Origin: Anaerolineae bacterium
Lineage (GTDB): Bacteria; Chloroflexota; Anaerolineae; DUEN01
DNA: 64,000 bases
Reading direction: 5' to 3'
Assembly: GCA_025060615.1 (NCBI GenBank)
Contig: JANXBS010000021.1
Coordinates: forward strand, 1 to 64,000
Made by a program: the position numbers and the translations under genes. Position 1 is the first letter of the stretch. Each line of letters opens with the position of its first letter. This document shows, in pieces, positions 1-64,000 of this stretch. Below the pieces are notes generated by a model that ran no database searches, was not told the origin of the DNA, and was given only the letters and a program-made list of their open reading frames with translations.

Positions 1-32
1 AGTGATATGCGGTTTCCTCGACAAGTTTGGGG

Positions 33-38
33 TATAAT
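33..38 (+). promoter_or_regulatory. -10 box for the small gene at 61
   Basis: A perfect TATAAT lies 22 nt before the chosen start of the next gene. No good -35 hexamer is visible at the expected distance, so the promoter is only half supported. Confidence 0.35.
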
Positions 39-60
39 GAGTTCCTTTGAGGAGCGGTAT

Positions 61-288
61 ATGCCAACGCAAGATGTAGATGCAATCTTGCAGCGTTTAG
101 GGCCGCCGGACGAACTGCAGATTCGATTATTGCTGCGTGTTCCACCAGAGCGCCGACTGTTAACGATGCTGGAGATGCAAAGCTCAATCCTGGATGGTTT
201 GCTGATGCGTCTCCGTCGGCAACATCCGGAGTTGTCAGACTATGAGCATTGCCGTTTGATGTTTCAAAGGCTATATCAGAATGGCTGA
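61..288 (+). CDS. Small protein of unknown function paired with a nucleotidyltransferase
   Basis: This 75-residue protein is not recognised. It is charged and helical-looking, rich in Leu and Arg, with no Cys motif and no membrane segment. The start at 61 was chosen because GAGGAG ends 6 nt upstream; an ATG further upstream (7) lacks such a site. The gene overlaps the next one by 8 nt, so the two are almost certainly cotranscribed. Small partners of AbiEii/MNT-type nucleotidyltransferases are often antitoxins or regulators, but nothing in this sequence proves that role. The upstream end of the locus may lie outside the window. Confidence 0.6.
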   Translation: MPTQDVDAILQRLGPPDELQIRLLLRVPPERRLLTMLEMQSSILDGLLMRLRRQHPELSDYEHCRLMFQRLYQNG

Positions 289-895
289 GCAACCAGAACT
301 TGCCTTTCACAATCACGTTTTGCGTACGCTCAACCGTTTGAGCGTACCGTATATGGTGATTGGTGCTTTTGCCGGCAGCCTGTACGGAATCACGCGGGTC
401 ACGTTCGATGTGGAAATTGTGGTTGATTTGCGTGAGTCTCACGTCGAGGCTTTAGCCGCTGCTTATCCACCTACTCGCTATTACGCCGATCCGAGACAAA
501 TGCGGGATTCTATCCGATATGGCATTTTGTTTAACATCATTGATGCCAGCGCGGGCCGTAAGGTGGACTTCATTCCGGTGACCATGCCACTGGGATATGC
601 GTGGCTATTGCAACGTCGCATTCGTATGGCCATCCTTCTCAATCAAGGAATTACGTTCGATGCCTGGTTTGCCCGACCCGATGACGTCTTAGTGACGAAA
701 TTGATGGCCTGGAAGGAAGGCCGCTCGTTTAAACACGAACAGGATATCCGTGATATCCTAGTTGCCGTGAAACTGGGCGAGGACACTACACTGGTCGGAA
801 ATTTTGACATCGAATATGTAACGGATTGGGCCCGACGGTTGGGTCCGGATGTGTTTCAATCGTGGCTTGCCATGCTTGAGGCTATCGGTTTGTGA
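281..895 (+). CDS. Nucleotidyltransferase-fold protein (AbiEii / DUF6036-like)
   Basis: The 204-residue protein begins with a short helix and then a pol-beta-type nucleotidyltransferase core. Around residues 24-50 a strand leads into GAFAGSLYG, followed by TRVTFDVEIVV, the place where the family carries its metal-binding D-x-D/E pair. A later KVDFIPV strand could supply the third acidic residue, and TKLMAWKEGR is the Lys-rich helix typical of AbiEii-like proteins. In the family such enzymes move a nucleotide onto a target and often act as toxins. Here the second acid is Glu rather than Asp. It overlaps its upstream partner and ends 8 nt before the convergent lysZ. Toxin activity is an inference. 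Confidence 0.6.
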   Translation: MAEQPELAFHNHVLRTLNRLSVPYMVIGAFAGSLYGITRVTFDVEIVVDLRESHVEALAAAYPPTRYYADPRQMRDSIRYGILFNIIDASAGRKVDFIPVTMPLGYAWLLQRRIRMAILLNQGITFDAWFARPDDVLVTKLMAWKEGRSFKHEQDIRDILVAVKLGEDTTLVGNFDIEYVTDWARRLGPDVFQSWLAMLEAIGL

Positions 896-903
896 CCCTC
901 CCC

Positions 904-1707
904 CTACTCGATCACGGTTCCCTGTCCGGCCAGCGCTTTCTGAATCGGCTGTTCTACCCGCCCGTCGGCGAACACCACTCGGCGCACGCCGGCGTTCAAT
1001 GCCTCCGTTGCCCCCATCACCTTCTTCTTCATGCGATCCTGAGCCAAGCTCATCGCCGACTCCACCTGCCCGCGCGGGATGTAACCGATCAGGCTGGATT
1101 CATCCGGATAGTGGCGTAAAAGCCCGGGCACGTTGGAGAGGATGATGAGCTGCTCGGCCCCCAGCGCCTCCGCCACAGCCGCCGCTGCTCGATCCCCATC
1201 CACGTTGATAGCTTCGCCATCATAGGAGGCGGCCGGCGGCGAAAGCACCGGCAGATAACCGTTGTCCAATAGCAGTCGCAGGAGATGTACGTTTACTTTC
1301 TCGACCTTACCCGTGTAATCGTCCCGCAGGATCATCCGTCGCCCGCCCTCGATTACCTTGATAGCATCCTTGCGCGGACCCTCGAGGATGCGCCCGTCAA
1401 GCCCTGAGAGCCCCACTGCGTTAACACCGCGCCGCTGTAATCGCTCGACTAGTCCTTTGTTGACCTTGCCGCAGTACACCATCTCGAAAATTTCCAGCGT
1501 CCTGCGGTCGGTGTAGCGGCTGGTGTACCCAGAAACCGAGGTGACAAACCGCGGCGGATGTCCTAACGCCTCCGCTATTCGGTTCGTCTCCGCCGATCCG
1601 CCATGGACGACGACCATCTGCTGGCCTACCTTCACCAGCGCGGCGATATCGTCGGCGATCCAGTCTAGGTTGATCCCTTCGCTTCCTCCGATTTTGACTA
1701 CGATCAT
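904..1707 (-). CDS. lysZ: [LysW]-aminoadipate / [LysW]-glutamate kinase
   Basis: LysZ phosphorylates the side-chain carboxylate of alpha-aminoadipate carried on LysW, the second carrier-bound step of AAA lysine synthesis. The 267-residue protein has the amino-acid-kinase fold: MIVVKIGGSEGIN at the N-terminus, VVHGGSAETN near residue 50 and a nucleotide-binding INVDGDRAAAAVAEAL near residue 180. The start at 1707 was preferred over 1764 because the kinase core begins with the Met there and GAGGGAGAC lies directly upstream. It is the last gene of the lys operon, 7 nt after lysY. Without context it could be called argB; the lysW/X/Y neighbours decide. Homologues can also act on LysW-glutamate for arginine. 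Confidence 0.9.
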   Translation of the reverse strand: MIVVKIGGSEGINLDWIADDIAALVKVGQQMVVVHGGSAETNRIAEALGHPPRFVTSVSGYTSRYTDRRTLEIFEMVYCGKVNKGLVERLQRRGVNAVGLSGLDGRILEGPRKDAIKVIEGGRRMILRDDYTGKVEKVNVHLLRLLLDNGYLPVLSPPAASYDGEAINVDGDRAAAAVAEALGAEQLIILSNVPGLLRHYPDESSLIGYIPRGQVESAMSLAQDRMKKKVMGATEALNAGVRRVVFADGRVEQPIQKALAGQGTVIE

Positions 1708-1714
1708 GTCTCCC

Positions 1715-2773
1715 TCAGGGATGCAGTCCGGTGAATTCCAGTCCCATCGTCTCTGGGAAACCACACATTAAGTTCATGCACTGTACGGCCGTGCCCGCTG
1801 CGCCTTTCATGAGGTTATCGATCGCGCAGAGGGCAACCACGCGGCCCGTCTCGGCGTCCAGCTCGAACCCCACGTCGGCGTAATTCGACCCGGCCAGGAT
1901 CTTCGGCTCCGGGTATCGGTAAATGCCCTGCTGCTCTTTGACGATGCGCACAAAGGGCTCGTCTTGGTATGCCGCCCGATAGGCTTTCCATAGGTCTTTC
2001 TCGCTCAGGCTGTGATCTTTGAGGAAGACGTGGGCCGTCGCCAGGACGCCGCGCACCAGCTCGATGGCCGTAGCTGACAAGTGCACGCGAGGCGGCGGCC
2101 CCGTCCTTGCTAGCACTTGCAGCACTTCGGCAGTGTGGCGATGGCCGGTAGGGGCGAACGAGCGTACGGCCCCGCTCCGCTCCGGATGGTGCGAGGCCTC
2201 GGACGGGCTGTTGCCTCCCTCGGACGATCCGACTTTGACCTCGACGATCACATCGCGTTTGCGATCCGCCAGATCAGCCCGGAATAGCGGCCAGATCGCC
2301 AAGTTAGTGGCGGTGGCGTTACAACCGACGCCGGAGACGTATGATGCCTGCCGGATCTCGTCTCGATACAGCTCGGGCAGCCCATAGACAAAGCGATCCA
2401 GCCAGGCCGGCGCCTTATGGGGCTGACCATACCATCGTTCGTAGAGCGCGGGGTCGCGCAGCCGGAAGTCGGCGCTCAGATCCACAATGCGGGGCGCCAG
2501 TTGGGCAAATGCCTCGATGCGGACTTGAGCCTCGCCGTGAGGCAGGCACAGGAATAGCAAGTCGCATGGTTGTAGCTCGTTGATACTGACGAACTTGAGA
2601 CGAGTGCGGCCGCGCAGGTTCGGATGCAAAAAGTGCACGTAACGCCCGACGTTTCGCTCGGACGTGACCTGCTGTACCTCGGTACCTGGATGCCCTAGCA
2701 ATAGTCGCAATAGCTCGCCGCCGGTGTAGCCCGATCCCCCGACGATGGCGACGCGCAGACGGTCGGCGATCAT
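1715..2773 (-). CDS. lysY: [LysW]-aminoadipate semialdehyde / glutamate semialdehyde dehydrogenase
   Basis: LysY reduces the LysW-bound aminoadipyl phosphate to the semialdehyde with NADPH. Residues 5-20 carry the Rossmann motif VAIVGGSGYTGGELLRLL. The catalytic Cys lies in YVSGVGCNATA, and GSSEGGNSPSEASHHPERSG followed by GHRHTAEV is typical of the LysY branch rather than ordinary ArgC. The protein has 352 residues. The start at 2773 overlaps the upstream HAD stop as ATGA and has GGAG 6 nt before it; the ATG at 2785 has no such site. It lies between the HAD phosphatase gene and lysZ. Confidence 0.92.
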   Translation of the reverse strand: MIADRLRVAIVGGSGYTGGELLRLLLGHPGTEVQQVTSERNVGRYVHFLHPNLRGRTRLKFVSINELQPCDLLFLCLPHGEAQVRIEAFAQLAPRIVDLSADFRLRDPALYERWYGQPHKAPAWLDRFVYGLPELYRDEIRQASYVSGVGCNATATNLAIWPLFRADLADRKRDVIVEVKVGSSEGGNSPSEASHHPERSGAVRSFAPTGHRHTAEVLQVLARTGPPPRVHLSATAIELVRGVLATAHVFLKDHSLSEKDLWKAYRAAYQDEPFVRIVKEQQGIYRYPEPKILAGSNYADVGFELDAETGRVVALCAIDNLMKGAAGTAVQCMNLMCGFPETMGLEFTGLHP

Positions 2774-3528
2774 AAACTGCTCCATGGATCAGGCACGGAG
2801 ATCGCTTGCGAGAGCTGACGGAGGATAAGCGGCAGCTCATCGAACGAAGCGATCACCGCGTCAGCCTGCGATGGATCTTGTCCCTGGGTCACGCCCGTGA
2901 AGAGCACCGCGCGCATCCCCACGCTGCGAGCTCCCACGATATCCGTCGCCGCTAGATCGCCGACATGTACTGCCTCTTCCGGTGGGACGCCTAGCTGGCT
3001 GAGCGTGTCCAGGAACTGGCGCGGGTGCGGCTTGGCTCGCCCAGTCTCGTCCGAAAACGTACAGTGCCCGAACAAATCGAGGATACCGTCGCGGGCCATG
3101 AGCTGGCGCAACACACGTCCCGGCGTCATCCCTGTGTCGGAGATCAGCCCTAGCGCGTAGTGGTTGGCCAGCTCATGGAGCGTTTCCGCCGCGCCCGGGA
3201 CGAGCGTGATCTTTTCGGCCAATGATGCCTCTTCCAGTTCCTTTGTCATCTCGGCGAGGGTATCTCGGGATAGCGTTACCCCCAGCGCTTTTAGAATCCA
3301 TCCTACGCGTTCTGGCGCATCTGCCGTGCGTTGCTCGCTCAGCCAAATCTCATTGGCGCGCTGAAAACTCTCATCCAGCGCAGCTCGCAACTGCTCACGC
3401 GAGAAATCGTAACCTTGCCGAGCCAGATACCGTTGCAAGATGTCGGTCCGTGGCTCGCGACTAATGCCGTCAAAGCGAGCCTGGTATAACGTTCCCCAAA
3501 AATCGAAGGTCACTGCCCGCAGTGTCAT
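2770..3528 (-). CDS. HAD-superfamily hydrolase (phosphatase-like)
   Basis: A 252-residue HAD hydrolase. Motif I is TFDFWGTL with the usual nucleophile and acid/base aspartates, although the DxD reads D-F-W here. Motif II is the LISDTG strand, motif III the Lys in ETGRAKPHPRQF, and motif IV is HVGDLAATDIVGA. A helical cap (residues 15-90) marks the C1 type. It acts on a small phosphorylated substrate that the sequence does not reveal. It sits inside the lysine operon between lysX and lysY and overlaps lysY by 4 nt, so a role in that pathway, such as removing a dead-end phospho-intermediate, is possible but unproven. Confidence 0.8.
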   Translation of the reverse strand: MTLRAVTFDFWGTLYQARFDGISREPRTDILQRYLARQGYDFSREQLRAALDESFQRANEIWLSEQRTADAPERVGWILKALGVTLSRDTLAEMTKELEEASLAEKITLVPGAAETLHELANHYALGLISDTGMTPGRVLRQLMARDGILDLFGHCTFSDETGRAKPHPRQFLDTLSQLGVPPEEAVHVGDLAATDIVGARSVGMRAVLFTGVTQGQDPSQADAVIASFDELPLILRQLSQAISVPDPWSSL

Positions 3529-3597
3529 TGGATGCTTGCTGCTCCTTTCCGATTCTGATGATTACTGGACACTAACTAACCGCTAAAGTTTGGATGC

Positions 3598-4473
3598 CTA
3601 CCCTACCCAGCCATTAGCAGCTGCCCATCCCTCCTTTGCCACACGCAGGACGAAGTCAATGATGTGGCCGGGGATATCCACACCGGTCGGCGCAATCGAA
3701 TTACGAAACTCAGTGGTGTGGTTGACCTCGTTGACCAACAGGCCCCGATGAGGGTCTTCTAAGACATCAATGGCGACCACTCCTCCGCCTACTGCGCGGG
3801 CGGCGCGAACGCAGAGGTCGTTTAACTCCGGTGTGACCGGACAGTTGCTGGCCACGCCGCCGCGCGCGGTGTTGGTGATCCAATGTGAAGCGGTGCGATA
3901 GATGGCAGCGATGGTCTCACCGCCCACGACGAAGGCTCGAATGTCCCGGTTAGGCTTCTGGATGTACTCCTGGATGTAAAAGATGGAGTGCTGATAGGAG
4001 CCTAAGACCTCTTTGTGTTCCAGGACAGCCTCGGCGGCCTCTCGGTCATTGATTTTGGAGAGCAGGCGTCCCCATGATCCGATGATCGGCTTGAGCACCA
4101 CCGGATATCCGAGCCGCTCGATCGCTTCTAGCGCCGATTCCGGCGTATAGGCGATGAGCGTTCGCGGCGTGGGGATGCCGGCCCGCACCAGGGCCGAGTT
4201 CGTCAGCAGCTTGTCACCGCAGGTGTTGACCACCTCGAACGTGTTGACCGTGGGAATACCTAGATCGCCCAAGATGCGCAGTGAGTAGAGCGCTCTCGAA
4301 TGGGTGATGCAGCGCTCCAGGATCACATCGTACTGGGTCCAGCCATTGCGGCTGAAGTCCAAGATAACTCGGCGGTCGTCAATCTGATCGAACGGGATCC
4401 CGCGCGCCTCCATCTTCTCGAAGAGCAATTTCTCTTCGACACGGATGCGCGAGCAGAGAACGCCAATTCGCAT
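3598..4473 (-). CDS. lysX: Alpha-aminoadipate-LysW ligase (ATP-grasp)
   Basis: LysX joins the alpha-amino group of aminoadipate to the C-terminal Glu of LysW using ATP. The 291-residue protein shows the RimK/LysX ATP-grasp order: N-terminal [17 protein letters not shown], the ATP-binding [17 protein letters not shown] near residue 130 (GSWGRL is the LysX hallmark), then [19 protein letters not shown] and the metal-binding [14 protein letters not shown]. The start at 4473 has AGGAGACGAACG directly before it; the upstream ATG at 4515 lies in a hairpin-forming spacer. It follows lysW after 76 nt. Homologues may also accept glutamate for arginine synthesis, which sequence alone cannot exclude. 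Confidence 0.93.
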
Positions 4474-4491
4474 CGTTCGTCTCCTGGTTTT

Positions 4492-4535
4492 GAGGCGACA
4501 AGCGAGAAGGCGCAACCTTGTTGCCTTGTTGCCTC
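4492..4535 (-). repeat. Imperfect hairpin between lysW and lysX
   Basis: Arms GAGGCGACAAG (4492-4502) and CTTGTTGCCTC (4525-4535) pair at 10 of 11 positions around a 22-nt loop, just before the lysX ribosome site. A second 44-nt element of similar wording lies at 4790-4833, so the two may belong to one short palindromic repeat family. A role in setting LysW versus LysX levels is only a guess. Confidence 0.5.
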
Positions 4536-4549
4536 AGCGCCTTATCCCT

Positions 4550-4726
4550 CTATTCGCCCCAGTCCTCCTCTTCCATTGGGGCTACATCCAGCTCCAGCGG
4601 ATTCAGCCCTAGCACTTCCAGTTCAATGCCGCAATCCGGGCACTCGACGATCTCGCCGACTACCACGTTGCCCAACTCCAGCTCGGCCCCACACTCGGGG
4701 CACTCGGCAGTTTGTGTATCGGTCAT
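4550..4726 (-). CDS. lysW: Amino-group carrier protein LysW
   Basis: LysW is the small acidic carrier whose C-terminal Glu is linked to aminoadipate (or glutamate), protecting it and presenting it to LysX, LysZ, LysY and later enzymes. The 58-residue protein has a zinc ribbon with CPECG and CPDCG, an acidic body and the invariant tail EDWGE. Three consecutive ATG codons (4732, 4729, 4726) follow GGAG; 4726 has the most usual spacing (8 nt) and gives [12 protein letters not shown]. The upstream spacer contains an 18-nt tandem repeat and a possible internal promoter, so lysW may be made in extra amounts. Confidence 0.95.
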
Positions 4727-4743
4727 CATCATTTCTCCTTGGT

Positions 4744-4779
4744 ATTGGATTAGCATGTCAAATTGGATTAGCATGTCAA
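4744..4779 (-). promoter_or_regulatory. Two perfect 18-nt tandem repeats with TTGACA boxes upstream of lysW
   Basis: ATTGGATTAGCATGTCAA occurs twice head to tail (4744-4761, 4762-4779). On the minus strand each unit starts TTGACATGCTAAT, so the upstream copy gives a perfect -35 with a weak TGCTAA-type -10 in the second copy at 18 nt. The pair could be an internal lysW promoter or twin operator sites. Confidence 0.4.
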
Positions 4780-4789
4780 TTAGCAACAA

Positions 4790-4833
4790 GTAACGAGGCA
4801 ACGAGTAATAAGGCGAGCGGGGAGCCTCGTTAC
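4790..4833 (-). terminator. Hairpin after homoisocitrate dehydrogenase
   Basis: GTAACGAGGC (4790-4799) and GCCTCGTTAC (4824-4833) are perfectly complementary over 10 bp with a 24-nt loop, 15 nt after the upstream stop codon. There is no clear T-run, so it is more likely an RNA processing or stabilising hairpin, or a partial terminator, than a full stop. Confidence 0.4.
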
Positions 4834-4847
4834 CTTATCTCCCAATC

Positions 4848-5846
4848 TCAGTGTCCAAGATGACTCATAATGGCCTGGGTCACCTGGCGCGTAGTGGCGC
4901 TGCCGCCCAGATCAGGCGTATGGGGCCCATTCGCCAGGACGCTTAACACAGCTGCGCGCACTCGCTCAGCGGCCACACGCTCGCCCAGGAATTCGAGCAA
5001 AAGCGCGCTGGCCAGGATAGCTGCTGTTGGATTGGCGATCCCTCGCCCAGCGATATCCGGCGCCGAGCCGTGCACGGGTTCAAACAGGCCGCGGCCATCG
5101 CCCACGTTGGCCGAGGCGACGAGCCCCAGCCCTCCCACTAAGCCCGCGGCTTCATCACTCAGGATATCGCCGAACAGGTTGGTGGTGACGATCACGTCGA
5201 AAGTCTCGGGTGCTTGCACCAGGCGCATGGCTGCCGTATCTACTAGCAACTCATCCACGGTGACCTCAGGGAACTCCCTTGCGACCTCCAGCGCAGTGCG
5301 GCGGAAGAGCCCATCTGTCTCGACGAGCACGTTGGCCTTATGCACCACAGTCACGTGCCGACGCCGGCCCTGCGCTAGCTCGCAGGCAGTGCGCATAATG
5401 CGGGCTGACGCCCGTCGGGTGATGACGCGCTCGGCGACCGCGGTATCGCCGTCGCTGCGCTCGCGGCGTACGTATAGACACTCAGTGTTCTCGCGCACGA
5501 TGATCAGGTCAATCCCTGGCCGGCTGGCCGGGATGGGCAGCGAATACACCGGCCGCAGATTGGCGTAGAGGTCCAGCTCTTGGCGTAATTCCAGGATCGG
5601 GCTACGGTATCCGTCCACCTTGCCGGGCGGCGATTGGGTAGCACCAAAGAGCGTGGCATCGCAGGCGCGGGCCAATGCCAGCGTCTCCGGCGGCAGCGCC
5701 GTGCCGCGTCGCTGGAAACACTCAAAGCCCCCGTCGGCCAGCTCAAATATGAGAGCTACGCCGCTGGCCTGCAACACCTCAATGGCCGCCTGAATCACCT
5801 CTCGGCCGATGCCGTCACCTTCCACGACACAGATACGGTAGGACAT
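4848..5846 (-). CDS. Homoisocitrate dehydrogenase
   Basis: This decarboxylating dehydrogenase turns homoisocitrate into 2-oxoadipate, the fourth AAA step. The 332-residue protein has the beta-decarboxylating family signature: [11 protein letters not shown] at the N-terminus, the substrate loop [40 protein letters not shown], and [19 protein letters not shown] with the metal Asp residues. The cofactor strand [17 protein letters not shown] suggests NAD. Isopropylmalate or isocitrate dehydrogenase would look similar; placement between the homoaconitase genes and lysW points to homoisocitrate. It follows the DapA-like gene after 89 nt. Confidence 0.85.
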
Positions 5847-5935
5847 AACAAGAGCTACGAAGCCAAGTTTATCGCTTTTCCAAGATGCGATGATAATGGC
5901 CTGTCTCTAGGCCTCTAGCAACATTGCTGGTTGGA

Positions 5936-6829
5936 TCACATGCTCGGGCGCCGCGCCAGCGTGGAGCGGATAAGGGCCAGCGCGTCGCTCAATTCCTGGC
6001 CCTCTAGCTCTAGGCGGGGCGGGCGCACGCGCGCGCTCCCCACCCCGACCTCAGCCTGGACGAGTTTAATGAGCTGGACGAACTTCGGCATAGTATCCAG
6101 GCGCAACAGCGGCAGAAACCAGCGGTACAGCTCGAATGTTTTGGTCTGTTCGCCGCATCGTGCCCAGTCGAAAAGCGCTACCGATTCCCTCGGCAGCGCA
6201 TTGGCGAGCCCCGCAATCCAGCCCACCGCCCCAGCGTAAACGCCTTCCACGATCAGGTCATCCACGCCGACAAAGATCGCCAGTCGCTCGCCCAGCAAGG
6301 CTCGCAGGGCGGTGATACGCCGTATGTCGGCGCTGGACTCTTTGATAGCGTGCAGGTTGGGGTTTTCGGTGGCCAACTCAGCGATCTGCTCCGGCAGGAA
6401 ATCCGTCCGATAGGCAATTGGGTTGTTATAGAGCATGCACGACAGGTCTGTCGCCCGGAGGACGGCCTGTACGTGCGCCTTCATCTCGCGCCAATCGCCA
6501 GAGTATACATAAGGTGGCAAAATCATCAAGCCCTGACAGCCAACCTCCGCTGCCTTCTCGGCCAGACATACAGCTTCAGCGGTGCTCAATGCCGAGATGC
6601 CAGCGACCACGGGCGCGGCCCTGCCGAGTGCTTGAACGCAGGTCCGCAGCACCTCAACCTTTTCCTCAAATTGCAACGTTGCCGCCTCGCCGAGCGATCC
6701 AAGGGCGACGATACCGGTGCAGCCATTCTGTATCAGCCACTTAGCATGCCATGTTAGAAACTCGTGATCCACGCTCAAATCAGCCCGGAATGCCGTGGTG
6801 ATCGCCGGCACTACGCCTTCCCATCTCAC
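5936..6829 (-). CDS. DapA-family deaminase of hydroxyproline breakdown (1-pyrroline-4-hydroxy-2-carboxylate deaminase)
   Basis: A 297-residue class I aldolase-fold protein. The Schiff-base Lys is in HAIKESSADIRRITALR and the active-site Tyr in MLYNNPIAYRTD; YNNP plus KESSxDxRR is what I associate with the hydroxyproline-pathway deaminase rather than lysine DapA. That enzyme converts 1-pyrroline-4-hydroxy-2-carboxylate to 2-oxoglutarate semialdehyde and ammonia. The gene overlaps the upstream oxidase by 4 nt (ATGA), and the epimerase precedes that. A true dihydrodipicolinate synthase is unlikely because the same operon encodes the AAA route. The last pathway enzyme, the semialdehyde dehydrogenase, is not in the window. 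Confidence 0.8.
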   Translation of the reverse strand: MRWEGVVPAITTAFRADLSVDHEFLTWHAKWLIQNGCTGIVALGSLGEAATLQFEEKVEVLRTCVQALGRAAPVVAGISALSTAEAVCLAEKAAEVGCQGLMILPPYVYSGDWREMKAHVQAVLRATDLSCMLYNNPIAYRTDFLPEQIAELATENPNLHAIKESSADIRRITALRALLGERLAIFVGVDDLIVEGVYAGAVGWIAGLANALPRESVALFDWARCGEQTKTFELYRWFLPLLRLDTMPKFVQLIKLVQAEVGVGSARVRPPRLELEGQELSDALALIRSTLARRPSM

Positions 6830-8094
6830 CGCTTTGCTCCTTTCGAATAGCGATCCGGGGCGAGTAGCTCGATAGGGATTGCGGGCTTCTCCCCGGAAAG
6901 CAATTCGGCCATCAGTTTCCCGGTGATAGGCCCCAGGCTTAGGCCCATCATTGCGTGGCCGGTGGCAATAGATAGGTTGATATATCGTGAAAAGCGACCC
7001 ATATAGGGCAAGCCATCTGGCGAGCAGGGGCGCAGGCCACGCCAGGGACGGATGCCGCGAAAATCGTCAGGTGTGTAATCTGGATAGTAACGAGGCACGG
7101 CCTGGATGATGCTCCTCACTCGTCGGGCGTTGATCCCTTCATCGAGGCCAGCCATCTCCATGGTGCCGCCGAAGCGCAGCGTGCCGCCCATGGGCGTCAC
7201 CGCCACGCGCGCTTCGGTGAGGATAGCGCATCGCACTGGCAACTGGCGTGGGTGGGAAAGTGTCAGGCTGTACCCTTTGCCCGCCTGCATTGGTAGGCGC
7301 AGCCCGAGGCTGCGAACGAGGATCGGCGACCATGCGCCGCTGCAGACGACGTATTCGTCGGCGACGAAATCGCCGCGCGGAGTGCAGGCAGCCTCAATAC
7401 GATCGCCGCGGACGCGCCAGCCGGTGACCTCCGTACTCCACACGAACTGCACGCCGTCTCGTTCGAGCTGTCGGGTCAAGCTCGCCAGAAAGCGCTCGGG
7501 CGAGAGATGGCAGTCCTTTGGGAAGTACACCGCTCCGGCGATATCCATGCGGACCTCTGGCTCGAGCTCGGCGGTTTGCCGGGCGTCGAGGACCTCCGCT
7601 GGCACGCCGAGCCGGCACGCCTGTTCGGCGACCTTCGCCTCTTCCTCCAGGGCATGGCCTGTTTTGCAGAGCATTAGCAAACCTTTCTGGACCAGGCCGA
7701 AATCATCGTGCAGTTGCGATGCCAGTTCTTCAAAGCAGGCTCGGCTGGCCAGGTGCAGATCGCGCAGCAACGGCGCGGCCCGGGCAACGTGAGCGGCATT
7801 AGCAGCGCGGTAGAACTTCCACCCCCAGTCCAGCAGCTCCCAGCTCAGGCGGGGTTTGATATAAAACGGGCTTTCCGGGTTCCACATCCACCGCAGCGCC
7901 TGCCCAACCACCCCTGGCGCGGCCAGCGGCACAAAGTGGCTGGGCACGATCATGCCTGCGTTACTGAGCGAGCAGTTGTCTGGGTTAGCTGGGCCTCGTT
8001 CCAGCATGGTCACACGATGTCCCCGCTGGATGGCATAATAGGCAGTGCAAAGCCCGATGACGCCGCTACCGATGATGAGGATGTGCTTACTCAT
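6826..8094 (-). CDS. FAD-dependent D-amino-acid oxidase/dehydrogenase (cis-4-hydroxy-D-proline)
   Basis: A 422-residue DAO-family flavoprotein. The start at 8094 places the FAD motif HILIIGSGVIGLCTAYY directly at the N-terminus, with GGAG just upstream; the ATG at 8133 would add an unsupported extension. The C-terminus has GIRPWRGLRPCSPDGLPYMG and NLSIATGHAMMGLSLGP, the second FAD-contacting region of DadA-like enzymes. With an epimerase upstream and a Pyr4H2C deaminase downstream, the likely job is oxidising cis-4-hydroxy-D-proline. It overlaps both neighbours. DadA-type alanine dehydrogenase is the alternative from sequence alone. Confidence 0.8.
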   Translation of the reverse strand: MSKHILIIGSGVIGLCTAYYAIQRGHRVTMLERGPANPDNCSLSNAGMIVPSHFVPLAAPGVVGQALRWMWNPESPFYIKPRLSWELLDWGWKFYRAANAAHVARAAPLLRDLHLASRACFEELASQLHDDFGLVQKGLLMLCKTGHALEEEAKVAEQACRLGVPAEVLDARQTAELEPEVRMDIAGAVYFPKDCHLSPERFLASLTRQLERDGVQFVWSTEVTGWRVRGDRIEAACTPRGDFVADEYVVCSGAWSPILVRSLGLRLPMQAGKGYSLTLSHPRQLPVRCAILTEARVAVTPMGGTLRFGGTMEMAGLDEGINARRVRSIIQAVPRYYPDYTPDDFRGIRPWRGLRPCSPDGLPYMGRFSRYINLSIATGHAMMGLSLGPITGKLMAELLSGEKPAIPIELLAPDRYSKGAKR

Positions 8095-9034
8095 CAGCTC
8101 CGCGAATCCCCCAACAGAATGGATCGCGCTCATCGAGGATCAGCGTAGCTTCGGCAGTAATGAACGCCGTGCCGCGAATGGTAGGCTGGATGGCACCGTT
8201 GATGACGTGGACCCATCCTTCGAAGAGGCTGCCGATGATGCTCTCCTGCCGCCAGATTTGGCCCTCTTTCAGCCTGCCGTCTTCGAACAGGCAAGCCATT
8301 TTGGCGCTGGTGCCGGTGCCGCAGGGTGATCGGTCGTAGGCCTTGCCCGGGCAGAGCACGAAGTTGCGGCTGTCGGCATCAGCGCGCTGCGGCGGGCCGA
8401 ACAACTCAATATGGTCAATTTCCTGGCCATCGCGTCCGGTGATCCCCGCCCGTGCCAATGCCTGGCGGATCCGCCAGGTGAACTCGATGAGCCGATCTAC
8501 ATTTCGCAAATGAAGCTCCTGGCCGTGATCTTCTACTAGGAAGAACCAGTTGCCGCCCCACGCCACGTCGCCGGTAACGCGGCCATATCCTTCCACGTCT
8601 ACTGTCACTCCCTGGCGATAACGGTAGCTCGCCACGTTGGTAACAGCCACTGCTCCCGATAGATAGAGCTCAGCGGTAACGGTGCCAACGGGCGTCTCAA
8701 TCGAATGCACGCCAGGTTCGAGGCGGCCCAGATAAGCCAGCGTAGCAACGAGGCCAATAATGCCATGTCCACACATGCCGAGATAGCCGATATTGTTAAA
8801 GAAGATCACCCCTGTAACACAGGAAGGGTCCGTCGGCGGGCACAACAGCGCTCCGACGATAGGATCAGAGCCGCGTGGCTCGTTGACAACGGCCGAGCGG
8901 AAGTGATCGAACTGGCGGCGAAACCGCTCGCGCCGTTCAGCTAACGGCCCATTGCCCAGGTTGGGGCCGCCCTCGATGATGACGCGCGTTGGCTCGCCCT
9001 CCGTGTGAGAATCAATGACGTGAATCCTTTGCAC
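8087..9034 (-). CDS. 4-hydroxyproline 2-epimerase (proline racemase family)
   Basis: The 315-residue protein interconverts trans-4-hydroxy-L-proline and cis-4-hydroxy-D-proline without cofactor, using two Cys as acid and base. Both are present: MCGHGIIG near residue 90 and [12 protein letters not shown] near residue 235, so it is not the Thr-containing trans-3-hydroxyproline dehydratase. The N-terminus [13 protein letters not shown] is characteristic. The start overlaps the homoaconitase small-subunit stop by 23 nt and its own stop overlaps the oxidase start by 8 nt, so it is translationally tied into the lysine operon. Confidence 0.87.
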
Positions 9035-9566
9035 TCCCGCCCTCTTCGACGGCTTTCAGATTTCCCTCTGAGTTTTGGCCGCTCAGCTTTCGCCTCAGGT
9101 ATGGGATCAGCCCCCCCTCCCGGATCAGCCCCAGTGCCGATTCCGACAACGGTGGAAATGGCCAGGAGTCCTCGCCGCGACGGATGACGCTGGCTTCCAA
9201 GTCAATCTCTACCATCTCGCCGGTCTGCAGCGCAGCGACTGCCTCCGGGCAGGTGATCACGGGCAGACCTTCGTTAAGCGCGTTCCGGAAAAAGATGCGA
9301 GCGAACGATTCCGCCACGATGGCGCCGACCCCCGCCTCCTTTAGACAAATGGCCGCCTGCTCACGGCTAGAGCCACACCCCCAGTTACGCCCGGCCACGA
9401 TCACATCTCCAGGCTGCACTGCGCTCGCGAAGCCCGGATCCAGGTCCTCCAGCGCATGTCGAGCCATCTCCCGACGATCGGTGATCGTGTATGTGTACTT
9501 TCCTGGGAAGATCACGTCGGTATTCACGTTGTTGCCGTATTTCCAGACACGGCCGCGGATCTTCAC
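9012..9566 (-). CDS. Homoaconitase small subunit (LeuD-like)
   Basis: The swivel-domain subunit of homoaconitase, which with the large subunit converts homocitrate to homoisocitrate via homoaconitate. Motifs are [20 protein letters not shown] at the N-terminus and [12 protein letters not shown] near residue 60. The GTG at 9566 was chosen because GGAGGG lies 6 nt upstream and the family begins just before the GRVWK motif, giving 184 residues; a GTG at 9605 has no good site. It lies 57 nt from the large-subunit stop. By sequence alone it could be isopropylmalate isomerase. Confidence 0.85.
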
Positions 9567-9623
9567 AGAACGCCCTCCATGCTTAACAGCTTGTGAATCG
9601 CCCACCCTATACGCCTGTAACCG

Positions 9624-10916
9624 TCATAGCTCTCTTGGATCGGTGATCACGCCTCGGATCGCTGACGCCGCCACCACCGCCGGGCTGGCCAGGTAGATCT
9701 CCGCCTCGCGCGTGCCCATGCGCCCTTGGAAGTTACGGTTAGCGCTGGAGATGGTGACCTCACCAGGGGCTGGGATGCCCATGTGGTTGCCCATGCATGG
9801 ACCGCATCCCGGTACGCCGAGGATCGCTCCGGCCTCAACCAGCGTCTGGATGTAGCCCAGCCGCATTGCCTCTTGCAACACTTGGCTGGACGCGGGGATC
9901 ACTAGGAAACGCGTGCCTGGGGCCACCTGGCGGCCTTTGACCACTGCTGCGGCCGCGGCCAGGTCCTCCAGCCGGCCATTGGTGCAGGTGCCCAAGAAAG
10001 CCTGATGCACGCGTGTCCCCGCCACTTGCGACAATGGTACCACGTGGTCTACTGAATGCGGACAGGCGACATACGGCTCCAGTGCCGCCGCCTCGTAGCG
10101 GTATTCGGCGATGTAGCGTGCATCGGGATCGGGGTAGAGTGCGCCGGCCTCGACCTGTGCCCGGCATTCCTCCAGCGGACGGCCGGTACGCCGGGCCAGT
10201 CGAGGAGCCAGCCAGTCGAATACGGCTGCGTCTGGGGCTATATAGGCGTTCTTTGCCCCCATCTCGGCCATCATGTTGGGCAGTACCATGCGCGACTCGA
10301 TAGTCATCGCCTCAATGCCGCTGCCACTGAACTCGATCGAGGCATAAGTGCCACCGTCGGCGCCTAAGTCGCCGATAATGCGTAGAGCAAAGTCTTTGGC
10401 GGTTACCCCTAGGGGCAGCTCCCCTTCTAGGATGATACGTATAGACTCAGGCACGCGGAGCCATAGTTCGCCCGTAGCCCATAGTGCAGCTACCTCACTG
10501 CGACCCACACCTGCGCCGAACGCCCCCATCCAGCCGAAGTGCGTCGTGTGCGAGTCGGCCCCCAGGATGAGCTGTCCGGGCAGGACAATAGCCTCCTCGC
10601 TCAGAACCTGGTGACAGATGCCGCGCCCGACCTCGAAGAAATTCGTAATCCCCTGTTCGGCCACGAATTGGCGCACCTCAGCATGATTTTGGGCATGCTG
10701 AGTGGTCGGCGCTGGCACCGCATGATCCAGGGTGATAGCCAGCCGTTCCGGATGCTTCACCCGGCTCACCCCTAGGGATCGGAATGTGCGGGCAATGGCA
10801 GCGGTATTGTCGTGGGAGAGCACGACGTCTGGCCGGGCATCCACCACCTGGCCGGCCGTGACCTCAGGCAGGCCGGCGGCGCGTGCCAGCGCTTTTTCAG
10901 CAAACGTCTTACCCAT
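9624..10916 (-). CDS. Homoaconitase large subunit (LeuC-like, 4Fe-4S)
   Basis: The 430-residue catalytic subunit carries the [4Fe-4S] cluster. The ligands are visible as LGTCTNGR near residue 300 and [14 protein letters not shown] near residue 360. [17 protein letters not shown] and [21 protein letters not shown] are conserved aconitase-family segments, and [12 protein letters not shown] contacts substrate. It begins 4 nt after the homocitrate synthase stop. The homocitrate synthase upstream and homoisocitrate dehydrogenase downstream favour homoaconitase over the leucine enzyme. Confidence 0.88.
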
Positions 10917-10920
10917 CCAC

Positions 10921-12120
<1,200 letters not shown>

Positions 12121-12210
12121 TTATAATCAGCCACCAATCTTCAGCGGTCCCCAACTGGCGACCCTTCAATAAAGTGGACCATTGTTGCCATCTTTAACGG
12201 CCTAACAAAT

Positions 12211-12247
12211 AAAAAACCAGCTCGCCTGTCGGTCTGGCTGAGCTGGT
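12211..12247 (-). terminator. Attenuator terminator in the lysine operon leader
   Basis: On the minus strand ACCAGCTC (12247-12240) pairs perfectly with GAGCTGGT (12223-12216) and is followed by TTTTTT. It lies about 110 nt before the homocitrate synthase start and after the leader ORF. Its loop contains CCAGACC (12237-12231), which can instead pair with GGTCTGG at 12289-12283. Confidence 0.8.
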
Positions 12248-12263
12248 CATGACCTCCCCTCGC

Positions 12264-12318
12264 GCGGAGCAAACACCATCAACCAGACCGCTGGTCTGGC
12301 TTGCCAGCCTTGCTCCGC
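12264..12318 (-). promoter_or_regulatory. Nested leader hairpins overlapping Lys codons
   Basis: An outer 9-bp stem joins GCGGAGCAA (12318-12310) to TTGCTCCGC (12272-12264). An inner 7-bp hairpin joins CCAGACC (12299-12293) to GGTCTGG (12289-12283). The outer left arm spans the leader ORF from Lys codon 11 to 14, and the inner left arm starts right after Lys codon 17. A ribosome stalled there would open both. Confidence 0.7.
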
Positions 12319-12350
12319 TTATCCACGAGAAGGGCAAATCTCTGGTTCAC
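12279..12350 (-). CDS. Candidate 23-residue lysine leader peptide
   Basis: Start GTG at 12350, with a G-rich GGGGGGCG about 6 nt upstream; the stop overlaps the 3' edge of the inner hairpin. The peptide is MNQRFALLVDKRSKAGKPDQ plus three more residues, with Lys (all AAG) at 11, 14 and 17 and Arg at 4, 12 and 21. It sits about 30 nt after the predicted transcription start and is immediately followed by a terminator. This is the layout of a ribosome-stalling attenuator that reads charged tRNA-Lys. Leader-peptide attenuation has been reported for the Thermus lysine cluster; whether it is homologous is unknown. Translation of such a short ORF cannot be proven from sequence. Confidence 0.65.
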   Translation of the reverse strand: MNQRFALLVDKRSKAGKPDQRSG

Positions 12351-12384
12351 GTCTACGCCCCCCGGTTGGGTCGCTGCACAAGCG

Positions 12385-12413
12385 ATATTAGCACAACTGA
12401 CCAGGAGTGTCAA
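12385..12413 (-). promoter_or_regulatory. Promoter of the lysine/hydroxyproline operon
   Basis: TTGACA (12413-12408), a 17-nt spacer and TAATAT (12390-12385) form a near-consensus sigma-70-type promoter. The predicted start is near 12378, giving a long structured leader before homocitrate synthase. Confidence 0.8.
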
Positions 12414-12505
12414 GAACTCCTCCTTCCCGAACCTATACCCGCCATTCGGCACACCCTGCCTGACAAATCGTGCATGCACCGTCTTTGAAGTATAGGTGTC
12501 CTGCA

Positions 12506-13591
12506 TTATCCCTTCAAGCCCGTTAGTTTCACCCCCTGGATGAACGTACGTTGGGCAAAGAAGAAGAGAACAATAATTGGGATGGTGAAGACAGCTGCAG
12601 CAGCCATCAGCAGATTCCATGCCACTGAGTGCTGTCCCTGAAAGTCCTGTAACCCCAACGCCATAGTGAACTTGCGGGGATCGGTTAGATAGAGCAGCGG
12701 CCCTTGGAAGTCGTTCCACGCCCATAGGAACGTGAACACCGTGATCGTCGCCAACACTGGCACCGAGAGCGGCAGCGCAATGCTCCAAAAGATGCGAAAT
12801 TCAGAAGCTCCGTCCACACGGGCGGCGTCACACAACTCCTCAGGGATAGTACGGAAGAATTGGCGCAGCAAGAAGATGTCGAACCCGTTACCGAAGAAGG
12901 TGGGTACGATCAAAGGCAGGAAAGTGTTGCCCCACTTCAGCTTATCGGTGAAGACGATGTAGAGGGGAATCATGGTCACCTGGAAGGGGAGCATCATTGT
13001 GCTGAGCACGATCAGAAACACAATATCGCGCCCAGGCCATCGAATGCGCGCAAAGCCGTAAGCGGCTGGTGCGCATGAGACAAGCGTGCCGATAATAGCA
13101 AACACGGCGATGATCAAGCTGTTCTTGATATAGGTCCAGAAATTCACGCCTAGGCCCGGCCGCGTAGCTCGATTCATGGCATCGGGGAAGTTCTGCCAGC
13201 GCGGGCCCGGAACCAAAATCGGCCGCACAAACTTCATGCGCACCTGGATTGTCTCCGTTGGGTTGGCTGGGTCCACAAACGTGCCGTATCCCTCGGCGAT
13301 ACTGAGCAACGCCAATCGTCTGGTTTGCCCTTCAATATTTACCTCATACATTGGCACCCGCTGGCCGTTGACAGTTACCTGCAGATTGTCATGTGGCAGC
13401 CAGGTGGGTGGGACACGGAACACGTCCTGATCCGATTTCAACGCTGTAGAGAGCATCCACAAGAACGGGACAAAGAAGAACAGGCCGATGGCGATGATCG
13501 TTAAGTGCGCGGCTAGAGCGCCAATCCCACGTCGCAGCCAACGTGGCCAAGGCGGCCGTGTGACCGATCGTGGCAACGCGATCTGAGCCAT
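12506..13591 (-). CDS. CUT1-type sugar ABC transporter permease (MalG-like)
   Basis: The 361-residue inner-membrane permease has about six membrane segments, starting near residues 25-50, and the EAA loop LCDAARVDGASEFRIFWSIALPLS near residue 240 that contacts the ATPase. It is longer than typical MalG (about 280) because of an external insert at residues 60-145 between the first two membrane segments, a feature of some thermophile and Gram-positive relatives. It starts 4 nt after the MalF-like gene. No ATPase gene is nearby, so a shared MsmX-like ATPase elsewhere is likely. The substrate is unknown, probably an oligosaccharide. Confidence 0.88.
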   Translation of the reverse strand: MAQIALPRSVTRPPWPRWLRRGIGALAAHLTIIAIGLFFFVPFLWMLSTALKSDQDVFRVPPTWLPHDNLQVTVNGQRVPMYEVNIEGQTRRLALLSIAEGYGTFVDPANPTETIQVRMKFVRPILVPGPRWQNFPDAMNRATRPGLGVNFWTYIKNSLIIAVFAIIGTLVSCAPAAYGFARIRWPGRDIVFLIVLSTMMLPFQVTMIPLYIVFTDKLKWGNTFLPLIVPTFFGNGFDIFLLRQFFRTIPEELCDAARVDGASEFRIFWSIALPLSVPVLATITVFTFLWAWNDFQGPLLYLTDPRKFTMALGLQDFQGQHSVAWNLLMAAAAVFTIPIIVLFFFAQRTFIQGVKLTGLKG

Positions 13592-13594
13592 GCC

Positions 13595-14560
13595 TCATCC
13601 CCCCTCATAGTATGTCCAGCGCTCAGAGGAGCGCAGGAGCAGTAGCGTACAGATCATGATTATGATGAAGAGGATCCAAGCCTGTGCGGACGCATACCCC
13701 ATCTTAAGGTAGACGAACCCTTGCTGGTAGAGATACACGCTGTAGAAGAGGGTGGAATTGAGCGGCGCGCCTAGTCCACTACCCACGGGGCTGACGCCGG
13801 CGCTCAGCACGTAGGCCTGGGCGAAGTACTGAAAGGTGGCGATCACGCCGATGATCAGGTTAAAGAGGGTGATGGGTGACACCATTGGGATGGTGACAGC
13901 CCACAGCCGTTGCCACCAATTGGCTCCATCTAGCTCAGCTGCCTCCATTAAGGAGACCGGCACATCCTGTAGGCCAGATAGATAGATGACAATCGTGTTG
14001 CCCACCCCCCATAAGCCGAGCAGGATTAGGGCGGGCTTCGACCAGGCGGGATCTCGCGTCCAGTTCGGCCCGCGAATGCCGATCTCTCCCAGCAGCATGT
14101 TCAACAGGCCGCTGTTGGGGTTAAGAATCCACAACCAGAGCAAAGTGCTGGCTACAGTGGGCACGATCGAAGGCAAATAGTAAATCACGCGGTAGATAGA
14201 TTGGCCTCTAATCTTGATGTTCAACAGCAGTGCGCACACGAAGGAGACCAGCAAAGATAATGGCACTCCGATGACGACCATATAGGCTGTGTTTGAAAGC
14301 GATTTCCAAAAGAGCGGATCGCGAAATAAATTGACATAATTTATAAGGCCGATCCATTCCGGCGCCCGCTTAATGTGATACTCTGTGAAGCTGTAATAGA
14401 GCGAGGCTACCATCGGGTAGAGGGTGAAGGCAAAGAAGCCAATGATCCACAAGGAGATGAATAGAAGACCAGTAATGAATTGGCGCCGCGTGCGCCGGCT
14501 CCATCCTCGCGAATGGGGCCAGGCCCTGGCAGCGATCGCTTCACCTGTACGCACTGTCAT
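13595..14560 (-). CDS. CUT1-type sugar ABC transporter permease (MalF-like)
   Basis: A 321-residue partner permease with six predicted membrane helices, the first at residues 30-55 (ITGLLFISLWIIGFFAFTLY). The EAA motif is SLMEAAELDGANWWQRLWAVTIPM near residue 210. It lies between the binding-protein gene and the MalG-like gene, and a 166-nt spacer with a strong hairpin separates it from the former, a common arrangement for making binding protein in excess. Confidence 0.88.
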   Translation of the reverse strand: MTVRTGEAIAARAWPHSRGWSRRTRRQFITGLLFISLWIIGFFAFTLYPMVASLYYSFTEYHIKRAPEWIGLINYVNLFRDPLFWKSLSNTAYMVVIGVPLSLLVSFVCALLLNIKIRGQSIYRVIYYLPSIVPTVASTLLWLWILNPNSGLLNMLLGEIGIRGPNWTRDPAWSKPALILLGLWGVGNTIVIYLSGLQDVPVSLMEAAELDGANWWQRLWAVTIPMVSPITLFNLIIGVIATFQYFAQAYVLSAGVSPVGSGLGAPLNSTLFYSVYLYQQGFVYLKMGYASAQAWILFIIIMICTLLLLRSSERWTYYEGG

Positions 14561-14583
14561 GGGTTCCCTCCCGGAAAGACGGC

Positions 14584-14622
14584 GGACGACAGACGATAGA
14601 CCGTCTCTATCGCCCGTCGTCC
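14584..14622 (-). repeat. GACGAC-type palindrome between binding-protein and permease genes
   Basis: GGACGACAGACGATAGA (14584-14600) faces TCTATCGCCCGTCGTCC (14606-14622) with 15 of 17 pairs and a 5-nt loop. A stable hairpin here could protect the upstream binding-protein mRNA end. Its wording GGACGACGGGCGA resembles the elements at 29721-29770 and 31550-31599. Confidence 0.65.
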
Positions 14623-14726
14623 ACCTTCCATTCGCAGTCCGCGCTCGTCATCAGCGCGCCTCAACGATGGGATGCCTCTCAGGCACCAATTTGTTAGACT
14701 TCGTTAAGCCGGTTGTGTAAGTTCTG

Positions 14727-16082
14727 TTACTCAGACAAAGCCTTGTCCAGCATCGGCTGTAGCTTGGCTTGAGCCTCCTCCAAAAGCGGCAGCGGGTCAG
14801 CACAGGTGTGCAGCACCTTTTCCTCGATCTGCCCCAGCTCGGTGTCCACCTCGGCGTTGATGGGCGTCAGGATGGGAGCCTTGGCGTTGGGATCGCTCAT
14901 CAGCTTCAGGAAGACCTCGAACTTCTCATTTTGGTGGAAGCGAGGATCTTCCGCCGCCTTTTTACTGGACGGCAGGTTAAAGTTGGCCACCATCTGCTCA
15001 GCTACGATCTCTGGCGACATCATCCAGGCCATCAACTTCCAGGCGGCCGCCTTGTCCTTGACACCGCTGGGGATCATCGCTACGGTACCGCTTACTAGAT
15101 TGGTGTTCTTGCGCTCCGGGTGAGCCTGTGGCGGCGGGAAGGGTGCCACGCCGTAGTACAGCTCTGGTTTGAATTTCTGGATGAAATTAACACCGGGCTG
15201 CCACTCACCATCCACCATCATGGCCACTTTGCCAGCGTAAAAGCCATTGTCTGGCGACATATAGCCACCGAAGGCGGAGGTAAACCGCAACACCTCTTCG
15301 ACGTTGTAGTCACAGTAGAACTGTTGTTCCCACTTCAGCGCGTTGACCACCGGCTCTGAGGTGAATAGGATCTTGGTCCCGTCATCGCTGTACCAATAGC
15401 CTCCCATCATAGCGACGTACAGTCCCAAGTGCGACCAAGAGAAGTCCGGAATGAAACCGATCTGGGTGATGTTACCATTCTCGTCCACCTTGGTCAGTTT
15501 CCTGGCATACTCAGCCAGCTCCTCCATCGTCTGAGGAGGCCGTTCGGGGTCTAGGCCTGCCTCTTCGAACAGGTCCTTATTCCAGAAGAGGGCGTAGGTG
15601 TCGGTGCCCCAAGGCAGGCAGTAGTACTTGCCCCGATACCGACACTGGCTCAGTGGAGCCTCGAAGATATCGTTGAGATCTACCTCGCCGCCGGCTAGAA
15701 AGTCATCAAGGGGAGTGATCAGCCCTTCCCGTCCCCAGGTGCCCACGCTATCCGGCCCGCCCGTGACCAGGATGTCAGGCGGTTCGCTGCCCGAAAGGCC
15801 AGCGATCACCTTGTCGTTGTCCACCGGTGAATTGACTTCCACCTTCACATTATTGGCCGTACCGTATTTGTCGAACAGGGATTGCAACTGTGCTGGATTG
15901 TCACCCCAGGTAATCCAAACGCGCAGGACCGGCTGTTCCGCCGGCACAGCGGCAGCTGTCTGCTCAGCCGGTGAGGCCTTCTCCTTGGACGGAGCGGGGG
16001 CAGCCGGCGCACAAGAGGCTAGCAACGCTAAAACCAAGCCCACCGCAGTTAGCACGAAAAGCCAATGTTTTTTGCCAGACAT
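14727..16082 (-). CDS. Sugar-binding lipoprotein of the ABC transporter
   Basis: A 451-residue extracellular solute-binding protein (SBP family 1). The N-terminus is a lipoprotein signal with lipobox LLASC (Cys 24), then an Ala/Pro/Lys-rich tether. The mature part has VLRVWITWGD, ILVTGGPDSVGTWGREGLITPL and KVAMMVDGEWQPG, usual for carbohydrate binders. AAGGAGG precedes the ATG. A consensus promoter and a palindrome lie about 50-85 nt upstream. The ligand is not evident; the GH78 rhamnosidase is far away (51.7 kb) and on another transcript. Confidence 0.9.
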   Translation of the reverse strand: MSGKKHWLFVLTAVGLVLALLASCAPAAPAPSKEKASPAEQTAAAVPAEQPVLRVWITWGDNPAQLQSLFDKYGTANNVKVEVNSPVDNDKVIAGLSGSEPPDILVTGGPDSVGTWGREGLITPLDDFLAGGEVDLNDIFEAPLSQCRYRGKYYCLPWGTDTYALFWNKDLFEEAGLDPERPPQTMEELAEYARKLTKVDENGNITQIGFIPDFSWSHLGLYVAMMGGYWYSDDGTKILFTSEPVVNALKWEQQFYCDYNVEEVLRFTSAFGGYMSPDNGFYAGKVAMMVDGEWQPGVNFIQKFKPELYYGVAPFPPPQAHPERKNTNLVSGTVAMIPSGVKDKAAAWKLMAWMMSPEIVAEQMVANFNLPSSKKAAEDPRFHQNEKFEVFLKLMSDPNAKAPILTPINAEVDTELGQIEEKVLHTCADPLPLLEEAQAKLQPMLDKALSE

Positions 16083-16130
16083 ATGTGCCTCCTTAATAGT
16101 TTTATCGCAAATCGATGCTGTACAAAATCC

Positions 16131-16159
16131 ATTCTATGCTAGAGTGAGGGCGTTGTCAA
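16131..16159 (-). promoter_or_regulatory. Promoter of the sugar transporter operon
   Basis: TTGACA (16159-16154), 17 nt and TAGAAT (16136-16131) make a strong promoter about 50 nt before the binding-protein start. Confidence 0.75.
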
Positions 16160-16168
16160 CAGCAACGC
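16150..16168. promoter_or_regulatory. Operator-like palindrome over the -35 box
   Basis: GCGTTG N7 CAACGC (16150-16155, 16163-16168) is a perfect 6+6 palindrome covering the -35 hexamer. Sugar operons are often repressed by LacI-type proteins at such sites; no regulator gene lies nearby. Confidence 0.45.
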
Positions 16169-16546
16169 AATTAGGGGCAACAAGCCACAATACCCTATTA
16201 ATTTCGTGCTCTAGAAGGTTTACGTCCTGACCGTGCAGACTAATTTGGCGTTGACAAGGCTGGCGAGGCGAGCTAGGTGAGCTGTCTCGTCAGCCTGGCG
16301 CAGCTCCGTCTCAGTCTCTATTATAGGGAAAGTATTGCGCCTGGGCACTGGATCCGATCTCGGTCAGATTGAGAGAGCACGCCAGCGTAGATGTTAGGAA
16401 AGCTCGGACTGCCCATATAGGGAAGAGGAGGGTGTTTTTGTAGACGGGTCATAGGCATCTCTCCAGGCACCGCTCACTGTAAGGTACATCACCGGACGAA
16501 CTTACTATTTTGTATAGTTAATATCATCCTATCGCCCGAGGAACCC
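16169..16546. other. Divergent intergenic region without a recognised gene
   Basis: Apart from a hairpin with arms 16258-16267 and 16286-16295 (9 of 10 pairs, plus an inner AGCT/AGCT stem), I see nothing defined here. An AT-rich stretch around 16504-16530 probably contains the promoter of the next gene. No tRNA or known small RNA is recognisable. Confidence 0.4.
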
Positions 16547-17458
16547 ATGACCGACTTCCGACTTCATCCCCGAACCCGACCCGCAGCGGTAGCCCTAACC
16601 GTTATCAATCTGCTGCGAATGCTAGATTTCTATCAACGCCTGCTGGGCTTGCGCCTGCACCGCCACGAGGACGGCATGGCCGTTTTGGGCGCAGGCGGGC
16701 CGGACCTGTTGTACCTAGTTGAGGACCGTACCGCGCGGCGCTATCGCGGGACGAGCGGCCTCTACCACTTCGCCGTGTTGCTGCCGGATCGCCGTGAGCT
16801 GGCGCGCGCCATCGCTCGCCTCATCCGGGCGGGCTATCCCAATGCGCCCACCGATCACGTCATGACTAAGACGACTTACCTCGATGATCCGGAGGGCAAC
16901 GGCATTGAGCTCTATTGCGAGTCACCTGAGGATGGCGAGTTCATCGTGGACGGACAGCGCTTCTATGCCCGATGGGCCGACGGCCGATGGAGCGACGGCC
17001 GCGAGCCACTAGACCTGCACGCGCTCTTCGCTTACCTGCGCCCTGACGACGATCTGGCCGCGCCCATGCCGCCGTCCACACGCATCGGCCACGTGCACTT
17101 GCACGTCGGCAACCTGGACGAGGCCATGCGCTTCTATCACGAGGTGCTCGGCTTTGATCATCGAGGGCTAATGCGGCTCTTCCGTATGGGCATGGTCTCG
17201 GTGGATGGCTATCACCACCATATCGGCTTCAACACTTGGCAAGGCGAGGACGCGCCATCGGCGCCGCCTAACGCAGCTGGACTGCGCTGGTTCTCGCTAG
17301 CCTTGCCGGACGAGGCCGCACGGGAGGCCGTGCTGGCTAACGTTCGCCGCCACGGACTGATGCCGGAATGCCACGAACTCGGCTGGCAGGTGCGCGATCC
17401 GTCTGGGAATCGCATTGTGTTAACGGTCAACCCGGAGGTCGCTGCTGCCGCGACGTAG
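16547..17458 (+). CDS. VOC-family protein with two glyoxalase/dioxygenase domains (CatE-like)
   Basis: The 303-residue protein holds two vicinal-oxygen-chelate modules. The first (residues 10-125) starts VALTVINLLRMLDFYQRLLGL and ends DDPEGNGIELYCE. The second (175-300) starts IGHVHLHVGNLDEAMRFYHEVLGF and ends VRDPSGNRIVLTV. The His in HVHLHV, HHHIGFNTW and the Glu in IELYCE are candidate metal ligands. This build matches catechol-2,3-dioxygenase-like proteins, but many uncharacterised members share it, so the substrate is open. A small conserved gene follows. Confidence 0.75.
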   Translation: MTDFRLHPRTRPAAVALTVINLLRMLDFYQRLLGLRLHRHEDGMAVLGAGGPDLLYLVEDRTARRYRGTSGLYHFAVLLPDRRELARAIARLIRAGYPNAPTDHVMTKTTYLDDPEGNGIELYCESPEDGEFIVDGQRFYARWADGRWSDGREPLDLHALFAYLRPDDDLAAPMPPSTRIGHVHLHVGNLDEAMRFYHEVLGFDHRGLMRLFRMGMVSVDGYHHHIGFNTWQGEDAPSAPPNAAGLRWFSLALPDEAAREAVLANVRRHGLMPECHELGWQVRDPSGNRIVLTVNPEVAAAAT

Positions 17459-17529
17459 AGGAACTTCAGGACGGCCCGGTGTCATCATAGAGATGGCCTT
17501 TGTGCCTTGGCGCCGGAAGGGAGGATGAG

Positions 17530-17853
17530 ATGGCCTACTATTTGGTGCGAGCGCGATGGAAGGCCGATCTGGCCGGAGAGCTGCGCAGCCGGCTAGACCG
17601 CCAGGAGTTTCTGCTCATGCGCCCCTTCGGCAGAGCCCTGACGAAAAGTCTGGCCGCTGCGCGGCGAGATCCGGCGACCGGCGAGGCCGTGTGGGAGGAG
17701 GAGGATTACTGCTCTCCGCCCCTGGCTATGGAGCGCGCGGCCGTGCTGGACCACTACTTTGACGACCTACGGGTAGAGGAGGTGCGTGAGGGCGAGGGGT
17801 GGCGACGCATTGCTGACTTGCCCTTCCTCTGGGGATCGTTAGGCAAGATTTGA
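17530..17853 (+). CDS. Conserved small protein of unknown function
   Basis: Not recognised. The 107-residue protein begins MAYYLVRARW, is rich in Arg/Glu/Asp and has neither signal peptide nor membrane segment. The ATG at 17530 follows GGGAGG closely, which is why the upstream in-frame start at 17500 was rejected. The short beta-like N-terminus and central helix could be a ferredoxin-like (dimeric alpha-beta barrel) fold, but this is weak. It lies 70 nt after the VOC gene and may be cotranscribed. Confidence 0.55.
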   Translation: MAYYLVRARWKADLAGELRSRLDRQEFLLMRPFGRALTKSLAAARRDPATGEAVWEEEDYCSPPLAMERAAVLDHYFDDLRVEEVREGEGWRRIADLPFLWGSLGKI

Positions 17854-18170
17854 TCTCTCCAGTTGGAGAGGATTTTCCTAACTCAAAGGCCAAACCTGCT
17901 GCTTAAGTTGCGCAACGCTGATCGGATCACTTGGCCAGGCCGCTTCCGCCCCCCCTACGCTGGGGGCACATGGTGCCGGTCACCGATGGCCACGAAGACC
18001 AAGTCCATAGGTTGGCTGGTAACGAAGCCTAGACCATGGCCGACTTGGCTGCAGTGGTCTTGCGGTGGGCGGTCTTGAAATCGCCTGCTGGGACTGGCCC
18101 TTGAAAGGTACGTCGCCACGCCAGCGTCGGTTGCTAGGATTCCTGCCGCAGCGGAATGTGATCTTATTCC
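17854..18170. other. Gene-free stretch between convergent genes
   Basis: Short ORFs occur on both strands but none has a ribosome site, protein-like composition or recognisable motif. A G/C-rich CCCCCCCTACGCTGGGGGCA near 17950 could fold, but no terminator with a T-run is clear. Confidence 0.4.
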
Positions 18171-19316
18171 CTATCTAGCCTCGAGGGGGATCCACCGTCG
18201 GCCCTTGACTCCGATGTAGACGGATTGGGGACGGATGAGCCGATTTGCCGCTTGTTGTTCGAAGCAATGGGCGATCCAACCAGCCACCCGGCTAATAGCA
18301 AAGGTTGGAGTGAACAGATCGGTGGGAAGGCCCAACCCATGTAAGAGCAAGGCTGTATAGAATTCCACATTGGTCTGCAGATTGCGCCCCGGTTTGTATT
18401 CTGCCAGCAAGGCTACCGCCACCTGCTCCACATGGCGTGCCAGCTCATACAGCTTCGTGTCGCCATCAGTCCGGAAGAGGCGTTCTGCGGCGGCGGAAAG
18501 CACCTCAGCCCGCGGATCGCGGACCTTGTAGACGCGGTGCCCGAAGCCCATTAGCCGTTCATCTTGTTCTAGCTTAGCTCGAAGGTATGGCTCGGCCCGT
18601 GAAGGCTCGCCGATCTCGAGGACCATATCGAGCGCAGGCCCCGGGGCGCCGCCGTGCAGTGGACCCTTCAGCGCCCCAATGGCTCCGGTGATCGCCGAGA
18701 TCAGGTCTGACTGCGTGGAGATAATCACACGGGCGGTAAATGTGGAGGCGTTCAGGCCATGGTCCACCACCGTGTTGAGATACGTTTCCATGCCGCGAAC
18801 ACGCTCTGGGCTGGGGATTTGGCCGGAGAGCATGTACAGATAATTGGCGGCGTGGTTCAGGTCGGCACGAGGAGCGATCGGCTCCTGGCCATTCAACAGC
18901 CGCCAGTAAGTGGCGACTATAGTAGGGAAACAGGCTACCAGGATCAAAGCGTCCTGATGCATATCTCTCGAAGCCTGCGAGCTGATACTGCTCACAGCCA
19001 TACGCAAGGCATCCATTACAGGGATTTTCTGAGCGGCCGCAGCGTTTAGGACAAGCTGAGTGATCTGGGGCAGCGCGCGTCGAGCGGCTAGAGCTTGTCG
19101 GAAATCAGCCAGTTGTGCAGCGTTGGGTAGCGTATCGTACCATAACAAGTAGACCGTTTCCTCGAAAGTCGCTTTGCTGGCCAGCTCTTCGACCGGAAAG
19201 CCCGCAATGATCAGCTCGCCAGCCTGACCGTCTATGCAACTCAGGCGGGTTTGTGCCGCCACGATACCGTCTAGCCCGGGGTTTACCTTCATCTCAACAG
19301 CTGCTTGATTGGTCAT
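18171..19316 (-). CDS. Citrate synthase (or 2-methylcitrate synthase)
   Basis: The enzyme condenses oxaloacetate and acetyl-CoA. The 381-residue protein is the short type I form seen in Gram-positives and thermophiles: VNPGLDGIVAAQTRLSCIDG at the N-terminus, the catalytic His in ALKGPLHGGAPG (about residue 225), GFGHRVYKVRDPRAEVL (about 260) with the second His, and NVEFYTALLL with the catalytic acid region. The start at 19316 has AGGAG upstream; a GTG at 19394 would begin essentially at the transcription start. 2-Methylcitrate synthase cannot be excluded. A terminator-like hairpin separates its promoter from the gene. Confidence 0.88.
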   Translation of the reverse strand: MTNQAAVEMKVNPGLDGIVAAQTRLSCIDGQAGELIIAGFPVEELASKATFEETVYLLWYDTLPNAAQLADFRQALAARRALPQITQLVLNAAAAQKIPVMDALRMAVSSISSQASRDMHQDALILVACFPTIVATYWRLLNGQEPIAPRADLNHAANYLYMLSGQIPSPERVRGMETYLNTVVDHGLNASTFTARVIISTQSDLISAITGAIGALKGPLHGGAPGPALDMVLEIGEPSRAEPYLRAKLEQDERLMGFGHRVYKVRDPRAEVLSAAAERLFRTDGDTKLYELARHVEQVAVALLAEYKPGRNLQTNVEFYTALLLHGLGLPTDLFTPTFAISRVAGWIAHCFEQQAANRLIRPQSVYIGVKGRRWIPLEAR

Positions 19317-19333
19317 GAGAGAACTCCTGGGTA

Positions 19334-19361
19334 ATAAAAATACCCGTAGCCAGCTACGGGT
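19334..19361 (-). terminator. Intrinsic terminator in the citrate synthase leader
   Basis: ACCCGTAGC (19361-19353) pairs perfectly with GCTACGGGT (19350-19342) and is followed by ATTTTTATT. It lies between the promoter and the gene, within a leader of about 75 nt. The GGGTA of the 3' arm can also pair with TACCC just after the T-run. Confidence 0.65.
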
Positions 19362-19394
19362 GACCACGCATCGTCCTCGTCTAAGTTGCCTCAC

Positions 19395-19423
19395 ATTATA
19401 CTGAGCTGGCCTCTATTCGGCAA
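19395..19423 (-). promoter_or_regulatory. Promoter of citrate synthase
   Basis: TTGCCG (19423-19418), a 17-nt spacer and a perfect TATAAT (19400-19395). Transcription should start near 19388. Confidence 0.7.
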
Positions 19424-19471
19424 CTGGCCTTTTGCATGTTATGCAGCTCACCTCGCTTAAGCCGGCACAGT

Positions 19472-20584
19472 TCATGCGTAGGATCGTTCTCGGTTGGGAC
19501 TGTGTAGCGCCTGTTGGTATACAGCTTCCACACGCCTAACCATTGCCGACAAGCTGAATTCTGCTTCGACCCGCGCCCGCGCTGCCTTCCCCATCTGCAC
19601 TAGTTGGCTGGGAGCCGCTAACAGCTCGCGAAGTACTGCAGCCAGCGTGTCGGGATCGCCGGGGGGCACCACACGGCCGGTCACACCATCTTGGTTCACC
19701 CACGAAGTCCCTGTGCCCAGCTCGGTGCTGATCACAGGGAGCCCTGAGGCCATCGCTTCCAACAGCACCGTGCCAAAGGCTTCGGCACGGGCATTAGCGG
19801 GCAGTACGAAGAGATCGGCATTCGCGTAGTAACTTGGCAACTCGACATCAGACACTTCCCCCACGAATTGCACTCGAGGCTCTAATCTTAGTTGGGCTGC
19901 CAGGCGTTGCCAGACCTCACGCATCGGGCCATCGCCCACGATCACGAGTCTGGCCTGTGGGACTTGGGGCATAGCACGCAGCAGCGTGTCCAAACCTTTG
20001 TAGTAGCGGAGTTTGCCCACAAAGAGCAAGGTCGGCGGCGTGTGCATGTGGCGCGCCGGCACGGTGAAACGGGACAGGTCAACACCTAGAGGCACCACTG
20101 TGCATCGGTCTCGCACCGGCTGTAGCCACGGCGAGCTCTCGAGATAGCATGGGCTGGTGGCGATGATGGCGTCGGCCGCGCGTAACACGCGGCGCAGGAT
20201 CGGGCCGTAAAAGCACAAGATCGCCCTTTGGCGGACGATGTCGCTGTGATGAGTAATGACGGTGGCTTGAGCGCGTCCCCAAAGCCAGTTGGCCACCTCG
20301 CCCAGCGGATAGGGAGAATGGACGTGGGCGATGTCAGCTTGCAACCTGGCCAGGATCAAAGGCTGACGCCAGCTCAGCGGCATGGAAACGGCAGTAGCTA
20401 GACGGCCGGCCCGGATCACGCGCACGCCGTTCAGCCGTTCCTCATAGGTACGGCGATCGCGTGAGCAGACCAGCACGGTGACCTCGTGGCCGAGCGCTGT
20501 TTGTGCTTCGGCCAGCATGCGGATATGGTTCTCGATGCCGCCTAGGACGGGAGGATAGTCTTTGTACAGGTGGAGGACGTGCAT
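19472..20584 (-). CDS. GT4-family glycosyltransferase
   Basis: The 370-residue GT-B enzyme uses a nucleotide-sugar donor. The N-terminal domain starts MHVLHLYKDYPPVLGGIENH, the usual GT4 glycine loop. The C-terminal domain has LLFVGKLRYYKGLDTLL (residue ~205), LVIVGDGP and the donor-binding E-x7-E motif in AEAFGTVLLEAMASGLPVIS (~290). The start at 20584 is the first Met that fits this fold; the longer frame to 20704 adds an unrelated segment. The acceptor is unknown; neighbours give no surface-polysaccharide operon. Confidence 0.85.
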   Translation of the reverse strand: MHVLHLYKDYPPVLGGIENHIRMLAEAQTALGHEVTVLVCSRDRRTYEERLNGVRVIRAGRLATAVSMPLSWRQPLILARLQADIAHVHSPYPLGEVANWLWGRAQATVITHHSDIVRQRAILCFYGPILRRVLRAADAIIATSPCYLESSPWLQPVRDRCTVVPLGVDLSRFTVPARHMHTPPTLLFVGKLRYYKGLDTLLRAMPQVPQARLVIVGDGPMREVWQRLAAQLRLEPRVQFVGEVSDVELPSYYANADLFVLPANARAEAFGTVLLEAMASGLPVISTELGTGTSWVNQDGVTGRVVPPGDPDTLAAVLRELLAAPSQLVQMGKAARARVEAEFSLSAMVRRVEAVYQQALHSPNRERSYA

Positions 20585-20752
20585 GGCAATTAAAACAACT
20601 AGATTTGGTTGGCCGCTATGCGTGGATATGCCATACCCATATAGATGAGGGGGTAATTCCGATTCCAATCGTCTATGTGTTTGCCTCGCCCTAGTCTGCA
20701 TCATCTGGCTGCCTTGTTCGGGACTTGCGAGCGCGCGACAAAGCTGCGGGGT

Positions 20753-20781
20753 TTTGACGAACTGCCCGCGTCCTCATACAA
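20753..20781 (+). promoter_or_regulatory. Promoter of the M20 dipeptidase operon
   Basis: TTGACG (20753-20758), 17 nt and TACAAT (20776-20781), about 90 nt before the GTG start. Confidence 0.65.
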
Positions 20782-20871
20782 TCTGAGGGACCGGCATACG
20801 TCCGTGAAGGCCAGCCGGCCCTTTCCCCACATGGCCTTCGCATCGTTGAACCCAACTCACGAGGTGCGATC

Positions 20872-22278
20872 GTGTCCACTATCCGTGAAGCGGCTATCCA
20901 ATACGTTCGGAACCATCGGGATCGCTTTTTAAGCGAATTGAAGGAGCTCGTCTCGATCCCTTCAGTCTCGACGGATTCACGGCATCAAGCCGATATGCAA
21001 CGCTGCGCGGCGTGGCTTGTTGAGCAATTGCGCGCGTCGGGGATGGTCCGGGTGGAGGTCTTCTCCACCGGTGGTCATCCGGTAGTTTATGGCGAAAACT
21101 TGTCCGCCGGCCCGGATGCCCCCACTGTGCTGATTTACGGCCACTATGACGTGCAGCCGCCGGATCCGCTGGACCTATGGCAGAGCGGCCCCTTCGAGCC
21201 AACTGTACGCGGTGATGGTCTCTATGGCCGCGGCGCGTCCGACAACAAAGGCCAGATCATGGCCGTCCTCAAGGCAATGGAGGCCATCGTTTGCACGGGC
21301 AAATTGCCGGTCAACGTTAAGCTGCTCATCGAAGGGGAAGAGGAGATCGGCTCACCTCATTTGGAGGATTTCATCGCCAGCCATCAGGATCTGCTCGCCG
21401 CTGATTTCTGTTTCAATCCGGATGCCGGCATGATCGCTGCGGATCAGCCCACGATTACGTATGCGCTGCGTGGCCTCGCCTTCTTCGAGCTACGCGTGTA
21501 CGGCCCGGATCACGATCTACACTCCGGCCTTTACGGGGGTGTGGTGCACAACCCCGCTCAGGTGCTATGTGAGCTCATCGCTGATATGCACGACGAGCAG
21601 GGGCGGGTCACATTGCCCGGCTTTTACGACAAGGTGCGCCCTCTCAGCCCAGAGGAGCGCGCTGAGCTGGCGCGCCTGCCTATGGACGAGCGCTACTACC
21701 TGCAACGGACAGGCGTGCCGGCCCTCTGGGGCGAGCAGGGGTATCTCCCGGCTGAGCGCGTGGGCGCGCGGCCTACGCTGGAGGTCAACGGCCTCCTGGC
21801 TGGCTTCACCGGCGAGGGATCGAAGACGGTCATCCCTGCCCAGGCCATGGCCAAGATCTCCATGCGCCTGGTCCCCGATCAGGACCCAGACGAAGTGCAT
21901 CAACAACTGCTGCGCTTTCTGGAAACTCACGCGCCGCCCACGGTCCGCTGGGAGGTGATCCCGATGGCCGGCGGCCCGGCGTCTATCTGCGATCGGCATC
22001 TACCGGGCGTGCAGGCGCTCAGCCGGGCATTGGAAACGGTGTGGGGAAGACGACCCTTGTTCAAACGCGAGGGGGGCAGCATCCCCGTCGTCGCCCAGAT
22101 GCAAAAGCTCTTGGGCATCGAGTCCGTTTTGACCGGCTTCGGGTTACCTGAGGACAACGTACATTCCCCCAACGAGCGGCTACACCTGCCCACATGGGAG
22201 CGCGGGATCGAGGCGGTGGTGCATTTTCTATACAACTTGATGACGGATGATGGACGACAGGCCATAGACAAAGCGTGA
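20872..22278 (+). CDS. M20-family dipeptidase
   Basis: The 468-residue zinc peptidase has the di-metal ligands in order: VLIYGHYDVQP (His and first Asp, residue ~85), GRGASDNKGQ (bridging Asp, ~120), EGEEEIGSPHL (catalytic Glu pair, ~155), FCFNPDAGM (Asp) and a C-terminal LPEDNVHSPNERL (His). A dimerisation lid domain lies between residues 200 and 330. Start GTG at 20872 follows GAGGTG. Its length and lid match CNDP-like dipeptidases rather than LysK of the lysine pathway, which is shorter. The DUF89 gene follows at once. Confidence 0.87.
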   Translation: MSTIREAAIQYVRNHRDRFLSELKELVSIPSVSTDSRHQADMQRCAAWLVEQLRASGMVRVEVFSTGGHPVVYGENLSAGPDAPTVLIYGHYDVQPPDPLDLWQSGPFEPTVRGDGLYGRGASDNKGQIMAVLKAMEAIVCTGKLPVNVKLLIEGEEEIGSPHLEDFIASHQDLLAADFCFNPDAGMIAADQPTITYALRGLAFFELRVYGPDHDLHSGLYGGVVHNPAQVLCELIADMHDEQGRVTLPGFYDKVRPLSPEERAELARLPMDERYYLQRTGVPALWGEQGYLPAERVGARPTLEVNGLLAGFTGEGSKTVIPAQAMAKISMRLVPDQDPDEVHQQLLRFLETHAPPTVRWEVIPMAGGPASICDRHLPGVQALSRALETVWGRRPLFKREGGSIPVVAQMQKLLGIESVLTGFGLPEDNVHSPNERLHLPTWERGIEAVVHFLYNLMTDDGRQAIDKA

Positions 22279-22286
22279 GGAGGCGC

Positions 22287-23522
22287 ATGTTCGAGGTACC
22301 GGCATCGCTGATCGATCTACGCTCCCTGCCACCGCCTATTTTGACTTCAAAGCCTGGCTCCTTTGCGTACAACACGTTCAAAGTACGCATCCCGCGCATC
22401 GTGGAGGAGACGATCGCGGCCAACTCTTTCCCGACGGAGATCGAGGCCTCGCTTTGGGCGTTGCGGGCGGAGATCACGGGGGGCAGGATCCGCGGGTTGC
22501 AGGAGGCCACGCCGGATCGGGCGTTTTGGGACGCCGTATCATCGCCTTATATCGGCCGTTCTTGGTTGGATGTCCCCTGGTACTGGGCTGAGGCGTTCTT
22601 CTACCGTCGCGTGCTGGAGGCCACTCGATACTTTCAGCCGGGCCCATGGCAAGGGCGCGATCCATACCATGCCATCAAACAGACGGAATGGGAGCCGGGT
22701 GCCGCGCCGCAAGCGGTGAACGCCATGCTACAAGGCCTACCCTCCGAGCCGCGCGCGCGGTTTCAGATGCTGCTATACGCCAGCCTGTGGGGCAATCGTA
22801 CCGATCTCAGCTATAACGTGGCAGCCCAGATCGGCCAGATGAACTCGCTCGTGGACGAGCGTGTCAATCTTCTGGTGGATGACTCAGCGAGGGTGTGGCA
22901 GTTCTTGCAAGAGCGTCCGCATCGCCGATGGATCCTCATCACAGATAACGCCGGCACCGAACTTTTGATGGACCTGGCACTGGCCGATTTCCTGCTAGAG
23001 GAAGGAGAGGTGGCGCAGATTATTCTCCATTTGAAACCCCAGCCCTTCTTCGTATCCGATGCCATGTCACAAGACGTGGAGATGGGTGTGCGCGCGTTGA
23101 CCGAGGGAAGCGCGCAGGCACAGGCTCTAGGCCAGCGCGTTCAGCGGCACCTGGCCAGCGGGCGGCTCCAGTTGCATACGCATTGGTTCTATGCCACCAG
23201 CCTCTTTTATTTCCAATTGCCTATCGATCTGCACAGCGATTTGGCAGCCTCTGATCTGGTCTTGCTCAAAGGGGATGTAAATTATCGTCGTCTGCTGGGC
23301 GATGCACAATGGCCCTTGACAACGCCGTTCGAACAGGCTGTGGCTTATTTCCCCACCTCGTGTGTAGCGTTGCGGACCTTCAAAGCCGAGCTGGCGGTTG
23401 GGCTGCGCCCAGGAGAAGCCGAACGCCTGTATGCACAGGACCCGGAATGGATGGTAAACGGCCGGCGAGGTGTGGTGCAGGCCAAGTTGCCAGGGGTACT
23501 CCCCATGGCGGATGCGCCCTAG
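22287..23522 (+). CDS. DUF89 / ARMT1-like damage-control phosphatase
   Basis: A 411-residue protein with a helical N-terminal part (residues 1-170) and the DUF89 metal-phosphatase core: MLLYASLWGNRTDLSYN near residue 160, WILITDNAGTELLMDLALADFL near 215 (Asp-Asn metal ligands), and VLLKGDVNYRRLLGD near 325. The family removes phosphate from harmful or over-phosphorylated metabolites. The ATG at 22287 was chosen since AGGAGG precedes it; the in-frame GTG at 22275 overlaps the dipeptidase stop. Physical coupling to a dipeptidase is unexplained. Confidence 0.82.
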   Translation: MFEVPASLIDLRSLPPPILTSKPGSFAYNTFKVRIPRIVEETIAANSFPTEIEASLWALRAEITGGRIRGLQEATPDRAFWDAVSSPYIGRSWLDVPWYWAEAFFYRRVLEATRYFQPGPWQGRDPYHAIKQTEWEPGAAPQAVNAMLQGLPSEPRARFQMLLYASLWGNRTDLSYNVAAQIGQMNSLVDERVNLLVDDSARVWQFLQERPHRRWILITDNAGTELLMDLALADFLLEEGEVAQIILHLKPQPFFVSDAMSQDVEMGVRALTEGSAQAQALGQRVQRHLASGRLQLHTHWFYATSLFYFQLPIDLHSDLAASDLVLLKGDVNYRRLLGDAQWPLTTPFEQAVAYFPTSCVALRTFKAELAVGLRPGEAERLYAQDPEWMVNGRRGVVQAKLPGVLPMADAP

Positions 23523-23562
23523 CAAAGGCGTTCCCCCACAGCCCGCGGCAAGCCCTCTCGAT

Positions 23563-23591
23563 TTGACAATCTGGCCCTCTTCTGATATCAT
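23563..23591 (+). promoter_or_regulatory. Promoter of the Fur/PerR-family gene
   Basis: TTGACA (23563-23568), 17 nt, TATCAT (23586-23591). Predicted start near 23598, just before the palindrome at 23602. Confidence 0.75.
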
Positions 23592-23601
23592 AGAGATGAA
23601 C

Positions 23602-23616
23602 TTAGATTAATTCTAA
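23602..23616. promoter_or_regulatory. PerR/Fur-box-like operator
   Basis: TTAGATTAATTCTAA is a 15-bp near-palindrome with the 7-1-7 form and the TT..ATNATT..AA frame of Per boxes. It overlaps the predicted start of transcription, suggesting autorepression. Confidence 0.65.
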
Positions 23617-23626
23617 AGATAAATCC

Positions 23627-24028
23627 ATGTCGGCCAAAGTTCAAATGACCCGCCAGCGCGAGGCCGTGCTGGCGGTCATCCAACAAGCGGAGAAGCATCT
23701 GACGGCCCAGGAGATCTACGATCGCGTGCGGCAACAATTGCCAGGGATTGCCTATGGCACTGTCTATAATGCCCTCTCCTATCTGCAAGAGGTGGGCCTC
23801 GTCCAGGTGGTCAACGTGGGCAGCGGGCCGGCCCTGTATGATCGGCGCTTAGGCCGCCACGATCATGTGGTATGTCGCGGTTGTGGGAGGGTCCTAGATT
23901 GCTTGGTTCCAGGGCTAGAGCAGGCCCTGGAGCAGTTAGCGCGTGAGACGAGCTTCCAGATCTTCCATGCTCACGTCCTGGTGGAGGGGGTATGCCCGGA
24001 ATGCCAGGTACGCCACACTACGAGATAA
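23627..24028 (+). CDS. Fur/PerR-family metal-dependent repressor
   Basis: The 133-residue protein has an N-terminal winged helix (MTRQREAVLAVIQQAEKHLTAQEIYDRV...GTVYNALSYLQEVGLV) and a C-terminal metal/dimer domain with RHDHVVCRGCGRVLDC and CPECQ. These two CxxC pairs form the structural zinc site; HDH is the regulatory metal region. It is slightly shorter than Fur (about 140-150). A promoter with a PerR-like box lies upstream and a Dps-like gene downstream, so peroxide or iron control is the likeliest role. Zur or Fur cannot be excluded. Confidence 0.87.
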   Translation: MSAKVQMTRQREAVLAVIQQAEKHLTAQEIYDRVRQQLPGIAYGTVYNALSYLQEVGLVQVVNVGSGPALYDRRLGRHDHVVCRGCGRVLDCLVPGLEQALEQLARETSFQIFHAHVLVEGVCPECQVRHTTR

Positions 24029-24082
24029 AGGCATGCGCTTCTATCTCCCCCAAAATACATAACCAACAGGAGGTTTCATAAC

Positions 24083-24703
24083 ATGGCTGAGAAGAAGCAC
24101 GCAACGGGTCGGGTTCCTCATGGCGACATCTCGCAGCGAGTGGGTGTTGAGCAACTGGAGGCCAGGGGCGTCAACGTCCCCGATCTCATCAACAAGCTGA
24201 TTGATGCGGCCGGCGCTGAGTTTACGACGTACTACTACTATACCATCCTGCGCATGTATCTGGCCGGCCACGAGGACTACAAGGAGATCTGCGAGGATGC
24301 CCGCCTGGAGGATCGCGCGCACTTCGAGCTCTCTGTGCCGCGCATTTATGAATTGGGCGGCAGCATCCCGCGTGACATCCGCGAGTTCGCTGACCGGGCT
24401 GGCTGCCCGGATGCTTATCTGCCCGATCAGCCCACGGCCGAGAACATCCTGGTCACCTTGCTGGAGGCGGAGCGCTGCGCCATCCGCACCTGGAGCGAGA
24501 TCTGCGATCTCACCCTCGGCAAGGATCCGCGCACCTATGATATCGCCTCGCGCATCCTCCAGGAGGAGGTCGAGCACGAGGCGTGGTTTATCGAGTTGCT
24601 GGCTAAGGAGCGTGGGGAAGGGCCGCGGCCATCCGGTCACTTCCGCCGTGGCGAGCCCGGCGAGGCTCCCTACAGCAAGAATCGCCCCTTCTACAACCCA
24701 TAA
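24083..24703 (+). CDS. Dps-like ferritin (DPSL / thioferritin)
   Basis: A 206-residue four-helix ferritin-like protein. Metal ligands are [11 protein letters not shown] (Glu), LEDRAHFE (E-x2-H), [12 protein letters not shown] (Glu) and EEVEHEAW (E-x2-H). A Cys pair, one in RAGCPDAY and one in EAERCAI, flanks helix 3 as in the thioferritin subgroup, which protects against peroxide while storing iron. The C-terminus ends in a Pro/Arg/Gly-rich tail. Strong AGGAGG before the ATG. The upstream PerR-like gene and downstream ferredoxin fit a peroxide/iron stress unit. Confidence 0.82.
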
Positions 24704-24754
24704 GCGTATCGGGATGGGCATGGCTGCCATAGCCGTGCCCATCCATTTGCCCCT

Positions 24755-25102
24755 ATGTCTCAGGTTTACCCCGTCACCCTCGTCTTCCCCGACGGCCGCG
24801 AAGTAACGCTTCAAGTTGATGAGGGCACGTTCATCCTCGATGCGGCCGCAGCAGCCGGGATTGACCTGCCTCACACCTGTCTGCAGGGGTGGTGTCTGAC
24901 CTGCGCGGCCCAATCGCTTGACGGCAATGCCGTGTGCGTAGACCACAGCGCTGCTCGTCGTTATTTCCCTGAGGATGCCGAAGGGGGCTTTGTTTTGCTG
25001 TGCACAGGCAGGCCGCGAGGAGCTTGCCGGCTGGCCACCCATCGTGCTCAGGCGATGAAAGCCTATCGCAGACAGCGCGGCCGTCCTGCCCCCGGCGCAT
25101 AA
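24755..25102 (+). CDS. Plant-type [2Fe-2S] ferredoxin
   Basis: A 115-residue electron carrier. Cluster ligands are C-x4-C-x2-C in HTCLQGWCLTCA plus a distal Cys in FVLLCTGRPRG. The N-terminus VTLVFPDGREVTLQVDEGTFILDAAAAAGIDLP is the usual beta-grasp start. The tail after residue 85 is basic (AMKAYRRQRGRPAPG), unlike acidic photosynthetic ferredoxins, and has an extra Cys in GACRL. It lies 51 nt after the thioferritin gene, so it might supply electrons for iron release or peroxide reduction; this is inferred. Confidence 0.85.
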   Translation: MSQVYPVTLVFPDGREVTLQVDEGTFILDAAAAAGIDLPHTCLQGWCLTCAAQSLDGNAVCVDHSAARRYFPEDAEGGFVLLCTGRPRGACRLATHRAQAMKAYRRQRGRPAPGA

Positions 25103-25128
25103 AACATAGCAGCTGTTAGCACCAAAAT

Positions 25129-25157
25129 GTGACAGTAAGCCCTATCCCGGCTATAAT
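25129..25157 (+). promoter_or_regulatory. Promoter of the phosphofructokinase gene
   Basis: GTGACA (25129-25134), 17 nt and a perfect TATAAT (25152-25157). The start is about 35 nt before the ATG, which has AAGGAGG upstream. Confidence 0.75.
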
Positions 25158-25198
25158 AGGCGGGCTGATTTCGCGCCTCACGTAAGGAGGAGCTTTCT

Positions 25199-27451
25199 AT
25201 GGCCAAACGTCTCGGCGTGTTAACGAGCGGTGGCGATGCCTCAGGCATGAACGCAGCGGTTCGGGCGATCGTGCGCGCGGCGCTGGATCACGGCTTAGAG
25301 GTGTTTGCGATCTACGAGGGATATCGGGGCATGGTGGACGGGGGAGACTGCATCCGCCGTATGGATTGGAACTCGGTAGGGGGGATTCTGCACAAGGGTG
25401 GCACTGTAATCGGCACCGCGCGCTGTGCTGAGTTTCGCACGCGCGAGGGGCGGCTGCGGGCCGTCCGTAACCTGCTGGAATACGGCATTGATAACCTGAT
25501 CGTTATCGGCGGCGACGGGAGCCTCACCGGCGCCAACATTTTGCGGCAGGAGTGGCCGGAGCTGGTCCGGGAGCTGGCAACGACCGGACAGATCAGCGCT
25601 GAGGTGGCCGAGGCCCATCCACATCTCGCCATCGTGGGGCTAGTGGGCTCGATTGACAACGATATGTGGGGTACTGACATGACCATCGGCGCTGATACGG
25701 CATTGCACCGCATCACTGAGGCGGTGGATGCCATCGGCAGCACGGCGGCCAGCCACCAGCGGACCTTCGTAGTCGAGGTCATGGGACGGCGTTGCGGCTA
25801 TCTGGCGCTCATGGGCGCGCTGGCTGGCGGCGCCGATTGGGTGCTGATCCCAGAGAGTCCGCCTGACATAGACAACTGGGAAGAGAAGATGTGTGAGGTG
25901 CTACGAGCAGGCCGCCGGGCTGGCCGCCGTGATAGCATCGTAATTGTGGCAGAGGGAGCTCAAGATCGGCATGGCAATCCCATCACCAGTGAATACGTAA
26001 GAAAAGTGCTGGAAGAACGGCTGGGTGAGGACACGCGCGTGACCATTCTGGGGCATGTCCAGCGCGGTGGCGCCCCCAGCGCGTTCGATCGCAACCTAAG
26101 CACGCTGTTGGGGGTGGCCGCCGTAGAGGAGATCTTGGCCGCGACGCCTGATAGCCCTGCCTATGTGATCGGCTTGCGCGGCAATCGCATCACGCGCGTG
26201 CCGCTGATGGAATGTGTGGAGAAGACGCAAGCCATCAACGAGGCGATCCAGGCTGGTGATTACGAGAAGGCGATGGAGTTGCGAGGCAAGAACTTCCAGG
26301 AGGCATTTCGCACATTGCGTACGCTGGTGCGGGCTTTACCCCATCCACCTCAGCCAGGGCAGCGCCGCCTGCGATTAGCTATCCTGCACGCTGGAGCGCC
26401 CGCTCCCGGTATGAACACGGCAGTTCGCGCGGCAGTCCGCCTGGGATTGGACAAAGGTCACATCATGTTGGGGGTATACCAAGGATTCCTTGGGTTGATC
26501 GAGGGCAAGATCGAGGAGATGAGTTGGATGAGCGTGAGCGGCTGGGCGACCATGGGCGGCGCCGAGTTGGGGACCAGCCGCGAAGTCCCCGATGGCAGCG
26601 ATCTTTATGCCATTGCCCGCCACATCGAGCAGTTCGAGATCCAGGGGCTGCTAGTGATCGGTGGATGGAATGGCTATCAAGCGGCGCTTCGGCTCCTGCA
26701 AGAGCGCAAGAACTTTCCCTCCTTTCGAATCCCCATCGTCTGTCTGCCAGCTACCATTAACAACGACCTACCAGGGACTGAGCTTAGCGTCGGCGCCGAT
26801 ACTGCGCTGAACAGCATCGTCGAAGTGGTGGATAAGATCAAGCAGTCGGCCGTGGCGACCCGCCGCTGTTTCGTGGTGGAGGTGATGGGGCGCTACTGCG
26901 GATACTTGGCGCTGATGAGCGCGCTGGCCACCGGAGCTGAGCGGGTCTACCTGCATGAGGAGGGGATCTCCCTGCGCGATCTGCTGGACGATCTGGAGCT
27001 GTTGAAGAGCGGCTTCAGGCAGGGGAAACGGTTGGGCCTGGTCATCCGCAATGAGATGGCAAATCCCGTGTACACTACTTCCTTCATCGCCTCGCTGTTC
27101 GAGGAGGAGGGAGGCGACCTCTTCGAGGTGCGGCAGTCTATCCTAGGCCATCTCCAGCAGGGTGGAAATCCTTCGCCGTTTGACCGCATTCTGGCCACCC
27201 GGCTCGCGGTCAAGTGCGTGGATTTCCTGGAGGAACAGGCGGGCTTGTCAGAGCCTGGAGCTGCCTGCATTGGCCTGGTCGGCGGCGAGATCCGTTTCAC
27301 CGATCTGGAGGAGATCCCGCGACTGATGGATTGGGAGCATCGCCGGCCCAAGCGGCAATGGTGGATGGACCTGCGGCCTATCGCCCGCATGCTAGCTCAG
27401 CCAGGTCCCCAGTTCTTTTCCCAAAAGATGAGGGGAGTGACGCAAGGGTAA
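25199..27451 (+). CDS. Tandem (two-domain) 6-phosphofructokinase
   Basis: The 750-residue protein is two PFK units fused. The N-half (1-375) is catalytic-like: GVLTSGGDASGMNAAVRA, VIGGDGSLTGA, the catalytic loop GSIDNDMWGTDMTIGADTAL, VVEVMGRRCGYLA and LGHVQRGGAPSAFDR. The C-half (about 385-740) keeps the fold (ILHAGAPAPGMNTAVRA, VIGGWNGYQA), but the catalytic loop reads PATINNDLPGTELSVGADTAL, and GGDG has become GGWN. This pattern, one active and one degenerate half, is what eukaryotic PFKs show, where the second half binds effectors. Ordinary bacterial PfkA is about 320 residues. ATP versus pyrophosphate use is uncertain. Confidence 0.87.
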   Translation: MAKRLGVLTSGGDASGMNAAVRAIVRAALDHGLEVFAIYEGYRGMVDGGDCIRRMDWNSVGGILHKGGTVIGTARCAEFRTREGRLRAVRNLLEYGIDNLIVIGGDGSLTGANILRQEWPELVRELATTGQISAEVAEAHPHLAIVGLVGSIDNDMWGTDMTIGADTALHRITEAVDAIGSTAASHQRTFVVEVMGRRCGYLALMGALAGGADWVLIPESPPDIDNWEEKMCEVLRAGRRAGRRDSIVIVAEGAQDRHGNPITSEYVRKVLEERLGEDTRVTILGHVQRGGAPSAFDRNLSTLLGVAAVEEILAATPDSPAYVIGLRGNRITRVPLMECVEKTQAINEAIQAGDYEKAMELRGKNFQEAFRTLRTLVRALPHPPQPGQRRLRLAILHAGAPAPGMNTAVRAAVRLGLDKGHIMLGVYQGFLGLIEGKIEEMSWMSVSGWATMGGAELGTSREVPDGSDLYAIARHIEQFEIQGLLVIGGWNGYQAALRLLQERKNFPSFRIPIVCLPATINNDLPGTELSVGADTALNSIVEVVDKIKQSAVATRRCFVVEVMGRYCGYLALMSALATGAERVYLHEEGISLRDLLDDLELLKSGFRQGKRLGLVIRNEMANPVYTTSFIASLFEEEGGDLFEVRQSILGHLQQGGNPSPFDRILATRLAVKCVDFLEEQAGLSEPGAACIGLVGGEIRFTDLEEIPRLMDWEHRRPKRQWWMDLRPIARMLAQPGPQFFSQKMRGVTQG

Positions 27452-27535
27452 GAATCCATCTTCCGGCCTTGCTCCACGATGACGCAATGAAGTGCAGAGC
27501 GGCCGAACGTCTTGGGACCTGAAGACTGAAGAGAT

Positions 27536-27574
27536 GAAGAGACCTCTGCCGGCGCGTGGAGGTCTCTTCTTATT
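27536..27574 (+). terminator. Intrinsic terminator after phosphofructokinase
   Basis: GAAGAGACCTC (27536-27546) pairs perfectly with GAGGTCTCTTC (27559-27569), followed by TTATT. Confidence 0.8.
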
Positions 27575-27587
27575 CGATGGGGTGGAT

Positions 27588-27616
27588 TTGACATCAGACA
27601 TGGGCTTGCCTATGAT
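27588..27616 (+). promoter_or_regulatory. Promoter of gpsA
   Basis: TTGACA (27588-27593), 17 nt, TATGAT (27611-27616), 45 nt before the TTG start codon. Confidence 0.7.
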
Positions 27617-27660
27617 GGATCGCACATTCTTAGCAGATCTGCTCGACTGAGGAGGTCATC

Positions 27661-28734
27661 TTGGCCAAGGTGGCGATCGTCGGCGCGGGCTTGATGGGGA
27701 CGGCCACGGCCTGGCCGCTGTCTGACAACGGGCATCAGGTGCGGCTGGTAGGCACCCATCTGGACGGTGACATCATCAAGAGCTGTAAGGAGCGGCGATT
27801 TCACCCCCGGTTGAAGCGCGAGCTGCCGCCTAATGTGCAGCCATATTACGTGGAGGAGATCGCCGAGGCGTTGGATGGCGTGGAGATCATCGTGAGTGGC
27901 GTGAACTCGCTGGGCGTGCACTGGATCGGCCGGACGATCGGGCCATATCTGCAGCCGGGGCAGTTGATCATCGCCGTGACCAAGGGGCTGGAGGCAGCTC
28001 CCAACGGCGATCTCAAGATCCTGCCAGATGTGCTGGCGAGCGAGCTGCCAGAGGCGATCCGGGATCAGGTCAAGCTAGCAGCCATCGGCGGGCCGTGTAT
28101 CGCCGGGGAATTGGCCGGCCGTCGTCAGACATGCGTCGTCTTCGGCTCGCGCGATGGCGAGGCGGTGGAACGGCTGGCCGCGGCGTTCCGCACCTCGTAT
28201 TACCATGTGTGGACGACCACTGACCTCGTAGGGCTAGAGGTGTGCGCGGCGCTGAAGAACGCTTACACGCTAGGAGTAGGGTTGGCCGCCGGGTTGTTGG
28301 AGCGAGCAGGGGGGCCGGATTCAGCAGATGCACATATGCACAACCTGGCAGCAGCGATCTTCGCGCAGGGGTGCACAGAGATCGCCCGCATGTTGCAAAT
28401 TGTGGGGGGCAGCAGCGCCTTCGCTTACGGCTTGCCCGGGCCTGGCGATCTCTATGTGACGAGCATGGGAGGGCGCACCGTGCGGCTGGGACGGCTGCTG
28501 GGCCAGGGGCATACTTATACCGAAGCGCGGTCCATCATGGCCGGTGAGACGCTAGAATCGGCTGAGATCATACGGACGATGGGAGAGGCGCTGCCTAAGC
28601 TCATAAAGCGTGGCCTCGTGGCATCGGACGAGGTTCCTCTTTTGCGGGCGTTGATAGATATCGTCGTCTATGGCCGACCGGTAGAGCTACCGTTGGATGC
28701 CTTCTTTTCAGATCGCCGCCGGATTATGTCGTGA
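27661..28734 (+). CDS. gpsA: Glycerol-3-phosphate dehydrogenase [NAD(P)+]
   Basis: GpsA reduces dihydroxyacetone phosphate to sn-glycerol-3-phosphate for phospholipids. The 357-residue protein shows VAIVGAGLMGTATAWPLSDNGH (Rossmann), IIAVTKGLE, AAIGGPCIAGELA, the catalytic Lys in AALKNAYTLGVGLAAG and LPGPGDLYVTSMGGRTVRLG. The start is a TTG at 27661 behind GAGGAGGTCATC. The usual GxGxWG reads GAGLMG here, a mild deviation. It has its own promoter and follows the PFK terminator, so glycolysis and lipid backbone genes are neighbours but not one transcript. Confidence 0.88.
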   Translation: MAKVAIVGAGLMGTATAWPLSDNGHQVRLVGTHLDGDIIKSCKERRFHPRLKRELPPNVQPYYVEEIAEALDGVEIIVSGVNSLGVHWIGRTIGPYLQPGQLIIAVTKGLEAAPNGDLKILPDVLASELPEAIRDQVKLAAIGGPCIAGELAGRRQTCVVFGSRDGEAVERLAAAFRTSYYHVWTTTDLVGLEVCAALKNAYTLGVGLAAGLLERAGGPDSADAHMHNLAAAIFAQGCTEIARMLQIVGGSSAFAYGLPGPGDLYVTSMGGRTVRLGRLLGQGHTYTEARSIMAGETLESAEIIRTMGEALPKLIKRGLVASDEVPLLRALIDIVVYGRPVELPLDAFFSDRRRIMS

Positions 28735-28768
28735 AAAGGCCCCTCGCCTTTGAATCTGCTGCGGAGCG

Positions 28769-28779
28769 TGTGGTAAAAT
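28769..28779 (+). promoter_or_regulatory. Extended -10 promoter of the TPR gene
   Basis: TGTGGTAAAAT contains -10 TAAAAT (28774-28779); TTGAAT at 28750-28755 lies 18 nt upstream. The same extended word precedes selD and, with one change, the tRNA gene. Confidence 0.6.
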
Positions 28780-28790
28780 GCGCTCACATG

Positions 28791-28833
28791 GTTAGATTGA
28801 ACGCGCGTGTGGGTTTTTGAGAAGGGGACCGCT
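28791..28833 (+). repeat. 43-nt direct repeat, copy 1 (5' leader of the TPR gene)
   Basis: Copy 1 carries the ribosome site GAGAAGGGGA of the TPR gene. It matches 29774-29816 at 40 of 43 positions. The copies flank the TPR gene 983 nt apart. Confidence 0.8.
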
Positions 28834-28836
28834 GAC

Positions 28837-29718
28837 ATGGGGTTGAATCAGATCGCGCGAGATGATTGGCAAGGCCTGTTGGCCCTTGCGCAGGAGAGCC
28901 TGGCGGCGGAGGACACGGTCACTGCCCGGCGTGCGGCCACGCTAGCCGCACGAGCCGCGCCGGACACGGCGGAGGCGCAGCGCTTGCTGGGAGAGGTCTG
29001 GAAGGCGCTGGGACGCGTGGCCGAGGCCGTACGTGCTTACCGGCGAGCTGTAGAAGCGGAGCCTGGATCGGCGATCGCGCTGAGCGGGCTGGTGGAAGTC
29101 CTCCACGAAGCAGGGCGAGATGAAGAGGCCTTGCCATATTGCCGGAGGGCGGTAGAGCTAATGCCTGAAGATGGCCGGCTCTGGGCCACCCTCGGTGATG
29201 TCCTATTGGCACTTGATCGGCATGATGAGGCGTTACAGGCCTATCAAAAGGCGATAGATCTGGGCGCGTCCACGGCTGATCTGTATACCTCGTTGGGCTA
29301 TCTACACTACTATCGCCAGGAGCTGGAGGCCTCGCGGCAGGCCTTCCGACAGGCGATCGAGCTAGCGCCAGATGCTGCCACGCCTCACAACAACTTAGGC
29401 TACGTTGAAATCCTCCTCGGCCACCTAGATGAGGCCATCGCCTGCTTGGATCGGGCGCTGGCGCTGCGACAGGATTTCGTGCGGGCGTTGTACAATCGCG
29501 GGCTGTGCGCCTGGCTGCAGGGCCAACGCGAACGGGCTACTGCATTCTATGCCCGCGGCCGTTCATTAGACACAAGGGAACTGGAGTTGGCCGCTCATCG
29601 GGAAGACCTGAACGAAGTCCGCCGGCATCAAGAACAGTGGCGCGGCCCATTACAGCAGTTGGCCCTGTGGTTGGGTCGGGCCGCGCCGGTCGTCCCGCGT
29701 CACGTGGGACCCCGCTAA
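28837..29718 (+). CDS. TPR-repeat protein
   Basis: A 293-residue soluble protein made of about five to six tetratricopeptide repeats, e.g. AEAVRAYRRAVEAEPGSAIAL, DEALQAYQKAIDLGASTADLY and EASRQAFRQAIELAPDAATPH. Such repeats form a helical scaffold for protein contacts. No signal peptide or catalytic domain is visible. The ATG at 28837 follows GAGAAGGGGA; the upstream in-frame GTG at 28807 lies within the repeat and lacks a site. The partner is unknown. Confidence 0.8.
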   Translation: MGLNQIARDDWQGLLALAQESLAAEDTVTARRAATLAARAAPDTAEAQRLLGEVWKALGRVAEAVRAYRRAVEAEPGSAIALSGLVEVLHEAGRDEEALPYCRRAVELMPEDGRLWATLGDVLLALDRHDEALQAYQKAIDLGASTADLYTSLGYLHYYRQELEASRQAFRQAIELAPDAATPHNNLGYVEILLGHLDEAIACLDRALALRQDFVRALYNRGLCAWLQGQRERATAFYARGRSLDTRELELAAHREDLNEVRRHQEQWRGPLQQLALWLGRAAPVVPRHVGPR

Positions 29719-29720
29719 AG

Positions 29721-29770
29721 GGACGGCGGGTGACAAACCGCGAACCACAAACCGCGGGTGAAGGACCGGG
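29721..29770 (+). repeat. GGACGRCGGG palindromic element, copy A
   Basis: A 50-nt unit directly after the TPR stop, 80% identical to 31550-31599 without gaps. It contains self-complementary ACCGCG/CGCGGGT parts and begins GGACGGCGGGTGACAAACCG. Confidence 0.65.
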
Positions 29771-29773
29771 GCG

Positions 29774-29816
29774 GTTAGGTTGAACGCGCGTTTGGGTTTT
29801 TGAGAAGGGGACAGCT
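29774..29816 (+). repeat. 43-nt direct repeat, copy 2
   Basis: Copy of the TPR gene leader (28791-28833) with three mismatches, ending at the left end of the IS remnant. No gene follows it, so it looks like an orphaned leader left by duplication or rearrangement. Confidence 0.8.
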
Positions 29817-30625
29817 TTGTTGCATGAACACGGTCCTCTCGCTCACTTCCCCTCTCCTCAGGGGGCTTGACTCAGGCCACGGGATAGCTGTCCGGCATTC
29901 CCAGGCGGGTCATGCGGTTGAGTACCGCGCACTTGATCTGCGCTTCGGTCTTCTGACAGCCCAGCTCCCGCGCACTGAGCTGTTCACCGGAGATCGTCTT
30001 AAACCGAAACAGCGTGGTCTCCGCGAGCGGAAGGCGATGATACCCCCTCTCGGCTTTCTAGCGTTTGCGTCTTACCTCACGAATGCGACGCAGGTTCATA
30101 TCGCGCAGATGGGTTGGCCTGGCACAATTCCCGTGCTGCCGGATATGCGCATCCCGCCGAGGAGGGGGGGTCATAGTGGCCACGCCTCATGGGTGCGTCG
30201 CTGTATAAACCTGCTCCTTAGCACAAGTTCGTGTAGTCTGGCACAGCCACTTTCAGCAGGTGGCACAGAGGGGTGTGCAACCCCTTCCGTCGCCCGCGGG
30301 CTCAAAGGGTGCACAGCTTTGGCCATCCGCAAGCACTCGATCTCCCCATCGCTATATCGTTTTTGCCTGCTGCGCAGACGCGGCCTGGTGGGTGTCGGTC
30401 GCCAGGCGTCGAGCACGTCGTCGCTGATCCACAGCACAATCGAACTGAGTTTGGCCCAACTTTGGTTCTACGCCGCCCAATGGCGCATCTGATAGCAGGT
30501 CTTGGCGGCACGTTGGCCGGCGCATTTCGCGATGCGGGGACACGCCGGGATGATTTGGGAGCGCTTGTGGTGTTTTCGTGTTATGCTGCTGGCTTACCAT
30601 AGTTGCCTATTCATGCAACAATGCC
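29813..30625 (-). mobile_element. Decayed IS5/IS903-like insertion sequence
   Basis: AGCTTTGTTGCATGAA (29813-29828) and TTCATGCAACAATGCC (30610-30625) are terminal inverted repeats with 14 of 16 matches, resembling IS903-type ends (GGCTTTGTTGAATAA). The 813-bp body contains both ends of a transposase but has lost the middle. No target-site duplication is visible, so the insertion is old. Confidence 0.65.
29872..30494 (-). pseudogene. IS5/IS4-type transposase remnant
   Basis: Read on the minus strand, the N-terminal part gives YQMRHWAA-stop-NQSW, then LWISDDVLDAWRPTP and RYSDGEIECLRMAKAVHPLS-RATEG, the usual start of DDE transposases of this group. After ATEG the frame shifts: LCHLLKVAVPDYTNLC continues in another frame. 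The C-terminal part reads KAERGYHRLPLAETTLFRFK then LNRMTRLGMPDSYPVA-stop. Defects are a TAG at 30470-30468, a frameshift near 30270, a further TAG before KAERGYH and loss of the central catalytic region. It cannot make a working transposase. The long plus-strand ORF over the same bases is a shadow. Confidence 0.75.
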
Positions 30626-30667
30626 GCTACAATTATTATTTAACCACCACTTATAGAGAGGTCCAAG

Positions 30668-31153
30668 ATGAAAGCGAGACTGCTACTAGTTGCTGTCATC
30701 GTCTGCGCTCTGGCCCTTTCCGGTGCAGGGGCCGTGGGCGCGCAGGGGCCGGAGCCGCTGCGGGAAGGGGCGGCGCGATTTGGTCCAGGGGTTCCGCTGG
30801 AAAACGAGCCTTTGGCCTTGCCCTTGCCCGAGGATATCTCGAGGATGCGGGTTTTGCCGCCGGCTGCGCTGGTTCTTCTTCGACTGAGGGAGGGCCCTCG
30901 CCCTAGTGGGGTGTGGGAGGGGGGCTCTGCTCAGGGTGTGCTTTCCCTCTCCCTGCCCCCGCTGCAAGATATCGTGGCCATTGCCGCCGGGTGGAGTCAC
31001 ACCTGTGCCCTGACCATGGGTGGTGGGGTCAAGTGCTGGGGCCGGAACGAGTATGGCCAGCTGGGCGATGGCCGGCCGTTTTGGTCCAGCACGCCGGTGG
31101 ATGTGGTGACGCTGCTGAGGGTTTACCTGCCGCTACTTATGCGCGCATACTGA
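30668..31153 (+). CDS. Short secreted protein with one RCC1-type repeat
   Basis: The 161-residue protein starts with a clear signal peptide ([19 protein letters not shown], cleavage near AVGAQG). After a low-complexity Pro/Leu stretch it has a single RCC1 repeat, [21 protein letters not shown] then NEYGQLGDG. It ends with [12 protein letters not shown], a tail I associate with exported Chloroflexota proteins. Full RCC1 proteins carry about seven repeats forming a propeller, so this looks like a collapsed remnant where head and tail were kept. The ribosome site GAGAGG fits. It lies just beyond the IS remnant. Confidence 0.65.
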
Positions 31154-31162
31154 GCCGGGCCG

Positions 31163-31195
31163 GGGGGGCGGGCTTGTCAGCGTGAGTAGCCCGCC
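31163..31195. terminator. GC-rich hairpin after the RCC1 gene
   Basis: GGGGCGGGCT (31163-31172) pairs perfectly with AGCCCGCCCC (31186-31195). No T-run follows. The end GCCCCTACTGC is shared with the hairpin at 51719-51745, suggesting an interspersed palindrome used as a transcript end. Confidence 0.55.
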
Positions 31196-31389
31196 CCTAC
31201 TGCCGGCACTGCCGGCCTGGGAGGAGGAATCTGATGACCTGGCCGTTGCCTGCTGCCAAGTGGCAGGAGCCCGAGCTTGTCTCCAACATGCGAATTCGCC
31301 TGCTGCCGCCACTGGAGGGTGGTGGTTCGGTCAAAGTGATGATATACCCCCAAGGATGAGAACCGCGACCATCGTTCACAAAAGTCGCC

Positions 31390-31541
31390 GGTATGATAGT
31401 GTAAACATGGTGAAAAAGGGTCTTAATGCGAGCGGTAGTCGGTCGTGAAGAACAAAAAGAGCAAATTCCAGCCGCCTATTTTGAACGTCCCGGCATGCGG
31501 GGCATTGCACGCCTTTTGGGCGTCAGTCGGAACATATTGGC
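31390..31541 (+). pseudogene. IS1-family transposase N-terminal remnant
   Basis: In one frame SVNMVKKGLNASGSRS resembles the VKNGxxxSGxQRY segment of IS1 InsA zinc ribbons. In another frame, from the ATG at 31426, REEQKEQIPAAYFERPGMRG and IARLLGVSRNIL give the following helix-turn-helix. The part after the helix-turn-helix is missing, and palindromic element B begins 9 nt later. The zinc-finger Cys residues are lost. This is a small, old fragment; the assignment rests on pattern memory only. Confidence 0.45.
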
Positions 31542-31549
31542 AGATAGAG

Positions 31550-31599
31550 GGACGACGGGTGACAAACCGCAGATCACCCATCGCAGGTGAAGGATCAGG
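31550..31599 (+). repeat. GGACGRCGGG palindromic element, copy B
   Basis: Matches 29721-29770 at 40 of 50 positions. Its 3' end, GGTGAAGGATCAGG, supplies the ribosome site of the next gene. Confidence 0.65.
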
Positions 31600-32520
31600 A
31601 TGGCGGGGATTCAAGCCATGCGACGAGCCTTAGGTGGCGTTTTTGCGCCTATAGTGACCCCCTTTCGCCCTGATAGCGGCGAAGTGGATCTCAATTGGGT
31701 GGAGCGGCATCTGGCCTTTTTAAGAGCACGCGGCTGTGACGGGGTGGTCCCGGCTGGGACGACAGGTGAGGGGCCATCGCTGGGCTTCGACGAGCGTTGT
31801 CGGTTGGTGGATTGTGTCGTCGAGAATGCCGCGGGGATGGCAGTGATCGCCGGTGTGGGCACGCCCAGCCTGACCGACACGGCTGCACTCATCCGGTATG
31901 CCTTTCAGGCGGGCGTGGATGGCGTGCTCGTCCTGCCGCCGTACTACTACCGCTCGGTTCCCGCAGCGGGCCTGATCGCCTACTATCGCCGGCTGTGTGA
32001 TCTGGCGTTAGAGCCAGGCCAGCAGATCTTCCTGTATCACATCCCACAGGTCAGCGGGGTCCCTGTCACACATGAGCTGTTGGATGGGCTGATGGAGACC
32101 CATGCCGAATGCGTGGGAGGACTCAAGGATTCCAGCCGTGATCCTGAGGCCTTGCGCGCCTTTGTCAGCCGATACCCATCGCTGCAAGTCTTCTGCGGCA
32201 GTGATTCCCTGGCCGATCTCGCGTTCTCAATCGGCGCGGCCGGCACCATCAGCGTGATGGCAAATCTGATCCCGGACCATATCCAAGCGCTGCGCCGCGT
32301 AGCGGGCACGGAAGCGGCAACGCCGTTGCAGGATCATCTGAGCCAGGCGCGTCAGACGTTGGCGGCATACCCTATCATCGCCGCGATCAAATATGCCTTG
32401 CACCAGCTCGCCGGCTTTCCATGGACAGCTACTCGACCGCCCAACGTCGAGTTAAGTCCAGAGCAGCAGGCCGCGTTGACTCAAAATTTGGCCAGGCTAG
32501 GGCTTGTTGAAGTGTTGTGA
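31600..32520 (+). CDS. DapA-family aldolase (dihydrodipicolinate synthase / N-acetylneuraminate lyase superfamily)
   Basis: A 306-residue TIM-barrel class I aldolase. GVFAPIVTPFRPDSGEVD, AGTTGEGPSLGFDER, LPPYYYRS and the Tyr in IFLYHIPQVSGVP are visible; the Schiff-base Lys is in CVGGLKDSSRDPEAL. GLKDSS is usual for this superfamily. Because AAA-type lysine synthesis is encoded nearby, it is probably not DapA but a sugar-acid or other 2-oxoacid lyase. Two starts (31600, 31618) are possible; GAAGGA favours 31600. A phosphoribosyltransferase follows after 36 nt. Confidence 0.8.
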   Translation: MAGIQAMRRALGGVFAPIVTPFRPDSGEVDLNWVERHLAFLRARGCDGVVPAGTTGEGPSLGFDERCRLVDCVVENAAGMAVIAGVGTPSLTDTAALIRYAFQAGVDGVLVLPPYYYRSVPAAGLIAYYRRLCDLALEPGQQIFLYHIPQVSGVPVTHELLDGLMETHAECVGGLKDSSRDPEALRAFVSRYPSLQVFCGSDSLADLAFSIGAAGTISVMANLIPDHIQALRRVAGTEAATPLQDHLSQARQTLAAYPIIAAIKYALHQLAGFPWTATRPPNVELSPEQQAALTQNLARLGLVEVL

Positions 32521-32556
32521 GCAGGGCCCCTGTAATGCATCTGCAGGAGATGGAAG

Positions 32557-33081
32557 GTGGAAACAGGACATATTGGACGTGTGGAGTATCTGTCCTGGGC
32601 GGACGTGGACGCGCTGATAGATCACTTATTGGCGCAGTTGCCAGGCCCCTATGAGGCGTTGGTGATGATCACCCGCGGCGGTATCGTCCCCGGAGGCATC
32701 ATCGCCGAAGCGTTGGACATCCGAGATGTCTTAACAGCGGCTGTGGCATTTCCACCCGCAGGTCGGCGTCCGGAGTCACAGTTGGCCTGGCCTAACTTCC
32801 TGCAATTCCCCAGCGAGGAACAGATCCGCGGGCGAAGCATCCTTGTCGTAGATGACATTTGGGACAGTGGGCGCACCATCACGGCAGTTCGCGGGCGCAT
32901 CGAGGCGATGGGGGGATATCCGGAGCTGGCGGTGCTGCATTACAAGCCCGGCCGCGCGCTGCTCAGTTCCAAGGGGCCAGACTACTACGCGGCGATCACA
33001 ACCTCGTGGGTGGTTTACCCCTGGGAGCTGTGGCGACGGGACGATCGGGTAAGAGTGCCGCCTCGCCCTTCGCTATCCTAG
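32557..33081 (+). CDS. Phosphoribosyltransferase-fold protein
   Basis: A 174-residue type I PRTase. The PRPP-binding loop is SILVVDDIWDSGRTITAV (residues ~93-110) with the paired Asp; upstream VMITRGGIVPGGIIAEAL is the PPi-binding strand-loop. The sequence resembles xanthine/hypoxanthine-type PRTases (HYKP near 130, then VVYPWE) seen in Gpt/Hpt relatives. The start is GTG at 32557, after GGAGATGGAAG. The substrate base is not certain. Confidence 0.8.
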   Translation: METGHIGRVEYLSWADVDALIDHLLAQLPGPYEALVMITRGGIVPGGIIAEALDIRDVLTAAVAFPPAGRRPESQLAWPNFLQFPSEEQIRGRSILVVDDIWDSGRTITAVRGRIEAMGGYPELAVLHYKPGRALLSSKGPDYYAAITTSWVVYPWELWRRDDRVRVPPRPSLS

Positions 33082-33197
33082 GAGGATCTTCAGTGGGTAG
33101 CTTATTTCGGCTAACAGCTGATGGGAGCATCCGCTCTCGTTAACGCAATAAAGGCCGGTTAGAGCTTTGAGATTGCGCTGCATTTAGTGAGGTGCTC

Positions 33198-34343
33198 TTG
33201 GCAAAGCGTAAGATCTTGATCGTAGACGATGACCCCGACCTTCAACGCCTGATGTCTCTGGTGTTGGAGATGGCAGGCTATGAGGTCGTCACGGCTAGCA
33301 ACGGGACAGAAGCGCTGGTAAAGGTGCGCAGCGAACGGCCCGATCTCGTCCTCCTTGACATCATGATGCCGGAGGTGGACGGGTTTGAGACCTGCCGCCG
33401 GCTGCGCAAGCTTCCCGAAGGAGCCCACATTCCAGTCATCATGCTTTCGGCCGCCGATCAGGTCACCGATAAAGTCAAAGGCCTACGGGTAGGGGCGAAT
33501 GACTATGTCACGAAACCGGCGGATTCCCGCGAGTTGCTGGCCCGGATCGAGGCGCACCTGCGTCCAGCTTATGCCCGGCCAGCCTATCTCACGGCGGTGC
33601 TGGGAGCCAAGAGCGGCGTGGGCACTACGATGTTGGCGATCAACCTAGCCGTGGCTCTCCGAGAGACCGGCAAGGATGTGATCCTGCTTGACTGGCACCT
33701 CCCGCATGGCGACATCGCCACGGCGCTTAACCTGACTGCTCGACCGGGAGCTGTGAGGCAGCATACGCTTGAAGACCTGGCGGCACATATGGACGAGCTG
33801 GATGCCCAGATGATCGAGCAGGTGGCACTTCACCACTCATCGGGGATTCGGGTGCTCGTCGGCGGACACGCCTTGGAGGCGACGTCCCTTTCGCCCACCA
33901 TGTTGGAGTCAGTATTGGACGTGATCAGCAGAATGGCTGATTACATCGTCATTGACGCCGGCTGGGCCTCAGATACTCGATGGCTACAGCCTTTGGAGAT
34001 CGTGGATGAGCTGCTGTTGGTGGTGACTCCGGAGCTGCCAGCGTTGCGGCGAGCTGCGATGTTTCTGGAATGGGAGCGGCCCCGCGCGCTGTTTGGCGAA
34101 CGTCAGCATTTGGTGATCAATCGCGCCGGCATCGGTGGTGGGATCTCAGTCCGTGATGTGGAGGGTTTGCTAAGGATGAAGGCACGTGCTCGGCTGCCAG
34201 AGGATGCGGAGCTGGTGATCTCGTCGTACAATCAGGGGGTAGCGTTGGTGCAGAGCGCGCCCCGTACAGCCCTGGCTCAGGGAGTCATTCGTCTAGCTCA
34301 GGAGATTGTAGCCATCACCAACAAGCAGGTGGCGCAGTCGTGA
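33198..34343 (+). CDS. Response-regulator receiver fused to CpaE/TadZ-like ATPase
   Basis: The 381-residue protein joins a receiver domain (1-120; acidic pocket VDDDPD, phospho-acceptor Asp in LVLLDIMMPEVDG, Lys in DYVTKPAD) to a MinD/ParA-like ATPase (130-380). The ATPase has the deviant Walker A LGAKSGVGTTMLAINLA, where the final Lys-Thr is Thr-Thr as in CpaE/TadZ, and IDAGWASD as switch II. Such proteins place Flp/Tad pili at the cell pole. No pilus genes are nearby. Start TTG 33198 has GAGG 5 nt upstream; GTG 33192 is the alternative. Its stop overlaps the next gene (TGATG). Confidence 0.83.
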   Translation: MAKRKILIVDDDPDLQRLMSLVLEMAGYEVVTASNGTEALVKVRSERPDLVLLDIMMPEVDGFETCRRLRKLPEGAHIPVIMLSAADQVTDKVKGLRVGANDYVTKPADSRELLARIEAHLRPAYARPAYLTAVLGAKSGVGTTMLAINLAVALRETGKDVILLDWHLPHGDIATALNLTARPGAVRQHTLEDLAAHMDELDAQMIEQVALHHSSGIRVLVGGHALEATSLSPTMLESVLDVISRMADYIVIDAGWASDTRWLQPLEIVDELLLVVTPELPALRRAAMFLEWERPRALFGERQHLVINRAGIGGGISVRDVEGLLRMKARARLPEDAELVISSYNQGVALVQSAPRTALAQGVIRLAQEIVAITNKQVAQS

Positions 34344-35194
34344 TGCCGTTGCCTGTATACGTGTGCCGTAACGGTGATCTGATCCCCGCCGAGGAAGCTC
34401 GGGTTTCCGTTTTCAACCCGGCGTTGTACACCGCCTTCGGCGTGTATGAGTCCATTCAGTGTGAGAATGGCGTGATTTTTCACCTCGATGATCATCTGAA
34501 ACGGCTGGCCCATTCGGCGGAGCTGTTGGACCTGCCGTTGCCGGCCTCGCTGGAGGCTATCGCCTCCTGGATGCCCCCGCTGTTGCAGGCCAACCACAGC
34601 CCGCATTGCCTGATCCGACTGTATGTCCTTGGCCCCAATGGGTATGAGCCGGCGCTGGCCTTCGCCTGGCCAGAGATGCCACGCTCCTTCTCGCGGGCGT
34701 TGTACGAGGTGGGGGCCACAGCTATCATCTTCCACGGCGCACGCGCGCTGCCGCAGGCCAAGTCGCTTAACACGTTGGTCAATTTTCTGGCCCGCCGCCA
34801 GGCGCAGCGCGCCGGCGCTCACGAGGGGTTGCTGGCCCACGGCGGGCACGTGTATGAGGGTTCCAGCAGCAACCTGTTCGCTGTGCGGGATGGATGCCTT
34901 CTCACGCCACCGGAGGAGACCATCCTTTCAGGCGTGACCCGTGAGATCGTCCTGCGCCTGGCAGCGGAGCAGGGCATTCCTGTGCGTTCACAGCTTTTAG
35001 CGGAGTCGGACATCTCTGCTTGGGATGAGGCATTTCTCACTTCTACTAGCCGCCATGTGATGCCGTTGGTGCGGATAGATGGGAGGCCTGTGGGGTCTGG
35101 CCGCGTGGGCCCGATCACGCGTCGCCTGATGGACGCGTTCGAGGCATATTATCGAGCCTATCTGGCGAGTCATGCGCCGGCCATGTACATGTGA
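34343..35194 (+). CDS. Class IV PLP aminotransferase (IlvE / D-Ala transaminase / PabC superfamily)
   Basis: A 283-residue fold-type IV enzyme. The N-terminus YVCRNGDLIPAEEARVSVFN, FGVYESIQCENGVIFHLDDHLKRL and the PLP Lys in QAKSLNTLVNFLARRQA (about residue 150) are present. EGLLAHGGHVYEGSSSNLFAV and LTPPEETILSGVTREIVLRLA bind phosphate. Substrate choice within the superfamily is not decidable from motifs; branched-chain or D-amino-acid use is possible. The ATG overlaps the receiver-CpaE stop, so translation is coupled, although no functional link is known. Confidence 0.8.
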   Translation: MPLPVYVCRNGDLIPAEEARVSVFNPALYTAFGVYESIQCENGVIFHLDDHLKRLAHSAELLDLPLPASLEAIASWMPPLLQANHSPHCLIRLYVLGPNGYEPALAFAWPEMPRSFSRALYEVGATAIIFHGARALPQAKSLNTLVNFLARRQAQRAGAHEGLLAHGGHVYEGSSSNLFAVRDGCLLTPPEETILSGVTREIVLRLAAEQGIPVRSQLLAESDISAWDEAFLTSTSRHVMPLVRIDGRPVGSGRVGPITRRLMDAFEAYYRAYLASHAPAMYM

Positions 35195-35215
35195 GCCCAT
35201 AGTGAGCGGGTTCGG

Positions 35216-35962
35216 CTACTCGATCGGCGTCAACCACCGCGTTTCCTGATCTCCCTCCGCTGCCCACCCCCGGCGTCCCTCCTGGTCCTCCACCTGCCAC
35301 CAGCGATAGCCGTCCACGTCTACCGGACCATCTACCACCTTGAGGCGTGCCCCCGCTCGCAGCCGACGTGCCACCACGGAGTCCAATCCGGCCTCGAATC
35401 GCACGGTCAGCACGTTCCCTTTCTGCGTGGTCACTACCACCTCGTCGCCGCGCACTACCGGACGGCTCACTGGCCGCGGCTCGCCGATTTGGGGGCTGAG
35501 CCACTGCTCCTCGCCATTTCCTTCGGCCACCCAGCCCTCCAGACCGCGCCGATCCTGCACCCGCCACCAGCGGTATCCTGTCCCTTGCACTGGGCCCTCC
35601 AGCACCTGGACCAATGCCCCTGGAGCCAGTTTGCCGATCCGCGGTTGATCCATCCCAGGCTGTTGGCGCACATTGAGTCCGCCGGCCGCAACCACGCGCG
35701 CCGGCTGGCCCGACATGAGCGCCATGCCAGGCGGTGGAGTAGGCGTGAAGGTGGACGTGGGGCTGGGCGTTGGCGCCAAGGTCGGGAGCTCAGGCAATGA
35801 AGTCGGCGTGTCTTGCGTTGCCTCAGGCGTGGCCGTCGCCTGGGTTAGACCCATAGGCGTAATCGCCCGGGGTGTGCGGGTGGGGCGCGGCGCGAAGCTG
35901 CCGCAGGCCAGGATCAGCAGCACTGCGATCAATGCCGGTATCACCAACGTCTGTTGCCGCAT
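35216..35962 (-). CDS. SH3b-domain lipoprotein
   Basis: A 248-residue exported protein. Residues 1-20 form a lipoprotein signal with lipobox LILAC; residues 25-85 are a Pro/Thr-rich linker typical of cell-surface proteins. Two bacterial SH3 modules follow: GLNVRQQPG...ALVQVLEGPVQGTGYRWWRV (95-145) and VLTVRFEAG...LKVVDGPVDVDGYRWWQV (185-240). SH3b domains usually bind peptidoglycan or other cell-wall ligands. It is the last gene after the DUF2079 gene on the same strand, 42 nt apart. Confidence 0.8.
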   Translation of the reverse strand: MRQQTLVIPALIAVLLILACGSFAPRPTRTPRAITPMGLTQATATPEATQDTPTSLPELPTLAPTPSPTSTFTPTPPPGMALMSGQPARVVAAGGLNVRQQPGMDQPRIGKLAPGALVQVLEGPVQGTGYRWWRVQDRRGLEGWVAEGNGEEQWLSPQIGEPRPVSRPVVRGDEVVVTTQKGNVLTVRFEAGLDSVVARRLRAGARLKVVDGPVDVDGYRWWQVEDQEGRRGWAAEGDQETRWLTPIE

Positions 35963-36004
35963 GTTCGGGATTGCGTCTCCAATGCCTTGCAGAATGCGTG
36001 ATGC

Positions 36005-38437
36005 TTACTTCAGATGGAGCCTTTGATCTAAACGGATGTGATCTGCGCCATTGGTCAGCGGCAGCCGCGTCATCGTGGCGGGATCATACATTCCCACGGC
36101 CAGCCAATACTCGCCAGCCCGCACATCAGGCGCGATCGGTATCGGGTGAGTGTCTGCGATGACCTCGCCAGGCAACCAGCTGCTCATGGGCAGCATGCCT
36201 CCTGTGAAAGGGGGTTCCCCTGACCCCGGTGGGCCATCGTGCTGACTGCGCAGTCCCTCTGGGCCGATCAGATGGACGAAAACCGTGTAATCAGGGGAGG
36301 GTGTGTCCCCGGCCTGCCAATACAATGTAACGTCTAACGTGGAGCGTTTTCTGTCGAAGGCCGTACGATAACCCAACAATCGCACGCCGTTTTGCCACTT
36401 GGCATCGGACACCGTAAACGCCATGCGTGGCGGCCGGAAGTGGCGCGGCCTTTCCACACGCACCGGCATCCCTCCCCAGTCGGTGCGGAAGGCCATCAGC
36501 TCGACAAGGGTGCCGTCGGCAGTCAGTGGCATCTGCAGGCGTGAGTGTACCACGCGCGGCTGCAGCCGTGCGCCGACGTCCCATGGGTCTGTGCCGCGCA
36601 CTACGCCCAGTGCCACCCGGTACGCGGGGTATTGAGCCGTCCACCATGGCATGTCGCTGATCTCCAGCTTGATCGTCTCGCCCACTCGCCAGCGACTGGT
36701 GGGGTACCAATACTGGACCCCTGGCTTTTCCTCCAGGTCCATGCCGCCGATAACCTGTCCCTCACTATCCAGTAAGTAAAGGGCGATCGCGTAATCCTCG
36801 GCTAACGGGCGCAGCGCCTGAAAGTAGAGAAAGAAACGTAGCGGCGTCTGCGGCATCTCCGTATGCCGCCCATCCCGTAGATCAAATCCGATCAGGCGCA
36901 AAAGAGCATCGCTGGAGCCAGGTGGCGTAAAATCCACGGTAGCTGGGTAAGCGGGCTGTGGATCGGCGACGCGGGCGAAGTCAAAGAAGCGATCGGGCAA
37001 CGGCTGCGTCGGAGCGCCGCGTCGAAGCAGCAAGTATCCGTCCTCCGCTCGTACGATGCCGAACTCGCCCTGACGCAGCATCGCCTCGATATCGCCGAAC
37101 ATGTTGCGCTTATTGGCCAGCGAAGACACATCCAGAAAAACATACTCGGCGTCGCCGATGTAGGGAAATCGGTATAGCACTCGGCGCTGGGAGACGTGCG
37201 GGTTCAAGTTCGGCTGAGCTGAGACGGCCGCATCCGGCGGGATCTGGCGGGCGATCTCCTTGCCCAGCCGATGATGCTCGGTTACCTGATATGGCTCGAA
37301 GGCGCGCGCGAGTGGGGTGTAGCCATGGTAGTAGTGGTAGAAAAGCGCAGCCGTCAGCGCCCAGGCTGGGATCAGGCCTGTGGTGATTCGGCCCAGCCGA
37401 TCCTCGATGCGGCGGGAAAGCCATGCCGCGCCCAGCACGGCTGAGATCATCAGGCCCGGTATCATCGGCGCGACGTAGTGATACTTCTCCACGAAATGCA
37501 TCGGCTCGTGATCGCTGAGCAGGTTGATGGCCAAGTCAGGCAGGATGAAGCTCAGTGTAGCTGGGTTCAGGAGTGAGAGAAATCCCGTCTGGTTGAAGAG
37601 GTCGCGCAGGTAGCCCAGATTGCGCGCATTCAACAGCTTGCCCAGCACCAGGTCCGGGCGGGTCACCAGCGCACGGGCTAACTCCAGGGGCCCATCGCCT
37701 AGGTCGCCATAATAGCGCAGATAGGGTGAGCGATCTCCCTCGAAGGCGGGGATAATGATGCCGACCGCTATGGCAAACCACGCTAGCGCTACGCCGGCGC
37801 AGATCAGCCCCAGGCGTGGCCGGCGCAATGCAAGCGCGATGTACAGCCCCATGAGGAAGACGATGGCCGGCACCTCCTCCTTGGTAGCCATCGCTAGCAC
37901 GGCAAAAAGCCAGAAGCGACCAGTCTGACCGCGTTGCACATAGTAGAACGCGAAAAGCAGCAACGGCGCCGCGAGCGTTACTGCGTGGAACTCCCAGAGG
38001 TTAGCTGCCTCCAGGCTGGGCGATAGCAAATACACAGCGGCGAAGACGACGCCGGCCCAGGAGGATCTCAGACGCTCTCGGGCCAACCAGTAGACTGGCC
38101 AGGCGCCCAAGGCCAGGGATACGGTCTGCAAAATCAGCAGGGCTTCCGGGGAAGGCCAGACCCAGTACAGCGGCGCGATCAGGAAATAGATCGGCTCTAC
38201 ATGCATGGCCAGTCGATTGTCGGTGGCCAGGTCCAGGTCTACGCCGCGCCAGTTGGTGAAAGCCAGCGGCCGGCCGTGCGCTGTGTTCCATACCGCCTGA
38301 TCCACATTGCCCAGATCGAACGCGTTGGTCATGAAAGCGCGATGGCGGCTCACTGACAGCCAGGAGAACAGTGCAACGTAGGCCAACACGAGGGCCCACA
38401 GAGCCAGGCGTGAAGCATTGGAAGAGCGGAAAGGCAT
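36005..38437 (-). CDS. DUF2079 polytopic membrane protein
   Basis: The 810-residue protein has an N-terminal block of about ten membrane helices (residues 10-400), including FDLGNVDQAVWNTAHGRPLA, a DUF2079 hallmark near residue 40, and FTNWRGVD. The remaining 400 residues are a largely extracellular, beta-rich region with repeated FDLRDGRHTEMP/LRLIGF and VALGVVRGTD-type strands. The helix pattern resembles GT-C glycosyltransferases, but function is unknown. An AT-rich upstream region probably holds its promoter. Confidence 0.75.
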   Translation of the reverse strand: MPFRSSNASRLALWALVLAYVALFSWLSVSRHRAFMTNAFDLGNVDQAVWNTAHGRPLAFTNWRGVDLDLATDNRLAMHVEPIYFLIAPLYWVWPSPEALLILQTVSLALGAWPVYWLARERLRSSWAGVVFAAVYLLSPSLEAANLWEFHAVTLAAPLLLFAFYYVQRGQTGRFWLFAVLAMATKEEVPAIVFLMGLYIALALRRPRLGLICAGVALAWFAIAVGIIIPAFEGDRSPYLRYYGDLGDGPLELARALVTRPDLVLGKLLNARNLGYLRDLFNQTGFLSLLNPATLSFILPDLAINLLSDHEPMHFVEKYHYVAPMIPGLMISAVLGAAWLSRRIEDRLGRITTGLIPAWALTAALFYHYYHGYTPLARAFEPYQVTEHHRLGKEIARQIPPDAAVSAQPNLNPHVSQRRVLYRFPYIGDAEYVFLDVSSLANKRNMFGDIEAMLRQGEFGIVRAEDGYLLLRRGAPTQPLPDRFFDFARVADPQPAYPATVDFTPPGSSDALLRLIGFDLRDGRHTEMPQTPLRFFLYFQALRPLAEDYAIALYLLDSEGQVIGGMDLEEKPGVQYWYPTSRWRVGETIKLEISDMPWWTAQYPAYRVALGVVRGTDPWDVGARLQPRVVHSRLQMPLTADGTLVELMAFRTDWGGMPVRVERPRHFRPPRMAFTVSDAKWQNGVRLLGYRTAFDRKRSTLDVTLYWQAGDTPSPDYTVFVHLIGPEGLRSQHDGPPGSGEPPFTGGMLPMSSWLPGEVIADTHPIPIAPDVRAGEYWLAVGMYDPATMTRLPLTNGADHIRLDQRLHLK

Positions 38438-38834
38438 GGGAACACTTCGTTTGCTTTCAATTCTTGACAGGATTTTTAATCGCTATTCCACTTGAAAGAA
38501 ATATGATGGTAAGCTAATTATTTTACATAGATAAGAGCAAGAATTATAAAATATAGACCGGTTTATTGTTGATTTTCCGTTCTTATTGCGCAAATGAGTC
38601 GGCTTTTGTGGCGTGAATCGTATATAAAAGATACCCCAAGGCTGATTGCATCTTAACACAGGGAGCATCCTCATGTCAATTCCTTCATAAAAACGAGGGT
38701 CAGGCCTTTCTTCGCCTAAACTCCTAGGTCACGTGCGACCATCTGCGTCTGACCATCCAGGAACACGTCTCCTTTTCCAATCAGAACCGACTCTAGCGTG
38801 AATTAAGAGTAACAGTTAGGAGATCATCGGATCA
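38438..38834. other. AT-rich gene-free stretch upstream of selD
   Basis: Positions 38460-38660 are markedly richer in A/T than their surroundings. No ORF with a ribosome site, tRNA or transposon end is recognisable. I looked for a tRNA-Sec because of the neighbouring selD and saw no cloverleaf. It may contain the promoter of the DUF2079 gene or foreign DNA. Confidence 0.4.
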
Positions 38835-38845
38835 TGTGGTAAAAT
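38835..38845 (+). promoter_or_regulatory. Extended -10 promoter of selD
   Basis: TGTGGTAAAAT with -10 TAAAAT at 38840-38845; TTAGGA at 38816-38821 is a weak -35 at 18 nt. It lies about 70 nt before the selD start. Confidence 0.5.
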
Positions 38846-38916
38846 TTGAATGCATAGTGGACAGTCGCCGTCTTCTACCATATTTTCCGTTGAACGCCGT
38901 TTCGAGAGGAACTTGC

Positions 38917-39969
38917 ATGTCCGCTCATGAGCAGATCCGCCTGACCAGCTTAGCTGCCTGTGCTGGTTGAGCGTCCAAAACGGCCCCAGAGGCCCTGGCG
39001 CACGTGCTGCGCCCACTAAAAGAGATGTTCCCCGCCACGGCTTATCCGGAGCTGCTGGTGGGCCTAAGCTCGGCGGATGACGCGGCCGTCTATCGCCTGA
39101 ACGAGAGCCAAGCTGTCATCCTGACGACCGACTTCTTCACGCCCATCGTGGACGACCCGTATGATTACGGGGCGATCGCCGCAGCCAACGCCATGGGCGA
39201 CGTCTACGCGATGGGGGGCGAGGTGCTCCTTGCCCTCAACATCGCCGCGTTCCCTAACGATCTGCCGGCCTCCATCATCGCCGAGATCATCCGCGGCGGC
39301 GCTGAAAAGGTGCGTGAGGCCGGCGGGGTGATCGCCGGTGGGCATACGATTCAAGACGCCGAGCCCAAATATGGGCTGGTCGTGATCGGCCTGGCGCGTC
39401 CTGACCAGATCATGATCAAGGGTGGGGCCAGGCCGGGCGATGTGCTGGTCCTCACCAAGCCGCTGGGAACGGGTGTGATCACCACCGCCCTGAAACGTGA
39501 CCTGGCCGACATCGATCACGTCGCAGTGGCTGTGGCGAGCATGAGTCGCCTCAATCGTGAGGCCGCGCGAGCTGCGCGTTCAGTCGGAGTGCGTGGCGCC
39601 ACTGATGTCACCGGCTTCGGGCTATTGGGGCATGCCGTCGAGATGGCGGAAGCCAGTTGTGTACGGTTACGGTTCGAGTACGGGAAGATCCCCTGGCTGC
39701 CGGGTGCTCACCAGTATGCTCAAGCGGGTTGCTTCCCCGGTGGCGCGCGCAGTAACCACCGGTACTTCAGCCGCCACGTAGACGTCGAAGTGGAGCTGAA
39801 AGAGCCGGGCCTGATGCTGCTCTACGATCCCCAGACATCAGGTGGGCTGCTCATCGCGGTGCCGGCCGCGCGCCTGGACGACCTGCTACACGAGTATGAG
39901 AGGCTGGGTCAGCCTGCCTGGGTCATCGGCCAGGTGATTGAGGGACAGGGCATCGAAATTACACCGTGA
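38917..39969 (+). CDS. selD: Selenide, water dikinase, predicted selenoprotein (UGA-Sec at residue 18)
   Basis: SelD makes selenophosphate from selenide and ATP. Reading from the ATG at 38917 (GAGAGGA upstream) gives MSAHEQIRLTSLAACAG, then UGA (38968-38970), then ASKTAPEALAHVLRPLKEMF and the standard SelD body: SSADDAAVY, ILTTDFFTPIVDDPYDYGAIAAANAMGD, GGHTIQDAEPKYGL, TDVTGFGLLGHA and DPQTSGGLLIA. The UGA sits exactly where SelD has its catalytic Cys or Sec, followed by the conserved Lys (here U-A-S-K; the usual second Cys is Ser). The protein would be 350 residues. An ORF from 39004 is missing the catalytic N-terminus. A SECIS-like hairpin follows the UGA. Confidence 0.88.
38968..39013 (+). 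promoter_or_regulatory. UGA selenocysteine codon with SECIS-like hairpin
   Basis: After the UGA (38968-38970), GGCGCA (38997-39002) pairs with TGCGCC (39008-39013) around the loop CGTGC. The loop begins 32 nt after the UGA and has G as its second base, matching the general bacterial SECIS pattern (small loop, G among the first two, 16-37 nt away). Confidence 0.6.
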
Positions 39970-40309
39970 TCACGGAGTCGGCGTTCCACATCGCGGTGAT
40001 GATATCGGCCATACCGCCCACGATGCCTACTTGCACTTGGTCAGTCAGGCCGAAATAGTTGAGGCAGGTCTGGCAGACGATAAGCCGGACCCCTTGCTGC
40101 TCCAACGCGCGGAGCTCTTCTAACACAGGCGATCCCCTGCAGACGAGCTTCACCCCGTCCGTATAGAAGCAGATCGCCCGTGGCAATTTCTGGGAATCGC
40201 TGAGGAGGCGGAGAAAGATGCCTGCTAGCTTTTCTTTCAATTCCTGAGCCTCGGTAATCCCAAGGCCATCGCTCTTAAACACGATCACGATGTCTTTGTC
40301 ATCTGGCAT
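39959..40309 (-). CDS. yedF: YedF-like selenium metabolism protein (DsrE fold)
   Basis: A 116-residue DsrE/DsrF-like protein. IVIVFKSDGLG begins the fold; RAICFYTDGVKLVCRGSPVLEELRALEQQGVRLIVCQTCLNYFGL carries the paired Cys, and VGIVGGMADIITAMWNADSVITV is the C-terminus. The TIGR-type family is tied to selenium use and found next to selD. It usually has a TusA-like N-terminal domain; here only the DsrE part exists. It converges on selD with 11 nt of overlap and has GGAGGAAACC before its ATG. A sulfur/selenium delivery role is inferred. Confidence 0.8.
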   Translation of the reverse strand: MPDDKDIVIVFKSDGLGITEAQELKEKLAGIFLRLLSDSQKLPRAICFYTDGVKLVCRGSPVLEELRALEQQGVRLIVCQTCLNYFGLTDQVQVGIVGGMADIITAMWNADSVITV

Positions 40310-40601
40310 GGTTTCCTCCAGTTCATGAGCTTCTTATGACCTGAACCGAGCTGTTAATCTTTCCACGGGCTTATGGAGTAGATCTCCGGCCGTGATGCCG
40401 ATATGATACTCCTTCAAGTCCCTGTGTGCCAGCGTCTCCTGGCAAGCGAGCATACGTTAATAGCCAGGGGTGCCTTTGTGAAAATTGTCCATTCCTTGAA
40501 TCACCATTCGTGTGTTATAATTCCCCCCAAAAGTTATCGAAGCCTAGGATACCCTCGTGATGACGATGGGGACGAGCGAGACATTGCTAATGGGAGAGCC
40601 C
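40310..40601. other. Promoter region of the ABC transporter operon
   Basis: A strong TATAAT (40516-40521), preceded by GTGT and a weak TTCCTT at 18 nt, lies about 80 nt before the first transporter gene. No other gene or RNA is recognisable in this divergent spacer. Confidence 0.5.
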
Positions 40602-41408
40602 ATGCAGGCAAGTGGGCCTGCCTCCGTCCTGCTACAAATCGAGCAGCTCTCGAAGGCCTTTCATGGCTTGCAAGCCCTGGTGCGCTATCATCTGCGCCTG
40701 CAAACTGGAGAACTCCTAGGGATTATCGGCCCTAATGGCGCGGGCAAAACCACCTTGTTCAACCTGATCACTGGGGTGCTGAAGCCTACCAGCGGACGGA
40801 TTCTGTTCAATGGCCGCGATATCACAGGACTTTCCCCGGCAGCCATCTGCCGGGCTGGCATCGCCCGGACATTTCAGAATGTCCGCCTGTTTGGCTCCGT
40901 CTCCGTGCTGGAGAATGTGCGCATCAGCTTGCAGTTACATGCCCGTGTTCATCCCATTGAAGCCCTTCTCAGCCTGCCTGGCTTCTATCGGCATGAGCGG
41001 CTGCTGACCGAACAAGCGCGCGAGCTGTTGCACCTCTTTGGCTTGGAGGCCTACCAGGATCTCGCGGCAAAGCATTTGCCTTACGGTCTACAACGCAAGT
41101 TGGAGATGGCATGCGCGCTAGCATCGCGTCCCCGTTTACTGCTGCTAGATGAGCCCGCGGCGGGCATGAATCCGAAGGAAACCGAGGACCTGATGGCACT
41201 GATCCGCGAGGTTCACGATCGTTTCGGGCTGACCATCATCCTCATCGAGCACAACATGCGGGTCGTGATGGCCATTTGCGAGCGGATTCAAGCCCTAAAC
41301 TACGGCGAGATCATCGCCGAAGGCACGCCGGAGCAGATTCAGAGCCATCCCGCCGTCATCGAGGCTTACCTGGGGCAGCGAGAGCTTACCATGGCCAGGA
41401 GCCGCTAA
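40602..41408 (+). CDS. Branched-chain-amino-acid-type ABC transporter ATPase (LivG-like)
   Basis: A 268-residue ATPase with Walker [17 protein letters not shown], signature region [15 protein letters not shown], Walker [12 protein letters not shown] and switch His in [10 protein letters not shown]. The long insertion after [12 protein letters not shown]-type sequence ([15 protein letters not shown]) is the LivG hallmark. Start 40602 follows GGGAGAGCC; starts from 40557 are possible. The stop overlaps the LivF ATG (TAATG). It powers uptake of the ligand of the lipoprotein at 44160; the GS-like enzyme downstream suggests an amine or amide. Confidence 0.87.
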
Positions 41409-42112
41409 TGCTGGAGCTGCGTGATCTCCACGTATACTACGGACACATTCACGCGCTGAAGGGAATCTCCTTGGAGGTCCATCCGGGCGAAATCGTCACC
41501 ATCGTGGGAAGCAACGGCGCTGGGAAGACCACCACGCTAATGACGATCTCCGGGCTTCTGCGACCTCGGCAGGGCTCCATCCGATATCGAGGGCAAGATC
41601 TCACCCGAATGGCTCCTCACGAGATCGTTCAAGCTGGCATCTCCCATTGTCCCGAAGGACGACAGATCTTCGCGCCGCTGACGGTGAGGGAGAACTTGTT
41701 GCTGGGGGCATATCATCGCAGGGATCGAGCGGCAGTAGCCCGGGACTGGGCCTGGGTCGAAGCGCTGTTCCCCATTCTGGCAGAGCGCCGCTACCAACGG
41801 GCAGGGACGCTGAGCGGAGGGGAACAGCAGATGTTGGCCATCGCTCGGGCCCTGATGAGCCGGCCACAGGTGTTGTTGTTGGACGAGCCATCGCTAGGCC
41901 TGGCGCCTTTACTGGTGAGCCGCATCTTCGAGGTGATCCGAGAGCTTCGCGAGCAGGGCATGACGATCTTGTTGGTGGAGCAGAACGCATATCAGGCGCT
42001 GCAAGTCGCCGACCGCGCTTATGTCCTGGAGACAGGGGAGATCAAGCTGCATGGGACAGCTCATGAATTGGCTGATAACCCCGCTGTGAAGAAGGCCTAC
42101 CTAGGGGGGTGA
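41408..42112 (+). CDS. Branched-chain-amino-acid-type ABC transporter ATPase (LivF-like)
   Basis: The 234-residue second ATPase has Walker A VGSNGAGKTTTLMTISG, ISHCPEGRQIFAPLTVRENLLLGAY (LivF-specific), signature LSGGEQQMLAIARALM, Walker B VLLLDEPSLGLAPLL and LVEQNAYQAL. It pairs with the LivG-like subunit. The ATG at 41408 overlaps the upstream stop by one base. Confidence 0.9.
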   Translation: MLELRDLHVYYGHIHALKGISLEVHPGEIVTIVGSNGAGKTTTLMTISGLLRPRQGSIRYRGQDLTRMAPHEIVQAGISHCPEGRQIFAPLTVRENLLLGAYHRRDRAAVARDWAWVEALFPILAERRYQRAGTLSGGEQQMLAIARALMSRPQVLLLDEPSLGLAPLLVSRIFEVIRELREQGMTILLVEQNAYQALQVADRAYVLETGEIKLHGTAHELADNPAVKKAYLGG

Positions 42113-42116
42113 GCCG

Positions 42117-43016
42117 TTGTACTCCACGAGCTATGTGCTTCAGCAAGTGATGAACGGGCTCAATTTGGGCAGCATCTACGCGCTGGTGGCCATCGGCCTC
42201 ACCATCGTGTATGGCATTTTACGGTTGATCAATTTTGCGCACGGCGATGTGATGATGCTGGGCGCTTACCTAGCCTTAGCGTTGTTGCTGAGTGCCTGGA
42301 TACCCGTTGGCCTGGCCTTGGTCGTGCCCATGCTCGTGATCGGAGCGTTGGGGATCGCGATTGAGCGCGTGGCTTACCGTCCTTTGCGCGGCGCGCCCGA
42401 GGTAGCTATGTTGATCACCTCGCTGGCGGTGAGCTCCGTGATCCAAAACGGCATGGTGATGACGGTGACCGCCCAACCGCGGCCGTTTCGCCTTCCCAGA
42501 GAGTGGGTTCAGCGGCACACCCTCCTCGGTGTGAGCTTCTCTACGTTGGACGTATTGACGATTGTACTGACGCTAATCCTGATGCTCTTGCTGACCTTGT
42601 TCGTCACGCGAACCCGGATCGGGATCGCCATGCGGGCTTGTGCCTACAACCTGCGCGCGGCCCGTCTGATGGGCATCCCTATCGGGCAGGTGATCGCCGC
42701 GGCTTTCGCCGTGGGGTCGTCCTTGGCCGCGGTGGCTGGCTTCTTTTGGGCCGGCAAGTTCGGGACTGTGGATCCTTTCATGGGGTTCCTGCCGGGGCTA
42801 AAGGCCTTCGTCGCTGCGGTGATTGGGGGCATCGGCAGCATCCCGGGCGCGGTCTTAGGGGGATATCTTTTGGGTTTCGCAGAGATCTTCTTCGTCGGCT
42901 TTCTGCCGCCGGCATTTTCCGGATACCGGGATGCCCTGGTGTTCGTCTTGCTGTTGCTAGTACTGTTGATTCGTCCACAAGGGCTGTTGGGAGCTCCGGC
43001 TGAGGGGAGAGACTAA
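42117..43016 (+). CDS. Branched-chain-type ABC permease (LivH-like)
   Basis: A 299-residue inner-membrane permease with about eight helices. GLNLGSIYALVAIGLTIVYG and LINFAHGDVMMLGAYLA are the family N-terminal motifs, and GTVDPFMGFLPGLKAFVAAVIGGIGSIPGA is the conserved loop. The start is a TTG at 42117, 4 nt after the LivF stop and following GGGGGGTGA. Confidence 0.9.
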   Translation: MYSTSYVLQQVMNGLNLGSIYALVAIGLTIVYGILRLINFAHGDVMMLGAYLALALLLSAWIPVGLALVVPMLVIGALGIAIERVAYRPLRGAPEVAMLITSLAVSSVIQNGMVMTVTAQPRPFRLPREWVQRHTLLGVSFSTLDVLTIVLTLILMLLLTLFVTRTRIGIAMRACAYNLRAARLMGIPIGQVIAAAFAVGSSLAAVAGFFWAGKFGTVDPFMGFLPGLKAFVAAVIGGIGSIPGAVLGGYLLGFAEIFFVGFLPPAFSGYRDALVFVLLLLVLLIRPQGLLGAPAEGRD

Positions 43017-43019
43017 ACG

Positions 43020-44072
43020 GTGCGCTTGCGATCCAGTATCGCCCTTGTGCTGGCGTTGGGCTTAGGCATCGGCTTGCTCAGCCTAGCGCAGAACAACCTG
43101 AACGATTACTATCAGCGTGTTCTGGCTGTAGTGGCCATTCACGTCATCCTGACCGTGAGCTTAAACCTCACCAACGGGTTTGCGGGCGATTTCTCGCTGG
43201 GGCATGCTGCGTTTATGGCCATCGGTGCCTATGCTTCCGCCTTGCTGACCCTGCCGGTGGCTGCCAAAGCGACGCTCATGCCAGATCTGCCCTCCTGGTT
43301 AGGGCAGATGCAGTGGCCATTTCCGTTGGCGACGGTGGTGGGCGGGGCCCTGGCCGCTCTCGTAGCTCTAATTGTAGGACTCCCCGTCCTGCGCCTGCGC
43401 GGCCATTACCTGGCGGTCGCCACGTTGGGCCTGATGGTGATCGTCCGGGTGGTGGCCAACAACTGGGTGCGCTTCACCAGAGGTGCTAAGGGGATCAACG
43501 GCCTGCCGGCCTATACCGATCTGTGGTGGGCCTACGGCTGGATGGCGGTGACCATCTACGTCGTCTGGCGTCTGGTCCACTCCCCATATGGCCGGGCGAT
43601 GATCGCCATCCGGGAGGACGAGCTAGCGGCCTCGACGCGAGGGGTGAACGTCTTTCGGATGCGCGAGCTGGCGTTCGCGGTGGGTGCCTTCTTCGCAGGA
43701 GTGGCCGGCGCGCTGTGGGCCCACCTGATCACGGCGATTACGCCGAATTCCTTCTCGTTTCTCATCACCTTCAACGTCATTGTGATGTTAGTGGTGGGAG
43801 GCATGGGGAGTATCACCGGTTCTGTATTGGGAGCAGTGCTAATGACCCTGATCCCGGAGTTCCTGCGGCGGATCGAGACAGCGATCTCCTTGGGGGGACA
43901 TCCCCTGTACGGACTCAGCCAGATCATTATCGCCATTACAGTCACGCTGATCATGATCTTCCGCCGCGAAGGTTTAATGGGAGGCCGCGAGCTCGCTGCG
44001 CCACGCTGGCTGCGACGCTGGCTTGCGTCAGAGGGCAAGGGCGCGCTCGTGATCGAGCAAAGCCGCCTATAA
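43020..44072 (+). CDS. Branched-chain-type ABC permease (LivM-like)
   Basis: A 350-residue permease with about nine membrane helices. NLTNGFAGDFSLGHAAFMAIGAY, the loop RLVHSPYGRAMIAIREDELAAS and VGGMGSITGSVLGA mark LivM. The start is GTG at 43020, 3 nt after the LivH stop, and the C-terminus ends in a basic tail that faces the cytoplasm. Confidence 0.9.
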   Translation: MRLRSSIALVLALGLGIGLLSLAQNNLNDYYQRVLAVVAIHVILTVSLNLTNGFAGDFSLGHAAFMAIGAYASALLTLPVAAKATLMPDLPSWLGQMQWPFPLATVVGGALAALVALIVGLPVLRLRGHYLAVATLGLMVIVRVVANNWVRFTRGAKGINGLPAYTDLWWAYGWMAVTIYVVWRLVHSPYGRAMIAIREDELAASTRGVNVFRMRELAFAVGAFFAGVAGALWAHLITAITPNSFSFLITFNVIVMLVVGGMGSITGSVLGAVLMTLIPEFLRRIETAISLGGHPLYGLSQIIIAITVTLIMIFRREGLMGGRELAAPRWLRRWLASEGKGALVIEQSRL

Positions 44073-44159
44073 ATCGGGTGTAGCAGTCCGTCTCCCCCCG
44101 GAAGGAGCTTGAAGGCTCCGTTCCGCGAATATCAACTCAACACAAAGGAGGAATGCCTA

Positions 44160-45389
44160 ATGTCTCAAATCTCACGTTTTCTCTCGTGGATTCTAACCCT
44201 TTCTGTTGTCTTGGCAGCCTGTGCGCCCGTGGCGCCGGCGCCTGCAGCTCCAGCCACTCCTACGCCTACAGCCGAACAGCCGACAGTGGAGGCACAGCCT
44301 ACTCCAACCCCTGCCGCTGAGGCGATCAGGATTGGCGCCATCTTCAACGTGACGGGAGGGATGTCCTCGATCGACGCGCCGGGCTTAAACGGCTTCAAGC
44401 TGGCCGCTGAGGAGATCAACGCGGCAGGCGGGTTGTTGGGACGCCCCATCGAGGTGATCGCCATTGATGGGAAGACCGACCAGACGGCGGTGACGAACGC
44501 GGTCTCGGAGATGATCAACGTCCACAAGGTCGTCGCCATCGCTGGCCTTAACGACTCCACCTACGCGCTGGCGGCCGGGCCTATTGCGCAAAGCGCCAGC
44601 ATCCCATTCGTCACGGCGGGGGCCACGTTGCCCACCCTGCCCGAGCAGATCGGCGATTACTTCTTTATGGTGCCGTTTGGCGACGACGCTCAAGCCTACG
44701 CAATAGCTGACTTCGCCATTGATGACTTGGGCGCCAAGACGGCATGGATGCTGGTGGATCAGGCATATGACTTCACCACCGCGCTGGCCAAATTCTTTAA
44801 GGAGCGGTTCACCGAGCGCGGCGGGACCATTGTGCTGGAGGATATCTATCAATCGGGGGATACCGACTTCTCAGCACAGATCGCTCGCCTACGAGCGCTA
44901 GATCCGCAGCCGGACGTGCTGTTCGTCTCGGCGATTCCCAATGAGGCAGGCATCACGACGAAACAGATCCGCGAGGCGGGGCTGACACAGCCCATCCTCT
45001 CCGGCGATGGCTTCGACACGCCGCTGATCGCCGAGGTGGCAGGGGAGCTGGCGGACGATGTGTACTACTCAACGCACGCCTCGCTGGACAACCCTGATCC
45101 CAAGGTGCAGAACTTCGTGAAGGCGTATACCGAGGCCTATGGTCGGCGGCCAGAGAACGCCTTCGCCGCCTTGGGATACGACGCGATGAAGCTGATCGCC
45201 GATGCCATCCAGCGCGCCGGCTCGGCTGAGCCGAAAGCCATTCGCGATGCGCTTGCAGCTACGAAAGACTTCCAGGCGGTCACCGGTGTGATTACCTATC
45301 AGGAAGGGCAGCGCAAGCCATTGAAGTCGGTCACCATTATCCGGGTGCAGGATGGCCAGTACTCCTTCGTCAAGGAGGTGACCCCGTAA
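44160..45389 (+). CDS. Amino-acid/amide-binding lipoprotein (LivK-like, peripla_BP_6)
   Basis: The 409-residue receptor starts with a lipoprotein signal (MSQISRFLSWILTLSVVLAA, Cys at 21), then a Pro/Thr/Ala-rich tether. The mature fold begins IRIGAIFNVTGGMSSIDAPGLNGFKLAAEEINAAGG, the type I binding-protein start. The ATG at 44160 has AAGGAGG 8 nt upstream; 44109 is an artefactual extension. It is unusual in lying last in the transporter operon rather than first. A terminator follows. The ligand is unknown. Confidence 0.88.
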   Translation: MSQISRFLSWILTLSVVLAACAPVAPAPAAPATPTPTAEQPTVEAQPTPTPAAEAIRIGAIFNVTGGMSSIDAPGLNGFKLAAEEINAAGGLLGRPIEVIAIDGKTDQTAVTNAVSEMINVHKVVAIAGLNDSTYALAAGPIAQSASIPFVTAGATLPTLPEQIGDYFFMVPFGDDAQAYAIADFAIDDLGAKTAWMLVDQAYDFTTALAKFFKERFTERGGTIVLEDIYQSGDTDFSAQIARLRALDPQPDVLFVSAIPNEAGITTKQIREAGLTQPILSGDGFDTPLIAEVAGELADDVYYSTHASLDNPDPKVQNFVKAYTEAYGRRPENAFAALGYDAMKLIADAIQRAGSAEPKAIRDALAATKDFQAVTGVITYQEGQRKPLKSVTIIRVQDGQYSFVKEVTP

Positions 45390-45436
45390 CCAGGGAAAGG
45401 GCTGAGAAGAGTTCCCCTTCTGGTGGGGTCCAAGGA

Positions 45437-45476
45437 GGGTCTGGAGGGGCGAATCGTCCCTCCAGAACCCTTTTTT
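45437..45476 (+). terminator. Intrinsic terminator after the ABC operon
   Basis: GGGTCTGGAGGG (45437-45448) pairs with CCCTCCAGAACCC (45458-45470) with one bulged base; TTTTTT (45471-45476) follows directly. Confidence 0.85.
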
Positions 45477-45557
45477 CGGCCTATTGTGGCTTTTGGTCCT
45501 CCGAAAGGAGGCAGTTGAGAGATCTCACCCTTGCACAGAAAAGCCGAGGTAACCCAC

Positions 45558-46904
45558 ATGTCCGATCTGCGAAATCGCGTCCTGACCACGGTGCAGGCTC
45601 ATGGCATCCGGTTCATCCGCTACCTCTGGTGCGATAACGCCGGAGTGATTCGGGCGAAGGCGATACATACGGCGTTCCTGGACGATTACTTAAATGGCCG
45701 GGGGGTGGGGATCACTGTCGCCCAGCAAGCCGTCCCGGTCATGTATGATGCCGTGTGTGGAGATGCGGGGCTCACGCCGGCCGGGGAGGTGTTCATGCGA
45801 GCCGATTGGAGCACCCTTACTCCGTTGCCCTATGCCCCAGGCCATGCGCGAGTGTTCACCGACATCTATGATGGCGATGAGCCCTGGGGTCACTGCCCGC
45901 GCTCGTTTCTGCGTCGAGCGATCGCTCAGGCGGAAGCGGCAGGGTGGCACATCATGGCGGCATTTGAAAACGAGTTCTACCTCCTGCGTCCAGGGGAGTC
46001 GGAGGCTGAACCAGTGGACAAGACCGTATTCGCTCAAACAGCCGCATTGGATTATATGGCGCCGGTCATCGATGAGATCACCGATGCCCTGGCCGCACAG
46101 GGGGTACAGGTCGAGATGGTCTATTCCGAGTCCGGGCCTGGTCAGTTCGAGATACCGGTGCGCTATGCAGATGCTTTGACCGCGGCTGATCAGCAGATCG
46201 TGTTTCGGGAGACAGTGCGAGCGGTCGCCCAACGGCACGGCCTGATCGCCTCTTTCGTACCCAAGCCGTTCGCAGACAAGGCGGGTTGCGGAGCCCATCT
46301 CCACCTCAGCTTGTGGCGGAATGGCCAAAACCGAGTTGCTGATGCGTCGCAGCCCAGGGTCATCAGCGCCGAGATGGGAGCTTTCATCGCAGGGCTGTTG
46401 CATCACTTGCCAGCGCTGATGGCGTTGACCGTGCCCAGCACGAATTCCTACAGACGGATCCGCCCGCGCTTCTGGAGCGGCGCGTTCACCTGCTGGGGCT
46501 ACGATAACCGCGAGGGGGCCGTGCGCGTGCCGCGCCCGGATCGGCATCGCCCCCTTAACAACATCGAGCTGAAGACTGTGGACCCCTCTTGCAACCCCTA
46601 CCTAGCGCTGGGTGCGGTCATCGTGGCCGGGCTGGATGGCATCGCAAAGGGGCTCACCCCTGGCGAGCCGATCCAGACAGATCCTGCGGACTTGAGTGAG
46701 GAGGAACGTCAGGTGCGCGGCATCTTCCCCTTACCGTCTGATCTCGGCGCAGCCATCGAGGCGCTGGCATCGGACGCCTTGCTGTTACAAGCCTTGGGCA
46801 GCGAGCTGTCCCGCTCGTTCCTAGCAGTGCGACGGGCCGAATGGGAGGCGATGCGGGGGATGCCGATGGCTGAGGAAGTGCGACTATTGGTGGAACGGTA
46901 CTGA
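45558..46904 (+). CDS. Glutamine-synthetase-like ligase (GlnA superfamily)
   Basis: A 448-residue GS-fold protein that activates the gamma-carboxylate of glutamate with ATP to join ammonia or an amine. AFENEFYLL, ESGPGQFEIPV, AGCGAHLHLSL (metal His), NSYRRIRPRFWSGAF and ELKTVDPSCNPYL mark the active site. The last motif normally has an Arg where this has Lys-Thr, which suggests an amine ligase rather than the housekeeping enzyme. The start at 45558 has GAGGTAACCC upstream. Its TGA overlaps the ATG of the amidohydrolase, so the two are coupled. Confidence 0.83.
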   Translation: MSDLRNRVLTTVQAHGIRFIRYLWCDNAGVIRAKAIHTAFLDDYLNGRGVGITVAQQAVPVMYDAVCGDAGLTPAGEVFMRADWSTLTPLPYAPGHARVFTDIYDGDEPWGHCPRSFLRRAIAQAEAAGWHIMAAFENEFYLLRPGESEAEPVDKTVFAQTAALDYMAPVIDEITDALAAQGVQVEMVYSESGPGQFEIPVRYADALTAADQQIVFRETVRAVAQRHGLIASFVPKPFADKAGCGAHLHLSLWRNGQNRVADASQPRVISAEMGAFIAGLLHHLPALMALTVPSTNSYRRIRPRFWSGAFTCWGYDNREGAVRVPRPDRHRPLNNIELKTVDPSCNPYLALGAVIVAGLDGIAKGLTPGEPIQTDPADLSEEERQVRGIFPLPSDLGAAIEALASDALLLQALGSELSRSFLAVRRAEWEAMRGMPMAEEVRLLVERY

Positions 46905-48031
46905 TGCTGGACCTCCGTGCGATCCCTATCATTGAGCACCATGGCCACGCTCTGGCTCGAAAGGCGCCGGATCAGGCGGTAGACTACCTGCGACCTTTCA
47001 GCGAAAGCGATGATCCGGTGCAGCTTGCCAGCCATGTCTCACATACGGCATTCTTCCGTTGGGCCCTTCACCGGCTGGCCGATTTCTTTCATTGCCGCCC
47101 CGAGATCGAGGCGATCTTGCAGGCGCGTGCCACTTACGATCCTGCCGAGTTAAGCCGCCGCTTCTTCGCCGAGGCGCGGATCGAGGCGTTGCTGTTGGAC
47201 TATGGCTATCGTAGTGATCACAACCTCAGCCTTGAGGAGATGCGCGCCGCCGTCGGATGCCGAGTAGAGCCGATCTTACGTCTGGAAACGTTGGCAGAGC
47301 GATTGATCATACAACACGCCCGGCTGGCCGATTTCCGAGAGGCCTTCGCAACGACAGTGGAGCGCGCCCGGACCGATGGGCATGTTGCTCTGAAGAGCAT
47401 CATAGCGTACCGATCGGGCCTGGAGATCAAGCCGCCGTCGCAAGAAGAGGTCGAACATGGGTTTCAACGGCTGAGGGCTCGAGCGGAGCGTGGCGAGCCT
47501 ATCCGTCTGGCCGATAAGCCTCTCTGCGATGAACTGGTCCTTTTGGCCCTTCAGATCGCTCAAAGACAAGAGCTGCCCATTCAATTTCATACCGGCTTTG
47601 GCGACCGCGATCTGGATCTGCGGTGGGCCAGTCCCCTTCACTTGCGATGGATCTTGGAATCCGGCCGTTACCGGGATGTTCCTATCGTCCTCTTGCACGC
47701 GGGCTATCCCTATGTGCGAGATACGGCTTACCTGGCTAGCATCTACCCCAACGTGTTTGTGGACGTTTCGCTGGCGATCCCCTTAGCTGGGCCGGATATC
47801 GTCAGCGTGCTGACGGAAATCTTCGGCCTGGCGCCGTATAGCAAAGTGATGTTCTCCTCGGATGCGCACACTTTACCGGAGATGTATTGGCTGGCGGCGG
47901 AGCTCGGACGACGGGAGCTCGCCCGGGCGCTAGCACATCTGATGGAGGCCTCTTGGCTGACGCGGGCTGAAGCGGAAGAGGTCGCCCATCGCGTGTTGCA
48001 TGACAACGCTGCCCAGCTATACGGGCTGTGA
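46904..48031 (+). CDS. Amidohydrolase family 2 protein (FluG N-terminal-like)
   Basis: A 375-residue TIM-barrel metal hydrolase. The N-terminal PIIEHHGHALAR supplies metal His residues, LPIQFHTGFGDRDLDL a central His, VPIVLLHAGYPYVRDTAYLASIYPNVFVD the next, and MFSSDAHTLPEMYWLAAELG the Asp. In fungal FluG and some bacterial proteins an amidohydrolase like this is fused ahead of a GS domain; here they are separate, overlapping genes in reverse order. It may cleave a gamma-glutamyl amide or a related substrate made or imported by the neighbours. Confidence 0.83.
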   Translation: MLDLRAIPIIEHHGHALARKAPDQAVDYLRPFSESDDPVQLASHVSHTAFFRWALHRLADFFHCRPEIEAILQARATYDPAELSRRFFAEARIEALLLDYGYRSDHNLSLEEMRAAVGCRVEPILRLETLAERLIIQHARLADFREAFATTVERARTDGHVALKSIIAYRSGLEIKPPSQEEVEHGFQRLRARAERGEPIRLADKPLCDELVLLALQIAQRQELPIQFHTGFGDRDLDLRWASPLHLRWILESGRYRDVPIVLLHAGYPYVRDTAYLASIYPNVFVDVSLAIPLAGPDIVSVLTEIFGLAPYSKVMFSSDAHTLPEMYWLAAELGRRELARALAHLMEASWLTRAEAEEVAHRVLHDNAAQLYGL

Positions 48032-48047
48032 TCCGGAGGAAGGGTAG

Positions 48048-48635
48048 ATGCGCGTGATCGCCGGGGTTGCGAAGGGACGCCGCCTCCATTCAGTGCCGGG
48101 TGAGACCACCCGTCCGATCACCGATCGGGTCAAGGAGGCACTGTTCGACATCCTGAGCGATCGCGTCGTCGGCTGTCGCTTCCTGGATTTGTTCGGAGGG
48201 ACTGGCGCCGTAGGGATCGAAGCGCTCAGCCGGGGGGCGGCCCATTGCACGTTTGTGGAGAAGAGCTGGCAGGCGACACGCACGATTTACAAGAACTTGG
48301 CACTCACCGGGCTAAGCGAGAGGGCAGAGGTGGTACGTGGGGACTCGTTCGCCTATCTGCGCCGTTCTGGCTTGGATCCGTTCGACATCATCTATGTGGC
48401 ACCGCCCCAGTATCGTGGCCTCTGGCGTAAGGCGTTAGAACAGCTGGACACCCGGCCGGAGCTCCTCACGCCGGATGGGTTGGTGATCGTCCAGATTCAC
48501 CCCCGCGAGGCCGAGGATATGCCTCTGCGTCATTTCGTCTTGAAAAGTGAGCGCCGTTATGGTAGCACGCTGTTGCGTTTCTACTCTCTGTCTAGCCGGA
48601 ACCTTTCGTCCGATGTGAACGTTTCCTTTTCATGA
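48048..48635 (+). CDS. rsmD: RsmD-like 16S rRNA m2G966 methyltransferase with altered motif IV
   Basis: A 195-residue class I methyltransferase. MRVIAGVAKGRRL, TRPITDRVKEALFDIL and FLDLFGGTGAVGIEALSRGA (SAM site) are textbook RsmD. The catalytic motif IV, normally D/N-P-P-Y, reads IIYVAPPQYRGLW, so the Asp is Ala. Whether the enzyme still methylates is unclear. It starts 16 nt after the amidohydrolase stop, and its stop overlaps the PBP start (ATGA). Confidence 0.82.
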   Translation: MRVIAGVAKGRRLHSVPGETTRPITDRVKEALFDILSDRVVGCRFLDLFGGTGAVGIEALSRGAAHCTFVEKSWQATRTIYKNLALTGLSERAEVVRGDSFAYLRRSGLDPFDIIYVAPPQYRGLWRKALEQLDTRPELLTPDGLVIVQIHPREAEDMPLRHFVLKSERRYGSTLLRFYSLSSRNLSSDVNVSFS

Positions 48636-51142
48636 TGAAACGGTGGAGCTCCAAACATCGGCTGTGGCTGGTGTTGAGCGCGCTCGCGCTGGGCTTCAGC
48701 TTGGCCATCGGCTATGCCCTGGTCAGCCTGCCTCCGCTGGAGCACCTGGGCGAAGGGCAGCTTGCGCCCAGCACGCTCATCTTAGATCGGCGTGGCCGCT
48801 TGTTGTATGAAGTCATTGATCCTCAAGGCGGCAAGTATCAGCCGGTTCCGCTCTCAGCTATCCCTCAGGCCTGTCGTGACGCTGTGATCGCCACAGAGGA
48901 CAGCCGTTTCTATGAGCACCCGGGTTTTGACGTATGGGCCATCGCCCGTGCGATCTGGCTCAACCTGCGTGAGGGGCGCATCGTCAGCGGGGGCAGCACG
49001 ATCACCCAGCAAGTGGTGCGCAATCTGCTCTTGTCTCCGGCGGAGCGCCGGGAGCGTACGCTGCTACGCAAGCTGCGCGAGATATGGCTAGCATGGCGGC
49101 TCACAGCCACCTATACGAAAGACGAAATCCTGGCGCTTTATCTCAACCGGAGCTATTTTGGCCACTTCGCTTACGGGGTTGAGGCAGCGGCACAGGCGTA
49201 TTTCGGAAAGCCCTCCGATCAGTTGGACCTGGCGGAGTGCGCCATGCTGGCCGGTCTGCTGCAATCACCGGCGCGTTACAACCCTCTGGAACACCCTGAC
49301 GCTGCCAAGGCCCGTCAACAGGTAGTGCTTCACCTAATGGTCAAGGACGGTTACATCTCGCCTGAGGAAGCGGCCGCGGCTGCGGCGGAGCCCCTCCATT
49401 TCGCTCCCAGTCCGTTTCCGATCGAGGCCCCTCACTTCGTTATGTACGTGCAGGGACTGCTAGAGCAGGAATTGGGGTTAGATCGCTTACAGCAGGGAGG
49501 GCTACGGGTTTACACGACGCTGGATCTGGACTTACAGCATCTGGCCGAATCCATCGTCCAGCGGCGACTTCGCCAGCTCAGGGAGCAGAGGGATAAGCCG
49601 CCCAATCTGCGGGTAGACACGGCTGCGTTAGTGGCGTTGGACCCGCGCACGGGCGAGATCCTGGCGATGGTAGGCAGTCCGGATTACTTCGACGGGCGTA
49701 TCAATGGGGCCGTAAACGGTGCCCTAGCGTTGCGCCAGCCCGGATCGGCCATCAAGCCCATCACGTATGCGGTGGCGTTTGATCCGGAGCAAGCGGCGCA
49801 GGCCGGGCGAGAGGTCTACACGCCGGCCACGTTGGTAACTGATGTGCGCACAGCCTTTCCCACGCGCGAGGGCGAGCCGTACATCCCGCTCAACTACGAT
49901 TTGGATTTTCACGGCCCGGTACTGCTGCGACAGGCGTTGGGTTCCTCTCTGAATATCCCAGCCGTCAAAGTGTTGCAGCACATTGGGGTAGACGCTCTAG
50001 TCGCGCAGGCGGCGCGCATGGGGATCACCACGTTCACCGACAGCGATCGCTTTGGGCTGGCGTTGACGTTGGGCGGCGGGGAGGTGCGACTGCTGGAGCT
50101 GACGGCGGCATATGCAGCCTTCGCTAATGGAGGCCATCGCGTGGATCCCATCGCCATCCGACGCATCGAGGACGCCGATGGGAACGTGATCCGGATGTGG
50201 TCGCCGCGGCCTGGGGTGTCGGTCCTCTCACCTCAGGTGGCCTATCTGATCACCGACATCCTGAGCGATCCGGAGGCGCGCCTGCTCACCTTCGGCGATA
50301 GCAGCATCTTGCGTCTCACGCGGCCGGCTGCGGTGAAGACGGGGACCACCACGGATTGGCGAGACAACTGGACGATCGGATATACACCGGAGCTCGTGAC
50401 CGGCGTGTGGGTGGGCAATCCGGATAATACTCCTATGGTAGGCGTCAGCGGCGTCACCGGCGCTGCGCCCATCTGGCACGATTTCATGGAGCTAGCCCTG
50501 CGCAGTCACCCTATCCAGCCCTTTGCCCGTCCAGATGGCCTGGTGGAAGTGGAAATCTGCGCCGACTCAGGGCTATTGCCTACGGAGCTATGCCCGCGTC
50601 GTCGGCGAGAGTGGTTCATTGCCGGCACACAGCCCACACGCCTGGACGATATGCATCAGCGTATCGCGATCGACGTGCGCACCGGCCAGCGCGCTCGGCC
50701 CGACACGCCACCGGAGTTCATAGCCTATCGGACTTTCTGGGTATTGCCAGCTGAGCTACAGGAGTGGGCTGCACAGCGAGGCATCTCCCAACCGCCGCTG
50801 GAAGGAGAAACAGATGCTTGGGCGGTCGCCGACATATCATTGGGCCGCGCAGAGCCTCCATTGGTGCTCCTCAGCCCGGATGCAGGACAGGTGTACCGGC
50901 TAAATCGGATGCTTCCGAAGGATCTGCAGCGGATCGAGGTGGCTGCACGTCCAGGGAATGGATATCATCCATTGGAGATCACGCTGCTCGTGGATGGGCA
51001 GCCCATAAGCCGCGGCAGCGGCGCGCTGGTGCGCGGCTGGTGGCCGCTGTCACCAGGGCGCCATGTAGTGCAGGCTGTCGGCGTGGATCAGAGGGGCCAG
51101 GAGATACAAAGTCCGCAAGTGGAGATCTTTGTAGAGGATTAG
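48632..51142 (+). CDS. Class A penicillin-binding protein (PBP1-type)
   Basis: The 836-residue bifunctional enzyme polymerises and cross-links peptidoglycan outside the membrane. A signal anchor (residues 12-32) leads to the GT51 domain: AVIATEDSRFYEHPGFD with the catalytic Glu, RIVSGGSTITQQVVRNLLL, KLREIWLAW, and YLNRSYFGHFAYGVEAAAQAYFGK. The transpeptidase has RQPGSAIKPITY (Ser-x-x-Lys), SLNIPA (SxN) and VKTGTTTDWRDNW. The C-terminal 170 residues form an extra beta domain, LNRMLPKDLQRIEVAARPG, like the PbpC tail. The ATG at 48632 overlaps the rsmD stop. Confidence 0.92.
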   Translation: MMKRWSSKHRLWLVLSALALGFSLAIGYALVSLPPLEHLGEGQLAPSTLILDRRGRLLYEVIDPQGGKYQPVPLSAIPQACRDAVIATEDSRFYEHPGFDVWAIARAIWLNLREGRIVSGGSTITQQVVRNLLLSPAERRERTLLRKLREIWLAWRLTATYTKDEILALYLNRSYFGHFAYGVEAAAQAYFGKPSDQLDLAECAMLAGLLQSPARYNPLEHPDAAKARQQVVLHLMVKDGYISPEEAAAAAAEPLHFAPSPFPIEAPHFVMYVQGLLEQELGLDRLQQGGLRVYTTLDLDLQHLAESIVQRRLRQLREQRDKPPNLRVDTAALVALDPRTGEILAMVGSPDYFDGRINGAVNGALALRQPGSAIKPITYAVAFDPEQAAQAGREVYTPATLVTDVRTAFPTREGEPYIPLNYDLDFHGPVLLRQALGSSLNIPAVKVLQHIGVDALVAQAARMGITTFTDSDRFGLALTLGGGEVRLLELTAAYAAFANGGHRVDPIAIRRIEDADGNVIRMWSPRPGVSVLSPQVAYLITDILSDPEARLLTFGDSSILRLTRPAAVKTGTTTDWRDNWTIGYTPELVTGVWVGNPDNTPMVGVSGVTGAAPIWHDFMELALRSHPIQPFARPDGLVEVEICADSGLLPTELCPRRRREWFIAGTQPTRLDDMHQRIAIDVRTGQRARPDTPPEFIAYRTFWVLPAELQEWAAQRGISQPPLEGETDAWAVADISLGRAEPPLVLLSPDAGQVYRLNRMLPKDLQRIEVAARPGNGYHPLEITLLVDGQPISRGSGALVRGWWPLSPGRHVVQAVGVDQRGQEIQSPQVEIFVED

Positions 51143-51262
51143 GCGGCAACCTTGGGCGATGAGCAATGAGAGGTTTTTGCAGGCATGCAGCATTGCTAGG
51201 CCAAGTGCTGGTTCTAAACCGGTGCCTGGCAGTATCCCGCTATTTTCGGGAGGATAAACGGC

Positions 51263-51721
51263 ATGAAGATCGCGGTCAGTACTGATGAGCACACGGTCTT
51301 GGTGGATACGATCCTAGAAGAGTTGCGTAAACGTGGGCATGAGGTGGAATACTTCGGTCCGGAGCCCGGCCAGTCTGCGGATTGGCCTGAGGTGACGCTT
51401 CAGGCAGCCGAGCGGGTCGCCCGCGGCGAGGCGGACGAAGCCATCGTAATGTGCTGGACGGGCACAGGGGCAACGCTGGCTGCCAACAAGGTCCCCGGCA
51501 TCCGGGCTGCCCTCTGTCACGATGCGGAGACGGCGAAAGGGGCTCGCATCTGGAATCATGCCAACGTCTTAGCCCTTAGCCTGCGGGCCATATCCCCGCC
51601 TATTGCTAAGGAGATCCTGGACGCCTGGTTCTCTACGCCTTACAGCGACGATGAGTGGAACCTCCGTCAAATCCGGCGGATTCAGGAGATCGAGCAGAAA
51701 TATCGCCACGAACTGCAGTAG
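51263..51721 (+). CDS. rpiB: RpiB/LacAB-family sugar-phosphate isomerase
   Basis: The 152-residue protein would interconvert ribose-5-phosphate and ribulose-5-phosphate. MKIAVSTDEHTVLVDTILEELRKRGHEVEYFG and MCWTGTGATLAANKVPGIRAALCHD match the RpiB fold, although the catalytic Cys region is CWTGTG instead of the usual CGTGIG. NHANVLALSLRAI is conserved. These changes leave room for another aldose-ketose phosphate substrate. GGGAGG precedes the ATG. A palindrome overlaps the stop codon. Confidence 0.78.
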   Translation: MKIAVSTDEHTVLVDTILEELRKRGHEVEYFGPEPGQSADWPEVTLQAAERVARGEADEAIVMCWTGTGATLAANKVPGIRAALCHDAETAKGARIWNHANVLALSLRAISPPIAKEILDAWFSTPYSDDEWNLRQIRRIQEIEQKYRHELQ

Positions 51722-51745
51722 GGGCACGACTCCGCCGTGCCCCTA
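51719..51745. terminator. Bidirectional hairpin between convergent genes
   Basis: TAGGGGCACG (51719-51728) pairs perfectly with CGTGCCCCTA (51736-51745). It includes the rpiB stop codon and ends 4 nt before the rhamnosidase stop. No T-run, but it could stop transcription from both sides. Confidence 0.6.
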
Positions 51746-51749
51746 CTGC

Positions 51750-54416
51750 TTACATCCTCACTGCGAACGCGTATGTCCCGGCGCTGACCTCGCATACTAC
51801 ACGCCCTCGAGCGGTCCTTATATATGAGATCCCTTCCGCCTCTCGCAAGGGTTTTCCGCTCTCTGTCACACGGGCCGCCGATGCAGCAGGGATATACACA
51901 GTGGCCTGGGTGTTAGCGGGGATTTGGATATTCAGCTCGAACTGTTCTGGGGTAATCCGCCATTCGCTCACGATCGGCCCATGGATGGACTCGTAGATAG
52001 CCTTCACGTAGTTCAGCTCACCCTCAGGCTTGCCAGGGCGTGGATGGATGACGATCTTCCTGTATCCCGCACTGTCGGGAGCGACGTCAATGCCGGCCAA
52101 GTAGCGGAACAGCCACTCTCCGACTGAGCCAAAGGCGAAATGGTTGCGCGAGTTCATCTCGGGGCCCATCGTATCGCTGTTCCAACGCTCCCAGATGGTG
52201 GTCGCGCCCTTCTCGATCATGTATCCCCATGACGGATAGTCCCGGTTCAACAACAAACGTTGCGCCACCTCGTCGTATCCGTTCTCGCTCAACGCCGGCA
52301 GCAGCCATTTGGTGCCGACGAAGCCGGTAGAAAGATGCCAACCGCGGCGCTCGATGTCAGCTACGAGGTCCCGGGCCACCGAGGCCCGCGCGCGAGGGGG
52401 CACAACACCCATCCCCAATACCAGCGCGTTGATGGTCTGCGTCGCCCGGTCGTAATGGTCGTCTTTCAGGTAGTGGGCGTTAAAGGCGCGTCGGACGCGG
52501 TTTGCAATCGCTTGATACTTCTGGGCGGCGTGCTCCCGTCCAAGGATACGGGCCGCCTGTGCCACCAGGCTCGCCGAGTAGAAGAAGTAAAGGGTGGCCA
52601 GCATCGTCTTGTCGGTCACGCTATCGGCGGGAACCCAGTCACCGTAATCGTTGCCGCGGCAGCTCACCCAGAGGCCGCTGGGGTTGTTGGCATCCAGGTA
52701 GTCCACATAGCGCGCCATGGAATCAAAATGCCGCTCCAGCAGGCGGGTATCGCCGTAACACTGGTAGACGGTCCACGGCACGATCACGCCTGCGTCCATC
52801 CACGCCGGTGCGCCGGCGGGCGGCAGGGCGCCTGAGGCGCTGACGTATGGGGACACATCGGCGTACGCGCCGTTGGGAAGTTGCGAGTCGGCCATATCCC
52901 GCACGAACTTGGTGAGGAACGCCGCCATGTCCATGTTTATACAGGCCGTCCGCACGAAGATCTGCGCGTCGCCCATCCACCCTAGCCGCTCGTCCCGTTG
53001 AGGACAGTCGGTTAGCACGCTGTGCATGTTACCGCGCTGGCCCCATACGATGTTCTGGTACAGTCGGTTAACCATCTCGCTCGAGGTGACGAGGTTGGCG
53101 CTGCGAGGTGCATCGCTATGCACCACCAGCCCTGTGATCGCGTCGAGATTAGGTTGGCCAGGAAAGCCCGTGACCTCTACGTACCGAAAGCCGTGATATG
53201 TGAAGTGCGGGACAAACGTTTCAACCCCCTCGCCCTTCGCGATATAAGTGTCCGTGGCGTTCGCCTTGCGCAAGTTGTCCACGTAGATCGTGCCATCCGG
53301 GTTCAGCACCTCGGCGTGGCGTAGCTGAATCGCTGTGCCCGTTGGGGCTGATACGCGCAGGCGGCAGAACCCGACCATGTTCTGACCCAGATCGAACACG
53401 TACACGCCGGGCGCCGGCTCGCTCATTGAGATAGGCTTGAGCTCCTGAGTGATGCGGATCGGCGGATGCATCTGAGCATTGCGAGCGATCCCAGGGTCCG
53501 CGAACACCTCCACCGGCTGCCAAGCGTCGTCGGCGAAGCCGGCCCGATCCCATCCGGGCATCTCCATCCGGGCATCATACCACTCGCCTGCGTACAGGCC
53601 GGAGTAACGGATGGGCCCCTGGTTCGTCGCCTTCCACGAGCCGTCAGACACCACGCGCTGAACCGATCCATCCTCCAGCTCGATCTCGAGCTGAGCCAGC
53701 AGCCGGGCTGGCGGCTCGCCGAAGTTGTTGCGTTGCAATTGCCAACCTAACTCGCCGATATACCAGCCGTCGCCTAAGATCGCGCCGATGACGTTCTCTC
53801 CCGTTGTGAGCATGCCTGTGACATCGTAGGTTTGGTACAGAACACGGCGGCGATAGTTCGTCCACTCCGGCGCCAGGATGTGATCGCCCACGCGCTGGCC
53901 ATTGAGACGGAGCTCATATACCCCTAACGCAGTCGCGTACAGGCGAGCGCGCCGCACCGGCTTCTCCAGCGTGAAGGATTTGCGCAGGTAAGCGCACGGC
54001 GGCGGGACCGTTTCATCACGAAGACCGATCCATTCGGCGGCCCAGTCGTCGGCGGAGAGCAGCCCCATCTCCCACCAGTGCGCTTCGCTCCAGGGCGAGG
54101 GCTGGTCGTGTAGGTCCCACGTGCGCACCTTCCAGTAGCACCGTTGTCGAGAGTGAAGCGGCACGCCGGCGTATTCGATGTGGATGTTCTGATTCGAAGC
54201 GACTTTCCCGCTGTCCCACAGGTCACCCTGATCCTGGGCCAGGGCTTCAACCGAGGAGGCGACGAGGACTTGATAGGCTGTCTGTCTGGCCCCCCGACGA
54301 GGGTCATTCACCTGCCAGGATAGGCGAGGATGCGTTTCCTCGATTCCCAGCGGGTTCTCGAGGTACTCGCATCGGAGCCGCTGCGGCGGTAACGGCGCAG
54401 TGACGTGGTGCGTCAT
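51750..54416 (-). CDS. Alpha-L-rhamnosidase (GH78)
   Basis: The 888-residue enzyme removes terminal L-rhamnose from glycosides or polysaccharides. It has N-terminal beta modules (RLRCEYLENPLGIEETHPRLSWQV), a GH78-type carbohydrate-binding part (VYELRLNGQRVGDHILAPEWTNY), a linker, and the (alpha/alpha)6 catalytic barrel with TDCPQRDERLGWMGDAQIF (general acid region) and FAFGSVGEWLFRYLAGI (base Glu). No signal peptide is visible, so it is probably cytoplasmic. AAGGAGGTCATC precedes the ATG. It has its own promoter, divergent from the SDH-protease gene. Confidence 0.9.
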   Translation of the reverse strand: MTHHVTAPLPPQRLRCEYLENPLGIEETHPRLSWQVNDPRRGARQTAYQVLVASSVEALAQDQGDLWDSGKVASNQNIHIEYAGVPLHSRQRCYWKVRTWDLHDQPSPWSEAHWWEMGLLSADDWAAEWIGLRDETVPPPCAYLRKSFTLEKPVRRARLYATALGVYELRLNGQRVGDHILAPEWTNYRRRVLYQTYDVTGMLTTGENVIGAILGDGWYIGELGWQLQRNNFGEPPARLLAQLEIELEDGSVQRVVSDGSWKATNQGPIRYSGLYAGEWYDARMEMPGWDRAGFADDAWQPVEVFADPGIARNAQMHPPIRITQELKPISMSEPAPGVYVFDLGQNMVGFCRLRVSAPTGTAIQLRHAEVLNPDGTIYVDNLRKANATDTYIAKGEGVETFVPHFTYHGFRYVEVTGFPGQPNLDAITGLVVHSDAPRSANLVTSSEMVNRLYQNIVWGQRGNMHSVLTDCPQRDERLGWMGDAQIFVRTACINMDMAAFLTKFVRDMADSQLPNGAYADVSPYVSASGALPPAGAPAWMDAGVIVPWTVYQCYGDTRLLERHFDSMARYVDYLDANNPSGLWVSCRGNDYGDWVPADSVTDKTMLATLYFFYSASLVAQAARILGREHAAQKYQAIANRVRRAFNAHYLKDDHYDRATQTINALVLGMGVVPPRARASVARDLVADIERRGWHLSTGFVGTKWLLPALSENGYDEVAQRLLLNRDYPSWGYMIEKGATTIWERWNSDTMGPEMNSRNHFAFGSVGEWLFRYLAGIDVAPDSAGYRKIVIHPRPGKPEGELNYVKAIYESIHGPIVSEWRITPEQFELNIQIPANTQATVYIPAASAARVTESGKPLREAEGISYIRTARGRVVCEVSAGTYAFAVRM

Positions 54417-54471
54417 GATGACCTCCTTGGATAGATCTTAAAGGCGTGTCCTCGGAACCGGCAACGTGTAT

Positions 54472-54500
54472 ATTGTCGAACGCGGGCGCTGGTTTGTCAA
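54472..54500 (-). promoter_or_regulatory. Promoter of the rhamnosidase
   Basis: TTGACA (54500-54495), 17 nt, GACAAT (54477-54472). It lies back to back, 4 nt away, from the plus-strand promoter at 54505. Confidence 0.6.
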
Positions 54501-54504
54501 ACGG

Positions 54505-54534
54505 TTGCGATCTTCCGCTGTTTTGCGGTACAAT
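54505..54534 (+). promoter_or_regulatory. Promoter of the SDH-type protease operon
   Basis: TTGCGA (54505-54510), an 18-nt spacer and TACAAT (54529-54534), 44 nt before the GTG start. Confidence 0.55.
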
Positions 54535-54577
54535 GCCTGCACATCAGCCTGAACTTGCCACTTGGAGGAGGTGCCCT

Positions 54578-55432
54578 GTGGACTTCTTCAGCATTCTCTG
54601 GCTCTTCATCATCATCGCTAGTATACAACCCATTTTGCGACAGCGGTACCTGGAGGCGATGCGGCAGCGCGTCATCTACTCCATCGAGCGGAAGCGCGGG
54701 TCCCGAGTGATCACCATGCTACATCGGCAGGAGACGATGAGCTTCCTCGGCTTCCCGGTGACCCGTTACATTGACATCGAGGACAGCGAGCAGGTGCTGC
54801 GGGCGATCCGTCTAACCCCAGATGACATGCCGATTGACCTGATCCTACACACGCCCGGTGGCCTGGTGCTGGCAGCTGAGCAGATCGCTCACGCGCTGGT
54901 GCGGCACAAGGGGAAGGTGACTGTCTTCGTTCCTCACTATGCGATGTCAGGTGGAACGCTCATCGCACTGGCGGCGGACGAGATCGTGATGGACGAAAAC
55001 GCCGTGTTGGGGCCGGTAGATCCTCAGCTAGGACAGGCGGCCGCCGCCTCCATCTTGCGTGTCTTAGAGATGAAGGATGTCAACGAGATTGATGACCAGA
55101 CGCTGATTATGGCCGATCTAGCTCAAAAAGCCCTCCGTCAAGTGCGTAACACGGTGCAAGAGGTGCTGATCGCCAACGGCATGGACTCGGCTAAGGCTGA
55201 AAAGATCGCCGATGTGCTCAGCAGCGGCACTTGGACCCATGATTACCCCATCTCCTGTGAAGAGGCCCGGGCGCTAGGATTGCCTGTGAGCACGGAGATG
55301 CTACCTGAGGTCTACACACTAATGGATCTGTACCCGCAGCCGACGCAGCGCCGTCCATCCGTCCAATATATCCCGCTCCCCTATGAGCGACGGGAAGATG
55401 GAGGCCGTCCCCGGCGAGGAGGTGGCTTATGA
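54578..55432 (+). CDS. SDH-type (ClpP-class) membrane serine protease
   Basis: The 284-residue protein belongs to the serine dehydrogenase proteinase group related to SppA. A short N-terminal membrane segment (DFFSILWLFIIIASIQPIL) anchors it. The ClpP/crotonase fold shows LILHTPGGLVLAAEQIAHAL and the nucleophile region VPHYAMSGGTLIALAADEIVM, followed by ENAVLGPVDPQLG. The GTG at 54578 follows GGAGGAGGTG. The C-terminus is Arg/Gly-rich. The stop overlaps the rhomboid start (ATGA), linking two membrane proteases. Confidence 0.83.
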   Translation: MDFFSILWLFIIIASIQPILRQRYLEAMRQRVIYSIERKRGSRVITMLHRQETMSFLGFPVTRYIDIEDSEQVLRAIRLTPDDMPIDLILHTPGGLVLAAEQIAHALVRHKGKVTVFVPHYAMSGGTLIALAADEIVMDENAVLGPVDPQLGQAAAASILRVLEMKDVNEIDDQTLIMADLAQKALRQVRNTVQEVLIANGMDSAKAEKIADVLSSGTWTHDYPISCEEARALGLPVSTEMLPEVYTLMDLYPQPTQRRPSVQYIPLPYERREDGGRPRRGGGL

Positions 55433-56130
55433 TCCCTTTGGGGGATAGCACACCTCGGCGTAGCGTGCCGTTTATCACGTATGCGCTGATCGCGGCGAAT
55501 ATCTTTCTGTTCCTGGTGGAGTTGGCCCAAGGGCCAAGACTACAACGTTTCATCTACCAGTGGGGGGCTGTGCCCGCTCGGATAGAGCGCTGGCCTGAGA
55601 ACCCAATGGTGCTGGTCACCCTGGTTACTAGCATGTTCCTCCATGGCGGATGGCTTCACCTGATCGGAAACATGATCTACCTGTGGATCTTCGGCGATAA
55701 CGTCGAGGATCGTCTGGGCTCCATTCGCTATCTCCTGTTCTATCTGATCGGTGGCATTGCCGCTGGCACGCTTCAAGTGTTGTTCACTCCGGGCAGCGAC
55801 GTGCCGGCTATCGGCGCAAGCGGCGCGGTGGCTGCAGTGTTGGGGGCTTATCTGGTCTTCTTCCCGGCTGGACGGGTCTTGGTCGGCGTGCCGCTCTTCT
55901 TCTGGTTTGAGGTGTTCACCGTGCCGGCCATCTTTGCGTTAGGCTTTTGGTTCATCGTACAATTCTTTAACGGGTTGCTCTCGCTGGCTGTAGGACCGGC
56001 GGCGTTCACGGGCGGTGTGGCGTGGTGGGCTCACGTAGGCGGGTTCGTGGCCGGTATGATTTTAGGGCCTATCCTGCGGCCTCGCTGGCGGCGCCGGCCG
56101 CCCTGGGTGTACATATACTATTACCGCTAA
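55429..56130 (+). CDS. Rhomboid intramembrane serine protease
   Basis: The 233-residue protease cuts membrane-embedded substrates. SVPFITYALIAANIFLFLVE is the first helix; MFLHGGWLHLIGNMIYLWIFGDNVEDRLG the conserved HGGWxHLxxNM segment; PAIGASGAVAAVLGAY the Ser of GxSG; and WWAHVGGFVAGMILG the His. Six membrane helices fit the basic bacterial type. It overlaps the SDH protease gene by 4 nt. Confidence 0.9.
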   Translation: MIPLGDSTPRRSVPFITYALIAANIFLFLVELAQGPRLQRFIYQWGAVPARIERWPENPMVLVTLVTSMFLHGGWLHLIGNMIYLWIFGDNVEDRLGSIRYLLFYLIGGIAAGTLQVLFTPGSDVPAIGASGAVAAVLGAYLVFFPAGRVLVGVPLFFWFEVFTVPAIFALGFWFIVQFFNGLLSLAVGPAAFTGGVAWWAHVGGFVAGMILGPILRPRWRRRPPWVYIYYYR

Positions 56131-56170
56131 AAGATCGCCTACAGAGGCATTCCCTCCCAAGGAGGCTCGT

Positions 56171-56647
56171 GTGTTCGGGCAGCCAGATGTCGCTCATTCG
56201 GGGCAGGATTATGAGGTCTTAGCCAAGGTTCGCGATCGCTTGTATCGGTTCAATCCGATCCGCGAGGTGGGCGCGCCCGTGGGCATCGAAGTACGAGAAG
56301 GAGTGGTCACGCTCAGTGGATGGGTGAAGACCTTCTCTCACAAGAAGATGGCCGAACGATTGGCCGCCGAGACTGAGGGAGTGCGGGAGGTGCGCAATCA
56401 GCTCTTCTGCGATGATGAGCTGATCCCGGCAGTCGCGCGCGCCCTCGCTGAGGACCCGCGGACGGTTCACAATTTCCCAGGGGTACAGGTGGCCTCCTAT
56501 CTGGGCCATGTGATCCTGACCGGATTCGTGGCCAATCAGGAGGAGTGGGATATCGCAGATGACGTGGTGGCACACGTGCCCGGCGTGCGCAGCGTGGACA
56601 ACCGCTTGCACATTGCGCCGGCGGAGCTGGAACGGCTGCAAAGGTGA
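56171..56647 (+). CDS. Double BON-domain protein
   Basis: A 158-residue protein with two BON modules: IEVREGVVTLSGWVKTFSHKKMAERLAAETEGVREVRNQL (40-85) and VQVASYLGHVILTGFVANQEEWDIADDVVAHVPGVRSVDNRL (105-150). BON domains bind membranes or lipids. There is no signal peptide in this frame, so it may act in the cytoplasm. The GTG at 56171 has AAGGAGG upstream. It follows the rhomboid gene after 40 nt. Confidence 0.78.
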   Translation: MFGQPDVAHSGQDYEVLAKVRDRLYRFNPIREVGAPVGIEVREGVVTLSGWVKTFSHKKMAERLAAETEGVREVRNQLFCDDELIPAVARALAEDPRTVHNFPGVQVASYLGHVILTGFVANQEEWDIADDVVAHVPGVRSVDNRLHIAPAELERLQR

Positions 56648-56659
56648 TCGGTGGAGATA

Positions 56660-58303
56660 TCAGGTCTCCGCCTCATTGCCAGGGGCACGATAGACGACCT
56701 GCCCCCCTAGGATAGTCACTTCAATCCGAGTCGATAGAATCTCCTCCGCTGGGCACGCCGTGATGTCCCGGGACAACACGACCATATCGGCCAGTTTGCC
56801 AGGCGTGAGCGTCCCTTTAATCGCCTCCTCACCGGAGGCATAGGCTGCGCCCAGGGTGTACGCCCGCACCGCCTCTATCACTGTGATCCGCTCCTGGGGC
56901 TGCCAGCCATTGGGGCCAGGGGTGCCATCGGGTCGGCGTCGCGTCACCGCCGCGTAGATGCCGGCCAACACGTCGAATGGCTCCACTGGCGCATCTGATC
57001 CGAATGCCAGGCGTGCTCCCGTATCCAGCAGGCTGCGCCAGGCATAAGCCAATCGGCAGCGCTCCGGCCCCCAAAAGCGCTCGGCGGCCAACATATCCGA
57101 TGTAGCGTGAACGGGCTGCATCGAGGCGATCACATCGAGCTGCGCCAGCCGGGGCAGGTCCGCCGGGTGAAGCACCTGGACATGCTCGATGCGATGGCGC
57201 AGGCGACGTCGGCTGTTTATCTCCTCATCCCGCCGTACGGCTTCCAGCACGTCCAAAATGTTGCGGTTGGCGCGATCGCCGATGGCGTGCACGCTGACTG
57301 ATAGCCCGGCGCGGCTAGCCTGCAAAGCCTGTTCCAGCATCTCCTTTTTGTCCATAACCGGTACACCGCGGTTGTCGGGTTCCCCGATGTAGGGCTCCAG
57401 CATATCAGCAGTACGGGAGCCCAGCGCGCCATCCATGAAGAACTTTACTCCGCCAATGCGTATCCATTCATCACCGAACCCCGACTGCACACCGGCCTGA
57501 ACAAAAGTCTCCAGGCGGGAGGCCGGCACGTGTTGGCAGACGCGCAGTCCCAGCTCCCCGGCGCGGCGTAGCTCCTGGAACGCCCGAAACGCCATCATGT
57601 CGTCAGTGTCATGGATTTCGTGGATGCTGGTCAGCCCAGCCGCCCAGGCCAGCGGTTGTGCCTCGCGTATGGCAGCAATCATCTCACTTAACGTCGGCGA
57701 GGGCACGGCGCGCTGAACCAATTGGACCGCGGATTCGGACAGGATGCCAGTGGGCTCGCCGGTGATCGGATCGCGTACGATACGGCCACCAGGTGGATCG
57801 GGGGTTTCCGCGGTCACGCCAGCCAGACGCAGCGCTAAGGTATTGACCCAGATCGAGTGATGATCGTGAGAGTGGAGCATGACCGGGTGTTGAGGAGCTA
57901 TCGCGTCCAGCATTTGGCGGGTGGGCCAGGCCGCGCCCGGCCAAGCGTTGCGATCAAACCCGCCGCCCAGAATCCACGTCCCTGGCGGAATCTGCGCGGC
58001 TTGCTCGGCGACCCTGGCCATCGCCTGTTCAGGCGAGGAGGCATCGGAGAGGTCCACTTGCTGCTGATGCAGCGCCCACCAAGCGAAGTGAATATGCGCA
58101 TCAATGAAGCCAGGGAAGACAGCCTCTCCACGTACGTTGAGGAGTTGGGTATGTTGATAGCGCAGATGCAGAATCTCGGAATCCGAGCCGACGGCTAGGA
58201 TCCGATCCCCGAGGGTGGCCACGGCTGTGGCAAACGGCAAGGCCGGGTCCATCGTGTACACACGGCCGTTGAAGAGGATCAAGTCGGCTTGACAGGGACT
58301 CAT
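56660..58303 (-). CDS. YtcJ-like amidohydrolase (family 3)
   Basis: A 547-residue metal-dependent hydrolase. NGRVYTMDPALPFATAVATLGDRILAVG is the N-terminal beta sandwich, VFPGFIDAHIHFAWW the metal HxH, HSHDHHSIWVN and GVKFFMDGALGSR later site residues, SVHAIGDRANRNILD a His, and LAFGSDAPVEPFDVLAG the Asp. Family members cleave amide, formyl or similar bonds; the substrate is unknown. It lies 18 nt after parB on the same strand, at the end of that operon. Confidence 0.85.
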   Translation of the reverse strand: MSPCQADLILFNGRVYTMDPALPFATAVATLGDRILAVGSDSEILHLRYQHTQLLNVRGEAVFPGFIDAHIHFAWWALHQQQVDLSDASSPEQAMARVAEQAAQIPPGTWILGGGFDRNAWPGAAWPTRQMLDAIAPQHPVMLHSHDHHSIWVNTLALRLAGVTAETPDPPGGRIVRDPITGEPTGILSESAVQLVQRAVPSPTLSEMIAAIREAQPLAWAAGLTSIHEIHDTDDMMAFRAFQELRRAGELGLRVCQHVPASRLETFVQAGVQSGFGDEWIRIGGVKFFMDGALGSRTADMLEPYIGEPDNRGVPVMDKKEMLEQALQASRAGLSVSVHAIGDRANRNILDVLEAVRRDEEINSRRRLRHRIEHVQVLHPADLPRLAQLDVIASMQPVHATSDMLAAERFWGPERCRLAYAWRSLLDTGARLAFGSDAPVEPFDVLAGIYAAVTRRRPDGTPGPNGWQPQERITVIEAVRAYTLGAAYASGEEAIKGTLTPGKLADMVVLSRDITACPAEEILSTRIEVTILGGQVVYRAPGNEAET

Positions 58304-58321
58304 TGGACTCTCTCCTAGCTC

Positions 58322-59197
58322 TTACCTTACCAGCCGCTCGTACAGCGCCTGAAGCTCCTCTTCCGAGTAGAAGTAGATCACCAGCCGGCCACCCTGTCCT
58401 GAGCGGGAGAGGCTCACTCGAGTACCTAACGCCATGCGTAGCTGCTCTTCGAGTGCCTGCGTCTCCAATGCCCATGGGGCGTCTTCTGGCTCCGGATCGG
58501 CTTCGACCTGGGCGGCTGTCAACATCCGCCGCACCAGCTCCTCCGTCTGGCGCACGTTGTATTTACGGCGAAGGACCAGATCGAGGGCGGTCACCTGCGA
58601 TGGTTCGTCCGGCAGGCCCAGCAGCGCACGGGCGTGGCCCTCGCTGATCTGGCCGGCCCCCAGCGCCTCCTTCACTGGCTCTGCCAGGTGGAGCAACCGC
58701 ACCGAGTTGGCCACTGCGGCTCGGCTTTTACCCACCCGGGCTGCTACCTGTTCCTGGGTCAGGCCAAACTCGTCCATCAGCGTGCGATACGCAGCCGCCT
58801 CTTCCAATGGGTTCAGATCGGCGCGCTGGATGTTCTCCACTAGGGCCAATTCTAGCATCGCCTGAGGTGTGGCCTCTCGTATGATTACAGGCACCTCATC
58901 TAGCCCGGCCAGTTTAGCCGCTCGCCAGCGACGCTCTCCCGCAATTAACGTGTAAGCCACATCGGCGCCGAGCGGTGCCCTGGTGACGATCAGCGGCTGG
59001 ATCAGCCCATGCTCACGGATGGATGCGGCCAACTCGGCCAGCATGCCCGGATCGAGAGAGTGGCGGGGTTGACGTGGATTGGGGCCGATAGCGTCGATCG
59101 GCACCTGGATCACACCGGTTTCCGTCAAATCCGCTGAAGTAGAAGTGAAGCCGATCAGGGCATTCAGGCCTCGTCCCAGGCCACGCTTTGCGCTCAT
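58322..59197 (-). CDS. parB: Chromosome partitioning protein ParB
   Basis: The 291-residue CTP-dependent DNA clamp starts MSAKRGLGRGLNALIG, has IGPNPRQPRHSL, the arginine-rich GERRWRAAKLAGLDEVPVII of the CTP site, ALVENIQRADLNPLEEA, then the helix-turn-helix LTQEQVAARVGKSRAAVANSVRLL, which reads parS. The C-terminal dimer segment closes the protein. It overlaps parA by 4 nt. I found no parS consensus (TGTTTCACGTGAAACA) in the window. Confidence 0.92.
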   Translation of the reverse strand: MSAKRGLGRGLNALIGFTSTSADLTETGVIQVPIDAIGPNPRQPRHSLDPGMLAELAASIREHGLIQPLIVTRAPLGADVAYTLIAGERRWRAAKLAGLDEVPVIIREATPQAMLELALVENIQRADLNPLEEAAAYRTLMDEFGLTQEQVAARVGKSRAAVANSVRLLHLAEPVKEALGAGQISEGHARALLGLPDEPSQVTALDLVLRRKYNVRQTEELVRRMLTAAQVEADPEPEDAPWALETQALEEQLRMALGTRVSLSRSGQGGRLVIYFYSEEELQALYERLVR

Positions 59198-60024
59198 CGT
59201 TCACCTCCCTGTGACAGCACTTCGGGGGACGTCGGCAAAGATTCACAGGTGTCTAACCGGCCAGCGCGAGCGAGGATCTCCTGAGTTAAGGCTGCATAGG
59301 CGATTGCGCCGGCAGAGCTGGGAGCATACGTCAGGATCGGCTCGCCATAGCTGGGGGCCTCTCCTAAACGCACGTTGCGAGGGATCACCGTAGCAAAGGT
59401 TTGCTGTGGGAAGTGGCGGCGCATTTCGTCCACTACTTGCTGGGAAAGGTTCGTGCGGGCATCGTACATGGTCAGGACCATACCGGCGATACGCAATTGC
59501 GGATTGAGCCGTTCGCGCACTAACCGGATGGTCTCTAGAAGCCTGGTCAGCCCCTCTAAGGCCAGGTACTCACATTGCACGGGGATGATCACGCCGTCCT
59601 GCGCTGCGACGAGCCCGTTAACCGTCAGAAGTCCTAAGCTGGGCGGGCTGTCTATCAGGATGAAATCGAAACCGGCCATGACGGGTGACAGCGCCCTGGC
59701 CAGCAATCGCTCTCGGCCTGCGATCTCCACCATTTCCACCTCTGCGCCAGCCAACGCCGGTGTAGCAGGGGCCACCATCAGGCGAGGGCGCTTTGTTGAG
59801 ACGATCACCTCGGCTAAGGATGTGTCGCCCATCAACGCGTGATAGACTGAACGCGCAGAATGCGAGAGGACGATCCCTAGGCTGCTAGTGGCATTTGCTT
59901 GCGGGTCTATGTCCACCAGCAGGACGCGATAGCCGGCAGCGGCCAGATAAGCGCCCACGTTAACAACAGTGGTGGTCTTGCCCACACCCCCCTTTTGGTT
60001 GGCAAAAGCGTAGATAGTGGTCAT
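59194..60024 (-). CDS. parA: Chromosome partitioning ATPase ParA/Soj
   Basis: The 276-residue ATPase shows IYAFANQKGGVGKTTTVVNVGAYLA (deviant Walker A), LLVDIDPQANATSSLG (A'), FILIDSPPSLGLLTVNGL (Walker B), and IIPVQCEYLALEGLTRLLETI. It drives origin segregation together with ParB. It overlaps the pfkB-like gene upstream and parB downstream by 4 nt each. Confidence 0.92.
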   Translation of the reverse strand: MTTIYAFANQKGGVGKTTTVVNVGAYLAAAGYRVLLVDIDPQANATSSLGIVLSHSARSVYHALMGDTSLAEVIVSTKRPRLMVAPATPALAGAEVEMVEIAGRERLLARALSPVMAGFDFILIDSPPSLGLLTVNGLVAAQDGVIIPVQCEYLALEGLTRLLETIRLVRERLNPQLRIAGMVLTMYDARTNLSQQVVDEMRRHFPQQTFATVIPRNVRLGEAPSYGEPILTYAPSSAGAIAYAALTQEILARAGRLDTCESLPTSPEVLSQGGER

Positions 60025-60848
60025 ATGGGATGTTGAGCTAGCCAGGTTTCCACCATTTCACGCGTCGGGATGCCGGTCACACCAGGGGCTTCCACGGAGA
60101 AAGAGGCAACGACATTTGCAAAGCGGGCAGAGAGCAGCGGATCACCCGTTTCCTCCAGTCGGATGAGAAAAGCAGCCGTAAAGACATCGCCGGCCCCGGT
60201 GGGGTCCACCTCATTGGCCGGCCGCGGTGGGATCGGATAAGCCTCCCCGCGCCAATATACCGTGCAGCCCCGCCAGGCAGCAGTCAGTACCACGATCTCA
60301 GTATGTTTTTTGTATTCTTCTAGCGGGGAGAAATCCCCACCCAGGTCCTCCTCGCTTAACACCAGGACGCGAACGGCCTTCAAGATGGACTCGGCCTGGT
60401 CCCATCGCTGGGGGTAAACGCGCCCAGAGCTATCCCAGCGGCGTAGCCATCCTTGAGGAACGACTCCCACCAGCGAGTGGGGGAAGGCCGCTGCCAGACC
60501 TGGGTCCACTTCCTGTGCGACTGGCCCCAATAGGACGATACGTGGGCGAAGCCACTGCGGTGGGACATCGGCGACGGTAATAGGAGCGGCCACGTCGCTC
60601 ACGAATTGCAGACGGTGGCCACCTTGGTAGATGTTGCGAAAGGTGGTGGTGCTAGTGGAGGGGAGCACCCGCACCTCTATGCCGTGATAAAGCCCATTTT
60701 GCGAGACGAAGGGCTCAGACCGAGTCAAGACGGCGGTTCGCCGGCCCAAACGATGGGCGGTGAGGGAGGCATACGTCGCCGTACCACCGAGGGTAAAGCC
60801 CTCTGGCTGTAGATCCTTGGTGATATGCCCAATCACAAGAAAATCCAC
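60021..60848 (-). CDS. PfkB-family carbohydrate kinase
   Basis: A 275-residue ribokinase-fold sugar or nucleoside kinase. It starts MDFLVIGHITKDLQPEGFTLGGTATYASLTAHRLG and has the second signature VDPTGAGDVFTAAFLIRL, with the catalytic Asp of GAGD. It is slightly short for the family (about 300). The protein is the first gene of the parA-parB operon; why a small-molecule kinase is translationally coupled to parA is unknown. Confidence 0.85.
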   Translation of the reverse strand: MDFLVIGHITKDLQPEGFTLGGTATYASLTAHRLGRRTAVLTRSEPFVSQNGLYHGIEVRVLPSTSTTTFRNIYQGGHRLQFVSDVAAPITVADVPPQWLRPRIVLLGPVAQEVDPGLAAAFPHSLVGVVPQGWLRRWDSSGRVYPQRWDQAESILKAVRVLVLSEEDLGGDFSPLEEYKKHTEIVVLTAAWRGCTVYWRGEAYPIPPRPANEVDPTGAGDVFTAAFLIRLEETGDPLLSARFANVVASFSVEAPGVTGIPTREMVETWLAQHPI

Positions 60849-60892
60849 AGGTGTGTTTCCCTTTCATGCGTTGGCTGTTTTATCGCAGACGC

Positions 60893-60921
60893 ATTGTAGC
60901 ATGTTATCGAGCGGTTGCCAA
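60893..60921 (-). promoter_or_regulatory. Promoter of the pfkB-parA-parB operon
   Basis: TTGGCA (60921-60916), 17 nt and TACAAT (60898-60893), about 45 nt before the first start codon. Confidence 0.7.
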
Positions 60922-60979
60922 AGACCATTTGGATGGCTTGGCTACCTGGCCTGTTCCGCTAGTTTAGTGCTTGGCTCGT

Positions 60980-61008
60980 TTGCAAGCCAGGGCAAATTGT
61001 GGTAAACT
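60980..61008 (+). promoter_or_regulatory. Promoter of tRNA-Arg
   Basis: TTGCAA (60980-60985), 17 nt and TAAACT (61003-61008) inside TGTGGTAAACT. Confidence 0.65.
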
Positions 61009-61018
61009 AAAAATCGAA

Positions 61019-61091
61019 GCCCCCATAGCTCAGGTGGATAGAGCGCTGGCCTCCGGAGCCAGGTGCGCAGGTTCGAGTCCTGCTGGGGGTA
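61019..61091 (+). tRNA. tRNA-Arg (anticodon CCG)
   Basis: A full cloverleaf is visible: acceptor GCCCCCA/TGGGGGT, D arm with GCTCAGGTGGATAGAGC, anticodon arm CTGGC-CTCCGGA-GCCAG with anticodon CCG, and T arm GCAGGTTCGAGTCCTGC. The discriminator base is A. CCA is not encoded. It decodes the CGG arginine codon. Confidence 0.95.
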
Positions 61092-61103
61092 TGGCTTTGC
61101 TGG

Positions 61104-61151
61104 ATCAGCGAGCTCGCCACTCACTTCTTGGCGAGCTCGCTGATGTTTTTT
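61104..61151 (+). terminator. Intrinsic terminator after tRNA-Arg
   Basis: ATCAGCGAGCTCGCCA (61104-61119) pairs perfectly with TGGCGAGCTCGCTGAT (61129-61144) over 16 bp, followed by GTTTTTT. Confidence 0.92.
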
Positions 61152-61226
61152 GTAAGCGGCGGAGTCGCTAGATCAGGCATGTGCTGCATAATAATCGAGA
61201 TGGGCCTTGGCCCCTATTTTCAACGC

Positions 61227-61255
61227 TTGCATGCCCACCGCGCATGATGTAGTAT
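61227..61255 (+). promoter_or_regulatory. Promoter of the GNAT-racemase operon
   Basis: TTGCAT (61227-61232), 17 nt, TAGTAT (61250-61255), 42 nt before the ATG. Confidence 0.6.
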
Positions 61256-61297
61256 ACCGCCGTCTGGCTGAAGTATGTGAACTGCGGAGGGTAAGGC

Positions 61298-62212
61298 ATG
61301 GAAGACGGGGATAGGGCGTCGATGAGGATGGGTGGCTGGGAATTACGCATCCTGGAAACGCCAGAGGAAATGCGAGAGGTGGAAGAGCTGCAGCGGCAGG
61401 TTTGGCCCGGCAGCGACGCAGACATCGTGCCGGCTCATCTGTTGGTGACAGCTGCACACAACGGCGGGCTCGTCGTGGGCGCGTTTGCCGGAGCTCGTCT
61501 GGTGGGTTTTGTCTTTGGCTTCCCTGGCCTTGATACCAGGGTGATCCCACCTCGCCTCAAGCACTGCTCACACATGCTGGGAGTACATCCCGATTACCGC
61601 GATGCCGGGATCGGCTTCGCCCTCAAACGCGCCCAGTGGCAAATCGTGCGCCATCAGGGGATAGACCGGGTTACCTGGACTTATGATCCTCTGCTCAGCC
61701 GTAACGCCTATCTAAACATCGCCAAGTTAGGCGCGGTGTGCGACACGTATCTGCGGAATGTGTACGGGAAGATGCGAGACGCCATGAACGCCGGCCTCCC
61801 CTCCGATCGCTTTCAGGTGGATTGGTGGGTTCATTCCCCACGCGTGGAACAGAGGATGAGCGGCGAATCGCGGCCTCGCCTGGGCTTGGCCCAGTATCTA
61901 GAGGCCGGCGCGGCGTTGCTCAACCCGTCGTCATTTCCAGATTCCCCCGTTCCGCCGCCCCCCACTCTCGAGCTGATCTGGAGTCAGGGATGCGAAAGTC
62001 GCCTCTCGACCGTGCTTGTGGAGATCCCGTCTGACTTCCTGGCTTTGAAGGCGGCCGATCCCGGCTTGGCCCTGGTCTGGCGGCTGCGCACGCGTGCCCT
62101 ATTCGAGGCGTTATTCGCCCGGGGTTTCATCGTCACCGACTTCCTCTACGAATCAGGTCCACCACCGCGCAGCCTGTATGTTCTGAGCCTTGGCACCTGT
62201 ACCATCCTTTGA
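61298..62212 (+). CDS. GNAT-family acyltransferase (COG3375-like)
   Basis: A 304-residue protein with a GNAT fold in the N-terminal half: VVGAFAGARLVGFVFGFPG and the acyl-CoA loop MLGVHPDYRDAGIGFALKRAQW near residue 95, then WTYDPLLSRNAYLNIAKLGA. The C-terminal half carries a second domain with FEALFARGFIVTDFLYE. Such proteins are typically next to N-acylamino-acid racemase genes and are thought to acylate amino acids. The racemase-like gene follows 61 nt downstream, which fits. Confidence 0.82.
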   Translation: MEDGDRASMRMGGWELRILETPEEMREVEELQRQVWPGSDADIVPAHLLVTAAHNGGLVVGAFAGARLVGFVFGFPGLDTRVIPPRLKHCSHMLGVHPDYRDAGIGFALKRAQWQIVRHQGIDRVTWTYDPLLSRNAYLNIAKLGAVCDTYLRNVYGKMRDAMNAGLPSDRFQVDWWVHSPRVEQRMSGESRPRLGLAQYLEAGAALLNPSSFPDSPVPPPPTLELIWSQGCESRLSTVLVEIPSDFLALKAADPGLALVWRLRTRALFEALFARGFIVTDFLYESGPPPRSLYVLSLGTCTIL

Positions 62213-62273
62213 GACCTAAAATGGCAATGAACTGCATCTGTATCTTGTATCTGACATGTGACCCGGAGCAGCC

Positions 62274-63389
62274 ATGAAGATCGAGCGTGTCGTGCTTTAC
62301 CACCTCCGCATGCCCTTGCGATCCCCATTTGAGACTTCTTTCGGCTGTATCCACGAGCGTGAGTGCATCCTGCTCGCCGTGCACTCTGAGGGCCTGGTCG
62401 GCTATGGCGAGTGCGTGGCCGATCGTAGCCCTGGCTACGCCTATGAGACCACAGGTACCGCTTGGCACATCTTACGCGATTTCCTAGTCCCGGCTATCCT
62501 GGGACGGGCTTTGGCCGGCCCAGGGGAGTTTCAACAGCGTGTGGCACACGTACGCGGCCATCCGATGGCCAAAGCCGGCCTCGAGCTGGCCCTGTGGGAC
62601 CTGCGCGGCCGGCAGGAAGGCCGCCCGCTGCGTGAGCTGCTGGGCGGCCAGCGCGAGCGGGTGGAAGTGGGTGTGTCTGTAGGTATCCAGCCTTCGCCTG
62701 AGGCGTTGGTGGATGTGGTGGGCAGGTATCTGGCGCAAGGCTATGGCCGCGTCAAGATCAAGATCAAGCCAGGCCGCGACGTGGCGGACGCTCAGGCTGT
62801 GCGCCGCGCCTTTCCCCACATCCGCCTGCAGGTGGACGCCAACTCAGCCTACACGTTGGAGACTGCTAGCACCCTGCGTCCGTTAGACGAGCTCGATCTG
62901 CTGTTGATCGAGCAACCATTGGCGGAAGATGACCTGTGGGATCATAGCCGGCTTCAATCGCAGTTCAAAACGCCGCTTTGCCTGGATGAGAGTATCCATT
63001 CGTTGCGTCACGCGCGGCAGGCGCTGGAGATGGGAGCCTGCCGTGTGATCAACATCAAGCCAGGGCGGGTAGGCGGGCTGAGCCAGGCCATCGCCATTCA
63101 TGACCTGTGCCGAGCGCATGGCGTACCAGTCTGGTGCGGTGGGATGCTGGAGACAGGTGTAGGCCGTGCGGCCAACCTAGCACTAGCCAGCCTTCCTGGT
63201 TTTACTCTGCCCGGTGATATCTCCGCTACTGATCGCTACTACGAGCAAGACATCACCTATGAACGGTTCATGCTCAACCCGGACAGTACCATCGCCGTGC
63301 CATCCGGCCCTGGGTTAGGCGTGACGATAGATTCGGCCGCGCTGAAGCGATTCACGCTGGCCCAAATTGAGATGGGTGGTACAGATTAG
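62274..63389 (+). CDS. menC: N-succinylamino-acid racemase / o-succinylbenzoate synthase (enolase superfamily)
   Basis: The 371-residue enzyme has the barrel motifs of the OSBS/NSAR group: KIKIKPGRD with the KxK acid/base Lys (about 165), LQVDANSAY (Asp), LLIEQPL (Glu), LCLDESIHS (Asp-Glu) and INIKPGRVGG (second Lys). The N-terminal cap starts MPLRSPFETSFG. NSAR and OSBS activities often coexist. The acyltransferase neighbour favours the racemase role (acylation, racemisation, deacylation of D-amino acids), while no menaquinone genes are nearby. The symbol follows the family name. Confidence 0.82.
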   Translation: MKIERVVLYHLRMPLRSPFETSFGCIHERECILLAVHSEGLVGYGECVADRSPGYAYETTGTAWHILRDFLVPAILGRALAGPGEFQQRVAHVRGHPMAKAGLELALWDLRGRQEGRPLRELLGGQRERVEVGVSVGIQPSPEALVDVVGRYLAQGYGRVKIKIKPGRDVADAQAVRRAFPHIRLQVDANSAYTLETASTLRPLDELDLLLIEQPLAEDDLWDHSRLQSQFKTPLCLDESIHSLRHARQALEMGACRVINIKPGRVGGLSQAIAIHDLCRAHGVPVWCGGMLETGVGRAANLALASLPGFTLPGDISATDRYYEQDITYERFMLNPDSTIAVPSGPGLGVTIDSAALKRFTLAQIEMGGTD

Positions 63390-63517
63390 CACAGGGTCAG
63401 CCATACGAGCCTCCGTCAGCCGGTGCAAATTCGCTTTCCAAGGCCGGCGCATTTGCAAAAGAGTATTGAGTAAAAAAAGCAACGCCTCATCTTTTAAGAC
63501 ATCACAGGAGGTGAGCT

Positions 63518-64000
63518 TTGGGAATTGATCATCCGATCTTGTTAGGTGTATTGGCGACCATAGGGACTGGCCTGGCGACTGGGGTAGGAGCGTTGCCAGT
63601 GCTGTTCACGCGGAACGTGTCAGATCGCCTTTTAGACGGGATGCTGGGCTTTGCAGCCGGTGTGATGTTAGCTGCCACGGCATTCAGCCTGCTTGTGCCA
63701 GCTATAGAGCTAGGTGGAGTGTGGGTCACTATTGTTGGCGTGATAGCCGGAGCGCTATTTCTGGACGCCGCTGATCGCATGATTCCGCACATGCATTTTG
63801 TATCGGGAAGGGAAGGCCCATCGTCTACATGGCGTCGCGTGTGGTTGCTTATCCTGGCCATCACATTACATAACTTTCCAGAGGGGCTGGCTGTCGGGGT
63901 GAGCTTTGGCAGCGGAGACATCACATCAGCTACAATAGTAGCCATCGCCATCGGCCTACAAAACATGCCCGAAGGGTTGGCCGTCGCCTTACCTTTGGTG
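63518..64000 (+). CDS. ZIP-family metal transporter (partial)
   Basis: The first 161 residues of a membrane transporter cut off by the window end. The start is TTG at 63518 behind a strong AGGAGGTG. It reads LGIDHPILLGVLATIGTGLA, then PVLFTRNVSDRLLDGMLGFAAG, and the metal-site helices ITLHNFPEGLAVGVSFG and GLQNMPEGLAVALPL, which are ZIP hallmarks (HNFPEG and QNMPEG). It has at least four membrane helices here. It likely takes up zinc or another divalent metal; the loop has HMHF, a potential metal binder. Confidence 0.9.
   Translation, partial: MGIDHPILLGVLATIGTGLATGVGALPVLFTRNVSDRLLDGMLGFAAGVMLAATAFSLLVPAIELGGVWVTIVGVIAGALFLDAADRMIPHMHFVSGREGPSSTWRRVWLLILAITLHNFPEGLAVGVSFGSGDITSATIVAIAIGLQNMPEGLAVALPLV

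What the first reader, a model, noticed from the sequence alone, without database searches (positions are those of the whole stretch)
38917..39013. selD is a selenoprotein gene; UGA at codon 18 with a SECIS-like hairpin
Upstream of the apparent selD start, the same frame runs through a TGA to an ATG with a good ribosome site. The peptide around the TGA (SLAACAG-U-ASK) aligns with the SelD catalytic loop. A 6-bp stem with loop CGTGC begins its loop 32 nt after the UGA, with G at position 2. The usual second Cys after the catalytic residue is Ser, so the selenocysteine has no neighbouring thiol partner. An ordinary gene caller would truncate the protein and lose its catalytic residue.
Basis: partly seen in the sequence, partly recalled or inferred. 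Interest (0 to 1): 0.65.

Follow-up and report, generated by a model that had tools for sequence, protein, structure and literature searches.

The report
Selenocysteine-containing selenophosphate synthetase gene (selD)
The gene for the enzyme that activates selenium is itself read through a UGA 'stop' as selenocysteine; this is real and well supported here, but it is a well-known kind of selenoprotein, shared by most of this bacterium's phylum.

Summary
selD runs from ATG 38917 to stop 39967-39969, with an in-frame TGA at 38968-38970 (codon 18) at the catalytic position of SelD. The genome (Anaerolineae, Chloroflexota) has tRNA-Sec(UCA), selA and selB, a second selenoprotein gene (fdhA, in-frame TGA plus SECIS), and no other true selD. 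Ninety distinct Chloroflexota selD stretches carry TGA at this codon. The only sense codons found there are Cys, in orthologs where the hairpin is mostly lost. On energy alone the hairpin is unremarkable. Its comparative support is strong: it lies in the strongest run of synonymous constraint in the gene, it shows compensatory pair changes, and it meets all published bacterial SECIS limits. One claim is wrong: the selenocysteine does have a nearby thiol, Cys15, three residues upstream (CAGU, a CxxU arrangement, in 66 of 90 relatives). The Ser at +2 is ordinary, since Aquifex SelD also lacks that Cys. Sec-containing SelD is the second most widespread prokaryotic selenoprotein family, so this is a new member of a known kind. 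Low interest, high confidence.

The parts
38904..38909 (+). Shine-Dalgarno-like GAGAGG, about 7 nt before the ATG
   Evidence: read from the sequence
38917..39969 (+). selD, selenophosphate synthetase, 350 residues with Sec at 18; true start ATG 38917, stop TGA 39967-39969
   Evidence: TIGR00476 381 bits against a cut-off of 125; aligned over nearly its whole length to E. coli and A. aeolicus SelD structures 3u0o and 2yye
38968..38970 (+). UGA codon 18 = selenocysteine, catalytic position (E. coli Cys17)
   Evidence: alignment to 3u0o and 2yye; TGA at the same codon in 90 distinct relatives
38997..39013 (+). bacterial SECIS apical hairpin: stem GGCGCA/UGCGCC, loop CGUGC (39003-39007), 32 nt from the UGA
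   Evidence: synonymous constraint; compensatory pairs
38959..38961 (+). Cys15 codon, three residues before Sec18 (CxxU)
   Evidence: translation; present in 66 of 90 relatives
39959..40309 (-). convergent neighbour: DsrE-like C-terminal domain of the selenium-metabolism protein YedF, CxxC motif; overlaps the selD end by 11 nt
   Evidence: TIGR03527 99 bits, just under its cut-off of 110, profile positions 83-193 only

Best explanation
The gene encodes selenophosphate synthetase (SelD), itself a selenoprotein. The UGA at codon 18 is decoded as selenocysteine by tRNA-Sec(UCA) carried by SelB, which binds the hairpin whose loop lies 32-36 nt downstream. Sec18 sits on the flexible N-terminal Gly-rich loop of SelD, with the conserved Lys21, and takes part in making selenophosphate from selenide and ATP. 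That selenophosphate feeds SelA to make Sec-tRNA-Sec, so the only selD of the genome needs its own product for its own synthesis. Shown here by sequence: frame, homology, machinery, conservation of codon and hairpin. Inferred from the known family: SelB binding, Sec insertion, enzyme activity.
For: tRNA-Sec 76.5 bits, called tRNA-SeC with anticodon tca; selA 592 bits; selB 330 bits with both parts in one frame. A second selenoprotein in the genome, fdhA with in-frame TGA and a GGUCU-loop SECIS 18 nt on. selD family match. TGA at this codon in 53 of 56 class loci, against 2 TGT and 1 masked, and in most of the phylum sample. The SECIS codons are the most synonymously constrained 6-codon run of the gene: excess 0.31 against a mean of 0.035 and a window s.d. 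of 0.056. Compensatory pairs in the stem (G-C/A-U/C-G at several positions). None of the 8 Cys orthologs keeps an intact hairpin at the distal site and one keeps a decayed version. Published bacterial SECIS limits (PMC13188914: loop 3-9 nt, stem 4-16 bp, G in the first two loop positions, 16-37 nt spacing, MFE at or below -7.5) are all met. SelD is the second most widespread prokaryotic selenoprotein family (PMC13188914).
Against: No protein-level proof. The folding energy of the hairpin alone is at chance level, and the innermost pair of most relatives (position 7) is a C-C mismatch in the window, leaving a 5-nt loop. Against shuffles, only one of five covariation measures stood out clearly (cells with a change on both sides, 3/500), because the helix is so conserved. 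15 of 91 TGA-bearing relatives have no hairpin within the strict limits.
Confidence: 0.97

Rival explanations
1. The TGA is a sequencing or assembly error or a pseudogene mutation, and the real protein is a Cys-SelD or starts at GTG 39004.
For: A plain ORF caller gives the shorter frame; the window is from a draft genome in 73 contigs.
Against: The same codon is TGA in 90 distinct Chloroflexota sequences. Full Sec machinery is present. Starting at 39004 would lose the catalytic residue and Lys21, which are conserved in the SelD structures.
Confidence: 0.01
2. UGA is read as another amino acid (for example Cys or Trp by a suppressor tRNA with UCA anticodon) rather than as Sec.
For: Such tRNAs exist in some bacteria (own knowledge). 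I did not list every tRNA anticodon of the genome.
Against: A bona fide tRNA-Sec, SelA and SelB are present, and the hairpin fits a SECIS and is conserved at the nucleotide level, which general suppression would not need. selD itself ends in TGA.
Confidence: 0.01
3. The conserved hairpin does something other than SECIS function (for example translational control) and the true SECIS is the proximal GC-rich hairpin (GGCC-CCAGA-GGCC, loop about 15 nt after the UGA).
For: A proximal GC-rich hairpin is predicted in the window and in many relatives. Some lineages without the distal stem have a proximal hairpin with G in the loop (L103, L118, L119).
Against: In the window the proximal loop CCAGA has no G at positions 1-2 and is nearer than 16 nt. 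Its pairing is not kept (about 55% of cells against 89% for the distal helix), and its 5' arm shows no such synonymous constraint.
Confidence: 0.02

Closest known systems
Sec-containing bacterial SelD family (TIGR00476), for example Aquifex aeolicus SelD (PDB 2YYE, 2ZOD)
   Same: Same domain structure, catalytic Sec/Cys on the N-terminal loop with G-(U/C)-A-x-K, no Cys at +2 (GCAAK in the 2yye sequence; GUASK here).
   Different: Here Cys15 at -3 gives a CxxU arrangement; A. aeolicus has Ser there (RSSGCAAK).
E. coli SelD (PDB 3U0O), Cys type
   Same: Same fold and active-site alignment; C17 aligns with U18.
   Different: Cys instead of Sec; a second Cys at +2 (GCGCK) instead of at -3.
Bacterial SECIS element (bSECIS consensus; E. 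coli fdhF type)
   Same: Hairpin 16-37 nt after UGA, G (followed by U) in the first two loop positions; relatives have GCAGGU-n-CUGC, close to the fdhF loop region (own knowledge).
   Different: Nothing of note; spacing of 32 nt is at the longer end of the range.

Membership tests
Selenophosphate synthetase SelD (TIGR00476) | Profile match over the curated cut-off along the full length | tested here: met
   381 bits against 125, residues 8-317 on profile 1-308 of 311
[quoted passage not shown]
   U18 aligns with the catalytic Cys of 3u0o (GAGCGCK) and 2yye (SGCAAK); K21 conserved
Selenophosphate synthetase SelD (TIGR00476) | Makes selenophosphate from selenide and ATP | not testable with these tools
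   needs enzyme assay
Bacterial selenoprotein | In-frame UGA at a position that is Cys or Sec in homologs | tested here: met
   TGA in 90 distinct relatives, TGC/TGT in the rest that could be read
Bacterial selenoprotein | SECIS hairpin: loop 3-9 nt, stem 4 bp or more, G in loop position 1-2, spacing 16-37 nt, MFE at or below -7.5 | tested here: met
   loop 5, stem 6 bp, G at 2, spacing 32, -9.1 to -9.9 kcal/mol; limits from PMC13188914
Bacterial selenoprotein | selA, selB, selC in the genome | tested here: met
Bacterial selenoprotein | Sec physically present in the protein | not testable with these tools
   needs mass spectrometry or 75Se labelling

The most novel reading that the evidence does not exclude
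In Chloroflexota SelD the helper thiol has moved: Cys at -3 (CxxU) replaces the Cys at +2 of E. coli-type SelD, the two were never found together in 90 sequences, and the Cys-Sec pair forms a selenenylsulfide that holds or protects selenium during delivery to SelD.
Probability: 0.12. Interest if true: 0.4.

Novelty: new member of a known kind. Interest (0 to 1): 0.17.

Why it matters
It corrects the gene model: ordinary ORF calling loses the catalytic residue and 29 N-terminal residues. It also shows that Sec-SelD with a conserved distal SECIS is the normal state in this class. It does not change the understanding of selenium use, since Sec-containing SelD has been catalogued since at least 2006 (PMC1794560). 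The mildly useful extra is the CxxU motif and the apparent shift of the SECIS position between lineages.

Tried and rejected
Folding energy as proof of the SECIS: z = -0.31 for the hairpin, -1.9 for the 63-nt region, so it was not used as evidence. Proximal hairpin as a conserved second element: pairing not kept and two incompatible registers, rejected. First alignment A1 contained one row on the wrong strand and was replaced by A2. SelD as sole selenoprotein of the genome (a selfish loop): rejected, as fdhA also has a UGA with SECIS. selU/ybbB as another use of selenophosphate: not found, in line with PMC1794560, which reports no selenouridine trait in the Chloroflexi it surveyed. A literature search for Anaerolineae SelD gave nothing specific; PMC5736913 reports Sec-containing formate dehydrogenases in Chloroflexi.

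Full report
Observation. The window holds selD on the + strand. From ATG 38917, with GAGAGG about 7 nt upstream, the frame runs through a single TGA at 38968-38970 (codon 18) and ends at TGA 39967-39969. A standard ORF list starts the gene only at GTG 39004 (321 aa), losing residues 1-29. The peptide around the TGA is SLAACAG-U-ASK. The 6-bp hairpin GGCGCA-CGUGC-UGCGCC lies at 38997-39013 and its loop begins 32 nt after the UGA. All items in the finding are present at the given coordinates.

Chance. The hairpin by itself proves little. Its energy is ordinary against shuffles (z = -0.31), and 131 of 1919 TGAs in the window (6.8%) are followed by a hairpin within the same limits. The case rests on machinery and on comparison.

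Machinery. The genome (3.86 Mb, 97.8% complete; nearest named record an Anaerolineae MAG) has tRNA-Sec (Rfam 76.5 bits; ARAGORN tRNA-SeC, anticodon tca), selA (592 bits) and selB (330 bits). It has one true selD; the other two hits with the SelD protein are short and weak (28-29% identity), as expected of related proteins of the ThiL/HypE kind. A formate dehydrogenase gene on contig C3 (TGA at about C3:136619-136621) also has an in-frame UGA in the usual place (NVDNCARL-U-HSPTIAGL), followed 18 nt later by a hairpin with loop GGUCU. So SelD is not the only selenoprotein. selU was not found.

Homology. The protein matches TIGR00476 at 381 bits. It aligns over nearly its whole length with E. coli SelD (3u0o) and Aquifex aeolicus SelD (2yye), U18 falling on the catalytic Cys and K21 on the conserved Lys.

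Relatives. In 41 genomes of the family and class, nearly every full-length selD carries exactly one in-frame TGA, at the same codon. Among 56 distinct class loci, 53 have TGA, 2 TGT and 1 is masked. A phylum-wide sample shows the same: TGA in most, TGC/TGT in a few (L054, L081, L105, L112-L116), and no other sense codon.

SECIS. In 48 TGA-bearing genes the codons of the hairpin form the most synonymously constrained stretch of selD. The best 6-codon window has an excess identity of 0.31, against a mean of 0.035 and an s.d. of windows of 0.056; the Ala codon in the 5' arm is GCG in 41 of 48. In 90 distinct sequences the stem positions pair in 73-96% of cases and show exchanges such as G-C/A-U, G-C/C-G and C-G/A-U. 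On a 27-row alignment 89.4% of cells pair, against at most 60% for slid versions; cells with changes on both sides were matched by only 3 of 500 shuffles, while the other covariation measures are not significant. None of the 8 Cys orthologs keeps an intact hairpin at the distal site, and L105 has a decayed one. The published bacterial SECIS limits (PMC13188914) are all satisfied by the window's hairpin.

Correction. The +2 residue is indeed Ser, but Cys15 lies three residues before Sec18 (CAGU). Of 90 distinct relatives 66 have Cys at -3 only, 4 have Cys at +2 only, 20 have neither, none has both. Lack of a Cys at +2 is also seen in A. aeolicus (SGCAAK in the 2yye chain). Whether Cys15 acts with Sec18 is open.

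Verdict. This is a Sec-containing SelD with a normal bacterial SECIS. SelD is described as the second most widespread prokaryotic selenoprotein family (PMC13188914), and Sec-SelD with its Sec-to-Cys changes was described in 2006, together with remnant SECIS structures in Cys proteins of other selenoprotein families (PMC1794560). The result is solid but ordinary.

Noticed in passing
window 39959-40309 (-) and genome contig C18:36219-36422: YedF, normally one two-domain selenium-metabolism protein, appears split: the DsrE-like domain lies convergent to selD and a TusA/SirA-like part (profile 1-68) lies on another contig.
   Followed up: partly
L102, L103, L106, L110, L118-L124 (other Chloroflexota selD): Several Sec-SelD genes lack the distal hairpin; some have a proximal one instead (for example UAGGGC-CGGGU-GCCCUA, loop about 16-20 nt after the UGA; L103, L118, L119), which suggests that the SECIS changed position within the family.
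   Followed up: partly
window 38982-38994: A second GC-rich hairpin (GGCC-CCAGA-GGCC) lies between the UGA and the SECIS; predicted in many relatives but in shifting registers.
   Followed up: partly
L105 (G218): Cys-SelD (TGC) with CxxC (SCAGCAAK) and a decayed SECIS-like sequence GGCGCAAGUUUUACAGCC: looks like a recent Sec-to-Cys change.
   Followed up: no
L049 (genome C3, about 136619-136621): Formate dehydrogenase alpha gene with in-frame UGA and a GGUCU-loop SECIS: second selenoprotein of this genome.
   Followed up: partly
L028 (G004:C278): Two selD copies side by side on one contig, both with the UGA (the second runs off the contig end).
   Followed up: no
L054 (G051:C515): Cys-type SelD (GLGCACK) inside a 770-aa open frame, suggesting a fusion protein; the same genome also has a TGA-bearing selD.
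   Followed up: no
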